A stretch of 44,239 bases of DNA from Acidimicrobiales bacterium. Lineage in GTDB: Bacteria > Actinomycetota > Acidimicrobiia > Acidimicrobiales > RAAP-2. Of the stretch, positions 1 through 44,239 are shown piece by piece. The DNA lies in contig JADGOJ010000007.1 in the NCBI GenBank assembly GCA_017883045.1, positions 1 through 44,239 on the forward strand, in the 5' to 3' direction. The notes under the pieces are model-generated. The model was not told the DNA's origin. It saw only the letters and a list, made by a program, of their open reading frames with translations, and searched no databases. The translations under genes were made by a program, and so were the position numbers. Position 1 is the stretch's first letter. Every line of letters begins with the position of its first letter.

Positions 1-188
1 TGATTGCGCCACCTGGCGAAATGTTCCAGTCATCGGGTCCTAGAAGACCGATCGATCGATTCCGTTCTTTGGGTCTATGAGTTGGATCGTGCGTGAATGT
101 TCGTCGTAGCGCAACTTCTCAGACACGCTAGAACTTCCCCCGCCGTCAGTTGAAAGTGCCTGACTGAGACTTCTCGCAGGATGCCTGA

Positions 189-230
189 TGGTGCGGCTGG
201 AGGGATTCGAACCCCCGACCCTCGGTTCCG
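189..230. repeat. 42-bp direct repeat, copy 1 (tRNA-Arg 3' half)
   Basis: This block is identical to 2732-2773. It covers the 3' half of tRNA-Arg(TCG) plus three bases beyond the gene, so it has the position and size expected of an integrase core site. The partner copy lies in tRNA-Arg(ACG) in the same orientation. Because both copies are functional tRNA sequence, ordinary tRNA gene similarity could also explain the identity. Confidence 0.7.
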
Positions 231-264
231 AAGACCGACGCTCTATCCGCTGAGCTACAGCCGC
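192..264 (-). tRNA. tRNA-Arg (anticodon TCG)
   Basis: A 73-nt cloverleaf can be folded on the minus strand: acceptor stem GCGGCTG/CAGCCGC, D-arm GCTC...GAGC, anticodon stem TCGGT/ACCGA around loop CTTCGGA (anticodon TCG, reading CGA), and a T-arm with TTCGAAT. CCA is not encoded. It shares its entire 3' half with the second tRNA-Arg gene at 2735-2808. The 191 bases downstream, to the left window edge, show nothing I can name. Confidence 0.97.
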
Positions 265-327
265 GACTGCACGTCCATGTCTAGTCCAGATGACTCTGCG
301 ACACCCCCGAGGGGTAAGGTCAGCCGC

Positions 328-498
328 ATGGGAGATCTGGTGATCACGAAGGCCGCCGACGACTACTACGACGACGTCCACCTGCGGCGACAGGACCATC
401 CGGACGCCGCGTTGTGCGGTCTGAAGACCACTGGGGCGCCCGCGCGGGGTGAGGCGACGTGCCTGCGCTGTCGGCAGTTCTCCACGGGGAGTCTCTGA
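328..498 (+). CDS. Small Cys/His-rich protein, putative zinc ribbon
   Basis: The 56-residue frame starts at ATG 328 behind a purine-rich GAGGGGTAAGG. The C-terminal half carries histidines at about residues 18 and 24, then ALCG around Cys30 and a CLRC pair at about 45-48. This H...C...CxxC spacing recalls short zinc-binding proteins common in actinobacteria and their phages. The N-terminal third is acidic (DDYYDD). It lies alone between tRNA-Arg and a broken SRPBCC gene, inside the segment bracketed by the two tRNA-Arg genes. The function is unknown. The family resemblance is from memory and the gene could be a chance frame. Confidence 0.5.
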   Translation: MGDLVITKAADDYYDDVHLRRQDHPDAALCGLKTTGAPARGEATCLRCRQFSTGSL

Positions 499-697
499 TG
501 GCTGTTCACACGAGCGCCAGGACCCGCTCTCCTCGTGTCGAGTGAACGGCCCGGTCCCACCAGAGGGAGGGATCCTGTCCCGGCCCCACACGGGCAACGC
601 CCACCGAGGCACCGATGACCAAGGGCCCTGGCCGAGTGACTCCGTCTGGCTCTAAGTTCCGGTCTGGAAACGCAGGCATGCCTACCCAAGGGGCGTC

Positions 698-1134
698 GTG
701 AGCACGATTCGGGGAAAGATCTTCATCGCACGGCCTGCGGAAACCGTCTTCGACTTCGTCGCCGACCAGAGGAACGAGCCACGATTCAACCCCCGAATGA
801 CCTCGGTAGCCATGACGACCCCGGAGCCCCTTGGTGAGGGGTCGAGATTTGCCGGATCCGTCAGGTCGGGTGGCCGAGACCTCGACATCGCGATCGAGTT
901 CACGCAGTTCCAACGGCCCACTTCCCTTCGATCTCGGACGGTGATGTCCTCGAGCGAGGTTCTGGGAGGTTTGACGTTCGAGCCGGCCAATGGAGGAACC
1001 GTCATGTCCTGGACGTGGGACCTGCGCCTGCGCGGGCTCGCCCGATTGTTCGCTCCCCTGGCCGGGCTCTTGGGAGACGCCAGGAACGCCGTATCTGGAC
1101 GAGTCTGAAGAACCTCCTGGAGCATGCGCAGTAG
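698..1134 (+). pseudogene. SRPBCC-family (polyketide cyclase/START-like) gene, 3' frameshift
   Basis: From GTG 698 the frame gives an SRPBCC-like ligand-binding fold: a first strand with FIARPAETVFDFVAD, then RFNPRM, the central beta strands and a start of the long C-terminal helix. The open frame ends at 1108 with an unrelated tail. Switching by one base near 1051-1078 continues as GRRQERRIWTSLKNLLEHAQ and stops at 1134, exactly the amphipathic helix expected for the family and giving the usual length of about 145 residues. A single-base deletion, real or a sequencing error, explains this. The ligand is unknown. It is one of two frameshifted genes in the tRNA-Arg-bounded segment. Confidence 0.75.
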
Positions 1135-1185
1135 GGCACGGCCAGCACGAGGACCGTCACCCACGGCCACGTGACCCCGTATCGT

Positions 1186-1838
1186 TCAGCGCTTCATCCT
1201 CACCCGATCCAGCGCGAACGCCTTGCCGTGACCGGGGAACACCCGGGTGATCCCGAGGCTCCTCAGCCGGGTCAGGCTCGACGTCGCTGCCGCCATGTCG
1301 TCAATGAAGAATTCCAGGCTGGGCCGGCCCATGCCATCCAGGAGATCACCGCAGTAGAGAACGTGCTCTGCCGTCAGGACACCGATGGAACCCTTCGTAT
1401 GTCCCGGGAGCTGCAGCACCGTCGCATCGACTCCGTACTCGGCGAGACTCTGCCCGTCCTCCAACCAGACGTCCGGGACGAACGTCTCGAACGGCCCCGG
1501 CCGGATGAACAGCGTCACCATCCGGAACACGAGTCCGAACTTGTCCAGCGTGAGCTTCATCCCCCACGACCAGTCCCCACGTTTCACCCGCTCGCCGTCC
1601 TGGGCGTTCATGGCGATCTTGGCCCCCAGGTCGCGCGTAGGTACGCGGCGTTTCCCGCGTGGTCGTAGTCGCCGTGGGTGGGCACCACCAGGCGCAGTGT
1701 GCCGGGGCCACATCCCATGGCCCGCAGGGCTGCGTCCAGGACCTTGCGATTCTCGGGGGTGCCCGTGTCGATCAGCACGAACCCGCCGTCAGCGTCCAGC
1801 ACGTAGGCGTTGGCGCCGCCGAGTCGAATCCTTCTCAT
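1186..1838 (-). pseudogene. MBL-fold metallohydrolase gene, internal frameshift
   Basis: The minus-strand frame from ATG 1838 reads MRRIRLGGANAYVLDADGG, then VLIDTG and the metal motif THGDYDH followed by AGNAAYLR. It then runs out of frame at about 1610. The neighbouring frame picks up as DLGAKIAMN and continues through LPGHTKGS, YCGDLL and FPGHGKAF to a stop at 1186. Joined, this is a complete glyoxalase-II-like hydrolase of about 217 residues with its later metal ligands (H of PGHT, D of CGD, H of PGHG) intact. The break lies near 1628-1642. The motif is HxDxDH rather than HxHxDH, a variant I recall from other members. The substrate cannot be inferred. Confidence 0.8.
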
Positions 1839-2293
1839 GAGTGGCCCACGCGGTCCCGACCTCCTGCTCGCATCGTAGCGACGACCGTGCCGGTCCCCCA
1901 GGCCGGTCAACTCCTGGCGAGGGAGTAGTCCCTCGACGACGGGAAGCGACCCGCCCCGTAGTCAGCGATACGCCAGTTGTCGCTCGTGGTTCGAGTCGCG
2001 CCGGCAGAGCACGTGGCAGCACGCCCCGCCTCCTCGGCACCGCTTGAGTGGCGACCCCGACTTCTCGACACTCGTGCACCCGACACGACCCCCGGAGCCG
2101 CGCGGTACTCGCCGGCCAGTTCGAGGAAGTGCTTCTCCGAAGCCGTGCGGACGAATCGCCGGACCAACGTGCGGTGCTGACACACCTCGTCGCTAGAGTG
2201 AACATCAACATCAAGAGCGATTGAGGGACATGGCCCTACGACATCGCCGCAACCTGCTTCGGCAAGGTGCGAACGCCATGCGATGGAGGCACC
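1839..2293. other. 455-bp interval without a convincing gene
   Basis: This lies between the broken MBL-fold gene (minus) and the orphan gene at 2294 (plus). Several frames are open in the high-GC sequence. The longest minus-strand one (1907-2185) starts MCQHRTLVRRFVRTASEKHF but has no domain I recognise. It is most likely eroded sequence plus the promoter of the orphan gene. Confidence 0.5.
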
Positions 2294-2662
2294 ATGGGCG
2301 ACGATTTCAACCTCAGCAAGATTCCTGGCTGGGCACTGTGGAACAGAAGCAAACGAATTTCAGAGACCATCCAGCGCGCGCGGCACAGTGAGTTGATTCT
2401 TGAGAAGGCGATGGCTGATGGCGACTGGCCGCACGAGGAACTCGACCACCTGCGTCTGTTGACGGACCGACTTGGCGAGTGTGCCGACCGCGCGAGGGCG
2501 ACATGGCGAGAACTTCAGGGGGCCCTGCTCCTGCCCGAGGCCGACCAACTTGGACGAATCCGGGAGATCGGCGGGGCCCTTCAGAGCAACACCGAGTCCT
2601 GGTACCTCATCGGGCGGGTCGAGTATCTCGAAACCTGGGTGCGTAAGTACCAAGACTCCTGA
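2294..2662 (+). CDS. Hypothetical helical protein, orphan gene in tRNA-Arg segment
   Basis: The 122-residue frame starts at ATG 2294, preceded four bases away by GGAGG. The longer upstream ATG at 2276-2278 is out of frame and a start at 2267 has no ribosome site. The protein is hydrophilic and mostly helical, with stretches such as ERLRLLTDRLG-like heptads (residues about 45-85) and no membrane segment or cysteine motif. No family is recognised. Codon use resembles the host. It is the only apparently intact larger gene between the two tRNA-Arg genes and converges on tRNA-Arg(ACG). Confidence 0.6.
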   Translation: MGDDFNLSKIPGWALWNRSKRISETIQRARHSELILEKAMADGDWPHEELDHLRLLTDRLGECADRARATWRELQGALLLPEADQLGRIREIGGALQSNTESWYLIGRVEYLETWVRKYQDS

Positions 2663-2705
2663 GTCGCGACGACCCCCGTGTCCGGCCACGCGACGGGGCT
2701 CAGGA
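2657..2705. terminator. Bidirectional hairpin between orphan gene and tRNA-Arg
   Basis: An outer 7-bp stem TCCTGAG/CTCAGGA encloses an inner 6-bp stem CCCCGT/ACGGGG. The structure includes the stop codon of the orphan gene and lies downstream of both convergent units. There is no T-tract, as is common in high-GC actinobacteria. Confidence 0.45.
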
Positions 2706-2731
2706 ATCTGAGTACTTGGACCTATTCTTCG

Positions 2732-2773
2732 TGGTGCGGCTGGAGGGATTCGAACCCCCGACCCTCGGTTCCG
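2732..2773. repeat. 42-bp direct repeat, copy 2 (tRNA-Arg 3' half)
   Basis: Exact copy of 189-230, covering the 3' half of tRNA-Arg(ACG). The two copies are 2543 bp apart in direct orientation and enclose the decaying segment. Confidence 0.7.
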
Positions 2774-2808
2774 TAGACCGATGCTCTAATCCGCTGAGCT
2801 ACAGCCGC
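2735..2808 (-). tRNA. tRNA-Arg (anticodon ACG)
   Basis: A 74-nt cloverleaf on the minus strand: acceptor GCGGCTG/CAGCCGC, anticodon stem TCGGT/ACCGA around CTACGGA (anticodon ACG, read as inosine in most bacteria, decoding CGU/CGC/CGA). It differs from the TCG gene at 192-264 only by an extra D-loop base, the base before the anticodon stem and the anticodon itself. CCA is not encoded. Confidence 0.97.
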
Positions 2809-2867
2809 ATTGTTACTGACCTTCTATCGTAGCCGACCGCAGTTCCGCGAAGCCGAGGGCGCCTCAC

Positions 2868-2873
2868 TACCAT
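2868..2873 (+). promoter_or_regulatory. -10 box TACCAT, leaderless start of M20 gene
   Basis: TACCAT ends 7 bp before the A of ATG 2880, the spacing expected when transcription starts at the start codon. No Shine-Dalgarno sequence precedes the gene. The same box occurs at the same distance before the ROK gene. Confidence 0.5.
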
Positions 2874-2879
2874 GCCTTT

Positions 2880-4067
2880 ATGACCCGCCCATTCACTGAC
2901 GACCTGTCCGGACTTCTCAAGTCGGTGAACGACCCGATGGTCGAGCTGCGCCATGATCTGCACGCCCATCCCGAACTCGCCTTCCAAGAACGCCGCACCA
3001 CCCGCATCGTTCGCGATCGCCTCGTCGCGCTCGGGTGGGAGCTGGCGACCTGCCCGACCGAGACCGGCGCCGTGGCCGTGTTGCACGGCGCTAAACCCGG
3101 TCGACGCGTGATGGTTCGAGCCGACATCGACGGCCTTCCCGTGACCGAAGAGGTCGACCTGCCCTTCGCTTCGGTGAACGAAGGGGTGATGCACGCCTGC
3201 GGGCACGACGTGCACACCGCGGCTCTGCTCGGGGTCGCGGATCTGCTCGCGCGGCGTCGCGACGAACTCGCTGGCGAATTCACCCTGCTCTTCCAACCCG
3301 CTGAGGAGAGCCTCGGTGGAGCTCGGGCGATGATTGCCGGTGGAGTGCTCGAGAACAATCCGGTCGATTTCGTGATCGGGGCGCACGTGACCTCACTCGC
3401 CCCGGTCGGCTTGGTCGCGACGAGGCCGGGCATATTGATGAGTGAAGCGGTCGGGCTCACCGTGCACATCGAGGGCAAGGGCGGCCACGGAGCGATGGCG
3501 AGCGTCGAAGGCAACGTGGTGCTGGCGGTAAGCCACTTGGCACCGCGGCTGGGCGAAGTCGTCGATGGACTCAGCTACGACGGGACCAACTGCGCCTGCT
3601 CGGCTGGCGTCGTCGGCGCCGGCACGGCGAACAACGTCGTCCCGCGCCACGCAGTGCTGCGCGGGACCCTTCGCACCTTCACCCCCGACCAGCAGCGCCA
3701 GGCGCTCGCCCGCCTCGACGGGATCCTCGCCGAGGTCGAGGCGATGTTCGTGGTCAAGTGCACACTGCAGGTGAACGAGGGAACGCCGGCCGTTCACAAT
3801 AATGCCGAGGTCGTCCAACGGGTGATGGCGAGCGCCACGCACGTTGTCGACGCCCGCGGCGTCCTCACCGTGCCGCCGGTCTCGCCCAGCGATGACGTGT
3901 CGGAGTTCTTGAACCGCGTGCCGGGCTGCTACCTGCTGGTGGGCGGTGCGATGCCCGACGGGTCGAGCGGGATGCACCACGGCCCCGACTTCGCCGTCGA
4001 TGATGACGCGTGCCGGGTGATGGCGGGCGTGCTGGCGGCGAGCGCGGTGGATCTGGCTCAGTCGTAG
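2880..4067 (+). CDS. M20D-family amidohydrolase (HipO/IAA-amino-acid hydrolase type)
   Basis: This 395-residue cytosolic metallohydrolase cleaves an acyl-amide bond, typically an N-acyl amino acid; the substrate is not predictable. Visible motifs in order: RHDLHAHPELAF (24-35), RADIDGLPV (80-88), the metal site MHACGHDVH (104-112) with Cys107 and His109, QPAEES (139-144) with the catalytic Glu, His169, the dimerisation-lid GKGGHGA (199-205) and the C-terminal ligand in HHGPDFAVDD. Length and motif order match the family. The start ATG 2880 follows a TACCAT box with leaderless spacing. The 3' end overlaps the convergent ROK kinase gene by 10 bp. Confidence 0.93.
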   Translation: MTRPFTDDLSGLLKSVNDPMVELRHDLHAHPELAFQERRTTRIVRDRLVALGWELATCPTETGAVAVLHGAKPGRRVMVRADIDGLPVTEEVDLPFASVNEGVMHACGHDVHTAALLGVADLLARRRDELAGEFTLLFQPAEESLGGARAMIAGGVLENNPVDFVIGAHVTSLAPVGLVATRPGILMSEAVGLTVHIEGKGGHGAMASVEGNVVLAVSHLAPRLGEVVDGLSYDGTNCACSAGVVGAGTANNVVPRHAVLRGTLRTFTPDQQRQALARLDGILAEVEAMFVVKCTLQVNEGTPAVHNNAEVVQRVMASATHVVDARGVLTVPPVSPSDDVSEFLNRVPGCYLLVGGAMPDGSSGMHHGPDFAVDDDACRVMAGVLAASAVDLAQS

Positions 4068-4819
4068 AAGAGCTTGGCCGCGCCGCGCAGTGACGCTTGA
4101 TTCCCGTTGACGACCACGTGAAACGGTAGGCCCGAGAACAGCGTCGGCGCGACCCTCCGCGCATTGCCACCCGCGAGGTGCACCGTTGCGGCTCCGAACT
4201 CCTTGGCGAAGTTCTTGACCGCGAGGAGCAGAAGCTCATCCCAGCGCTCCTCGTCCTGCGCACGCGCACGCTCGCCGACCGACTGGTCGTAGGTCTTGCC
4301 GTCGACGAACACCTCGGCTCCCACGTCGCGCACGCTCTTCATGGTTCCATCGACACAGAGGGCCAGTCCGAGCCCCGTGCCGAGCGTGAGGACGAGTTCA
4401 ACGCCCCGGCCATCGCACGAGCCGAGTGCGGCGAGTGTCGCGTCGTTGACGACGCGCACGTCGCGATGAGTGGCGTCGCGCAGGGCGGCCTGGAGGCCGA
4501 ACCCCCGCCACTGCTCATCGAGAACCGGGTCCTTCTCCGTGGCGACGCCCCCGGGGCGCGAGAGGTTGCCGGGGCGGATGACGCGGCCGTCCCTGAATTC
4601 GCCGGGGAACCCGACGCCGACTCGAGGGCGGTCGCTGGCCATGATCCGCTCGACCAACATCTCGATGAGTCGAGCCGGCGTGCAGGGATACGGGGTGGGT
4701 CGACGCCTGGGCGTCTCGAGGAACTCCCCGAAGCGGTCCACGTGGCAGAACTTCGTGTTGGTCGCACCGATGTCGATGGCGAGCACACTCTCATCCATCG
4801 AATGATTCGGTTCAGCCAT
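4058..4819 (-). CDS. ROK-family kinase, polyphosphate-glucokinase-like
   Basis: This 253-residue sugar-kinase fold protein would phosphorylate a hexose such as glucose. The N-terminal phosphate-binding loop reads AIDIGATNTKF (about 14-24). Then come GVGFPGEF, VVNDATLAALG (substrate-site Asn-Asp), the second phosphate loop LTLGTGLGLAL, and the adenosine region HLAGGNA. The segment GAEVFVDGKTYDQSVGERA resembles the ELGH...ER region of polyphosphate glucokinases, with the ELGH core altered to VGAE. The typical ROK zinc Cys cluster is absent. ATP, GTP or polyphosphate could be the donor. The start ATG 4819 is supported by a TACCAT box six bases upstream. The gene is convergent with the amidohydrolase. 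Confidence 0.8.
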   Translation of the reverse strand: MAEPNHSMDESVLAIDIGATNTKFCHVDRFGEFLETPRRRPTPYPCTPARLIEMLVERIMASDRPRVGVGFPGEFRDGRVIRPGNLSRPGGVATEKDPVLDEQWRGFGLQAALRDATHRDVRVVNDATLAALGSCDGRGVELVLTLGTGLGLALCVDGTMKSVRDVGAEVFVDGKTYDQSVGERARAQDEERWDELLLLAVKNFAKEFGAATVHLAGGNARRVAPTLFSGLPFHVVVNGNQASLRGAAKLFYD

Positions 4820-4825
4820 GTGGAA

Positions 4826-4831
4826 ATGGTA
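4826..4831 (-). promoter_or_regulatory. -10 box TACCAT before ROK kinase gene
   Basis: TACCAT read on the minus strand, six bases before ATG 4819. It lies in the 19-bp gap after the VirD4-like gene, so the kinase probably has its own leaderless promoter rather than being the sixth gene of that operon. Confidence 0.45.
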
Positions 4832-4838
4832 GTGACCA

Positions 4839-5987
4839 CTAGCGCATCCCCCGCGGTCGCAACCGTCGATCGTGCCACCACGGTCGCAGACGCACCGAAT
4901 ACGCTCGGCTTCGACCGGCGACGACGGTGCCGGTCCCCGCTGGCCTCTGACGGATCGGGACCACGGTGGCGCCCTCCTTCGCCTCGAGCAATTCAGGCAG
5001 GTAGTTCACCACGGTCGGGTCCGCGAGACCGCCCATCACCAATCGGGTCATGTGGTTGTTGACGATGGTGGGAGCACGCGGTCCCCAGCGGGCCGTCAGC
5101 TGAGCGAAGTCCTGCAGCACCGTCACCAGGGTGACGTCGATTCCGCTCACCGTGGCCGCCAACTGGTCGAGCTCATCGAGCGACGCCACCGCGGCGGCCT
5201 CGTCCAACACGAGGAGCAGCCGGCGCTGGACTCCGGTGTCGGCGAGTCGCTGCTGCTCTTCGAGCACCATGCGCAGAGCGCCACGAAAGAGTGGCTCGTA
5301 GTGCCGCTGTTCGCCTCGGGGACTGCAGAGGTAGAGAGTGTTCGGCCCAGCGGTCACCGTGCGGACCTTGGCGAGTGGCTGGCGAAAACGCCACGGCAGG
5401 AGCATCGTCTCGGCGGTCGTCAGCACTCCATCGAGCGTCTTGGCGTCGTAGGCGAGGAAACTCTCGAGGACCGCGCCCGCTTGGCTGCGCGACGCGTCGT
5501 CGGCCCAAGGTTGCAGGTTGCGCGTCTCGACGAGGCTCGCGACATCGAAGATGTCGCGCGATCGCCCCTTGGCCAACACGAGCAGCGCGGCGACCAGCTT
5601 CGTGGCCAGCGAATTCCAGAACTCGGTCTCGCCCCGATCGGCCGATCCGATGGTCAGGTCTCGCGCGACGCGAAGTGCGTGGCGCAACGTGTCGACACCC
5701 TCGAGGGGATTCCACGTGAGTCCGTCCTCGAGACCTGGCGCGAGTACCTGCACGTCGCCGATTGAACTGCGCCACGTCCTCGTCGCCGCCACCACGTCGC
5801 TCTTCACACTCGTCACCACGAGGGCGTCGGTCCAGCGCAGGATCGATGGAATCACCAGCGATGACGTCTTGCCGACCTGGGTCGGTCCGACGATGAGCAG
5901 GGAGCTGCGTGGCCCCAGAAGCACTTCCGGACCGTAGGCGAGACCGTGCCAGAGTCGACGGCCGAGCGAGGGCCGGTCACTGGTCAC
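4839..5987 (-). CDS. VirD4/TraG-like ATPase (T4SS coupling protein), no membrane anchor
   Basis: In type IV systems this ATPase recruits the substrate and feeds it to the channel. The 382-residue protein has Walker A GPTQVGKT (34-41), the family segment VTSVKSDVV (58-66), WNPL (92-95), Walker B LLLVLDEA (257-264) and a downstream QDFAQL typical of VirD4/TraG (TcpA-like) proteins. Family members usually have two N-terminal membrane spans and 500-600 residues. Here the Walker A begins 34 residues in and no hydrophobic anchor is visible. GTG 5987 overlaps the VirB4-like gene by 11 nt, making it the last gene of the operon. A role in DNA or protein transfer cannot be told apart. Confidence 0.85.
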   Translation of the reverse strand: MTSDRPSLGRRLWHGLAYGPEVLLGPRSSLLIVGPTQVGKTSSLVIPSILRWTDALVVTSVKSDVVAATRTWRSSIGDVQVLAPGLEDGLTWNPLEGVDTLRHALRVARDLTIGSADRGETEFWNSLATKLVAALLVLAKGRSRDIFDVASLVETRNLQPWADDASRSQAGAVLESFLAYDAKTLDGVLTTAETMLLPWRFRQPLAKVRTVTAGPNTLYLCSPRGEQRHYEPLFRGALRMVLEEQQRLADTGVQRRLLLVLDEAAAVASLDELDQLAATVSGIDVTLVTVLQDFAQLTARWGPRAPTIVNNHMTRLVMGGLADPTVVNYLPELLEAKEGATVVPIRQRPAGTGTVVAGRSRAYSVRLRPWWHDRRLRPRGMR

Positions 5988-7158
5988 GGTCGGCGATCCT
6001 CATCGCGCCATCGGTGTCGACGAAACTCAGGTCGTGCGGGTCCGGCTCGACGCGCACGATCGAACGGTGCGCCCCGTAGCGAACGAGCGCGACTCCCTTG
6101 GGCAGAGCGCAGAGGTACCGCTCCTCTCGCTGGTGCAGACCGAGCGCGACCGCCATCTCGCGAGCCTCGTCGGGGGGCTGGCGGAACAGCCAGGACGTCT
6201 CGCACTCTCGCAGAAGGCCCTGCGCCCTTTCGCGCTCGGCGCTGCCCGCGTTGCCCACGGCCGCCACGTCGGTCCAACGGTGGAGCACCAGCACGTGGCT
6301 CAGACCGCGAGCTCGAGCGAGTTTCCACGAACCCTGCAGCCAGCGCAGTGCGTGAGAGTCGGACAACAGCGCCCACGCCTCGTCGAGTACGAGATAGCCC
6401 AAGGCCTCGTCCCCGGCGACGACCTGCTGGGCCGCGGCCACTGCGCTGAGGGCCGCGACCGAGAAGGAGTTGGACGACCACTGAGCGGAGAGGTCCAGCA
6501 CGACGAGACTGCCCGAGAAGCGCATCGGCTGGCCCGGACCGTCGAAGAGGCCGGCCAGATCGCCGTGGACGAAGCGGTAGAGCACGAGGGCGAGCGATCG
6601 CCGCGGACTCGCGGTCGCCGAGGAGAGGTGCGGCGCGACCAGCTCGTAGAGGGCGCCGAGGACTCGAAGCGGGCGGGGCACGGGCAGCTCGCGCCACACC
6701 TCATCGATCGTGTACTGCTGGTCACTCGTGAGCGAGGAGCCTTGCGCGCTGGCGACGAGCGCGCGCAGCAGGTCGCGACTCTCCCTATCGCTCACGGGGA
6801 ACGGACTGCACCAACCATCACGGCCGAGCGCCTTGACCGCGACGCCGTGCGATCCAGCCAACTCGCCGTACTCGCCTTTAGGGTCGATCACGACGACCCG
6901 CCGTCCGCGATCGAGCGCCCGGTCCAACATCATCTTGACCACGGTGCTCTTGCCGGCACCGATCGAGCCGGCCACGACGACGTTGGGATTCGACACCAGG
7001 CCGGCGGCGTACGCGTCGAACGGGTCGAAGACGAACTGCGAGCCTCGCTGGGCCCCGCCAAGGCTTCGCCCCGACAGTCCGGTGCCGGCGTCGTGCGCGG
7101 GCCCGCGGAGTGACGCGAGGTCCCTCGACGTCGCCCAATGGGTCCACGGCCGGCTCAC
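5977..7158 (-). CDS. VirB4-like ATPase, C-terminal motor domain
   Basis: The 393-residue motor ATPase of a T4SS-like machine. FVFDPFDAYAAGLVSNPNVV leads into Walker A GSIGAGKS (64-71), followed by VVIDPKGEYGEL, and Walker B GYLVLDEAWALL (about 254-265), then LHRWTD and a C-terminal part ending in RVEPDPHDLSF. These are hallmarks of the VirB4/TraC (FtsK-HerA) ATPases. The expected N-terminal half is absent here and is supplied by the preceding gene, so VirB4 is split into two polypeptides. GTG 7158 is chosen because its GTGA overlaps the upstream TGA. A longer frame from GTG 7194 would give a 40-nt overlap. Confidence 0.87.
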   Translation of the reverse strand: MSRPWTHWATSRDLASLRGPAHDAGTGLSGRSLGGAQRGSQFVFDPFDAYAAGLVSNPNVVVAGSIGAGKSTVVKMMLDRALDRGRRVVVIDPKGEYGELAGSHGVAVKALGRDGWCSPFPVSDRESRDLLRALVASAQGSSLTSDQQYTIDEVWRELPVPRPLRVLGALYELVAPHLSSATASPRRSLALVLYRFVHGDLAGLFDGPGQPMRFSGSLVVLDLSAQWSSNSFSVAALSAVAAAQQVVAGDEALGYLVLDEAWALLSDSHALRWLQGSWKLARARGLSHVLVLHRWTDVAAVGNAGSAERERAQGLLRECETSWLFRQPPDEAREMAVALGLHQREERYLCALPKGVALVRYGAHRSIVRVEPDPHDLSFVDTDGAMRIADRDQ

Positions 7159-8222
7159 CAACCTGCCCCTCCGGGAAGCTGATGCCGATGCCACAGCGCC
7201 TGGCGACCGAGACCACGCTCGCAGCGCAACCCCGCCTCGCTGGCGCAGCGCGTGACGTCGGCCGTCGCACGTCGCAGCTCATCGAGGTCGTTGGCCCGTA
7301 CCACGAAGTAGACGGCTATTCGCAGGAGCGATCGACCATGCACGACGAGCGTCTCACGCTGACGCAACCGCTCGAGGGACTGGACGCTTCGGGCCGACCG
7401 GCGGAATCCGGCGGCCTGCGACGTCGCGTCGTCACTCCCGACCCGATGGACCGCCCGGGCCGCGAGGCGACTGGCTCGAGACCCCCCGACGACGTCGATG
7501 TGCAGGGCCACGTCCAGCGACGGCGACGCGAACTGGACCCGTTCGAGCAGGGCGCGGCCCGCGACGGCCGCACTGAAATCGCCAACGCGCAGTATCCGCA
7601 TCACCCCGGAAGGGCTGCGCACGTAGCGCCACCTTTCGAAGAGCAACGTCGGATCGTCGAAGCGGAGCAAGCCAGCCACGTCGGCGGCGAGCGAATCGCG
7701 CCGCGTCCATTCATCGGGAGGATTGACCTCCACGGGGAGAGCCAGGACCGTCATCACGCCGCCGCGTCGCGAGCACGTGTGCACCGAGAGATGTCGAGTG
7801 CGCCCACCGGTAGCGAGACCATCGACCAGCGAGGCCAGCAGTTCAGAATCAACCAGGTCCCGCCCCGAGAGATCGAGGCGACCACGGTGCCTCAGTTCAA
7901 AGGCGCGAAAACTCACTTCGCCCCCAGCACTCAACAACACTCCTTCATGCGTGGCGCCGACCGAGATCGATGTCCAGCGGGAGCGCCCGAGGAATCGTGC
8001 GGCGATGCTCAGCTGCTCGCCGCACGTGAGCCCGTCGTGCACCGGGATCGCGCTGACGAGCAGCACCACACCGATCAGCACCTCGGGCCACTGCCCCTCG
8101 GGTCGAGTAACCCAATCGCCCACCAGGCCAAGGCCCACAATGACCAACACCGCCTGGTGACGCCTCACCCCTATCCAGCGGCTCTCGGCGTCAGCGGCGC
8201 CCAGTTCCAAGAGATCACTCAT
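7155..8222 (-). CDS. SCO6880/PrgI-like protein: two TM spans plus VirB4 N-terminal-like domain
   Basis: This 355-residue protein begins with a short cytosolic stretch, two hydrophobic spans (about residues 23-40 and 46-62) in the manner of PrgI, then about 290 soluble residues with conserved-looking LSVHTCSRRGGVMTV and VMRILRVGDF that correspond in position to the N-terminal domain of VirB4. No P-loop is present; the motor is the next gene. Actinobacterial elements often carry this arrangement, the SCO6880 family, which I recall by architecture only. ATG 8222 overlaps the upstream stop in ATGAGTGA. A 53-residue upstream extension would be antisense-like, Arg-rich and unlikely. Confidence 0.7.
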   Translation of the reverse strand: MSDLLELGAADAESRWIGVRRHQAVLVIVGLGLVGDWVTRPEGQWPEVLIGVVLLVSAIPVHDGLTCGEQLSIAARFLGRSRWTSISVGATHEGVLLSAGGEVSFRAFELRHRGRLDLSGRDLVDSELLASLVDGLATGGRTRHLSVHTCSRRGGVMTVLALPVEVNPPDEWTRRDSLAADVAGLLRFDDPTLLFERWRYVRSPSGVMRILRVGDFSAAVAGRALLERVQFASPSLDVALHIDVVGGSRASRLAARAVHRVGSDDATSQAAGFRRSARSVQSLERLRQRETLVVHGRSLLRIAVYFVVRANDLDELRRATADVTRCASEAGLRCERGLGRQALWHRHQLPGGAGW

Positions 8223-9327
8223 CGAAGTGCCAGCCCACGACGGGGCCCATGTCGTCTTGGTGATAGGCGACATGGCCCCCTCGGGGCCGGGGAATGCCGA
8301 CGGGCGCCGGCAGTGGCTCGCCGCCAATCGGGGGCATCGGCATCTCAGAGTCGGCCTCCCACATCCCGAGTCCCAAGTCATCGGGACGGGTCGCGGGACC
8401 GGTCATTGGCATGGCCGGGGTGAGTGATCGCACCGCGGTGCCCAAGGGCGAGGACGGCGCGCTGGCCACGACCCGCGAGAAACGCGCACGAACCCCCTCG
8501 AGGTGGTGGAGGGCTGACTGCTCGATGAAGGGGATCACCCGAAGCAGGAGAAGGGGCGAGCACGTCGCCAGTATCAGGGTGACGGCGCCCGTGATCACTT
8601 GGGTCGCCGACGAACCGAGCAGCTCATCGAGTCCGAGCGAGAGGGTGATCACGATGAGGAACTTGCTGATCGCCACGGCGACGAACGTCTCGCCGAGGCG
8701 CCAACCGAGGCGCCGGCCCGACGGGAACGTGGACAGCGGGATCACCACCGGCACCAGGACCAGCAGCAACGTCAGCACGACGCTGCGCACGATCAACTCG
8801 CACCACAACAACCACGTGCCGACCACGACGCCAATCGCCAGCAGGAAGAGTCCGAAGCCCGGCGTCGACGGTGCCAGGTTGCTCATCGCCTTGGTCAGGG
8901 TGGCCTCGTGCTGCACGACCGCTCCTGCGGCGCTAGTCGAAAGCTGATTGACGGCTTGGAGGATCAGCGCTGCGGCGGGACGAGCGAAGGCGATACCCGC
9001 CACGCAGGCCGGGGCAACGCCGAAGTAGACGCGCCAGAGGGAGGAACTGTCTCCGTGACGAACCGCCTGCAACGTGGCCGTCAGCAGTCCCAGCATCAGT
9101 AGAGCAGGACTGATCGAAAGCAGGGCGTTGAACTCCTGAGTTGCGGATCGCACGACGGTCGAGGGTTCACTCGCCGAGGTGAGCACTTGGCCCGCCGCGT
9201 TGAGCAACCACTGGACGCTGCCGAGAATCCAGCTCGTCATCGCGTCGAAGAGGTCGCCGAGGGTGGCTTTCGCGATCGAGGTTGCGACACACGCGCCTGG
9301 CGCGACCAGACAGTACAGGTGAGCCAT
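8215..9327 (-). CDS. VirB6/TrbL-like polytopic membrane protein of T4SS-like operon
   Basis: The 370-residue protein is the likely inner-membrane channel component. It has an N-terminal amphipathic region (LFDAMTSWILGSVQWLLNAAG), at least five hydrophobic spans (starting with ALLSISPALLMLGLLTATL and including GLFLLAIGVVVGTWLLWCEL and VVLTLLLVLVPVVIP), then a 90-residue hydrophilic Pro/Met-rich tail (PMPPIGGEPLPAPVGIPRP) presumably in the cytosol. VirB6/TrbL proteins of Gram-positive systems share this layout. ATG 9327 overlaps the upstream stop in TGATG, so translation is coupled. A start at 9522 would translate the antisense of the pilin gene and is rejected. Confidence 0.78.
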   Translation of the reverse strand: MAHLYCLVAPGACVATSIAKATLGDLFDAMTSWILGSVQWLLNAAGQVLTSASEPSTVVRSATQEFNALLSISPALLMLGLLTATLQAVRHGDSSSLWRVYFGVAPACVAGIAFARPAAALILQAVNQLSTSAAGAVVQHEATLTKAMSNLAPSTPGFGLFLLAIGVVVGTWLLWCELIVRSVVLTLLLVLVPVVIPLSTFPSGRRLGWRLGETFVAVAISKFLIVITLSLGLDELLGSSATQVITGAVTLILATCSPLLLLRVIPFIEQSALHHLEGVRARFSRVVASAPSSPLGTAVRSLTPAMPMTGPATRPDDLGLGMWEADSEMPMPPIGGEPLPAPVGIPRPRGGHVAYHQDDMGPVVGWHFDE

Positions 9328-9611
9328 CAGTGAACGCTGAGCCCCGTCTTGAAGAAGAAGTTGATCAGACTGGGTGCGGCGCCGATCAGAATCGCGGCGC
9401 CCAGTGACGTGAGAACCGCGCGGCGACCCTGTGCCGATTGGTGCATGTTCTGCGTGTGGCTCCCCACCGCCCACAGTGCTGCGCCGAGCAGTAGTGCGCC
9501 CAGTGATCCCACGAGGGCCCACGCGGCGATTCCATCAACGATCTGCTGCAATGCGGCGCTGCCGGGAAGTGCGCTCGTTGAGGGATGGAGACTGACATCG
9601 GCAAGCACCAT
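9327..9611 (-). CDS. VirB2/TrbC-like small membrane protein (pilin-like)
   Basis: The 94-residue first gene of the T4SS-like operon has two hydrophobic segments (about 26-49 and 67-88) separated by a short polar loop rich in Gln, His and Arg (HTQNMHQSAQGRR). That is the topology of VirB2/TrbC pilins and of the small membrane proteins heading actinobacterial conjugation operons. No Sec-type cleavable leader is obvious, although the first 25 residues could be removed. GTG 9608 is an alternative start to ATG 9611. It is divergent from the sensor kinase gene across 77 bp. Confidence 0.68.
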   Translation of the reverse strand: MVLADVSLHPSTSALPGSAALQQIVDGIAAWALVGSLGALLLGAALWAVGSHTQNMHQSAQGRRAVLTSLGAAILIGAAPSLINFFFKTGLSVH

Positions 9612-9628
9612 CGCGATCTCACTTTCTA

Positions 9629-9642
9629 TTGGGGCACCCCAA
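9629..9642. promoter_or_regulatory. Dyad TTGGGG-CA-CCCCAA in divergent promoter
   Basis: A 6-bp perfect inverted repeat with a 2-bp centre, 18 bp upstream of the T4SS-like operon start and 47 bp upstream of the sensor-kinase start. Its position suits an operator controlling one or both units. No regulator family is recognised from the sequence. Confidence 0.35.
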
Positions 9643-9676
9643 CGGTCGCAAACCCGTCCTCAGTGGCTTCGTCTGC

Positions 9677-9682
9677 GAGAAT
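9677..9682 (+). promoter_or_regulatory. -10-like GAGAAT before sensor kinase GTG
   Basis: GAGAAT is followed after six bases by GTG 9689, the leaderless spacing seen elsewhere in the window. It supports GTG 9689 over the upstream ATG-like start at 9629, which falls inside the dyad. Confidence 0.35.
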
Positions 9683-9688
9683 GGGTCG

Positions 9689-10984
9689 GTGCTCTTCGCG
9701 ACGACCAAGAACGTCATCTCCCTCTGGCCCTCCTTCGCCGTCTATCTGGCGGCCGCGGGCCTCCTGTTCTTCGGCGTTCTTGTCGGCGTGCTCATCAACC
9801 GCCGCCGGGGCCACCGCGCGATCGCCCAGCGCCTGACGGCGCTCGCCTCGCGCCTCGGCGTCGAGCCACGCGATGACGTCGGCAAGGTCGAGACGGCACT
9901 GAGCTACCTCGAAGAGGCCACCGGCGCGGCGACTACCGCCGTCAGCGAATCCAGCGCCGAGGCCGTCCGGCTGCGCCAATCCCTCGACGCGCTGCCCCTG
10001 GGCCTCGTGCTGTGTGACGAGGCCGGAGGGGTCATCTTTCGAAACAGGCAGGCCGAGGCTCTCATGACCAGCCGCTACGGCGACGCGATCGCCGCCCAAG
10101 CGGTCACCGACGTGCTGGCCGACGGCTGGTCCAACGGCGTTGCCGAACGGACCATCGACATCTACGGACCGCCGCGGCGCACTTTGACCATCCGGGCCTC
10201 GGTGATCGACGACGGACGTCGGCCCCTCGGCGTGCTCGCGATCATCGAGGACGTCTCCGAGCGACGCCGACTCGAGGACATCCGCCGTGACTTCATCGCC
10301 AACGTCTCGCACGAGTTGAAGACTCCGATGGGGGCCCTGGGCCTGCTGGCCGAGACCCTCCAGTTCGAGCGCGACCCCACCGTCGCGCACCGCCTCGCCG
10401 AGCGCATCAACTCCGAGGCCTTCCGCGTGAACCGGATCATCGAAGACCTGCTGGACCTCTCGCGGATCGAGGGCGAGGGCTTGCCCACCCGAGAGCCGAT
10501 CCCGATCTCGCTGATCGTCGCCGACGCGATCGAGCGGATCCGCACCGCGGCCGAGCAGCACGACGTGAAGATCGACTTCCTGGAACCTGAGGTGAGCCTG
10601 GTCGTCTTCGGCGACCGGCGCCAGCTCATCTCCGCCATCCACGCCCTGCTGGAGAACGCCGTCGTGTACTCGCCCAGGGGCGCCGCGGTCACCATCTCCA
10701 TCAACCGCGTCGACGCCACCGTGAACGAGGACGGCGAGAGTGTCAGTCCCCACGTGCGAATCGCCATCAAGGACCAGGGTGTCGGCATACCGGCCAAGGA
10801 CCTCGAGCGGATCTTCGAACGCTTCTACCGCGTCGACCCGGGTCGGGCCCGCGAAACCGGCGGGACCGGACTGGGGCTGAGTATCGTTCGTCACGTGGCC
10901 CAGAATCACGGCGGGAACGTCCTCGTGGAGTCTCGCGAAGGCGAGGGATCCACCTTCACCCTCGAACTGCCGATGAACAAGTGA
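9689..10984 (+). CDS. senX3: SenX3/PhoR-like sensor histidine kinase
   Basis: A 431-residue membrane sensor kinase that should phosphorylate the adjacent RegX3-like regulator. In mycobacteria this pair responds to phosphate limitation; here that is inference. It has an N-terminal hydrophobic region (residues about 10-36) ending in RRR, a coiled-coil, a PAS-like domain (about 98-190), the dimerisation H-box FIANVSHELKTP with His208, the N-box LLENAVVYSP, and G-boxes DQGVGIP and GGTGLGLSIV with the F-box IFERFYRVD between them. No large extracytoplasmic sensor is present, as in SenX3. The gene ends TGATG, overlapping the regulator start by one base. Confidence 0.88.
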   Translation: MLFATTKNVISLWPSFAVYLAAAGLLFFGVLVGVLINRRRGHRAIAQRLTALASRLGVEPRDDVGKVETALSYLEEATGAATTAVSESSAEAVRLRQSLDALPLGLVLCDEAGGVIFRNRQAEALMTSRYGDAIAAQAVTDVLADGWSNGVAERTIDIYGPPRRTLTIRASVIDDGRRPLGVLAIIEDVSERRRLEDIRRDFIANVSHELKTPMGALGLLAETLQFERDPTVAHRLAERINSEAFRVNRIIEDLLDLSRIEGEGLPTREPIPISLIVADAIERIRTAAEQHDVKIDFLEPEVSLVVFGDRRQLISAIHALLENAVVYSPRGAAVTISINRVDATVNEDGESVSPHVRIAIKDQGVGIPAKDLERIFERFYRVDPGRARETGGTGLGLSIVRHVAQNHGGNVLVESREGEGSTFTLELPMNK

Positions 10985-11706
10985 TGGCGAAGAAGACACC
11001 GACCGAGAAGAGGACCAGCGTCTTGGTCGTCGAGGACGAAGAGTCGTTCATCGACGCGCTGAGCATCGGGCTGGATCGCGAGGGGTTCGACGTCACGATC
11101 GCCCGTGACGGCATGCAGGCCCTGACCCTCTTCGACAAGGCCACCTTCGACGTCGTGCTGCTCGACCTGATGCTGCCCAAGCTCTCGGGCCTCGACGTCT
11201 GTCGCGCGATCCGGGCGCACAGCAGCGTTCCGATCATCATCGTCAGCGCCAAGGGCGAAGAGGTCGACATGGTCCTGTTGCTCGAGATCGGGGCCGACGA
11301 CTACGTGACCAAGCCCTACCGACTCCGCGAGTTGGTCGCTCGCATCCGTGCGGTGCTTCGCCGCCGCGAGGTCCACGAACCGGTGCCCGACGCCGACGAG
11401 GAGATCACGCTCGGCCCCATCCGGATGGACATCGACGCCCGGCGCTGCTTCGTCGACGGCGAGGAGATCAAGCTTCGCAAGAAGGAGTTCGCGCTGCTGC
11501 GCCTGCTGCTCGAGAATCCCGGCCGAGTCCTGACCCGCGAGGTGCTCATCGACCGGGTGTGGGGCAGCGACTACGTAGGTGATACCAAGACTCTCGATGT
11601 GCACATCAAACGACTTCGGACCCTGATCGAGAAAGACGCGAAGAAGCCCGCGCACATCACGACCGTTCGCGGCGTGGGCTACCGATTCGAGACTGCGAAG
11701 TCCTGA
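10984..11706 (+). CDS. regX3: RegX3/PhoB-like OmpR-family response regulator
   Basis: The 240-residue DNA-binding response regulator has a receiver domain (about 11-125) with the acidic pair EDE at 18-20, phospho-acceptor Asp61 in VVLLDLMLP, the switch Ser in IIVSAKG and Lys in YVTKPY. The winged-helix domain (about 140-238) has KEFALLRLLLENPGRVLTR and DVHIKRLRTLIE, ending in TTVRGVGYRF. It follows the kinase in TGATG overlap. GTG 10981 is a possible alternative start one codon earlier. The likely regulon is the phosphate response by analogy to RegX3, but no target site is evident in the window. Confidence 0.9.
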   Translation: MAKKTPTEKRTSVLVVEDEESFIDALSIGLDREGFDVTIARDGMQALTLFDKATFDVVLLDLMLPKLSGLDVCRAIRAHSSVPIIIVSAKGEEVDMVLLLEIGADDYVTKPYRLRELVARIRAVLRRREVHEPVPDADEEITLGPIRMDIDARRCFVDGEEIKLRKKEFALLRLLLENPGRVLTREVLIDRVWGSDYVGDTKTLDVHIKRLRTLIEKDAKKPAHITTVRGVGYRFETAKS

Positions 11707-11766
11707 GTCCGGCTGCAGGGTCGCGCGAGAGTGCGCGAATCCCTCGGGCATCGCCGCCTCGCTGGT

Positions 11767-12687
11767 CTAGCCGTCCGAGAGCCACCACCCGCCGCGGTAG
11801 CCCGCCCGCTCCTTCGGGCGATGGTCCTTGGCGTCGTACATGGCATTGTCGGCCCTCGCCAAGAGCGACGTGGCGTCGTCCTGCTCGTTCGACTGAGCAA
11901 TGCCGAGGCTGGCGGTCATCTGCACCAGGTGCCCGGCGACGGCGATCGGCACCGCCACGGCGTTGAGGATGCGCTGGGCAAGCAACGTCAGCTCCGCGAC
12001 CGACGTGACTTCGTCGACGACCACAACGAACTCGTCGCCGCCGTAGCGCATGACGGTGTCCACACTGCGCAGCGACGCCGCGACCGACTGAGCGACTCCC
12101 ACGAGCACGGGATCTCCGACGATGACATGCTGACGGTAGTCGTCGTTCACCGACTTGAATCCATCCAGGTCGAACATCAAGACGCCCACGCGCAACCCAG
12201 TACGTTGCGACCGCGCCAACGCGTGGGCCAGTCGGTCCCTCAGCAGCACTCGATTGGGCAGTCCGGTCATTTCGTCGTGGGTCGCCTGATGGGCGAGTGC
12301 GACCTCGCGCGCGTGACGCTGGGTGATGTCACGCGCGACCGCCATGACGGCGGCGACTCTACCGTTGCAGAGCATCGGGTAGCCCACGACGTCCACGACG
12401 CGGCGCTCACCCTCGCGGGTGATGACCTCGAAGTCGGCGCGCGCGTTCGATGCGCCTCCGACAATCGTGGTGATCGCTCTTGCGACGCGCTCTCCCTCGC
12501 CCGGCGCCAGATATCGAGAAACCGACGAGCCGATCACTTCGTCAGGGGAATACCCCAACAAGTACCTGATCGCCGCGTTTGCCTCGAGCACGGTTCCGGC
12601 GAGATTGACACTGACAATCGCATCGGTCGAGTTCTCGATCAGGCGTCGATATCGACCCTCGTAGTCGATCGTTGGTGCAGTACCCAT
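11767..12687 (-). CDS. PAS-GGDEF diguanylate cyclase
   Basis: A 306-residue cytosolic enzyme predicted to make cyclic di-GMP from two GTP. An N-terminal PAS domain (about 8-125: YRRLIENSTDAIVSVNLAG, GYSPDE, MAVARDITQR) is followed by a GGDEF domain with DEMTGLPNR, FDLDGFKSVND, the catalytic GGDEF at 216-220 and an intact product-inhibition I-site RSVD at 207-210. Both key motifs are complete, so it should be active and feedback regulated. No EAL or membrane span is present. ATG 12687 is taken because the 36 residues upstream look non-coding. It is convergent with regX3. Confidence 0.9.
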   Translation of the reverse strand: MGTAPTIDYEGRYRRLIENSTDAIVSVNLAGTVLEANAAIRYLLGYSPDEVIGSSVSRYLAPGEGERVARAITTIVGGASNARADFEVITREGERRVVDVVGYPMLCNGRVAAVMAVARDITQRHAREVALAHQATHDEMTGLPNRVLLRDRLAHALARSQRTGLRVGVLMFDLDGFKSVNDDYRQHVIVGDPVLVGVAQSVAASLRSVDTVMRYGGDEFVVVVDEVTSVAELTLLAQRILNAVAVPIAVAGHLVQMTASLGIAQSNEQDDATSLLARADNAMYDAKDHRPKERAGYRGGWWLSDG

Positions 12688-12852
12688 CGTCGTCGCCTTC
12701 CACCGCGACCGCCTGTCAGGGGTGGGCGCAGGACTCCAAAGCACAACGTACTGCGTGGATGTGACGACCGCCCGTGAGACTCTCTCCCCGCACAATCGCC
12801 GCGTTCTGGGCGACTACGCGCCAGTCCCAGGTCCTGTCACGGCGTCGACGGA

Positions 12853-14160
12853 CTACGAGGCCTTGGCGCCGATCGTCGCCGATCCGCCCATGTACGGGGC
12901 GAGCACGTCGGGCAGTTGCAGAGACCCGTCGGCCTGGCGGTACGTCTCGACGAGCGCGGCCCAGATGCGCGCCCACGCGAGCGCCGAACCGTTCACGGTG
13001 TGCACGAACGCCGTCGCGCCATCGCTCGTGCGGTAGCGGACGTTCGCCCGCCGGGCCTGGAAGTCGCGGAACCAGCTGACCGAGGACACCTCGAGCCAGC
13101 GGTCCACTCCGGGGCTGAACACCTCGAGGTCGATGGTGCGTGCCGAGGACGTGCCGAGGTCGCCCGCGCAGAGGTCGAGGACCCGGTAGGTCAGCCCGAG
13201 GGACTGAAGGAGCCCCTCGGCGCGGCTCAGGATATCGGCGTGTGCGGCCTCGGCCTGGTCCGGGGTGCAGTACGCGAAGAGCTCGACCTTGTCGAACTCG
13301 TGCACGCGCAACAACCCGCGCGTGTCCCGTCCGGCGGCGCCGGCCTCGCGACGGAAGCATGCGGTCTGCGCGGTGAGGCGGATCGGGAGCCTCGCCTCAT
13401 CGAGGATCTCTCCGCGGTGCATCGAGGTGAGCGGCACCTCGGCGGTGGGTATGGCCCACAGGCCGTCGCGCTCGATCGCGTACATGTCGTCGGCGGACTT
13501 GGGCAGGTGGCCGGTCGACACCATGGTCTCGGTCAGCGCGAAGCTGGGCGGGCGGATCTCCTCGTAATCGCTCAAGTGCCGGTCGAGGGCGAAGAAGCCC
13601 AGCGCGCGCAGCAGCCGGGCCCCGGCGCCGCGGTAGAGCGGGAACATCGAGCCGGCCAGTTTGACGCCGGCCTCCAGGTCGAGGATGCCGAGTTGCGTGC
13701 CGATGTCCCAGTGAGCGACCCGCTGGTGCTCTCCGTAGGTCGGGAACGCAAGCCCCTCGTCCATGCCGACCCACCACCGTCGCACTTCCACGTTGTCGCT
13801 CTCGTCGGCGCCGTCGGGGGCCTCGGGTGAGGGCACGTTCGGCAGCATCAGCAGCTCGTCGCGCAGCGCGGCGCCGACCCGTTCGGTCGCCTCGGTGGCC
13901 TGGCGCTCTTCGTCGCCCAGCGCCCGGCTCTTCTCGGCCAACTGGTCGGCCGTGGCGAGGTCCTTCTCCCGGCGCGCCTCGCCGACGAGGCGTGAGAGGA
14001 ACTTCACCTCCGCGCGCAGGCGCTCGGCCTCTTGTAGCAGTGCGCGATGTTCGACGTCGAGCGCCACGACCGCGTCCACGACTGTGCCCGAGACGCCGCG
14101 CCGGGCGAGGGCGGCCCTGACGAACTCGGGTTCGCGGCGGAGCTGGACGAGATCAATCAT
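12853..14160 (-). CDS. serS: Seryl-tRNA synthetase
   Basis: This 435-residue class II synthetase charges tRNA-Ser (and tRNA-Sec where present). It begins MIDLVQLRREPEFVRAALARRG, runs through the long antiparallel coiled-coil arm (about 27-105) that contacts the tRNA variable arm, then motif 2 (CFRREAGAAGRDTRGLLR, HEFDKVELF) and motif 3 (ARTIDLEVFSP, SWFRDFQARRANVRYR). The length is normal. In the consensus EISSCSNC before DFQARR the cysteines are missing (EVSSVSWF), as in other actinobacterial forms I recall. ATG 14160 lies seven bases after a TAGGCT box. Confidence 0.97.
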   Translation of the reverse strand: MIDLVQLRREPEFVRAALARRGVSGTVVDAVVALDVEHRALLQEAERLRAEVKFLSRLVGEARREKDLATADQLAEKSRALGDEERQATEATERVGAALRDELLMLPNVPSPEAPDGADESDNVEVRRWWVGMDEGLAFPTYGEHQRVAHWDIGTQLGILDLEAGVKLAGSMFPLYRGAGARLLRALGFFALDRHLSDYEEIRPPSFALTETMVSTGHLPKSADDMYAIERDGLWAIPTAEVPLTSMHRGEILDEARLPIRLTAQTACFRREAGAAGRDTRGLLRVHEFDKVELFAYCTPDQAEAAHADILSRAEGLLQSLGLTYRVLDLCAGDLGTSSARTIDLEVFSPGVDRWLEVSSVSWFRDFQARRANVRYRTSDGATAFVHTVNGSALAWARIWAALVETYRQADGSLQLPDVLAPYMGGSATIGAKAS

Positions 14161-14167
14161 GCCCGTC

Positions 14168-14173
14168 AGCCTA
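14168..14173 (-). promoter_or_regulatory. -10 box TAGGCT before serS
   Basis: Minus-strand TAGGCT with a seven-base spacer to ATG 14160 indicates a leaderless serS mRNA. It sits in a 60-bp divergent region shared with the ABC exporter promoter. Confidence 0.5.
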
Positions 14174-14206
14174 CCGAGGTGTGATCGGCGAACCCGTGGC
14201 ACCGTC

Positions 14207-14212
14207 TAGGTT
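14207..14212 (+). promoter_or_regulatory. -10 box TAGGTT before ABC exporter operon
   Basis: Plus-strand TAGGTT eight bases before GTG 14221, compatible with a leaderless start. It is back to back with the serS box. Confidence 0.45.
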
Positions 14213-14220
14213 CAAGAGTC

Positions 14221-15128
<908 letters not shown>

Positions 15129-15132
<4 letters not shown>

Positions 15133-15860
15133 GAGCCTGGTGGGCCCAGACCCGCGCGGAGGTCCGCATGACGATCCAGCGTGGCGAGACGCTCCTGCTG
15201 ACCATCGGCATCCCCGTGCTGTTGCTCGTCTTCTTCTCCTTGGCCCACGTCGTCACCACACCGACCAGCAGCCGGGTCGACTTCGTCGCCCCGGGCATCC
15301 TGGCGCTCTGCGTGCTCTCCACGTCACTCGTGGCACTCTCCATCGCCACGGGCTTCGAACGGTCCTTCGGCGTGCTGCGCCGACTCCACGTGACCCCGCT
15401 CGGGCGGCGCCGCCTCGTCGGCGCCAAGGTCGCCGGCGTCGTCGTCACCGAGGCGCTCCAGGTCGTGGTCCTGACCGCCGTCGCGCTCTTGCTGAAGTGG
15501 CATCCCCGCGGCGGCGCGGCGGGCGGGCTCGAGGTCGCCGCGCTCTTGCTGCTCGGCTCGGCGGGCTGCGCCGGGATCGGACTGGCCCTCGCCGGACGGC
15601 TGCGCGCCGAGGTGAACCTCGCTGCCAGCAACGGGCTCTACCTGGTGCTGTTGCTGGTGTCGGGCATTGTCGTCCCCCTCTCGTCCTTGCCGTCGATCGT
15701 GCGCCGGGTGGTCATCGCACTGCCCTCGGGCGCCATGGCCGAGGGTCTGCACCGAGTGCTCGGCCAGGGCATCGCCGCCACGGACGCAGACTGGCTGGTC
15801 TTGGGCCTGTGGGCCGTGCTCGCGCCGCTCGTGGCGGCGCGGACCTTCCGCTTCGACTAG
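15129..15860 (+). CDS. ABC-2 type exporter, permease subunit
   Basis: The 243-residue membrane partner of the preceding ATPase. Six hydrophobic spans can be picked out (for example LLLTIGIPVLLLVFFSLAHVV near 22-43, ALCVLSTSLVALSIA, VVVLTAVALLL, VAALLLLGSAGCAGIGLAL, LYLVLLLVSGIVVPL and LVLGLWAVLAPLVAA), with the cytoplasmic coupling segment FGVLRRLHVTPLGRRR that ABC-2 permeases carry after span 2. GTG 15129 overlaps the ATPase stop by four bases. Its end overlaps the convergent thioredoxin gene by four bases. Confidence 0.88.
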
Positions 15861-16435
15861 GCCGCTCGCAGGGCGGCGATGCCCTTGATGAGTTGATCCT
15901 TGGGGATCGCGCCGGTGTACACCTGGGTGACGACGCCCTTGGCGTTCACGAACACCGTCTCGGGGATGGCCTGGAAGTTGAACACGCCGCTCGAGACCGT
16001 CGTGTTGGGATCGAAGGCGATCGGGAACGTCACGCCGGAATTCGTCACGAAGCCCTGGCCGGAGCTTCGTCGGTCGTTGGTGTCGATGCCGATGATCTGG
16101 ATCGGAGCCTCGTTGTGCGAGCGCAGGTACGCCGCGACCTTGGGCATCTCGGCCTTGCACGGCTCGCACCAGCTGGCGAAGAAGATCAGCACCCCGGCGT
16201 GGCCACTCGCCCACGGTGCCGTCACGGTCCCGCTGGTCAGGCCGCTCAGTGTGAAGCTCCTCACGGACTTGCCGACGAGGACGTTGACCGGGGCTTGGTC
16301 GTTGGACTTCACCGTGCCGCCCGTGAGTATCGACACCACAACGATCAGGGCGAGCGCGACCACCGCGCCGATGCCGATCGACACGAACATCATCGGCGAC
16401 GGGTGCCCCCGCTTGGGCCTAGTGGTGTCGGACAA
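15857..16435 (-). CDS. TlpA/ResA-like membrane-anchored thioredoxin
   Basis: This 192-residue protein should act outside the membrane, reducing disulfides in apocytochrome c or copper-site proteins. It has a positive N-terminus (RPKRG), one membrane anchor (about 17-38), then a thioredoxin fold with FFASWCEPCKAEMPK (active Cys90 and Cys93) and the cis-Pro region FQAIPETVFV. It follows ctaB with a 17-bp overlap, consistent with oxidase assembly. TTG 16435 is the only start that keeps the positive cytosolic tail; ATG 16393 or 16390 would begin at the anchor. Confidence 0.85.
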   Translation of the reverse strand: MSDTTRPKRGHPSPMMFVSIGIGAVVALALIVVVSILTGGTVKSNDQAPVNVLVGKSVRSFTLSGLTSGTVTAPWASGHAGVLIFFASWCEPCKAEMPKVAAYLRSHNEAPIQIIGIDTNDRRSSGQGFVTNSGVTFPIAFDPNTTVSSGVFNFQAIPETVFVNAKGVVTQVYTGAIPKDQLIKGIAALRAA

Positions 16436-17333
16436 GGACGTCGACCGCCATCAGCACGAAGAGCGCCGTCAGGTACGTGATGGAGAAGTGGAAGAGCCGC
16501 ATCGCCTCGCCGACGTCGGCCTTGTCGGCCCGGGCGTGGCGGTAGAGACGCAGTGCGTAGAAGGTGAACATCGCGCCGAGCACCGTCGCGGACACCGCGT
16601 AGATCCAGCCGAGGTGCGCCATCGGTCCGATCAGCATGGTGAGCGCCCACATCAGCACCGAGTAGACGAGAATCTCGAGGGTCGTTCGACGCAACGACGC
16701 CACGACGGGCATCATCGGGACGTTCGCCGCCTCGTAGTCGTCGCGGTAGCGCACGGCCAGCGCCCAGAAGTGCGGTGGCGTCCAGATGAAGATCACGAGG
16801 AACAGCAGCACCGGCGTCCAGGACAACGAGTTGGTCACCGCCGCCCAGCCGATCAACACCGGCACCGCGCCGGCGGCGCCGCCGATGACGATGTTCTGCT
16901 TGCTGCGACGCTTGAGCCACAGGGTGTACACGACGACGTAGAAGGCCGTGGCGGACATCGCGAGCCAGGCGGAGAGTTGGTTCACCCATATCGCGAGGAC
17001 GCAGAAGGCGATGATCTCGAGAGCGAGCGCGAAGAGCGCGGCGGCGCGCGGCGTCATCACGCCGGTGACCAGCGGGCGCCTCTTGGTCCGCTCCATGATG
17101 GCGTCGATGTCGCGGTCGATCACCATGTTCATCGCGTTGGCCCCTCCCGCCGCCAGGGTGCCTCCACCCAGCGTCGCCAGGATCAGCCACAGACCGGGTA
17201 TGCCGTTGGCGGCCACGACCATCGTCGGGATCGTCGTCACCAGCAGCAGTTCGATGATGCGCGGCTTGGTCAGCGCCACGTAGCCCTTCAGCACGTCCGC
17301 CATCGAGCGCGGTGAAGGGGACGTAATTGTCAT
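16419..17333 (-). CDS. ctaB: Protohaem IX farnesyltransferase (haem O synthase)
   Basis: This 304-residue polytopic UbiA-family enzyme adds a farnesyl group to haem b, giving haem O for haem-copper oxidases. The first span opens with VALTKPRIIELLLVTTIPTM. The allylic-diphosphate motif ANAMNMVIDRDIDAIMERT with TKRRPL follows, and the second Asp-rich motif region is FIWTPPHFWALAVRYRDDY. About nine spans are visible, as in the family. It is divergent from ctaA, which performs the next step, over only 43 bp. ATG 17333 follows a TAGAAT box by seven bases. Confidence 0.96.
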   Translation of the reverse strand: MTITSPSPRSMADVLKGYVALTKPRIIELLLVTTIPTMVVAANGIPGLWLILATLGGGTLAAGGANAMNMVIDRDIDAIMERTKRRPLVTGVMTPRAAALFALALEIIAFCVLAIWVNQLSAWLAMSATAFYVVVYTLWLKRRSKQNIVIGGAAGAVPVLIGWAAVTNSLSWTPVLLFLVIFIWTPPHFWALAVRYRDDYEAANVPMMPVVASLRRTTLEILVYSVLMWALTMLIGPMAHLGWIYAVSATVLGAMFTFYALRLYRHARADKADVGEAMRLFHFSITYLTALFVLMAVDVLVRHH

Positions 17334-17340
17334 AGCGGAG

Positions 17341-17346
17341 ATTCTA
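17341..17346 (-). promoter_or_regulatory. -10 box TAGAAT before ctaB
   Basis: Minus-strand TAGAAT, seven bases before ATG 17333, consistent with a leaderless ctaB message. Confidence 0.5.
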
Positions 17347-17364
17347 CGAGTACTGGCAATTCCC

Positions 17365-17370
17365 TAGGCT
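17365..17370 (+). promoter_or_regulatory. -10 box TAGGCT before ctaA
   Basis: Plus-strand TAGGCT, six bases before GTG 17377. Together with the ctaB box it fills the 43-bp divergent region, so the two -35 regions must overlap and RNA polymerases probably compete. Confidence 0.5.
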
Positions 17371-17376
17371 GCCAGG

Positions 17377-18309
17377 GTGACCTCCCTGCTGCGCCGCCGC
17401 GTCTCGGGCCCCGCATTCCGCTGGTTCGCCTTCGCCTCCTTCCTCTCGATGATCGTCATCGTCCTGTCCGGGGCGGCCGTGCGCCTGACCGGATCGGGCC
17501 TCGGATGCCCCGACTGGCCCACTTGCTTCCACCACCGTCTCACCGGTTCGTGGAGCATCCATCCCCTGATCGAGTACGGGAACCGCGTCGTCACGGTGCT
17601 GCTGGTGGTCGTGACCGCCGTGACCTTCGTCGCGGCGCTCGCGCGCCAGGTCCGGCGCCACGACCTGATCGTCCTGTCGGGGATGCTCGTCGCCGGGGTC
17701 GTCGCCGACGCGGTCCTCGGGGCCTTCGTCGTCTACAGCAAGCTCAACCCTTGGCTCGTCTCGCTGCACATGATGCTGTCGCTCTCGATGGTCGTGGTCG
17801 GGGCCATCCTCTACCACCGCGCCAAGTACGTCTACGGACCCGGAGCGCGCAGCGACGTGCGCGACCCCCACTTCCGGCTCATCGCTCGGCTGCTGTGGGT
17901 GCCCTTCGTCGTGCTGCTCGCCACCGGCACCATGACCACGGGCTCGGGACCCCACGCCGGCTCCTCCCAGGGCCAACTCGTCGCGAAGCGACTCCCCTTC
18001 GCCCTGTCATCGACCGCGTGGGTGCACTCGCTCGCCGCCGTGCTCTTCATCGGACTCGTCACCGGGCTGGTCTTCGCGATCTGGAAGAGCAGCGCGCCCA
18101 CGCCCCTGCGACTGGGCGTGCGCCGGCTCGTCGTCATCTCGCTCGTCCAGGGCGCCATCGGCGCGACCCAGTACCTCACCCACCTGCCCGCGCTCTTGGT
18201 CGAACTGCACGTCGCCGGGGCGACGTCGCTCACCATCGGCGTTACCCAGTTCCACCTTCGCCAGAGCGCCCACGACCGTGAGCCCGGCACCAAAAAGGCT
18301 GTCGATTAG
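17377..18309 (+). CDS. ctaA: Haem A synthase (COX15/CtaA family)
   Basis: This 310-residue polytopic enzyme oxidises the C8 methyl of haem O to a formyl group, producing haem A. The first extracytoplasmic loop has RLTGSGLGCPDWPTC with Cys44/Cys50, then IEYGNR at 65-70, where the Bacillus family has ExxHR, so the His position is Asn69, as I recall for other actinobacterial CtaA proteins. Further haem-site histidines are in SLHMMLS, WVHSLAA and ELHVAGA. About eight spans are visible. GTG 17377 follows a TAGGCT box. The cytochrome b operon follows 96 bp later. Confidence 0.94.
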   Translation: MTSLLRRRVSGPAFRWFAFASFLSMIVIVLSGAAVRLTGSGLGCPDWPTCFHHRLTGSWSIHPLIEYGNRVVTVLLVVVTAVTFVAALARQVRRHDLIVLSGMLVAGVVADAVLGAFVVYSKLNPWLVSLHMMLSLSMVVVGAILYHRAKYVYGPGARSDVRDPHFRLIARLLWVPFVVLLATGTMTTGSGPHAGSSQGQLVAKRLPFALSSTAWVHSLAAVLFIGLVTGLVFAIWKSSAPTPLRLGVRRLVVISLVQGAIGATQYLTHLPALLVELHVAGATSLTIGVTQFHLRQSAHDREPGTKKAVD

Positions 18310-18364
18310 GGTATTTGCTTACAATCTGGGTCTTTGGTCCCTAGTTGGGTCCCTCGAATGCCTG

Positions 18365-18378
18365 TGACACTAATGTCA
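18365..18378. promoter_or_regulatory. Dyad TGACA-CTAA-TGTCA upstream of cytochrome b operon
   Basis: A 5-bp perfect inverted repeat with a 4-bp centre, 27 bp before the first ATG (18406) and 39 bp after a possible -10 TACAAT (18320-18325). Its position suits an operator or 5' leader hairpin. The regulator is unknown. Confidence 0.35.
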
Positions 18379-18405
18379 GGGCAAGAGCAACAGGGAGCGA
18401 AAATC

Positions 18406-18579
18406 ATGGGTTGGATTGGTTCGATAATACCCCTCGACAATTTGGGGCATTACCTCCATTGGCATTTCATTCTGATCAGCGTGTCGAATCTCATTGTCAT
18501 CGGATTGATGATCGTCACTTTCGTCGCCGCGCTGCTGCTGCCCTTCCCCGGTCGTAGCCGTCGCAAGGAGAACCAGTGA
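18406..18579 (+). CDS. Small single-span membrane protein of cytochrome b operon
   Basis: This 57-residue protein starts at ATG 18406, with GGGAG eight bases upstream. It has an N-terminal amphipathic part (GWIGSIIPLDNLGHYLHWHF), one transmembrane helix (about 23-45, ILISVSNLIVIGLMIVTFVA) and a basic tail RSRRKENQ on the cytosolic side. Its end overlaps the cytochrome b start in GTGA, so it is translated with it. The size and position suggest an accessory subunit like the small single-helix subunits of cytochrome bc or b6f complexes. This is inference; no family is recognised. Three histidines near the membrane face are notable. Confidence 0.72.
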   Translation: MGWIGSIIPLDNLGHYLHWHFILISVSNLIVIGLMIVTFVAALLLPFPGRSRRKENQ

Positions 18580-19202
18580 GCACCACCGAAATCGACCGTC
18601 AGTGGACGACGCGCCTGCGCCGTCGCGCCGCTGGCAAGCTGCCCCCGGAGAAGCTGTTGCCCGACACCCAGCCGGCCTACGTGTCCTCGTGGATCTACGT
18701 CTTCGGCGTGACCACGCTGGCGGCCCTGGTCGTCGTGATCGTGAGCGGCTGCATTCTCGCGCTCGAAGGTCCCCAGTGGTGGCACAGCTCGAACATCGGC
18801 CACTTCGTCAACTCGACCCACCTGTGGAGCGTCGAGATCTTCTTCTTCGCGATGATCGTGCACCTGTGGGGCAAGTTCTTCATGGGCGCCTGGCGCGGCG
18901 GACGCACCCTCACCTGGATGACCGGGTGCGTGACGTTCTTCGCCTCGATCCTGGCCGGATTCACCGGCTACGTCTCGCAGACGAACTTCGACTCGCAGTG
19001 GATCTCGACCCAGTCCAAGGACGGCATCAACGCCACCGGCGGCGGCTCGTTCTTCAACGTCTTGAACCTGGGCCAGATGCTGATGTGGCACATCGTCATC
19101 CTGCCCATCGCCGCCATCGCCCTCACGGGCATGCACGTGCTCTTGGTGCGCATCAAGGGTGTCGTCCCGCCATTCGAGAAAGACACGGAGATCGCCCGAT
19201 GA
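18576..19202 (+). CDS. Cytochrome b, b6-type N-terminal four-helix subunit
   Basis: The 208-residue dihaem core of a quinol-oxidising complex. Four spans are visible. Helix B carries His82 and His96 (13 residues between) and helix D carries His172 and His187 (14 between), the spacing of b6 rather than mitochondrial cytochrome b. GYVSQTNFDSQW stands where the b/b6 family has a Gly-Tyr-x-x-x-Trp stretch. The gene ends where b6 ends, so the C-terminal half is separate. GTG 18576 overlaps the small upstream gene. The downstream gene overlaps in ATGA. No Rieske protein or cytochrome c gene is in the window. Confidence 0.87.
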   Translation: MSTTEIDRQWTTRLRRRAAGKLPPEKLLPDTQPAYVSSWIYVFGVTTLAALVVVIVSGCILALEGPQWWHSSNIGHFVNSTHLWSVEIFFFAMIVHLWGKFFMGAWRGGRTLTWMTGCVTFFASILAGFTGYVSQTNFDSQWISTQSKDGINATGGGSFFNVLNLGQMLMWHIVILPIAAIALTGMHVLLVRIKGVVPPFEKDTEIAR

Positions 19203-20140
19203 GTAAGAAAGCCTTTCGCCCCGACGTAGACGCCCCCGAGTGGAGGGGTGGCTACAGTCCGTACGACATCATCAAGGAGGGCACGATCGCGATAGTGATC
19301 GTCGGGCTCTTGACCATCTTGCTGGCCACCTTCTTCGGATCACCCGATGAGCGGGCCATCACCATGAAGATCTGGTCGAACGCCGACCCGATCGACTTCG
19401 CCCAGACCGCGATTTCCGAGATGAACGGGAGTTCCACGACCGCCGGGTACGGTGCGCCGTACAACACCGCATCCGATGGCGTGCAACTCGGCCCGCTCAA
19501 GATCGCCAAGTTCATGGGCGTAACGATCCCCATCAACACGGTGAAGGACTTCATCATCAACCCCTTGAAGTCGTGGCCGAACCAGCCCGCACTCAACCAG
19601 GACCTCGCGACCTGGTCGAGTGCCTCGAGTTCGACGCAGTCCGGGTGGGTCGCTGACTACACGAAGGCCGCTCCGAACCTGAAGTTCGTCAATGGCCACA
19701 TCGTGGCCCAGACGACGAACGCCGGTCCGGTACCCGCGTTGATCGACGACCTCACCCAGATGGCCCAGTCTGGTGCGCTGGACCAGGCGTTGGTGACCGG
19801 CAACGGCTTCTACACGACGAACTACACCAAGCCACTGATGTTCCTCGCCGACAGCGGCTACCTCGCGAACCTCGCCGACAAGCAGCACCTCACGGGCAGC
19901 CAATGGGGCATGATGAACGAGACCGGCCAGTACCCCGGTCAGGCGTGGTTGTGGCTCTACACGTTCTGGTACCAGATTCCGCCGTTCACCACGAGCTCCA
20001 ACGCCGACATCCTGGTGTTCGCGGTGATGGCGGTGCTCTCCATGGCGCTGCTGTTCCTACCGCTCATTCCCGGGCTGCGGTCGATCCCGCGCAAGTCGCG
20101 TGTCTACCGCCTGATCTGGCGAGAGCACTACCAGGGCTAG
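19199..20140 (+). CDS. Membrane subunit after cytochrome b, subunit-IV-like ends with large external domain
   Basis: This 313-residue protein starts at ATG 19199, in ATGA overlap with cytochrome b. An N-terminal cytosolic stretch with APEWRGGYSPYDIIKEG leads to span 1 (about 29-47). About 220 extracytoplasmic residues follow (TAGYGAPYNTASDG, TIPINTVKDFIINPLKSW), then span 2 (about 277-300) and a basic tail. Position and the first span correspond to subunit IV of b6f or the C-terminal half of cytochrome b, but no PEWY quinol-site motif is seen where it should fall, and a large insertion occupies that place. I recall similar proteins next to cytochrome b in other actinobacteria, without an assigned role. 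A strong hairpin follows the stop. Confidence 0.72.
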   Translation: MSKKAFRPDVDAPEWRGGYSPYDIIKEGTIAIVIVGLLTILLATFFGSPDERAITMKIWSNADPIDFAQTAISEMNGSSTTAGYGAPYNTASDGVQLGPLKIAKFMGVTIPINTVKDFIINPLKSWPNQPALNQDLATWSSASSSTQSGWVADYTKAAPNLKFVNGHIVAQTTNAGPVPALIDDLTQMAQSGALDQALVTGNGFYTTNYTKPLMFLADSGYLANLADKQHLTGSQWGMMNETGQYPGQAWLWLYTFWYQIPPFTTSSNADILVFAVMAVLSMALLFLPLIPGLRSIPRKSRVYRLIWREHYQG

Positions 20141-20158
20141 TCAAGACCGCCTCGAAAC

Positions 20159-20204
20159 AACGAGAAGAGACCCCGGAGACCGCTCTCCGGGGTCTCTTCT
20201 CGTT
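20159..20204 (+). terminator. Terminator hairpin, 19-bp perfect stem
   Basis: Left arm 20159-20177 and right arm 20186-20204 are perfectly complementary, with an 8-base loop GACCGCTC. It begins 18 bp after the stop of the cytochrome b operon. No T-tract follows. It is the strongest terminator-like structure in the window. Confidence 0.85.
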
Positions 20205-20534
20205 GACGCGGCCTCGCAAGGGAACGTCGGGGCCCGAGGAGAGGACTCAGGACCGTACTCCGGCGACGTCGGCCGGCGGTACGTCCGGGTGCAGTGGCGT
20301 GGGCTGGATGGCCCGGCCATCGCTGGGGGTCAAGCCCGCTTGGGCGTCCAGTAGCGGCCGTGCGTTTGCGCGGAGAAGTGCTGACACCCCGGGTGGGCTC
20401 GCCTGGCCCTTGGATACGTTGAAGGTTGCCTGGCATTCAGGTGTGACGAGGGACGTGCGGCTACTTCTCGGGACGCCAATCCAACCGTAGAGGTCGGACT
20501 ACCAACCTAGACGCGAGGCAAGGTGGATTCCGAG
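20205..20534. other. 330-bp gene-free interval
   Basis: This lies between the terminator and the sirtuin stop codon. Open frames here are Arg/Pro-rich and lack a ribosome site. I looked for SRP RNA, RNase P RNA and tmRNA signatures and saw none. Several GC-rich local stems (for example around 20270-20285) are present, so an unrecognised small RNA remains possible. Confidence 0.45.
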
Positions 20535-21320
20535 TCAGTTCGAGGCCCCTACGCCCAGCACCCGGCCCAGCACGGTCGGGATGTCACCTCGCACCACGAC
20601 GTCGGCCTCGTCGTCGAACGGTGTGGGTTCGGCATTGATGATCACGAGCCGGGCACCACGTGACGTGGCCTTGGGGACGAGACCGGATACGGGGCGCACC
20701 ATCAGGGTTGACCCGACGCAGATGAGCAGATCGCAGGTCTTCGCGAGGTACTCGGCCCGCGCGAAGTCTCGTTCGGGTAGGGGCTGACCGAAACTGACGT
20801 CGGCGGTCTTCAAGATGCCTCCGCACGGCGCGTCGAGCACGAGAGCCGAACAGTGGGGGTCAGGATCTCCGGCGGCCACACGCTCGAGGATCACTGTGGT
20901 CGGCGTGTCAGCCCCGCAACGCAGGCAGCGCGTCATCCGCGAATTGCCGTGCACCTCGATGACCAGGGCCGGGCTCGATCCGGCCGCCGCGTGCAGGCCA
21001 TCGACGTTCTGGGTGACGAGCGCGGTCAACTTGCCCGTGCTCTCGAACGCCACCAGGGCACGGTGTGCCTCGTTGGGTTGGGCCGAGATGGCGCGTTCAT
21101 CCAGCGCTCTCCGCCACGCGCCAACCCGAATCTCGCCGGAGCCGACGTAAGCGTCGATGTTCGAGAGGCGCTCGGCGGCGGGGTCCTTGGTCCATACCCC
21201 TTCGGGGCCTCGATAGTCCGGAATTCCCGAGGCGGTCGACACCCCTGCCCCGGTGATGACGACCACCGTCGAGGCGTCGTCAACGAGACGACGAGCATCG
21301 TCAATCGAGTTGCTGACCAC
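20535..21320 (-). CDS. Sir2-family NAD-dependent protein deacylase
   Basis: A 261-residue cytosolic sirtuin that removes acyl groups from lysines using NAD and releasing nicotinamide. It has VITGAGVSTASGIPDYRG (about 21-38), the catalytic TQNVDGLH and VHGN His, a zinc module CLRC...HC...PCGG, the substrate channel segment GGILKTADVSFGQPLP, then CVGSTLMVRPVSGLVP and IINAEPTPFDDEADVVV. The zinc module spacing (CxxC, then about 20 residues to a loosely spaced Cys pair) is wider than usual but complete. GTG 21320 is the start. It is not obviously linked to its neighbours; in actinobacteria such enzymes often deacylate acetyl-CoA synthetase. Confidence 0.93.
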   Translation of the reverse strand: MVSNSIDDARRLVDDASTVVVITGAGVSTASGIPDYRGPEGVWTKDPAAERLSNIDAYVGSGEIRVGAWRRALDERAISAQPNEAHRALVAFESTGKLTALVTQNVDGLHAAAGSSPALVIEVHGNSRMTRCLRCGADTPTTVILERVAAGDPDPHCSALVLDAPCGGILKTADVSFGQPLPERDFARAEYLAKTCDLLICVGSTLMVRPVSGLVPKATSRGARLVIINAEPTPFDDEADVVVRGDIPTVLGRVLGVGASN

Positions 21321-21481
21321 GGGAGCAAATCGTACGCCTTGACCCGCACCAAGGCGTCAGGGGCGGGCAGCGAGGCAGCGCCGACCCAATCCCGCCCTGA
21401 AGATCGGGCCATTCACGACGTCCAGAGGCGAGGCAAGCGTTGAATCGCCGCCGAGTCAGACTCGACTTGTCGAAACGGGTT

Positions 21482-21499
21482 CTTTCGAATTGTCGAAAG
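21482..21499 (-). terminator. Hairpin downstream of tRNA-Ala
   Basis: CTTTCGA-4 nt-TCGAAAG, 16 bases after the 3' end of tRNA-Ala on the minus strand and immediately preceded by a G-run. It probably terminates the tRNA transcript. Confidence 0.5.
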
Positions 21500-21514
21500 C
21501 CCCCTTTGACTTGG

Positions 21515-21587
21515 TGGAGACGATGGGGATCGAACCCACGACCTCAGGCTTGCAAAGCCCGCGCTCTACCAACTGAGCTACGTCCCC
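21515..21587 (-). tRNA. tRNA-Ala (anticodon TGC)
   Basis: A 73-nt cloverleaf on the minus strand: acceptor GGGGACG/CGTCTCC (one G-T pair), D-arm GCTC...GAGC with AGTTGGTA, anticodon loop TTTGCAA (TGC, reading GCA and other GCN), T-loop TTCGATC. CCA is not encoded. It lies 14 bp downstream of the ctaG stop. Confidence 0.96.
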
Positions 21588-21601
21588 AAAGAGGTTTCAT
21601 C

Positions 21602-22453
21602 TTACCAAGGGCCCGGCTGGCCACGTCGTCGGCGACGCGCCTCCCTGGCACGTTGGCGGTCGACACGTTCCATCTGGCGCTCGACATCGGCCCAGTGAAG
21701 AGGCGTCTCCTCAACGGGAGTCCCCTGATCCTCGGCTCGAGAGAAGATGGTGAACGACACTGCCCACATCGGGATGTAGGCACCGAACTTCGCGACGAAA
21801 CCCGCCAACTGCTGATCGAGCAGGGGCGTCATGCGCAGCAGCGCGTACTGGTGGTGCAATGCCGAGTAGAGCGGATGGCGTGAGAAGATCCACACGATCG
21901 ACACGCTGGTGACGACCAGGGCCGAGACGAAGACGTAGCCCGCCCTCGCCATCGGCGACAGGTGCCTCGTGCCCGGGATCACGTTCAGCGCCGGAATCCA
22001 CAACACGACGCCGAGCGCGAGGACCGTCACCAGCACGACGGCGCGACCGAGCGAGGAGTGGGCCCCCCAGTCGACGGCCGGCGCGGCCAGCGTGGCGGTG
22101 CCGAACACCGTGACCAGCGCGATCGCCACACCCGGGTGGGCGACCGCGCGCATCAGCGCGTCGACCGGCGCGGGCCGGGTCAGGCGCGCGAGGGCCGAGG
22201 TGGGCAGGCTCAACAGCAGCAGTGGCGCGACGAGCAGCATGATGACGAGGCGTTGGGCGGTGGCGACCGTGATCGAGACCGAGGCCGCGAGGTCGCCGAT
22301 GGGCCACGCGACGACGATGGCCAGGGTCACCAGCGCGCCGAGCGCCAGGCGGCGCTGGCGCGCGGGCCGCACCGCTCGGCGGTGGGCGACCCCCGCGGCG
22401 GCGAGGACCAGGAGCTCGACCACGTGCCAATGGAAGGGCAGCAACCTCGTCAC
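21602..22453 (-). CDS. ctaG: Cytochrome c oxidase assembly factor CtaG (caa3 type)
   Basis: A 283-residue polytopic protein needed for copper delivery to haem-copper oxidases in Gram-positives. It starts FHWHVVELLVLAAAGVAH; a later span carries IGDLAASVSITVATAQRLVI with the membrane-embedded motif of the caa3_CtaG family. It then runs through ALNVIPGTRHLSP and HHQYALLRMTPLLDQQLAGF to a basic C-terminal tail (QRAREARRRRRG). About seven spans are present. GTG 22453 overlaps the DUF2252 stop in GTGA. The 104 residues further upstream in the frame are antisense-like. It fits the nearby ctaA/ctaB respiratory context. Confidence 0.87.
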   Translation of the reverse strand: MTRLLPFHWHVVELLVLAAAGVAHRRAVRPARQRRLALGALVTLAIVVAWPIGDLAASVSITVATAQRLVIMLLVAPLLLLSLPTSALARLTRPAPVDALMRAVAHPGVAIALVTVFGTATLAAPAVDWGAHSSLGRAVVLVTVLALGVVLWIPALNVIPGTRHLSPMARAGYVFVSALVVTSVSIVWIFSRHPLYSALHHQYALLRMTPLLDQQLAGFVAKFGAYIPMWAVSFTIFSRAEDQGTPVEETPLHWADVERQMERVDRQRAREARRRRRGQPGPW

Positions 22454-23835
22454 TCGGCTACGGTAATTCGCCCCTGGCCGACGGCGCTCTGGAGGGCCCG
22501 GTAGTCCTGCATCGTGCGGTCGCGGTAGGCGAGCGCGAAGCCGGCGAGGGCCTCGTCGGCGACGTCGGACTTGCCGAGGTACCCGGCGATCTCCGCACTG
22601 CGGCCGCTGCGCGCGTGGGCGCGCGCGAGCACCCACGCGCAGACGCGCCCGTAGGTCACGAGCAGCGTCTCGTTCAGGTGCTCGATGGTGATCGAGGCCT
22701 TGTTGTCGTAGAGCTGACGGACGTAGAAGTGACGAGGCGTCGCCTCGCTCACCAGTGTGTGCCAACCGAGGAAGACGTCGGGTGTCGCCTGCATCAGGCG
22801 CTGTCCGCGCACGACGCGCTCCCCGGGGGCCACTGGGCTCTCGCGACCGAGCGCCACGGAGATGACCGACGCCGACGCCTGCTTGATCTGCAAGAAGAAG
22901 GGGTCGCTCTCGTCGCGTCCCAGCAGCAGCACGACGTAGCAGTCGGTGCCGACCGAGCCGACGCCCACCACCTTGCGCGCCGCGTCGACCGGGGTGAACT
23001 GGGCCAACAAAGCCTGTCGGTCGCTGCTGAGCGTCGTGGCGTAGCCGGCGACGATCTCATCGAGCTCGTCTCGGGTCAGGTGCAGTCCGTCGCCGAGCCC
23101 GTCGAGCGGCACGAGCAACGGCGGGTCCGAGACGATGCGCGGTCCGTCTGGCCCGTAGGCCACGAGCTTCTCGAAGGCCCTGCGCGCACTCGTTCCACTC
23201 GCGTGACTCACCACGTCGTCGACCCGACGCAGCTCAACCTCGGTGAAGAAGCCGCCGAGGTTCTGGACGATCGAGTCGACGTCGAGCGACGAGTACCAGA
23301 TGCCCAGACGCGTCTCGCCGGCGAACCTGCGCATCGATGTCCGGTACTCACGTGACGCGTCCATCGCGATCGACTCCTGCTGGGCGGGAGTGTGGCCCAG
23401 GTGCGCCGAGGCGAGCACGAGCGACGTGACGAGACGCTTCAGGTCCCATTCGAAGGGCCCCGGATCGGTCTCGTCGAAGTCGTTCACGTCGAAGACCTGG
23501 TGTCGCTCGGGCGACGAGAAGAGATTGAAGTTCGACAGATGGGCGTCGCCGCACAGTTGCACCTCGAGCGGCGTGCTCGGTCCGCGCGCGAAGTCCTCGG
23601 CCATCAACAAGGCGGTGCCGCGATAGAACGCCATCGGGCTCGCGACCATCCGCTGGTAGCGCAGCGCCAAGAGCTCGCGCACCCGCGACTCCCCCTGCCA
23701 CATCAATCGCGACACCGCGTCGTACGCCGCCGGCCGGTCCGCGAGCGCCGCGAGGGAGCTGCGCGGATGCTGCTCACGCAGCGCGCGACCGCGCGTCTTG
23801 GCCTCGGCGGGCGACGGCAGCGCCACTCGTGCCAC
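22450..23835 (-). CDS. DUF2252 protein with kinase/APH-like motifs
   Basis: This 461-residue protein matches DUF2252 (COG4320) by eye: SRVRELLALRYQRM, MAFYRGTALLMAEDF, then CGDAHLSNFNLFSS and FDVNDFDETDPGPFEWDLKR. The pair GDAHLSNF and NDFDE mirrors the catalytic loop (HGDxHxxN) and metal Asp (DFD) of aminoglycoside-phosphotransferase-like kinases, with later DPFFLQIKQA and FYVRQLYD. The molecular role is unestablished; a kinase-like fold is my inference. GTG 23835 lies two bases after the stop of the preceding gene; GTG 23826 is an alternative. The first 217 residues of the longer frame are antisense to the membrane gene and are excluded. It is in an operon with that gene and ctaG. Confidence 0.85.
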   Translation of the reverse strand: MARVALPSPAEAKTRGRALREQHPRSSLAALADRPAAYDAVSRLMWQGESRVRELLALRYQRMVASPMAFYRGTALLMAEDFARGPSTPLEVQLCGDAHLSNFNLFSSPERHQVFDVNDFDETDPGPFEWDLKRLVTSLVLASAHLGHTPAQQESIAMDASREYRTSMRRFAGETRLGIWYSSLDVDSIVQNLGGFFTEVELRRVDDVVSHASGTSARRAFEKLVAYGPDGPRIVSDPPLLVPLDGLGDGLHLTRDELDEIVAGYATTLSSDRQALLAQFTPVDAARKVVGVGSVGTDCYVVLLLGRDESDPFFLQIKQASASVISVALGRESPVAPGERVVRGQRLMQATPDVFLGWHTLVSEATPRHFYVRQLYDNKASITIEHLNETLLVTYGRVCAWVLARAHARSGRSAEIAGYLGKSDVADEALAGFALAYRDRTMQDYRALQSAVGQGRITVAE

Positions 23836-23837
23836 GC

Positions 23838-24455
23838 CTACGCGATCCTCGCTGTCGATGTATCCACGTCGTCGCCCCGGTACCGCGGTCCGGCCCTGCT
23901 CACGATGAGCAAGCCGATGACCAGGTCCGCCACCAAAATAGCCCCGGGGAAGAGCACGCCGGCCGTGGTCATGGTCTTGAGCGTGAGCAGCGTGATGGCG
24001 CAGTTCATGAAGCCCATGAAGAAGACGCGCGGTGATTCGGTGCTCGGCGCGAGCCACGACTTCCTGATGGTGGGCAGGGCCGCCACCTGATCGGCGACGA
24101 CGAAGGAGACCAGCGCCGCCGTCGGCTGGTCGACGAAGCCCCAGAAGACCAGGCCGGCCAACGAGATCGCGCCGCAGAAGACATCGAAGGCGCCGATCCG
24201 CCAGACGCGGCGGGGATTGCGGAACGAGACGAAGACCACGACGCACGGCACCAGTCCCAGCATCAGCGTCATCAGCGAAGCCATTCCCACGTGCTGTTGG
24301 ACCTCTACGGCGAAGGCCAGGACCCCCTCGACTCCCCAGAGGCTCCACGTGACGCGGTTGGGTGACGTGACACCTCGCAGCGTGTCGCGAATGTAGCTCC
24401 ACGCGCCCACCACCGACAGCAGTGCCGCCAGGTACACGAAGCGCGGATCGATCAT
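23838..24455 (-). CDS. Hypothetical polytopic membrane protein
   Basis: The 205-residue first gene of a three-gene operon with DUF2252 and ctaG has about six hydrophobic spans. Two halves look related: an N-terminal one with SPNRVTWSLWGVEGVLAFAV and a C-terminal one with VADQVAALPTIRKSW and ESPRVFFMGFMNCAITLLTL. The Pro/Asn/Trp-containing helices in tandem suggest a PQ-loop or SWEET-like transporter fold, but this is a weak impression. It starts at ATG 24455, facing the thioesterase gene across a region with a 17-bp palindrome. Confidence 0.75.
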   Translation of the reverse strand: MIDPRFVYLAALLSVVGAWSYIRDTLRGVTSPNRVTWSLWGVEGVLAFAVEVQQHVGMASLMTLMLGLVPCVVVFVSFRNPRRVWRIGAFDVFCGAISLAGLVFWGFVDQPTAALVSFVVADQVAALPTIRKSWLAPSTESPRVFFMGFMNCAITLLTLKTMTTAGVLFPGAILVADLVIGLLIVSRAGPRYRGDDVDTSTARIA

Positions 24456-24478
24456 CCGACAAGTCTGCCCGCTCTTGC

Positions 24479-24515
24479 GCAGTCACCGTCTCGAAGGATT
24501 CGAGACGGTGACTGC
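24479..24515. promoter_or_regulatory. Perfect 17-bp palindrome in divergent promoter region
   Basis: Left arm 24479-24495 and right arm 24499-24515 are perfect reverse complements with a 3-base centre GGA. The two flanking genes are transcribed away from it (start codons at 24455 minus and 24541 plus), so it is not a terminator for either. A large operator bound by a dimeric or tetrameric regulator is the simplest reading; a 5'-leader hairpin is an alternative. Confidence 0.6.
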
Positions 24516-24526
24516 GGAGCGTCCGG

Positions 24527-24532
24527 TAACCT
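24527..24532 (+). promoter_or_regulatory. -10 box TAACCT before thioesterase gene
   Basis: TAACCT eight bases before GTG 24541 suggests a leaderless start and decides this GTG over GTG 24508, which would lie inside the palindrome. The palindrome's right arm ends 11 bp upstream, covering the -35 region. Confidence 0.45.
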
Positions 24533-24540
24533 CAGCGATC

Positions 24541-25344
24541 GTGGACGCCAAGAGCTTTCTGGGGATGTCGCGCACGAGCGTGGACGCGTGGAGCTTCGAG
24601 GTGACCGAACGGCTAATGACGCCGGGCAAGTTCCTCTTCGGCGGTTGCGGCCTCGCCTCGGGACTCGTCGCCCTCGAAGAGGCCAGCGCAAGGCCGACCA
24701 TCTGGGCGACGGCCCAGTACCTCTCCTACGCTCCGCTTGGCGCACAGGTCACCGTGAAGACCGACCTCGCGGTCGTCGGCAACCGGGTCACCCAGGCCCG
24801 TGCCACCACGTACGCCGAAGGCCGGGAGATCCTGACCATCAACGCCGCGCTGGGCACGGGCGAGCTCTCGTCACCCACGCCGTGGGTCACCATGCCCGAC
24901 GTGCCCGCGCCCGAGGACTGTCCTCCCCGGGTGATGCCCAAGCGCTTCGACAGCTCGATCTTCAACCACCTCGAGACGCGAATCGCGCTCGGCCGGTCCT
25001 TCAGCGAGATCGACGGCACGCCGGGATCGCCGGTCTCGGCACTCTGGTCGCGGGTGCCGGGCCACTTCGACCCCTCGGCCGCGACGTTGGCCATCTTCGG
25101 CGACTACGTCGCGGGCGGCGTCACCCAGCCCCTCGGCTACAACACCATGGGCCGCAGCCTCGACAACACCATTCGCATCGCGTCGCTCGTGCCGACGGAG
25201 TGGGTGCTGACCGAGATCCACATGCACGCGCTCGCTGGCGGCTTTGCCCAGGGCACCGCCTTCATGTGGAGTCGCACCGGGACCCTGCTCGCCACGGCCA
25301 GTCAATCGATCGCCGCGAAGATCTGGGACCCGTCCGAGCTCTAG
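24541..25344 (+). CDS. TesB-like double-hotdog acyl-CoA thioesterase
   Basis: This 267-residue protein should hydrolyse acyl-CoA to acid and CoA. Hotdog 1 opens with FLGMSRTSVDAWSFEVTERL and MTPGKFLFGGCGLASGLVAL, which holds the long central helix; hotdog 2 includes GSPVSALWSRVPGH and AATLAIFGDYVAGG, then the thioesterase-like end EWVLTEIHMHALAGGFAQG with the SRTGTLLATASQS strand. The family usually has Asp in the N-terminal helix and Gln or Thr near the end; I can see plausible but not certain equivalents. It is divergent from the membrane gene and runs toward tRNA-Ile. Confidence 0.8.
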   Translation: MDAKSFLGMSRTSVDAWSFEVTERLMTPGKFLFGGCGLASGLVALEEASARPTIWATAQYLSYAPLGAQVTVKTDLAVVGNRVTQARATTYAEGREILTINAALGTGELSSPTPWVTMPDVPAPEDCPPRVMPKRFDSSIFNHLETRIALGRSFSEIDGTPGSPVSALWSRVPGHFDPSAATLAIFGDYVAGGVTQPLGYNTMGRSLDNTIRIASLVPTEWVLTEIHMHALAGGFAQGTAFMWSRTGTLLATASQSIAAKIWDPSEL

Positions 25345-25380
25345 GGCCTTCGTGGCTCTGGTGTAGATTGGTTCCCCTGC

Positions 25381-25454
25381 GGGGCTATAGCTCAGTCGGT
25401 TAGAGCGCGTCACTGATAATGACGAGGTCGTAAGTTCGATTCTTACTAGCCCCA
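25381..25454 (+). tRNA. tRNA-Ile (anticodon GAT)
   Basis: A 74-nt cloverleaf: acceptor GGGGCTA/TAGCCCC, D-arm GCTC...GAGC with AGTCGGTTA, anticodon loop CTGATAA (GAT, reading AUC/AUU), T-stem GTAAG/CTTAC. CCA is not encoded. The accessory-looking region begins immediately at its 3' end. Confidence 0.97.
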
Positions 25455-25464
25455 CCGCGAGGGA

Positions 25465-25511
25465 TTTGGACAAAGGGTTCCCAGCCATTTGGACAGAGGT
25501 TTGGACAAAGG
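25465..25511. repeat. Three short direct repeats behind tRNA-Ile
   Basis: The 12-mer TTTGGACAAAGG occurs at 25465-25476 and 25500-25511, with a one-mismatch copy TTTGGACAGAGG at 25488-25499. Copies 2 and 3 are in tandem. The position right behind a tRNA 3' end is where integrase arm sites or excision scars are found. Confidence 0.6.
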
Positions 25512-25598
25512 CGGACCGCACCGAACCCAAGAACTTCAGGAACCTGCCAGAGAACTACCCCCGAATGCGAAAGCGCTGGCACGTGCGAAGATACCGCC

Positions 25599-26504
25599 AT
25601 GGTCCGTCTACTGACGCTACTCAATCGTGCTCTTGTCGCCATTCTCGCGGTGTTCGCAGTAGCCGTTCTCTCGATCGCACCAGCCGCGTCGGCGGAAGCA
25701 ACAACGACGTCGACCCCGACTCCTTTGATGTTGATCAGTGCTGCAGGCACGCCGTACACGTTCGTCGTCAGCAGCTACGCCGTGGGGTGCAACTACGAGC
25801 CCTGCCTGAGGCTCCAGCGCACGAGTGACAATCGTAGGACCTTCACGACCCTGCACGTGCCACCGCTCATCTTCGTAAGCGGCAATCCGCTCGGGAATCT
25901 GCGCCAACTGGTCTTCGCCAACGAACAGGACGGCTACGCACTCCTCTCTTCGCCGAACGGAACCACGTTGTTCCCGACGTACATGTACGTGACCACCGAC
26001 GGTGGAAGAACGTGGCACCGGGCGAGCGTCGGCCGTGACGACTCAATCCTGAGCGTGATCGCCACCAAGGGCCACCTTTACGCCGACATCGCCCACTGCA
26101 CCAACGCGAGTACGTGCGCTGACTACCTCTTGGCCCGCTCCACCCTGGCGGCGACGACCTGGTCGCTCACCGCGATGCCTCGACCACTGAGGGTTCCTTC
26201 GTACCCGAACTACCACGACGTGACCGCGTTTGGCTCAGACGTGTGGGTGACCGTCGAGACCATGAAGAGTCCTCTGCTGTTCACATCACACGATCAAGGT
26301 CGAACCTTCACCCAGTCACTGGCACCACGACTGGGGGCCGTGGCCAACAATTGGGTCGATTTGGACCCCTGTGGGTCTGTGTCAACCAGAATCTCCACCA
26401 AACGGCGAATCTTGGCTTTCCAATGTCGACACCATGACTGGCTTCGTTCACGTTGTGTAGGAACCGCTGCCTTGGAGTTCGGCCAGGGCACCCCCTGGTG
26501 GTGA
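25599..26504 (+). CDS. Secreted protein with BNR/Asp-box repeat, doubtful C-terminus
   Basis: This 301-residue frame starts at ATG 25599 with a clear Sec signal peptide (RLLTLLNR then a hydrophobic core, cleavage near SAEA at about 31-34). A beta-propeller-like body carries one Asp-box, TDGGRTWHRA (about 130-139), and a related SHDQGRTFTQS (about 227-237), as in sortilin/BNR photosystem-stability-like proteins. The usual length is longer. The last 40 residues (STRISTKRRILAFQCRHH onward) do not look like a propeller blade, so a frameshift near 26365 is suspected. Codon bias and GC are lower than the neighbours. The function is unknown. Confidence 0.65.
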   Translation: MVRLLTLLNRALVAILAVFAVAVLSIAPAASAEATTTSTPTPLMLISAAGTPYTFVVSSYAVGCNYEPCLRLQRTSDNRRTFTTLHVPPLIFVSGNPLGNLRQLVFANEQDGYALLSSPNGTTLFPTYMYVTTDGGRTWHRASVGRDDSILSVIATKGHLYADIAHCTNASTCADYLLARSTLAATTWSLTAMPRPLRVPSYPNYHDVTAFGSDVWVTVETMKSPLLFTSHDQGRTFTQSLAPRLGAVANNWVDLDPCGSVSTRISTKRRILAFQCRHHDWLRSRCVGTAALEFGQGTPWW

Positions 26505-26654
26505 TAGTCCGATCCCGCTGAATGAGACGGACTCCGCACCAAGTGCTGGCGTGGGCCCATCTTGCTCATGGGAGAACGAGCGAAACGACTTCCCGTGGGC
26601 GATGTTCATCTCGTCGCGAAACGCAACGATCGAATGACGGAACTCGGCAACGGT

Positions 26655-27287
26655 CTATCGCTCCGGCGATAGTTCCGTCCAACGTTGTAGGAACCGAACG
26701 ATGTGGTGGCGCATCGCTTGGCGGATGGTCATTCGTTCTTGTTCCGGAGTGGACGGCAAGTACGTGGGGTTGTGCTGGAGTGAGGACCGAAGCGCATCCT
26801 TCGGCATCGCTTCGGGCCAACTGTGATCGCCGAGGGGCACTCCTCCGAATCGGCGAAGGAACGAGGGCTTCGCTAAGGGAAGCCGATCGAGCTGGTCGAG
26901 ATGGCGCTCCTTGGCCACGTTGGCTCCCCACATCGGAGCATCGTCGATCATCCGCTCGAATCTAAGGAGATCCCGGTCGGCAACGCCACGGAAGCTGGCC
27001 GCTTCGTTCAGGAGGTCAAAGTGGCGGTCGCATCCCTCGATTGAGTTGACGTCGGTCCAATTGACCCTCCACGGACGATCCGTGACGCCGGACGTCGCGT
27101 TCAAGACGATACGGTCCGCCGGGCACACCGGTGGGCACCTGAGCGGTGCGGAGATGGCTCCGTGAGCGTAGGCGTGCTCGGGGGCCAGAGAGAGGCACTT
27201 CTGGGAGACCCTGAGCCTGAAGCTCGTTCGTCCAGCAGACGGTCCGGTCATCTCCACGACTTCACCAGGGTGACGCCGAACTTGCAC
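26655..27287 (-). pseudogene. Chimeric hypothetical frame, 3' part possibly a real gene
   Basis: A 210-codon minus-strand frame. Residues about 75-210 (WRVNWTDVNSIEGCDRHF, RFERMIDDAPMWGAN, FLQRWTELSPER) have the composition of a real protein, but no family is recognised. The first 75 residues run antisense to a fragment of an NmrA-type gene (27060-27160) and have no ribosome site, so the 5' end has probably been replaced by rearrangement. Regions on both sides (26505-26654 and 27288-27530) contain no gene I can support. It could be a shortened but expressed gene. Confidence 0.4.
27128..27158. repeat. 31-bp direct repeat copy 1 (NmrA gene fragment)
   Basis: Identical over 31 bp to 28316-28346 inside the intact NmrA-family gene. 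On the plus strand the surrounding codons read FKTIRSAGHTGGHLSGAEMA against GKTVGIAGGHLSGAEMA in the full gene, so the similarity extends leftward in diverged form. It is a relic of a paralogue or a partial duplication. Confidence 0.8.
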
Positions 27288-27630
27288 GATCGATAGCGAA
27301 TCCGATCAGTTACGCCGGGTTTCCGAGCGACGCGGCAAGGCCCCGGGGCAGATCCGAAGACCTAAGAAGATCGGCGAAACTGGACGACATGGACGATCGG
27401 CGATGAGATGAGCGCTGCAGGATGAGAGATGTCGGCGTAGGGTTCAGAGCTCGGCTTGAAAGGGCGGACAAACCTGAGTCGGTCGTTTCCTAACTTCTGC
27501 CGGTTTCTTTATCATCAGACATGTGAAGTGCCTGTTAACGTCTGTTAAGTCGGTGTTGACATCAATTCGATGAAGTTCATTGTCTGGTGCTCATAAGACA
27601 TCGTTCCATCAACTAATCGAAGGGGATCAT
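27288..27630. other. 343-bp interval, promoter region of NmrA-family gene
   Basis: No gene is seen. The left part (27288-27480) is featureless, somewhat AT-richer sequence. The right part holds the regulatory elements listed separately and the ribosome site AGGGGA (27621-27626). Confidence 0.5.
27532..27600 (+). promoter_or_regulatory. Promoter with tandem CTGTTAA and TGTCT/AGACA dyad
   Basis: CTGTTAA occurs at 27532 and again at 27542, one helical turn apart. A consensus -35 TTGACA lies at 27556-27561 with only a weak -10 about 16-17 bp later (near 27578-27584). A dyad TGTCT-10 nt-AGACA covers 27581-27600 at the expected transcription start. The layout suggests an activator or repressor binding on one helix face. 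Confidence 0.45.
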
Positions 27631-28587
27631 ATGAACCAGGCTGCGACCAAGATCATCGCCGTAACCGGCGCCACCGGGGCCCAAGGGGGCGGTCTCATCC
27701 GCGCAATCCTCGCCCACCCTGATGGTGGTTTCAGCGCCAGAGCCATTACCCGCAATCCCGACTCTGACAAGGCTAAGGCGCTCGCGGCCCTCGGGGTGGA
27801 CGTTGTGAAGGCGGACCTCGATGATGAGGCGAGCCTGGCCCAGGCCTTCGCCGGCGCTTACGGCGCATTCTGTGTCACGAACTTCTGGGAGCACTTTTCT
27901 CCTGACAAGGAGATCGAGCAGGCTGGCAATCTCGCCCGAGCCGCGAAGACCGCCGGCGTGTCCCACGTAGTCTGGTCAACGCTCGAAGACGTCCGTAACT
28001 GGGTGCCCTTGACCGACGACCGCATGCCCACGATCATGGACCGCTACAAAGTTCCCCACTTTGACGCCAAGGGAGAGGCCAACCACCTCTTTAGCGATGC
28101 CGGCGTTCCCACGACCTTTCTCAACACGTCCTTTTACTGGGACAACCTGATCTACTTCGGGATGGGTCCCAAGGCCGGCGAGGACGGGACTTTGGCCATC
28201 ACGTTCCCGCTCGGCGACGCGAAACTCGCCGGAATCGCGGGCGGTGACATCGGTGGTTGCGCCTATGGAATCTTTGCCGCCGGAAACGAGTTCATCGGCA
28301 AGACGGTCGGGATCGCCGGTGGGCACCTGAGCGGTGCGGAGATGGCCGCCAGTCTCACCAAGGCGCTTGGCCGAGAGGTCCGTTACAACGCCGTCAGCCC
28401 TGATGCTTACCGGTCGTTCGGGTTCCCAGCGGCCGAGGAGCTTGGCAACATGTTTCAGTTCAACGCCGAGTTCTCCGATGAGTACTGCGCCGCTCGCGAC
28501 CTTGGTTTCACTAGGAAGCTCAATCCGGATCTGCAATCCTTCGACCGCTGGCTCGAGGAGAACGCCTCCAAGATCCCTCTCGACTAG
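27631..28587 (+). CDS. NmrA/HSCARG-type NAD(P)-binding protein
   Basis: This 318-residue atypical short-chain dehydrogenase starts at ATG 27631, behind AAGGGGA. The Rossmann dinucleotide loop reads IIAVTGATGAQGGGLIRA (7-24), then RAITRNP after beta-2, VVKADLDDEASL and GAYGAFCVTNFWEH. The catalytic Tyr/Lys of true reductases is not obvious (WSTLEDVRNW, YKVPHFDAKGEAN holds a Tyr and a Lys). HLSGAEMAASLTKALG and a C-terminal YRSFGFPAAEELGNMFQ follow. Such proteins act as redox sensors or quinone reductases; which one is open. Codon use is less GC-rich than the surroundings and a 31-bp piece is duplicated upstream. Confidence 0.88.
   Translation: MNQAATKIIAVTGATGAQGGGLIRAILAHPDGGFSARAITRNPDSDKAKALAALGVDVVKADLDDEASLAQAFAGAYGAFCVTNFWEHFSPDKEIEQAGNLARAAKTAGVSHVVWSTLEDVRNWVPLTDDRMPTIMDRYKVPHFDAKGEANHLFSDAGVPTTFLNTSFYWDNLIYFGMGPKAGEDGTLAITFPLGDAKLAGIAGGDIGGCAYGIFAAGNEFIGKTVGIAGGHLSGAEMAASLTKALGREVRYNAVSPDAYRSFGFPAAEELGNMFQFNAEFSDEYCAARDLGFTRKLNPDLQSFDRWLEENASKIPLD
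28316..28346. repeat. 31-bp direct repeat copy 2 (inside NmrA gene)
   Basis: The in-gene copy, coding for AGGHLSGAEMA. It is identical to 27128-27158, with 1188 bp between the two copies in direct orientation. Confidence 0.8.
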
Positions 28588-28640
28588 GTGACTGGGCCGA
28601 CAATGGTTCATTGACGGCCCTTGATGCAGAAATGCAGAAC

Positions 28641-28685
28641 GACAGATCCGCCGCGGGAGGCACAAGTGCCAGTGGCGGATCTGTC
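28641..28685 (+). terminator. Nested hairpin after NmrA gene
   Basis: A perfect 12-bp outer stem (28641-28652 with 28674-28685) encloses a second hairpin GGCAC-AA-GTGCC (28659-28670). It starts 53 bp after the stop. No T-tract follows. The rest of 28588-28969 holds no gene I can support, only the presumed promoter of the MBL-fold gene at 28970. Confidence 0.6.
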
Positions 28686-28969
28686 ACTTCTGGATTCCTG
28701 CAAGACCCACGGCGAGAATGAGTCTTGAACTTGACGTCAGCACTCTCTGGCCGTCAAGCCGCTCCGAGGACGTGCGTTTGTTTCAATCAGGCCGTGCCGG
28801 CTGCCCGAGCCGCAGCAGTGAACGGTGCGGCTGCAAGGCTGGAGCCGATTGACACGACGGGCGGTTGGACTTAGCATCCTGACAACTTGAACTGGCCGAC
28901 GTTGTTCGCCGATGCGTAGGACCATCGGCGATCCGCGCCGAACCCAGCGGTAATGAAGAGAGCACGGAG

Positions 28970-29770
28970 ATGTTCGGTTCGTACAAGGCAGCACCCGACA
29001 TCGACGTGCTGACGTCGAACATCGTGATCCCGGGGTTCGGCCTCCTGCCCGTCAACGCGTTCGTCCTCCAAGGCGAGGTCCCGATACTGGTCGACACCGG
29101 GACGGTGGCGGACAGCGAGGCATTCATGACGGCCCTGCGATCGGTCATCGACCCCGGCGACCTCGAGTGGATCTGGCTGACCCACACCGACTTCGACCAC
29201 ATCGGCTCGTTGCACCGGCTGCTCGTCGAGAACCCGCGGCTGCGCGTGATCACCACCTACCTCGGCGTCGGCATCCTGGCACTGTTCAATCCGCTGCCAA
29301 TGGACCGGGTGTACTTCTTGAACCCCGGCCAGAAGATCACTCTGGGCGCCCGCACGCTCACCGCGTTCAAGCCACCGGCTTTCGACAGTCCCTCGACCAC
29401 CGGCTTCCACGACGACAGCTCGGGAGCGCTCTTCAGCTCGGACTGCTTCGGTGCGATGCTCCAAGCGATTCCCGAGGACGCGTCGGCACTCTCGGACGAG
29501 GACCTGCGCGACGGCCAGATGTTCTGGGCGACAGTGGACTTCCCTTGGCTGCACAAGGTGAACGAAGATGTACTCGCCAAAGAGCTCGACGTGATCCGTG
29601 CAATGGAGCCGACGATGATCCTGAGCAGTCACCTGCCGGCCGCTCCCGGCTCGATGACCGAGAGGATCCTCGCGTCGTTGGCGGCCGTGCCCCGCGCACC
29701 GCGATTCGTCGGACCGGACCAGGACGCGCTCGAGCAACTCCTGGCACAGATCACCGGCGGTCCCCAGTAG
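28970..29770 (+). CDS. MBL-fold metallohydrolase
   Basis: The 266-residue metallo-beta-lactamase-fold protein starts at ATG 28970 after GGAG. Visible metal motifs: THTDFDHIGS (71-80) with His72, Asp74, Asp76 and His77, the bridging Asp in LFSSDCFGAM and the last His in LSSHLPAAPG. The middle DGQMFWATVDFPWLHKV suggests a flavodiiron-type (ODP) beta-lactamase domain without the flavodoxin part. As in the broken homologue at 1186-1838 the motif is HxDxDH. It might act on a peroxide, a lactone or a thioester; not determinable here. Confidence 0.83.
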   Translation: MFGSYKAAPDIDVLTSNIVIPGFGLLPVNAFVLQGEVPILVDTGTVADSEAFMTALRSVIDPGDLEWIWLTHTDFDHIGSLHRLLVENPRLRVITTYLGVGILALFNPLPMDRVYFLNPGQKITLGARTLTAFKPPAFDSPSTTGFHDDSSGALFSSDCFGAMLQAIPEDASALSDEDLRDGQMFWATVDFPWLHKVNEDVLAKELDVIRAMEPTMILSSHLPAAPGSMTERILASLAAVPRAPRFVGPDQDALEQLLAQITGGPQ

Positions 29771-29892
29771 CTCGAGCGAACCGCTCGCTTCCGGGCTGGG
29801 CGCGACCGACCTCGACGACTCGTTCGCCCTGAGCCCGACGAGGAGCCGTGAGTAGCATCGAGGAGAATCGAACCTCTCAGGAGCCATCGCCA

Positions 29893-31602
29893 ATGACCGT
29901 GCCGACGTCACCGACACCCATCTTCGCCTTCGCCGAGGAGATCGTCGAACGCCTCGCCAAGAGCGACCCGATATTCGCGACGGGCGCGGGGATCACTGGC
30001 TACGACCACCTCTTGCCTGACTTCTCCACCGAAGAGCAGCACCGCTACCGCGACCAGACGATCGACGATCTGTCGGTCCTCGGCACACTGCCCGTGACCA
30101 ATGACGTGGATCGCATCGCCCAAGAGGTCATCCGAGAGCGGTTGTCGGCACTGCTGACTCTCATGCTCCACGATGAGCCGCGCCGGACGTTCTCGGTGCT
30201 GACCTCGCCGGTGTCCGAGATCCGCCAGGTGTTCGAGATGATGACGATCGAGTCGCCGGGTGACGCTGGCGTCGTCCGTCAGCGGCTCAGCCAGGTCCGG
30301 GTGTCACTGGACAGCTGGCGTAGCGCACTGCGCGACGCGGCCGCGGCCCATGAACTGCCCGCGACGCGCCACGTCACCGGGGTGGCGGACCAGGCGCAGA
30401 CCCACGCGCAGGGCGCGTACGACGAGTACGCCCGGCGCGTCGCCGAGGCGACCTCGGTCGACTTCGAGACCTCGGGACTGCGCGAAGCGGCCGAGGACGC
30501 CCAAGACGCTTGTAGCGAACTCGCGACCTGGCTGCACGCCGAGTTGGCCCCCCAGGCGGGGGCGAAGGAGGCCTGCGGCGCCGAGCGCTACGGGCGATGG
30601 GCGACCTACTGGACCGGCGCGTCGCTGGACCTCGACGAGCTCTACGCGTGGGGCTACCAGGACCTGCGCCGAATCAACACGAGGATGTGGGAACTCGCCG
30701 AGCAGCTGCTCGCGGGTGCGCCGAGCCTCGTGGCGGTGGCCGACCACCTCGACCAGGACACGAGTCGGTTGATCGTCGGCACCGACGCGCTGCTCGCCAA
30801 ACTCAAGGCGTTCACCGCCAACACCGTCGAGGAGCTCGACGGCGTGCACTTCGACATCGACGAGCGGATCCGCTTCTGCGACGCGCGCCTCGCCCCAGAG
30901 GGCGGCGCGGCCGCGCCGTACTACTACCCGCCGAGCGAGGACTTGAGCCGCCCGGGCACGACGTGGTTCCCGACGCTCGGCAAGACGACGTTCCCCTGGT
31001 GGCGCGAGGCCACGACCTGGTACCACGAGTCGGTGCCGGGCCATCACCTCCAGGCCGCCATCGCCATCCTCGCCATCGAGCGCCAGAGCCGCTTCCACCG
31101 GCTCGCCGGCTGGACGAGCGGCTACGGCGAGGGCTGGGCCCTGTACGCCGAGCGGCTGATGGACGAGCTCGGGTACTTCACCGACCCCGGTGACGAGCTC
31201 GGGTTCCTCGCCGGCCAGGCGCTGCGCGCGGCGCGCATCGTGGTCGACGTGGGCCTGCACCTCGAGCTCGACGCCCCCCTCGACCTCGGGGTGCTGGGCG
31301 AGCTCGGCGACTGCTCTGGCCGGCGCTGGACGCCCGAGATGGCGGTCGCCCTGCTCGAGGAGTGGGCCATCCAGAGCCACGAGATGTCGGCGTCGGAGGT
31401 CGACCGCTACCTCGGCCTGCCGGCCCAGGCCATCTCCTACAAGGTCGGCGAGCGCGCCTGGCTGAAGGCCCGCGAGGACGCCAAGTCCCGCCTGGGCGAC
31501 GCGTTCGACTTGAAGGCCTTCCACGCCCACGCCCTGACCCTGGGACCACTCGGCCTCGACACCTTCGCCGCCGAGATGTCAGCGTGGTCCGGCGACCTCT
31601 AG
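29893..31602 (+). CDS. DUF885-family zinc metallopeptidase
   Basis: This 569-residue protein belongs to DUF885 (COG4805), predicted gluzincin-like peptidases. Key motifs are TTWYHESVPGHHLQ (HExxxGHH zinc site) and GYGEGWALYAERLMDELGY, which holds the third ligand Glu, followed by RAARIVVDVGLHL and PAQAISYKVGERAW. No signal peptide is visible, so it is cytosolic. ATG 29893 is preferred for its AGGAG nine bases upstream; GTG 29848 would add 15 residues. The aminotransferase gene follows 72 bp downstream. Confidence 0.88.
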   Translation: MTVPTSPTPIFAFAEEIVERLAKSDPIFATGAGITGYDHLLPDFSTEEQHRYRDQTIDDLSVLGTLPVTNDVDRIAQEVIRERLSALLTLMLHDEPRRTFSVLTSPVSEIRQVFEMMTIESPGDAGVVRQRLSQVRVSLDSWRSALRDAAAAHELPATRHVTGVADQAQTHAQGAYDEYARRVAEATSVDFETSGLREAAEDAQDACSELATWLHAELAPQAGAKEACGAERYGRWATYWTGASLDLDELYAWGYQDLRRINTRMWELAEQLLAGAPSLVAVADHLDQDTSRLIVGTDALLAKLKAFTANTVEELDGVHFDIDERIRFCDARLAPEGGAAAPYYYPPSEDLSRPGTTWFPTLGKTTFPWWREATTWYHESVPGHHLQAAIAILAIERQSRFHRLAGWTSGYGEGWALYAERLMDELGYFTDPGDELGFLAGQALRAARIVVDVGLHLELDAPLDLGVLGELGDCSGRRWTPEMAVALLEEWAIQSHEMSASEVDRYLGLPAQAISYKVGERAWLKAREDAKSRLGDAFDLKAFHAHALTLGPLGLDTFAAEMSAWSGDL

Positions 31603-31674
31603 AGCGGCCGACCTCGCAAACTCGTCCCGGGCCAAGTGCGTTACCGTCATTGGTAGCGACAGAAGGAACGTGAC

Positions 31675-33018
31675 ATGGCAAACGACCGCACGACACTGAC
31701 GAGCCTCGAACGCGAGAAGGCGTCGGTCTTCCACTCGTGGTCGGCGCAAGCGACGATCAACCCGCTGATGGTGAAGAGCGCCGGCGGCGTCTACGTGACC
31801 GACGAGGACGACAACACCTACCTCGACTTCTCGTCCCAGCTCGTGAACACCAACATCGGCCACCAGCACCCCGACGTGGTGCGCGCGATCCAGGAGCAGG
31901 CGGCGACGCTCTGCACCATCGCCCCCCAGCACGGCTACGTGTCGCGCTACCGCGCGGCCGAGCTCATCCTCGACCGCTCGTTCGAAGGGGCCGCCAAGGT
32001 CTTCTTCACCAACGGCGGCACCGAGGCGGTCGAGCACGCGGTGCGCATGGCCCGCCTCCACACCGGGCGACAGAAGGTGCTGTCGGCCTACCGCAGTTAC
32101 CACGGCGCCACCGCGACCTCGATCAACCTCACCGGCGACCCGCGCCGCTGGCCCAGCGACACCGGGTCCGCCGGCGTCGTGCACTTCTTCGGTCCGTTCC
32201 TCTATCGCAGCGTCTTCTCCGCGACGACGCCCGAACAGGAGTGCCAGCGCGCCCTCGAGAGCCTCGAGAACATCATCCGCTTCGAGGGCCCGACGGGGAT
32301 CGCCGCGATCATCCTCGAGACCATCCCCGGCACTGCGGGCATCATGGTGCCGCCCGAGGGCTACCTGCGCGGCGTGCGCGAGATCTGCGACCGCTACGGC
32401 ATCGTCTACATCGCCGACGAGGTGATGTGCGGCTTCGGTCGCAGCGGTTCGTGGTTCGCCTTCCAGCAGCACGATGTCAGGCCCGACCTCGTGGCCTTCG
32501 CCAAGGGCGTGAACTCGGGCTACGTGCCCCTCGGCGGCGTGATTCTGAATGAGGAGCTCAGCGCGTCGTTCAACGACCGCGTCTACCCCGGTGGCCTCAC
32601 CTACTCGGGCCACCCGCTGGCCTGCGCCGCCGCGGTCGCCACCATCGAGACAATGGAGCGCGAGGGCATGATCGAGCACGCGAGGCGGATCGGTGACGAG
32701 GTGCTGCGCCCCGGCCTCGAGGCACTCGCGGAGAAGCACGCCATCATCGGCGAACTGCGGGGAGTCGGCGTCTTCTTCGCCCTCGACCTCGTGTCGGACC
32801 GGGCGAGCCGAGAGCCACTCGCCCCCTACGGCGCGAGCTCGCCGGCGATGAACGAGATCATCGCGACCGCTCGGGCCGAGGGCCTCTTGATCTTCACCAA
32901 CTTCAACCGCATCCACGTCGTGCCGCCGTGCAACATCACCGACCACGAAGCCCGCGAGGGGCTGGCCCGTCTCGACCGCGTCCTCAGCGTGGCCGACCGC
33001 TACTACGTAGGGAAGTAG
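31675..33018 (+). CDS. Class III PLP-dependent aminotransferase
   Basis: This 447-residue omega-aminotransferase transfers an amino group from an omega-amine or omega-amino acid (GABA, beta-alanine, taurine or polyamine type) to a keto acid. Motifs: KVFFTNGGTEAVEHAVRMAR (phosphate cup), YRSYHGATATS, IVYIADEVMCGFGRSG (Asp and Val stacking on PLP) and the Schiff-base Lys in VAFAKGVNSGYVPLGG, then YPGGLTYSGHPLACAAA. ATG 31675 follows AGAAGGAA. Its stop TAG shares a base with the next GTG, coupling it to the hotdog protein. The substrate is not predictable. Confidence 0.92.
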   Translation: MANDRTTLTSLEREKASVFHSWSAQATINPLMVKSAGGVYVTDEDDNTYLDFSSQLVNTNIGHQHPDVVRAIQEQAATLCTIAPQHGYVSRYRAAELILDRSFEGAAKVFFTNGGTEAVEHAVRMARLHTGRQKVLSAYRSYHGATATSINLTGDPRRWPSDTGSAGVVHFFGPFLYRSVFSATTPEQECQRALESLENIIRFEGPTGIAAIILETIPGTAGIMVPPEGYLRGVREICDRYGIVYIADEVMCGFGRSGSWFAFQQHDVRPDLVAFAKGVNSGYVPLGGVILNEELSASFNDRVYPGGLTYSGHPLACAAAVATIETMEREGMIEHARRIGDEVLRPGLEALAEKHAIIGELRGVGVFFALDLVSDRASREPLAPYGASSPAMNEIIATARAEGLLIFTNFNRIHVVPPCNITDHEAREGLARLDRVLSVADRYYVGK

Positions 33019-33665
33019 TGGCCGGCGAGGAACGTCGGGCACGCGCGGCCTCGCTGGCGCGCGAGTTCGGCCACGAGTTCGTGGCTCGCGACCTGAGCGA
33101 CGAGCAGCTCGACGAGGTGACCGCCCGACTCACCGAGCTCGTCGACCTCGTGCGCGACGCCCCACCTCGCCAGCGCGTCATGACCAGCGAAGGGCTCGCG
33201 AACTTCAAGATGGCGATCCCGCGCGAGAACGAGGTGGTCAAGCACCAGCTCTTCAGCGACTCGGTGGTCTCGGGAGCCGCCAATCCCGTGGGGCTCGGCG
33301 GCTACCTCTGGCGCGAAGGGGACACCGCGGTGATGGAGGTCACCCTGGGCAAGGCCTTCGAGGGGGCACCCGGGCAGGCCCACGGCGGGATCGTGGCCGC
33401 GCTGCTCGACGAGACGATGGGCCTCGTGAACGCCATCAACGAGGTCTTGGCGTTCACCGCCCAGCTGGATATCACGTTCCTCGAGCCGACCCCGGTCAAT
33501 GAGCCCATCACCGCGCGGGCCTGGCTGGCTCGCAGCGACAACCGCAAGCACTTCATCGAGGCGGAGCTGCTGGCCGGCTCGCGCGTCGTGGCGACCGCCT
33601 CCGCGCTGTTCATCGCGGTGGATCCAAGCAGGTTCCTGCGACACATGACGGTCCAGGAGTCCTGA
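33018..33665 (+). CDS. PaaI-like hotdog thioesterase
   Basis: This 215-residue protein starts at GTG 33018, overlapping the aminotransferase stop by one base (TAGTG). The N-terminal 90 residues are helical and charged. A single hotdog domain follows with KAFEGAPGQAHGGIVAALLDETMG, the PaaI/thioesterase signature with the conserved HGG and Glu/Asp in the helix, and DITFLEPTPVNEPITARAW. It probably hydrolyses or binds an acyl-CoA. The operon with an aminotransferase suggests removal of a CoA intermediate from amine catabolism, an inference. Confidence 0.85.
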   Translation: MAGEERRARAASLAREFGHEFVARDLSDEQLDEVTARLTELVDLVRDAPPRQRVMTSEGLANFKMAIPRENEVVKHQLFSDSVVSGAANPVGLGGYLWREGDTAVMEVTLGKAFEGAPGQAHGGIVAALLDETMGLVNAINEVLAFTAQLDITFLEPTPVNEPITARAWLARSDNRKHFIEAELLAGSRVVATASALFIAVDPSRFLRHMTVQES

Positions 33666-33732
33666 GCGCTCGACCGCACGCGCTCACGCGCCGCACGCGC
33701 GAACGACCCGTCGGAAGTGGCTGTTTCGTCCC

Positions 33733-33738
33733 TAATAT
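33733..33738 (+). promoter_or_regulatory. -10 box TAATAT before pirin gene
   Basis: TAATAT is followed by six bases and ATG 33745, the clearest leaderless start in the window. Confidence 0.6.
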
Positions 33739-33744
33739 GGGTCC

Positions 33745-34701
33745 ATGCCCGCAATCACCGTAGAGAACCCGCTTGAACTGCCCCGCGTCGTCATGGCGCT
33801 CACCACCGATCGGCCACGTCGCGTGAAGTCGATCACCACCGCCCCGCGCGGGCTCGAGGGCGAGGGGTTCCCGGTGCGCCGCGCCTTCGCCGGCATCGAC
33901 CTCGCCGACCTCGACCCCTTCGTCCACCTGGACCAGATGGGTGAGATCGACTACGGGCCGGGCGAGCCCAAGGGCACGCCCTGGCATCCGCACCGCGGCT
34001 TCGAGACCGTGACCTACATGATCGAGGGCACGTTCCTGCACCAGGACTCCATCGGCGGCGGCGGCATGATCCAGAACGGCGCGACCCAGTGGATGACCGC
34101 GGGCGCGGGGATCTTGCACATCGAGCGACCGCCGGACGCGCTGATCGACTCGGGTGGGCTCTTCCACGGCATACAGCTCTGGGTGAACCTTCCGGCGCGA
34201 CTCAAGATGACGAACCCGCGCTACCAGGACATCGAAGCCGAGTCGGTCTCGCTGCTGACCAACGAGAACGGCGACGCCATCATCCGCGTGATCGCCGGGA
34301 CGCTCGGCGATGCCGCCGGGCCCGGATCGACCCACACCCCCATCACGATCGTCCACGTCTCGCTGTCACCGGGCGGCCAGTTGGCGCTGCCCTGGAACCC
34401 CGCGTACAACGCGCTGACCTACGTGCTCGCGGGACAGGGCACCGTCGGGCTCGACCGCCACGCGATCGGCGAGGGGCAGATGGCCGTGCACGTCGACGGC
34501 GACTTCTTGGTGCTGTCGGCCAACGAGGCCCAGGACTCGAGGACCCAGGCCTTCGAGGTGCTGATCCTCGGCGGCGAGCCGATCCGCGAGCCCGTGGCCC
34601 ACTACGGCCCGTTCGTCATGAACACCAAAGCCGAACTGCAGCAGGCCTTCGAGGACTACCAGGCGGGCCGACTCGGCCAGATCCCGGCCGACCACATCTA
34701 G
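33745..34701 (+). CDS. Pirin-family bicupin protein
   Basis: This 318-residue bicupin has the N-terminal metal site GTPWHPHRGFETVTYMIEG and the later TAGAGILHIE, giving the three His and one Glu of pirins. A second cupin (about 180-290, with PAYNALTYVLAGQGTVG) and the pirin C-terminal GGEPIREPVAHYGPFVMN follow. Some bacterial pirins are quercetinases; others regulate metabolism. Which applies here is open. It has a leaderless start at ATG 33745. It converges on the next gene with a 4-bp overlap. Confidence 0.94.
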   Translation: MPAITVENPLELPRVVMALTTDRPRRVKSITTAPRGLEGEGFPVRRAFAGIDLADLDPFVHLDQMGEIDYGPGEPKGTPWHPHRGFETVTYMIEGTFLHQDSIGGGGMIQNGATQWMTAGAGILHIERPPDALIDSGGLFHGIQLWVNLPARLKMTNPRYQDIEAESVSLLTNENGDAIIRVIAGTLGDAAGPGSTHTPITIVHVSLSPGGQLALPWNPAYNALTYVLAGQGTVGLDRHAIGEGQMAVHVDGDFLVLSANEAQDSRTQAFEVLILGGEPIREPVAHYGPFVMNTKAELQQAFEDYQAGRLGQIPADHI

Positions 34702-35123
34702 TCCGACGGCGCCTCGCGGTGCACGAGGAACGTGCCCGTCGCGCGACTGACCAGTTTGCCCTCGTGGCTCGTGATCGACGCCTCGGCGTAGGCGATCTGG
34801 CGGGTCAAGCGAACCACCTCGCCGCGCAGTGAGTAGCGCTGGTCGCGCGAGGCGGGGCGCATCAACTCGGTCGTCATCTCGATGGTCGCGTTGGTGCGGT
34901 CGCGACCGACCAACGCCGCGTTGATGGCGAAGTTCATCGCGGCGTCGAGTAGCACCGAATGGACGCCCGCCTGGACCACCCCGTGCGGATTGCAGGCCAG
35001 CTCGGTCGGGTCGAACCGGCCGGTGACCCAGCCCAGGTCCTCGCCATCGACGCCGTAGGCCTCGAACGAGCCCCCGACGACGCCGATGATGGCCATGCCG
35101 CCGTCGCCGAGCCACCGGTCCAT
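34698..35123 (-). CDS. PaaI-like hotdog thioesterase
   Basis: This 141-residue single hotdog protein has ELACNPHGVVQAGVHSVLLDAAMNFAIN, with the GVVQAGVHSVLLD stretch in the position of the HGG helix signature, then TNATIEMTTELMRPA and VSRATGTFLVH. It probably hydrolyses an acyl-CoA; its divergent neighbour is a thiolase. ATG 35123 is chosen; GTG 35144 would add seven residues and is possible. The first 120 codons of the longer frame are antisense to the thiolase gene and excluded. Confidence 0.82.
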   Translation of the reverse strand: MDRWLGDGGMAIIGVVGGSFEAYGVDGEDLGWVTGRFDPTELACNPHGVVQAGVHSVLLDAAMNFAINAALVGRDRTNATIEMTTELMRPASRDQRYSLRGEVVRLTRQIAYAEASITSHEGKLVSRATGTFLVHREAPSD

Positions 35124-35219
35124 GTTCTTTCTCTGCGCCGCCACGGATGTGACGATAGCCCCAAGCCGGTCTAGGATTCGCGCGGTGGGAGGACCCCACG
35201 CACAACGAAAGGTAGATCG

Positions 35220-36398
35220 ATGCCTACAGCGGTCATTGTCGATGCGGTTCGCACCCCGGGGGGCAAGCGGAACGGAAAACTGAAGAACTGGCACGCCGTG
35301 GACCTCGCCTCCGAAGCCCTGAGGGCCATCGCGAGTCGCAACAACCTCGATCCCGCCTTGATCGACGACGTCATCATGGGCTGCGTCTCGCAGACCGGCG
35401 AGCAGGCGTTCAACGTCGGGCGAAGTGCGGTGCTCGCCGCGGGCTGGCCCGAGTCCGTGCCCGCCACCACCATCGACCGCCAGTGCGGCTCGTCCCAGCA
35501 GGCCATGCACTTCGCCGCCCAGGGCGTCATGTCGGGCGCCTACGACATCGTCGTGGCGGCCGGTGTCGAGGTGATGTCGCGTGTACCCATGGGCTCATCG
35601 ATCGGCAAGGACGCCGGCTTCCCGTTCGGCCCGCGCGTCATGGCCAGGTACGAACCGGTCGGCGGACTGAAGAACCAGGGAATCGGCGCCGAGATGATCG
35701 CCGACCAGTGGGGGATCTCTCGTGAGGACCTCGACGCCTTCTCGGCCGAGAGCCATCGCCGCGCGGCGCAGGCGACCACCGAGGGCCGCTTCGAGCGCGA
35801 GATCGTCCCGATCTACGTGCGCGATGAGAACGGCGAGGCCACCGATGAGTTGATGACCGCCGACGAGGGCATCCGCCCCGACACCACGGTCGAAACGCTC
35901 GCGAAGCTGAAGCCCGCCTTCAAAGAAGGTGGCAAGGTCACGGCCGGGAACTCTTCGCAGATCACCGACGGCGCGTCGGCGGTGCTGATCATGAGCGAGG
36001 AGAAGGCCCGCGAGCTGGGCTACACCCCGCGCGCCAAGTTCCACACCTTCGCCCTCGCCGGTGTCGACCCCGTCACCATGTTGACCGGCCCCATCCCCGC
36101 CACCACGAAGGTGCTCGAGCGTGCCGGTCTGACGATGGACGACATCGACCTCGTGGAGATCAACGAAGCCTTCGCGTCGGTGATCCTGGCCTGGCAGAAG
36201 GAGCACCACGTCGACCTCTCGAAGGTGAACGTCAACGGCGGCGCGATCGCCCTGGGCCACCCCCTGGGCGCGTCGGGCGCCAAGCTGTGCGCGACGTTGC
36301 TGAACGAGCTCGAGCGCACCGGCGGCCGCTACGGGCTGATCACCATGTGCGAGGGCGGCGGACTCGCCAACGCGACCATCATCGAACGCCTCGGCTAG
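35220..36398 (+). CDS. Thiolase (acetyl-CoA C-acyltransferase)
   Basis: The 392-residue thiolase condenses or cleaves acyl-CoA. The nucleophile is Cys89 in TTIDRQCGSSQQAM; the other catalytic motifs are EINEAFA, NGGAIALGHPLGASGA (His) and MCEGGGLANA (second Cys). The segment KVTAGNSSQITDGASAV is typical. The length is normal. ATG 35220 has AAAGG seven bases upstream and a possible -10 TAGGAT at 35172-35177, giving a leader of about 36 bases, unlike most neighbours. It belongs to beta-oxidation or a related CoA pathway. Confidence 0.95.
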   Translation: MPTAVIVDAVRTPGGKRNGKLKNWHAVDLASEALRAIASRNNLDPALIDDVIMGCVSQTGEQAFNVGRSAVLAAGWPESVPATTIDRQCGSSQQAMHFAAQGVMSGAYDIVVAAGVEVMSRVPMGSSIGKDAGFPFGPRVMARYEPVGGLKNQGIGAEMIADQWGISREDLDAFSAESHRRAAQATTEGRFEREIVPIYVRDENGEATDELMTADEGIRPDTTVETLAKLKPAFKEGGKVTAGNSSQITDGASAVLIMSEEKARELGYTPRAKFHTFALAGVDPVTMLTGPIPATTKVLERAGLTMDDIDLVEINEAFASVILAWQKEHHVDLSKVNVNGGAIALGHPLGASGAKLCATLLNELERTGGRYGLITMCEGGGLANATIIERLG

Positions 36399-36521
36399 AC
36401 CCATACGTCGCCCGCGACGCGCGAGGGATCGGGTGGCGCGACGCGCGACGGATTGGATCGGACCGACGTGGCCGGCGCCGGGCGTTTGCCAACGGCACTA
36501 CCGGGTGGTAGACCGAACACG

Positions 36522-37496
36522 ATGACCACGCCCAACGGGGACTCGTCCTCTGCGCGCCACGTCAGCGTCGTCGTCCGTCCGATGCAGGACCACGACGTCG
36601 ATGCGGCCGACCACGTCATGCGCGTGGCGTTCGGCACGTTCCTCGGTGTGAGCGACCCCTCGACGACGTTCGGCGAAGCCCAGTACGTTCGCTCGCGCTA
36701 CGCCGCCGAGCCGTCGTGGGCCTTCGTCGCCGAGCACGAGGGCCACGTCGTCGGCTCGGTCTTCGCGACCCGGTGGGGCAGCTTCGGATTCCTCGGCTCG
36801 CTGACGATCCGCCCCGACCTCTGGGACCGGGGCGTCGGCCGGCAACTCATCGAACCGGTCGTCGATCTGTTCGACGGGTGGCCGGTACGCCTGGCCGGGC
36901 TGCACACGTTCGCCCAGAGCGCCAAGCACGTGGGGCTGTTCCAGCGCTTCGACTTCTGGCCCCAGCACCTCACCGCCATCATGACCAAGGGCGTCGACGG
37001 CAGTTCGCGCCAGGAGCTCGAACTGTTCTCCGAGCTGGGCGAGGTGCACCGGGCCACCACGCTCAGCGAGTGCGCCGAGTTGACCGACGCGCTGTACGAA
37101 GGACTCGACGTCAGCCACGACATCCGCTCGGTGCAGGGTCAAAGCCTCGGCGACACGGTCCTCCTGCGCGACGGTGCACGCCTGGCGGGATTCGCGGTGT
37201 GCCACTGCGGAGCCGGCGAAGCCGGCAGCGACACCCTCTACGTGAAGTTCGCCGCCGTGCGTCTGGGCGCCCACGCGCAGTGGCACTTCGACCAGTTGCT
37301 CACGGCCTGCGAGCGTCTTGCCCAGGAACGTCACCTCACGACAGTCGTCGCGGGCGTGAACACGGGCCGCCGGGCCGCCTACCGCCGCATGCTCGCCTCG
37401 GGCTATCGGTCCTCAGGCCAGGGTGTGCGCATGCACCGCCCGGACGTCGCGGGACTGTGCGAGCCGCTCATCTTCGTGATCGACGACCTGCGCTGA
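36522..37496 (+). CDS. Tandem GNAT-family N-acetyltransferase
   Basis: This 324-residue protein has two GNAT-like halves. The first (about 15-150) has VVVRPMQDHDVDAAD, AFVAEHEGHVVGSVFATRWG and the acetyl-CoA loop IRPDLWDRGVGRQLIEPV. The second (about 170-320) has LRDGARLAGFAVCH and ends GYRSSGQGVRMHRP, with a weaker CoA loop (AHAQWHFDQLLTACERLA). ATG 36522 is used because the upstream 23 codons lack a ribosome site; TAGACC lies seven bases before it. The acceptor is unknown. The start could be a few codons off. Confidence 0.85.
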   Translation: MTTPNGDSSSARHVSVVVRPMQDHDVDAADHVMRVAFGTFLGVSDPSTTFGEAQYVRSRYAAEPSWAFVAEHEGHVVGSVFATRWGSFGFLGSLTIRPDLWDRGVGRQLIEPVVDLFDGWPVRLAGLHTFAQSAKHVGLFQRFDFWPQHLTAIMTKGVDGSSRQELELFSELGEVHRATTLSECAELTDALYEGLDVSHDIRSVQGQSLGDTVLLRDGARLAGFAVCHCGAGEAGSDTLYVKFAAVRLGAHAQWHFDQLLTACERLAQERHLTTVVAGVNTGRRAAYRRMLASGYRSSGQGVRMHRPDVAGLCEPLIFVIDDLR

Positions 37497-37572
37497 CCGG
37501 GCGACGGCCCCTGGGACCGTGACGATGGAATCGACCAATGGTGCCGATCAGGTCAGTCGGCGGCGACCGCGG

Positions 37573-37848
37573 CTACTTGTACCGGGTCGCGAGATAGAAG
37601 CCGGTGAACATCACCACGAGGCCGGCCACCAGATACCACGACGACACCGAACCGGGGAGGACCCCCAGGTAGTTCAAGAGGATCATCAGCATGCCCAAGG
37701 CGAGCAGGTCGACGATCAGCCAGCCGAACCAGTGGGGACTGTGATCGTCGCTCGGGGGCCGCTTGGCCGTGATCCGCCCGCTCGACTCGGGCGAGACGTA
37801 GCGACCGACGGACTTGCGATTGTTCGGTCTCGGGGCGGGCTTTGCCAT
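37573..37848 (-). CDS. crgA: Cell-division protein CrgA
   Basis: This 91-residue actinobacterial division protein recruits FtsI and other divisome parts at the septum. It has a basic cytosolic N-terminus (PAPRPNNRKSVGRYVSP), two membrane spans (about 43-61 and 70-87) and the conserved SSWYLVAGLVVMFTGFYLATRYK-type ending. ATG 37848 follows a TAGCAT box by eight bases. It lies 31 bp behind pknB, the same order as in Mycobacterium (where pknB to crgA is more distant). Confidence 0.93.
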   Translation of the reverse strand: MAKPAPRPNNRKSVGRYVSPESSGRITAKRPPSDDHSPHWFGWLIVDLLALGMLMILLNYLGVLPGSVSSWYLVAGLVVMFTGFYLATRYK

Positions 37849-37856
37849 AGGACTCG

Positions 37857-37862
37857 ATGCTA
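37857..37862 (-). promoter_or_regulatory. -10 box TAGCAT before crgA
   Basis: Minus-strand TAGCAT eight bases before ATG 37848, so crgA may have its own leaderless transcript besides readthrough from pknB. Confidence 0.4.
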
Positions 37863-37879
37863 CCCAATGGCGATGACGC

Positions 37880-39793
37880 CTAGGGGACGGTCGTCGTCGC
37901 GCCGGAACTGTCGCAGATCGACAGATCGACCGTGGAGTTGTAGAGCACCTGCGATCCCGGAGGTGCGCTCTGGGCAACCACCGTGCCGATCTGGCTCGGC
38001 GTGCAGAACGCCGGGTCGGCGACGCTGTAGGAGGCGAGCAGGCCCTGTGTCTTCAGAGCCGCCGTGGCGCCGGCCTGACCGCGTCCGACGACAGTGGGCA
38101 CCACCACCTTGCAGTACCCCGACGAAGTGACCAGCTGCACGGCGGTGCCGGACTGGACGAGCGCGCCCGCGCCGGGAACCGTGGCGAGGACCAGCCCTGA
38201 GGCGGTCGTGTTCGAGCACTGCGAACTCGCCGTCGGGCTCACCGTCAGCCCGACCTGGCCGAGCGCCGACGCCGCCTGCAGCGTCGTGCTGCCCACGAGG
38301 TTCGGCACGGGGAACTTCGTACCCGGAGCGAGCACGGTGATCGTCACCGTGTCTCCCGTCTGGCCCATGACGCCGCCGGCTGGGGTCTGGGAGAGCACGG
38401 TGTTCGGCTGGCCGCCGGTCCGGGGGATGATCGTGGTGAAGCTCACCTTGTAGAGCAGTTTGGCCTGCTGGAGCGTGTTCTCGGCGTCGCTCAAGGTCTT
38501 GCCCGTCGTGTCGGGGATCTTCACCGGGAAGGTGACCGAGCCCTTGCTCACCTTCAGGGTGACGATCTCTCCCTTCTTGATCTTGGCCCCGGCCTTGGGA
38601 TCGGTCGACACCACCGTGCCCGTCGGGAGCGGGGATGACACTGATTTCGTCGCGCCAATCACGAGTCCGTCGCCACGCAGCTGCTGGACGGCCACGGCCA
38701 CCTGCTGGCCGGTCACGTCGGGCATCTGGGTGACCGTCTTGTTCATCGTGAGGAAGTAGGCCAAACCGCCGATCGCCAGCAACAGCACGACGACCGTCGC
38801 GATGATGGCGGTGCGGTTGTTGCGACGTCGGCGGACATCGGTGCGCGGACCCGTCATCAAGGGCACGGCCTGGGTGTGCTCGCCGGCGACGACCGAGGGC
38901 ACGGCCCGCGTGGCGTCTGGGCCGTAGAAGGCGGCGTCTCGCGTGAAAGCGCGCACCGGCTGGCCCTCGGTGAAGCGGATCAGGTCGGCGCGCATCTCGT
39001 CAGCGGTCTGGTACCTCTGCGACGGCGACTTGGCGAGCGCCTCCATCACGATGGCTTCGAGGTCGCCGGGGATCGAATCGTTGAACTGCGACGGCGGAGG
39101 CACCGAGCCGTGCACGTGCTGGCTGGAGACCGCCACCGGTGAGTCTCCGATGAATGGCGGGCGACCGGCGATCATCTCGTAGAGCACGACGCCGAGCGAG
39201 TACACGTCGCTGCGTCCATCGACGGCGACGCCCTCGGCCTGCTCGGGCGAGAAGTACGTGGCGGTCCCCATCACCGAACCGGCTTCGGCGAGATGGTCCT
39301 CGCTCGCCACGGCCTGGGCGATGCCGAAGTCGGTGACCTTCACCTGGCCGTCACTGGTGATCAGGATGTTGCCCGGCTTCACGTCACGGTGCACCACGCC
39401 GTTGCGGTGCGCGTAACCGAGGGCCGCGGCCACCGGAGCCACCAGCTGGGCCGAGCGCGAAGGGGTCAAGGTGCGAGAACCGCGCAGAAGCTCGGCGAGC
39501 GACGTCCCGTCAATCAACTCCATGACGATGAAGTAGGTGCCGTCGTCCTCGCCCCAGTCGAAGACCGGCACGATACTGGGGTGCGAGAGGTTCGCGGCCG
39601 CCTGAGCCTCGCGGCGGAATCGCTCGACGAACAGCGGGTCGGCACTCAGCTCGGGATAGAGGATCTTCAGGGCCACCGGGCGATTCAGGAGCTGGTCCTG
39701 GGCGCGGTAGACCATCGCCATGCCACCCCGGGCGATCAGGTGCGTGACCTGATAACGACCGGAATACAGTCGGGGGTCGTTGACGGGCTCCAT
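37880..39793 (-). CDS. pknB: PASTA-domain Ser/Thr kinase
   Basis: A 637-residue membrane kinase that senses muropeptides or lipid II and phosphorylates division and cell-wall proteins. The kinase domain (about 14-275) has RGGMAMVYRA, catalytic Lys43, HRDVKPGN (135-142), DFG (155-157) and GTATYFSPEQ. A linker follows (Thr-rich, basic), then one span (329-349) and four extracellular PASTA repeats, each beginning near a Pro-Asp or Pro-x-Val-x-Gly motif. Cysteines occur only in the last two PASTA repeats. ATG 39793 has AAGGAAGG and a TAGGCT box upstream. Only one kinase gene is here; pknA is absent from the locus. Confidence 0.96.
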   Translation of the reverse strand: MEPVNDPRLYSGRYQVTHLIARGGMAMVYRAQDQLLNRPVALKILYPELSADPLFVERFRREAQAAANLSHPSIVPVFDWGEDDGTYFIVMELIDGTSLAELLRGSRTLTPSRSAQLVAPVAAALGYAHRNGVVHRDVKPGNILITSDGQVKVTDFGIAQAVASEDHLAEAGSVMGTATYFSPEQAEGVAVDGRSDVYSLGVVLYEMIAGRPPFIGDSPVAVSSQHVHGSVPPPSQFNDSIPGDLEAIVMEALAKSPSQRYQTADEMRADLIRFTEGQPVRAFTRDAAFYGPDATRAVPSVVAGEHTQAVPLMTGPRTDVRRRRNNRTAIIATVVVLLLAIGGLAYFLTMNKTVTQMPDVTGQQVAVAVQQLRGDGLVIGATKSVSSPLPTGTVVSTDPKAGAKIKKGEIVTLKVSKGSVTFPVKIPDTTGKTLSDAENTLQQAKLLYKVSFTTIIPRTGGQPNTVLSQTPAGGVMGQTGDTVTITVLAPGTKFPVPNLVGSTTLQAASALGQVGLTVSPTASSQCSNTTASGLVLATVPGAGALVQSGTAVQLVTSSGYCKVVVPTVVGRGQAGATAALKTQGLLASYSVADPAFCTPSQIGTVVAQSAPPGSQVLYNSTVDLSICDSSGATTTVP

Positions 39794-39802
39794 ACCTTCC
39801 TT

Positions 39803-39808
39803 AGCCTA
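39803..39808 (-). promoter_or_regulatory. -10 box TAGGCT before pknB
   Basis: Minus-strand TAGGCT, nine bases before ATG 39793, in the 42-bp pbpA-pknB gap. An AAGGAAGG ribosome site overlaps the spacer, so both leaderless and led initiation are possible. Confidence 0.4.
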
Positions 39809-39835
39809 CGCTCTGGCCCTTGACGGGAAAGTCCG

Positions 39836-41335
39836 TCACTTCGGACACGTGGTCGACGTCCCGGTCGGCGGCTGTCCGGACTGCAGCGCGAGCGCACCCT
39901 CGACCAGACACTTGATGATCGGTCCGACGTAGGCGGCGCCGGTCGCCGAGATGGGCTGGAACGGCAAGACGACGGCGACCGCGATCGTCGGCGCGCTGGC
40001 GGGCGCGAAGGCGATCATCCAGTCGTCGGTGTTCTTGGCGAGGTTGCCGACCTGAGCGGTGCCGGTCTTCGCGGCGACGTCGTCGGCGGGCAGGAAGATG
40101 CCGGACGCTGTGCCGTATTTGACGACGTTCTGCATGAGTGGCACGATCTGCAGGGCCTGGCTCGGGGTCAGGGGCGTCTGCCAGACCTTCGACACGTAAC
40201 GCTTCACGACCGTGCCGTCGGGCGCGGTGATGTAGTCCAGGAGATGCGGCGTCATCATGACCCCGCCGTTGGCGATCGCCGCGACGACCAGCGCATTCTG
40301 TAGGGCCGAGGTGCGGACGTTCTTCTGGCCGATGGACGAGTAGGCCAACCCCGGCAGGTCGTACTGGAACGCCGACGCGGGCGGGAAGTAGCTCGGCACG
40401 ACGCCGGGCAGGTCGAGCGGCGGGATCTTGTTGTACCCGAAGGAGGCGGCCGTAGCGGACATCAGCGTGCCCCCGAGGTCGAGCCCGAGCAGCGCGTAGC
40501 CCGTGTCGCACGACGGCGGCAACATCTCGGGAACCGTGCCGCCGCACTTGCCGAATCCGAAGTTCGCGAGCTTCAGGTTGGTATTGGGCAGCGGCGTCTG
40601 GGAGAGCGTCGGATACGACTTCACCAGGAGGTCCGGGCGGCCCACGACGGCGGCGGCCGTGGTGACCACCTTGAAGCTCGAACCTGGCGGGAAGGTCTGT
40701 TGCGTGGCCACGAGGCCGAGCGGCGGGAAGCCGTGGGCGTTGTTCTTGGTGTAGATCTTCCACGCCGCCGCGGCGACCTTGAACGACGGCGAGGTCAGCG
40801 GCGTGGGGTTGTAGTTCGGGTTCGAGTACATCGCCAACACCGCACCCGAGCGCGGATCGAGCACCACGGCGGCCCCGTCCTGGCCGGCCAGCTTGCTCGC
40901 GGCGATTCGCTGCAGCGCGGGCTCGAGCGTCAACGTGATCGAGTCGGCCGCGCTCGTCGGGGCGAGGAGCTGCGCGAAGCTCTGCGGCGGTTGGGCGTGC
41001 GCCGTGAGGTAGCTGTCGTACTGGGCCTCGAGGCCCCAGTTCCCGTACGAGGGGCCGGAGAATCCCACGACGCCCGAGGTGAGCGCGCCGAGCGGATAGA
41101 TGCGGCGGTACGGGTAGAATCCGCTGTGCTGGGCGAGCGACTGCGCGAGGATCGTGCCGTCGGCGGCCACGATCTCGCCTCGAGGGTACTGGGTCGAGGC
41201 CGTGGTGACCCGTGGGTTGATCGGCGACCTGTCGAGGGTCGCCGCGCGGAAGAACTGGATCGAGGCGGCCTGGACGGCAACTACGGCGAAGAGCAGCAGG
41301 ATGATAGAGGCCAGGATCCCGAGTCGTCGTGACAC
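39836..41335 (-). CDS. pbpA: Class B penicillin-binding protein (PbpA type)
   Basis: A 499-residue transpeptidase that cross-links peptidoglycan at the septum or pole. It has an N-terminal membrane anchor (about 6-24), a dimerisation domain with PRGEIVAADGTILAQS, then the transpeptidase domain with SxxK in PPGSSFK (Ser219, Lys222), the second motif SCD (275-277, in place of SxN) and the KTG triad in AAKTGTAQVG. An Asn-to-Asp change in the second motif is unusual among PbpA proteins I recall. GTG 41335 lies three bases after the pstP stop. In the common actinobacterial order rodA lies in between; here it is missing. Confidence 0.94.
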   Translation of the reverse strand: MSRRLGILASIILLLFAVVAVQAASIQFFRAATLDRSPINPRVTTASTQYPRGEIVAADGTILAQSLAQHSGFYPYRRIYPLGALTSGVVGFSGPSYGNWGLEAQYDSYLTAHAQPPQSFAQLLAPTSAADSITLTLEPALQRIAASKLAGQDGAAVVLDPRSGAVLAMYSNPNYNPTPLTSPSFKVAAAAWKIYTKNNAHGFPPLGLVATQQTFPPGSSFKVVTTAAAVVGRPDLLVKSYPTLSQTPLPNTNLKLANFGFGKCGGTVPEMLPPSCDTGYALLGLDLGGTLMSATAASFGYNKIPPLDLPGVVPSYFPPASAFQYDLPGLAYSSIGQKNVRTSALQNALVVAAIANGGVMMTPHLLDYITAPDGTVVKRYVSKVWQTPLTPSQALQIVPLMQNVVKYGTASGIFLPADDVAAKTGTAQVGNLAKNTDDWMIAFAPASAPTIAVAVVLPFQPISATGAAYVGPIIKCLVEGALALQSGQPPTGTSTTCPK

Positions 41336-41338
41336 GAA

Positions 41339-42562
41339 CTAACCCCTCTTCACGGTCGTCGTGGTCCCGCGGACCGTCGACGTCGTTGCGTGAACCGTCG
41401 TGGTGGTCGTCGGAGCCGTCTTGCAGGAATGGTACTGACAGAACTGGTTGTGGATGTAGTCAGCCCAGTGCAGTGCGGCGAGGAGCGACGGCTCGCTGAT
41501 GGTCGCCGCCAGCGCCTGACGGTCGGCGGCGCGCAGTTGGTTGACCCGGTACGGCGTGTCGGTGATCTTCGCCGGTTTGTACCACAGCACGCCACTCGGC
41601 TGGCCCTGGTACACGGCGATGTACCCCGCGTCGTCCGCTAGGTAGTAGCTGGAGTACGCGTACCAGTGCACCACCACGAAGAAGCCACCGATGACCGCGG
41701 CGAGGACGAGGAATGCGGCCCACACTCGCCAGGTCAGCCGGCGACGTCGGCGTGATGGCGCGGTCGCAGCCTTGGCGACGGGCGCCGCCGCGGGCGCGTC
41801 GGACGTCACGGTCCTCTTGATCGGCACCGAGGCCACGTTCACCTCGTCGAACTCCATCAGCACCGCCGAGATGTTGTCGCGTCCACCGGCCTGCCTGGCG
41901 GACTCGACCAACTGCGCTACCGCCTCGTCGAGCGTGAACGGAGCGCTGGCCAATCGGGCCAAGGTGTCGTCATCAAGCTCGTTCGACAAGCCGTCACTGC
42001 AGAGCAGTATCCGGTCGCCGGGCTCGGCGTGCAGCGACAAGACGTCGATCGCGATCGTGTCCTCGACGCCGACGCCCCGGGTGAGTTGGTGGCGACGGGG
42101 GTGCACCGCCGCCTCCTCGGGCGTCAAGCGTCCCATCCGCACCCACTCCTCGGCCACACTGTGGTCGTCGCTCAGTTGACGCAAGGCTCCATCACGTAGT
42201 TGGTAGGCCCGCGAGTCGCCGACGTGGAAGAGCGTCGGCGACGTGACGCCCTCGCCGTCGCGCGTGAGCCCGACCACGATGACCGTCGTGCCCATGCCGA
42301 AGTGGTCCGGGATGTCTCGGGCGTTGTCGAGCACGGCCAGATTGGCGGCGTTGATGGCGTGATAGAGACCTTCGACGGTGGGATTCGCCTCGAAGCCGTC
42401 GCGGATCAAGTCGATGGCTATGGCGGAGGCCACCTCACCGGCGGCGTGGCCACCCATTCCGTCGGCCACCATCGCCAGACGGTCGTCGACGTAGATCGCG
42501 TCCTGATTCGATTGGCGCACCAGTCCGGTATCGGTCGCCCCGGCGTATCGCCAACGCGTCAA
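41339..42562 (-). CDS. pstP: PP2C-type Ser/Thr phosphatase
   Basis: A 407-residue membrane phosphatase that reverses the PASTA kinase. The PP2C domain (about 1-235) has VRQSNQDA (Asp21), ADGMGGHAAGE (33-43), LFHVGDSRAY, LLCSDGLSNELDD and GGRDNISAVL, so all metal ligands appear intact. A basic linker, one membrane span (about 282-303), a short extracytoplasmic domain with a Cys-x4-Cys pair and a Thr-rich tail follow. The start is TTG 42562, overlapping the fhaB stop in TTGA; no ATG or GTG start fits. Confidence 0.95.
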   Translation of the reverse strand: MTRWRYAGATDTGLVRQSNQDAIYVDDRLAMVADGMGGHAAGEVASAIAIDLIRDGFEANPTVEGLYHAINAANLAVLDNARDIPDHFGMGTTVIVVGLTRDGEGVTSPTLFHVGDSRAYQLRDGALRQLSDDHSVAEEWVRMGRLTPEEAAVHPRRHQLTRGVGVEDTIAIDVLSLHAEPGDRILLCSDGLSNELDDDTLARLASAPFTLDEAVAQLVESARQAGGRDNISAVLMEFDEVNVASVPIKRTVTSDAPAAAPVAKAATAPSRRRRRLTWRVWAAFLVLAAVIGGFFVVVHWYAYSSYYLADDAGYIAVYQGQPSGVLWYKPAKITDTPYRVNQLRAADRQALAATISEPSLLAALHWADYIHNQFCQYHSCKTAPTTTTTVHATTSTVRGTTTTVKRG

Positions 42563-43014
42563 CGAACCACCTCGAACAAGATCCCGCCCACCTGCACGAT
42601 GTCACCGCGCTCCAAGTGGACCCGTCCTTCAACCAGTTCTTGGTTGACGTAGGTTCCGTTGGTCGATCCGAGGTCCTCAATCGTTAGGTCGCCGCTGTCG
42701 TTCGCCACTCGGGCGTGACGCGACGAGAGGTACGTGTCAGGGATGGCGATGTCGCAGTCGGCGCTGCGCCCGATGGTCACCGCGACGTCGACGTCGACTC
42801 GTTCACCCGTGCGATCGAGTGGTTCGATGAACTCGAGCGCGAGGACTCCGCCACTGCGACGGCGGCGCCCCCTCGCGACTTCGTCGACCGGGCGAGCCTG
42901 CACCGACGCCACGCGCAGCACGCGCGCGAAGAAGAGCACGGCGACGACCATCACCAGAACCTGGAGCGGACGGACGACCGCCGCGTAGGTTGACGACGCG
43001 GCGAGAAGACTCAA
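42559..43014 (-). CDS. fhaB: FHA-domain membrane protein FhaB
   Basis: A 151-residue protein with one N-terminal span (about 12-33), a basic linker (RGRRRRSGG) and a phosphothreonine-binding FHA domain (about 58-150) with IGRSADCDIAIPD, SSRHARV and STNGTYVN. It links the kinase to cell-wall factors; in mycobacteria it binds phosphorylated partners of PknA/PknB. The start is TTG 43014, overlapping the fhaA stop in TTGA; the gene in turn overlaps pstP, so fhaA, fhaB and pstP are tightly coupled. Confidence 0.93.
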   Translation of the reverse strand: MSLLAASSTYAAVVRPLQVLVMVVAVLFFARVLRVASVQARPVDEVARGRRRRSGGVLALEFIEPLDRTGERVDVDVAVTIGRSADCDIAIPDTYLSSRHARVANDSGDLTIEDLGSTNGTYVNQELVEGRVHLERGDIVQVGGILFEVVR

Positions 43015-43658
43015 GCGAGCTCAATCCGCAGGTGGATCGTGCCGATCGTGACGTCGTCACGCGGCGAGAGCGAGACGGCGCTGATTCGGTGTCCGTTCAC
43101 GAACGTTCCGTTGGTTGACTGCAGATCGCGGATCGCGACGCCCTCGCTGGTCCGCCAGACCTCGGCGTGGCGCCGCGAGACGTTGGAATCGTTGATGACC
43201 AGGTCGACGTCGGGGCTTCGTCCGATGACGAGCGAGCGCTCGCCGACGGCGAACGACCGTCCATCGCTGACCAAGAGTCGCGGCTGACTCTCGCCACCCA
43301 CGAACTCGGTCTTCACCTCCAAGTCGCCGGCCTTGAGATCGTCGTCGATGAAGATCTCGACGTGCACGGGTCCGACGAAGCTGTAGCCCTCGCCGACGGC
43401 GTGTTGGCGGACGGTCTCTTCCAACTCGGCGACCAGGGCTTTCTGGAAGCCTTCGAAGCGGGCAGCGTCGTTCGGCCCCAGCCACACGCGTATCTCATTG
43501 GCTGATATCGGTCCTTGGCTCGACAGGCGACGGGTGAGGTCAACCTCGCGCACGATACGGGTGCCGATCTCAATCGGCTGCAGGGCACTCTTGAACGGAC
43601 GCGAGAAGGTTCTCTCGAATATCCGCTCCAGGCGGTTTTCCACACTCTTCAGGACCAT
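43011..43658 (-). CDS. fhaA: FhaA: DUF3662 plus FHA domain
   Basis: A 215-residue phosphothreonine-binding protein. In mycobacteria FhaA binds the phosphorylated pseudokinase of MviN and limits peptidoglycan synthesis. The N-terminal DUF3662 domain (about 1-115: MVLKSVENRLERIFERTFSR, GTRIVREVDLTRR) is followed after a very short linker by an FHA domain with VIGRSPDVDLVIND, SRRHAEVW and STNGTFVN. Many relatives have a long Pro/Gly-rich linker and exceed 400 residues; this one is compact. ATG 43658 is used because the frame upstream runs antisense through tRNA-Leu. Confidence 0.94.
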   Translation of the reverse strand: MVLKSVENRLERIFERTFSRPFKSALQPIEIGTRIVREVDLTRRLSSQGPISANEIRVWLGPNDAARFEGFQKALVAELEETVRQHAVGEGYSFVGPVHVEIFIDDDLKAGDLEVKTEFVGGESQPRLLVSDGRSFAVGERSLVIGRSPDVDLVINDSNVSRRHAEVWRTSEGVAIRDLQSTNGTFVNGHRISAVSLSPRDDVTIGTIHLRIELA

Positions 43659-43744
43659 GACAATCTCAACTGTAATGGTGACTGACCCTGATGGCTTGGG
43701 CAAGTCAGGGCGCCTGGCGGTTGGACTAATGTTGCATGGTCTCA

Positions 43745-43828
43745 GGGCGAGTGGCGAAATTGGCAGACGCGCAGGCTTCAGGTGCCTGTATCCGAAAGGA
43801 TGTGGGGGTTCAAGTCCCCCCTCGCCCA
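43745..43828 (+). tRNA. tRNA-Leu (anticodon CAG)
   Basis: An 84-nt class II tRNA: acceptor GGGCGAG/CTCGCCC, anticodon loop TTCAGGT (CAG, reading CUG), a long variable arm (TATCCGAAAGGATG) and T-loop TTCAAGT. CCA is not encoded. It is divergent from fhaA with 86 bp between. Confidence 0.97.
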
Positions 43829-43834
43829 CCGTCA

Positions 43835-43852
43835 GGGGTCCATTCGGACCCT
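43835..43852 (+). terminator. Hairpin after tRNA-Leu
   Basis: GGGTCC-ATTC-GGACCC, seven bases after the tRNA 3' end; a probable terminator for the tRNA. Nothing else is recognised in 43853-44011. Confidence 0.55.
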
Positions 43853-44011
43853 ACGCAGTCGGACGACTCGCACGAAACCAGCAACACCCTTCGCATCGGG
43901 CTCGCCTCAGTGGGAAATAACGCCAACCAGTGGCGTTTCAGCTACTCCATTGGTTGCACCTCACCGAGCCACCAACTGGTAATGGGGTGCGGACGGCCGC
44001 TCGAGACGGCT

Positions 44012-44228
44012 CTAATCGCAGTGACGCTCCGGACCCACTGCGCCGACGGGTTCGGAGATGCTCACCAGAGCGACAGTGTTGGTCACGTTGGTATTGAGAG
44101 CAGGCACACCGATGGCCACCAGCGCGAGAAAGGGGATCGGCGTCCCGTCAGCCGGCGACGGCGTTGACAGCGCCGGTGCCGAGCGCGGCAGCACCGGCGA
44201 CGAGTAATTGGACGGCATTGAGCGTCAC
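44012..44228 (-). pseudogene. TauE/SafE (TSUP) permease remnant, N-terminal part, frameshifted
   Basis: Starting at GTG 44228 the minus strand reads VTLNAVQLLVAGAAALGTGAVNAVAG, then stops at 44148. One frame over the sequence continues as GTPIPFLALVAIGVPALN and TNVTNTVALV before losing similarity and stopping at 44012. Joined, these are the first two spans of a TSUP sulfite/organosulfonate exporter, whose usual pattern is AGxxNAxAGGG...P.LL..G....ANxTNT. The remaining 180 or so residues are not found downstream, so the gene is both frameshifted and truncated. The start is just inside the window edge. Confidence 0.65.
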
Positions 44229-44239
44229 GTCGCGTAGCG

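Follow-up and report, generated by a model that had tools for sequence, protein, structure and literature searches.

The genomes of the order Acidimicrobiales appear to encode a vertically inherited, conjugation-type machine, divided over two core loci, that would export the cell's own single-stranded DNA. We regard this as the best explanation of the data, with roughly even prospects of being right. One locus is a five-gene operon in the window, i.e., the whole stretch of 44,239 nucleotides that was analyzed. The other, on contig C52 of the same genome (locus L032 of genome G000), comprises pafBC-relaxase, VirD4_2, cofC and rnhB, and supplies a relaxase and a second VirD4-type coupling protein. 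Both loci are under purifying selection, with median dN/dS values of 0.056-0.171 for genes A to E, VirD4_2 and the relaxase.

The five-gene operon and its position

The five open reading frames and their junctions, as given in the preliminary description, were confirmed: genes A to E are real, correctly placed and all on the minus strand. The features of the region are as follows.

4058-4819, minus strand: ROK-family gene (ROK match 6e-10), 19 bp downstream of E
4839-5987, minus strand: gene E, 382 aa, VirD4/TraG coupling ATPase beginning at its nucleotide-binding domain
5977-7158, minus strand: gene D, 393 aa, GTG start, ATPase half of VirB4
7155-8222, minus strand: gene C, 355 aa, N-terminal half of VirB4; SCO6880-like, partial family match at 1e-8
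8215-9327, minus strand: gene B, 370 aa, TrbL/VirB6-like membrane protein (TrbL 0.0048, below cut-off), operon position fixed
9327-9611, minus strand: gene A, 94 aa, two predicted membrane helices and a conserved GRR loop, VirB2-like pilin candidate (DUF6112 6e-11)
9637-9683, minus strand: promoter-like element upstream of A, CATTCTCGCAGA ... GCGACCGTTG, kept with small changes in 20 of 20 aligned genus loci
9629-10984, plus strand: PhoR/PnpS-like histidine kinase (HisKA, HATPase_c), divergent from A and its constant neighbor; start codon uncertain
10981-11706, plus strand: response regulator paired with the kinase (Response_reg, Trans_reg_C)

Genes A and B are joined by TGATG, B and C overlap in ATGAGTGA, C and D are joined by GTGA, and D and E overlap by 11 nt. 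The operon had previously been ended at E; the ROK-family gene lies 19 bp further on in the same direction, and the two possibly share a transcript. In the genus loci this gene follows E, or D where E has been lost. The kinase matches PnpS at 1e-80, yet stays under the curated cut-off.

Gene D scores above the cut-offs for DUF87, AAA_10 and TrwB_AAD_bind, matches VirB4-type NCBIfam models below theirs, and finds VirB4 (4ag5, 1e-10) as a solved structure by sequence. Gene C matches the C-terminal part of the SCO6880 family (34.5 bits, cut-off 60). That C and D are two halves of one VirB4 follows from the 74 named loci with an identified C, 10 of which have both in a single open frame, and from the model of the fused protein, for which the best solved matches are R388 VirB4/TrwK chains. 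Gene E matches T4SS-DNA_transf (5e-23) and TraG-D_C (2e-12). The identities of A and B are weak. For B, the TrbL score of 17.1 bits is under the cut-off of 25.9, so the TrbL assignment is a weak one. Gene A, with a mean column identity of 77% among its aligned homologs (n = 21), gave only a sub-threshold match to T4SS_pilin in the profile search; its structure model is helical with low confidence (pLDDT 68), and no solved structure was matched by Foldseek at E 0.001. The pilin role of A is a candidate assignment.

The VirB4 motor (C and D) and the VirD4/TcpA coupling protein (E, VirD4_2) of a monoderm, MPF_FATA-like conjugative T4SS are present. Among the five operon proteins, the profile search gave no family match for a VirB1-like cell-wall hydrolase, and no VirB8-like gene or other part of the VirB7-10 type was seen in the operon. 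The MADS anti-phage gene set is absent: D resembles mad8 (3e-19) and E does so weakly (2e-5) in PADLOC, a similarity of ATPase type only, and A, B and C had no PADLOC match. Against the Ced/Ted models, D of the window matched CedD only, and weakly, and D of Acidimicrobium ferrooxidans matched CedB weakly (1e-6, far under the cut-off).

The operon is not a mobile element, as it is kept in one place beside the PhoR-like kinase/regulator pair. All 74 named loci with kinase, A and D found (74/74) have the same neighbors, and the position is held in about 14 families of the order, including in A. ferrooxidans. Beyond the genus, in other genera and families, the kinase adjoins A in 17 of 20 loci, and it does so in 4 of 4 from family f32. 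Gene D is present in 92 of 99 genus genomes (56 of the 59 good ones). The earlier view of the operon as fixed, chromosomal and lineage-wide was borne out, as was the gene-order conservation on which it was to be checked. The gaps to the flanking genes, 17 bp and 19 bp, leave no room for a relaxase or integrase, and both had indeed been described as missing from the operon. The constant synteny and the lack of integrase space rule out reading the operon as an ICE. Given the genus-wide conservation and the low dN/dS, genes A to E are far beyond chance.

Gene E was cleanly deleted in seven genus genomes, all of which retain VirD4_2 and the relaxase. Elsewhere, E is missing owing to contig ends (G001, G002, G003, G082, G092, G096, G101, G111), and locus 1 as a whole is absent from G025 and G026, where the region was either not assembled or lost. 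The absence of E from some genomes had suggested that the locus is dispensable; this was rejected, as the cases are partly contig ends, partly G025 and G026, and partly true loss of E alone (the seven genomes).

The relaxase locus

The preliminary description had found no relaxase and called the system non-conjugative. The former is true of the operon but misleading for the genome, and the latter is not supported, since another locus of this genome, just as constant in position, encodes a MobF/TrwC relaxase (TrwC match 2e-23) together with a further coupling protein. The relaxase gene lies directly downstream of the DNA-damage regulator pafBC, and of 20 loci taken from other genera and families, 19 have pafB, pafC and relaxase on the same strand. 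A TrwC/MobF relaxase was found in 95 of 99 genus genomes, including all 59 good ones (59/59). It had been proposed that a relaxase with flanking ends in close relatives would indicate an ordinary integrative element. A relaxase is present in the relatives, but its gene belongs to the core and has a constant position, not within an element with ends, so this test is not applicable as written.

The HUH histidines are intact in all 96 sequences fetched (85 distinct), and the motif-I tyrosine is found in 48 of 49 sequences of the genus type and in 29 of the 47 others (15 gapped). The relaxase profile matches solved TrwC/TraI relaxases. In the genus, the protein is the nuclease part alone (356 aa), without the helicase part, and scores 75.7 bits against the curated MobF model, below the cut-off of 100; the A. 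ferrooxidans protein (114.3) and a family-f31 protein (199.3) score above it.

The two loci are inherited together. Distances for D and for the relaxase correlate with a Mantel r of 0.91 (18 genomes), which shows shared descent and is not proof of cooperation. Across the order (n = 297), 91 genomes have both, 28 D only, 32 the relaxase only and 146 neither, a co-occurrence that is inflated by mobile elements. Two genomes, G134 and G050, match D and yield no relaxase hit, even with the threshold at E 0.001. Both loci are carried by A. ferrooxidans (closed genome, 2.16 Mb) and have been retained in genomes of small size, such as G012 and G015 (1.5 Mb, 96-97% complete).

No oriT was found. The best candidate, a block of 270-282 bp lying between VirD4_2 and an H1-like gene, turned out to have another identity. 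The block, which contains a covarying hairpin, is conserved in the 12 loci first compared and turned up again in all 40 additional regions retrieved to look for it. A GNGA loop and many G-U pairs indicate an RNA on the strand of the H1-like gene, and three genomes have second copies, placed before other H1-like genes and distant from the relaxase; the block was therefore rejected as oriT. Judged by these features, the element of ~270 bp is the predicted promoter and structured RNA leader of the histone-H1-like gene. RecA-NDp is the promoter motif expected under PafBC control. It was not conserved: a single loose match over nine sources, upstream of a pafBC-type gene in L038, gives no support for PafBC regulation.

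Proposed function and alternatives

In the export model, locus 1 would be the channel, with pilin candidate A, membrane protein B, VirB4 (C and D) and coupling protein E, and locus 2 the substrate side, with the HUH relaxase and VirD4_2. Single-stranded DNA would switch on PafBC, and the relaxase would then be expressed, nick chromosomal DNA at a putative oriT and remain on the 5' end. VirD4_2 (or E) would pass the strand to the VirB4-powered channel, and the DNA might enter a neighboring cell and recombine there. The exporter is possibly linked to DNA damage. The wider proposal is somewhat more tentative: that the whole order has kept, since early Acidimicrobiales, a chromosomally inherited, two-part household conjugation machine as a core function, donating chromosomal DNA to neighbors, with the relaxase under or beside PafBC, as a bacterial counterpart of archaeal Ced.

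The most serious alternative, which we consider unlikely but of real weight, is that locus 1 has been domesticated for protein secretion, attachment or pilus formation, and that the relaxase, domesticated separately, serves replication or repair, with no joint work. The two sets do lie at different loci, the PafBC neighborhood suggests a repair context, and chromosomal T4SS that lack a relaxase have often been interpreted as serving protein secretion (PMC3158045). Such a separation does not sit well with VirD4-type coupling proteins at both loci, the loss of E only where VirD4_2 remains, and the retained active-site residues of the relaxase. Uptake of DNA from neighbors, as proposed for archaeal Ced, is less probable still. 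The minimal chromosomal VirB2/VirB6/VirB4-like set resembles Ced/Ted. Relaxases and VirD4 proteins, however, are parts of export machinery, and Ced/Ted are described as being without recognizable relaxases (PMC9905601).

Two further readings are very improbable. ICE-like relatives with relaxases of their own occur in the order and the genus, and the loci might accordingly be ancient ICE remnants decaying in place; low dN/dS, intact frames, synteny fixed across families and retention in genomes of 1.4-1.5 Mb all argue against decay. In several genus genomes, ICE-like T4SS are present too, as are large MobF relaxases with open frames of up to about 1,280 aa, as would suit a platform that mainly mobilizes resident plasmids or mobile elements using the host relaxase or channel. 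Such elements, however, carry their own T4SS and relaxase, and the core loci persist in the genome of the window, which has one MobF match and gave no match in a search for the PF03432 relaxase.

Relation to known systems

Ced and Ted of hyperthermophilic archaea are chromosomal, non-mobile, "domesticated" systems for which cellular DNA exchange has been proposed, and share with the operon VirB2-, VirB6- and VirB4-like parts on the chromosome, off mobile elements; they differ in being archaeal, thought to import and described as lacking a recognizable relaxase (PMC9905601), whereas the present system is bacterial, includes VirD4 proteins and has its MobF relaxase encoded at a second core locus. 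In Patescibacteria, chromosomal T4SS of the monoderm (MPF_FATA-like) type, built around VirB4, are widespread; most have no relaxase nearby, and the coupling protein is usually far from virB4. Relaxases are reported there in only 103 genomes and the systems are read as non-conjugative (PMC12102498), while in our lineage the relaxase is near-universal and syntenic.

The HUH relaxase, VirD4 coupling protein and VirB4 motor are also those of the MobF/TrwC systems of plasmids and ICEs (R388, F, actinobacterial ICEs). Unlike those, the system described here is split over two loci off any mobile element, its genus relaxase has no helicase part, and no VirB7-10 type parts were seen in the operon. In its proposed function, the movement of own chromosomal DNA, it resembles mycobacterial (distributive) and mycoplasma transfer. 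Mycobacterial chromosomal transfer uses type VII secretion. That of mycoplasmas depends on ICE-encoded parts (PMC12857230).

If the export model is true, a non-mobile, inherited machine with a relaxase would amount to conjugation that a cell operates on its own behalf, and the question of whether bacteria keep sex genes of their own would become directly testable. Bacterial conjugation normally belongs to plasmids and ICEs. Chromosomal T4SS labeled as relaxase-less by their neighborhood may have a relaxase elsewhere in the genome. The lineage is mostly uncultured, with the cultured A. ferrooxidans among its members.

Operon A-E and its VirB4

The window is the entire contig C42 of a genome totalling 2.28 Mb in 156 contigs. 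The five-gene operon of the preliminary description, with its overlaps, was borne out, coordinates and junctions being in agreement. It is flanked by a divergent kinase/regulator pair on one side and a ROK gene on the other.

Operon A-E and adjoining element in the window
9327-9611, minus strand: gene A, DUF6112 (profile match)
8215-9327, minus strand: gene B, TrbL (sub-threshold profile match)
7155-8222, minus strand: gene C, C-terminal part of the SCO6880 family (sub-threshold)
5977-7158, minus strand: gene D, VirB4/HerA-class ATPase (profile match)
4839-5987, minus strand: gene E, VirD4/TraG (profile match)
9637-9683: two-block element (CATTCTCGCAGA ... GCGACCGTTG) between kinase and gene A, in 20/20 genus loci with small changes

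The conserved two-block element points to a kinase start downstream of that of the longest frame. A SAM riboswitch lies at 2205-2289 (plus strand) of the window. In one genome (G035, L061:13294-14327), gene B is split in two pieces by a frameshift or an assembly error, with the rest of the operon intact.

Genes C and D together are one VirB4. They are fused in a single open frame in 10 named loci (8 complete frames of 732-744 aa, 2 truncated at a contig end or start). The predicted structure of the fused protein (pLDDT 75, pTM 0.51) had its best solved matches in R388 VirB4/TrwK chains, over nearly the whole length (Foldseek E 6e-20) and with a TM of only about 0.4, so the model missed the domain orientation. 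Against Thermoanaerobacter VirB4, the ATPase part reached a target TM of 0.76.

Conservation of the chromosomal position

The named relatives with the operon are metagenome-assembled Acidimicrobiaceae, Acidimicrobiales and actinobacterial genomes, with palsa, bog or fen in many of the isolate names. Among 80 named loci (the best 80 of 170), kinase, A and D were found in 74, with identical order and orientation in 74/74, which upholds the description of the operon as fixed. Gene D is present in 92/99 genus genomes and in 56/59 good ones. In five of the seven genus genomes without D (G001, G003, G082, G092, G096), the contig ends in or just beside the operon, with all or some of B, and A, still visible adjoining the kinase; in G025 and G026, neither kinase nor D was found. 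Assemblies are often broken inside the operon, as the contig ends in these five genomes and in G101 and G111 illustrate.

Twenty further loci, not a random sample, were picked from other genera and families among the strong matches there. The kinase is divergent from A in 17/20 of them (in L124 at 33% identity only). L118 has the operon and ROK and no kinase; in L125 and L136, which look like ICEs, a relaxase adjoins A. Kinase and regulator were found in 4/4 loci of family f32, that of Acidimicrobium ferrooxidans among them, and also at L351 and L352; the kinase was found at L047. It is missing at L044, L045, L046, L048 (contig cut), L049, L248 and L249, and at both loci inspected outside the order (L350, L353). 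Within these non-randomly chosen loci, the kinase-linked locus spans 14 families, or 15 if L124 is counted.

In A. ferrooxidans (L244, G130:C1:200000-219999), what look like flagellar and chemotaxis genes, named by eye, follow the operon instead of ROK. ICE-like type IV secretion copies, whose A is about 37% identical, occur at L042, L044 and L079, and some genomes with such copies have MobF relaxases elsewhere, in open frames of up to about 1,280 aa; both are a useful contrast to the fixed locus. Six records titled Saccharibacteria or Acidobacteria(ota) (L182, L198, L213, L214, L231, L232) contain the actinobacterial operon, and their titles are probably wrong.

A relaxase at a second locus

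Contig C52 of the window's genome carries a second VirD4-like gene (VirD4_2) and beside it, on the opposite strand, a relaxase of 356 aa (TrwC match 2e-23). The relaxase is present in 95/99 genus genomes, the four others (G061, G064, G068, G111) being 64-83% complete, and the order rnhB, cofC, VirD4_2, relaxase, WYL gene was identical in 10/10 of the first genus loci. The earlier proposal that the system is non-conjugative for want of a relaxase falls with this core gene.

The HUH region of the relaxase profile aligned to TrwC (1omh; E 2e-10). Histidines 131, 142 and 144 (L032 numbering), spaced as in TrwC, are kept in 96/96 fetched sequences (85 distinct, two ICE-like ones included). The motif-I tyrosine is found in 48/49 genus-type and 29/47 other sequences (of the others, 15 are gapped at this position, which wrongly called starts may explain, and 3 have another residue), and the aspartate in 48/49 and 37/47, respectively. 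In other families the relaxase measures about 350 to 1,040 aa (some cut), and one tested there (L082) has a helicase-type AAA domain; the genus relaxase is the nuclease part only. That of A. ferrooxidans (669 aa) scored 114 bits, above the curated MobF cut-off of 100 bits. Median dN/dS (NG86, close pairs, pairs not independent) was 0.057, 0.110, 0.171, 0.094 and 0.087 for A to E, 0.056 for VirD4_2 and 0.149 for the relaxase (9 pairs), compared with 0.060 for the kinase and 0.104 for the regulator.

The WYL gene is of PafBC type. Genus members have it as a single long gene that contains two WYL stretches; L144 (family f31) has two genes instead, of which the second matches HTH_PafC (6e-26). In 19/20 loci of other genera and families (exception L151), pafB, pafC and relaxase are consecutive on one strand; in 3 of the 19, pafC and relaxase are 1-4 kb apart. 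VirD4_2 is close by in 9/20. In A. ferrooxidans, pafB lies about 7 kb downstream of the relaxase on the same strand. The PafBC promoter motif (RecA-NDp) was not conserved in the 9 sources checked, so it is adjacency that suggests control of the relaxase by PafBC. Single-stranded DNA is the signal to which PafBC responds (PMC11804915).

Protein distances correlated between the loci (D versus relaxase, r 0.91, and D versus VirD4_2, 0.92, in 18 genomes; D versus kinase, 0.84, and relaxase versus kinase, 0.87, in 17; each p 0.001, 999 permutations), showing shared descent of the two loci and not physical cooperation. A stronger hint that they belong together is an exchange of coupling proteins. 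Gene E is deleted in seven genomes (G018, G021, G103, G108, G113, G114, G118), where the ROK match begins 28-67 bp past the D match, and all seven retain VirD4_2 and relaxase; in the family f32 loci inspected, which keep E, no VirD4_2 was seen next to the relaxase. Across 297 genomes of the order (matches at 1e-15, mobile elements counted in), 91 had a D-like gene and a relaxase, 28 D only, 32 relaxase only and 146 neither. Re-searching 16 D-only genomes at E 0.001 gave some relaxase match in 14, and none in G134 and G050.

The two-locus arrangement is well supported as fixed, intact and co-inherited, and we infer that it serves the export of chromosomal DNA. In the open-access literature searched, we found no relevant report on type IV secretion in Acidimicrobiia or A. 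ferrooxidans, on conjugation or relaxases in Acidimicrobiales, or on PafC with a relaxase. A 2011 survey of actinobacterial ICEs mentions Acidimicrobidae as being without AICEs (PMC3218068).

A conserved block beside an H1-like gene

An oriT was not found. The candidate that stood out, a conserved block of 270-282 bp, separates VirD4_2 from a gene for a lysine/alanine-rich, histone-H1-like product.

Copies of the block
L032:11601-11875 (G000:C52): between H1-like gene and VirD4_2
L347:158-393, L348:8675-8949, L349:5175-5449: second copies

Pairwise identity of the block was 0.65, versus 0.38 at fourfold sites of VirD4_2 (66/66 pairs) and 0.36 for aligned shuffled sequences. Its 70-nt hairpin, with a GNGA loop, covaries: double changes occur at 14/22 pairs with 94% of cells paired, slid versions reach 27-35%, and 0/500 shuffles were as good. 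The block occurs in 93/99 genus genomes, as a single copy in all but three (G000, G033, G078). The extra copies there lie before a different H1-like gene, and neither relaxase nor VirD4_2 is nearby. Their position argues against the block as oriT and makes promoter plus structured RNA leader of the H1-like gene the best reading. Rfam gave no gathering-level match for the block, and the leader is a candidate new RNA family.
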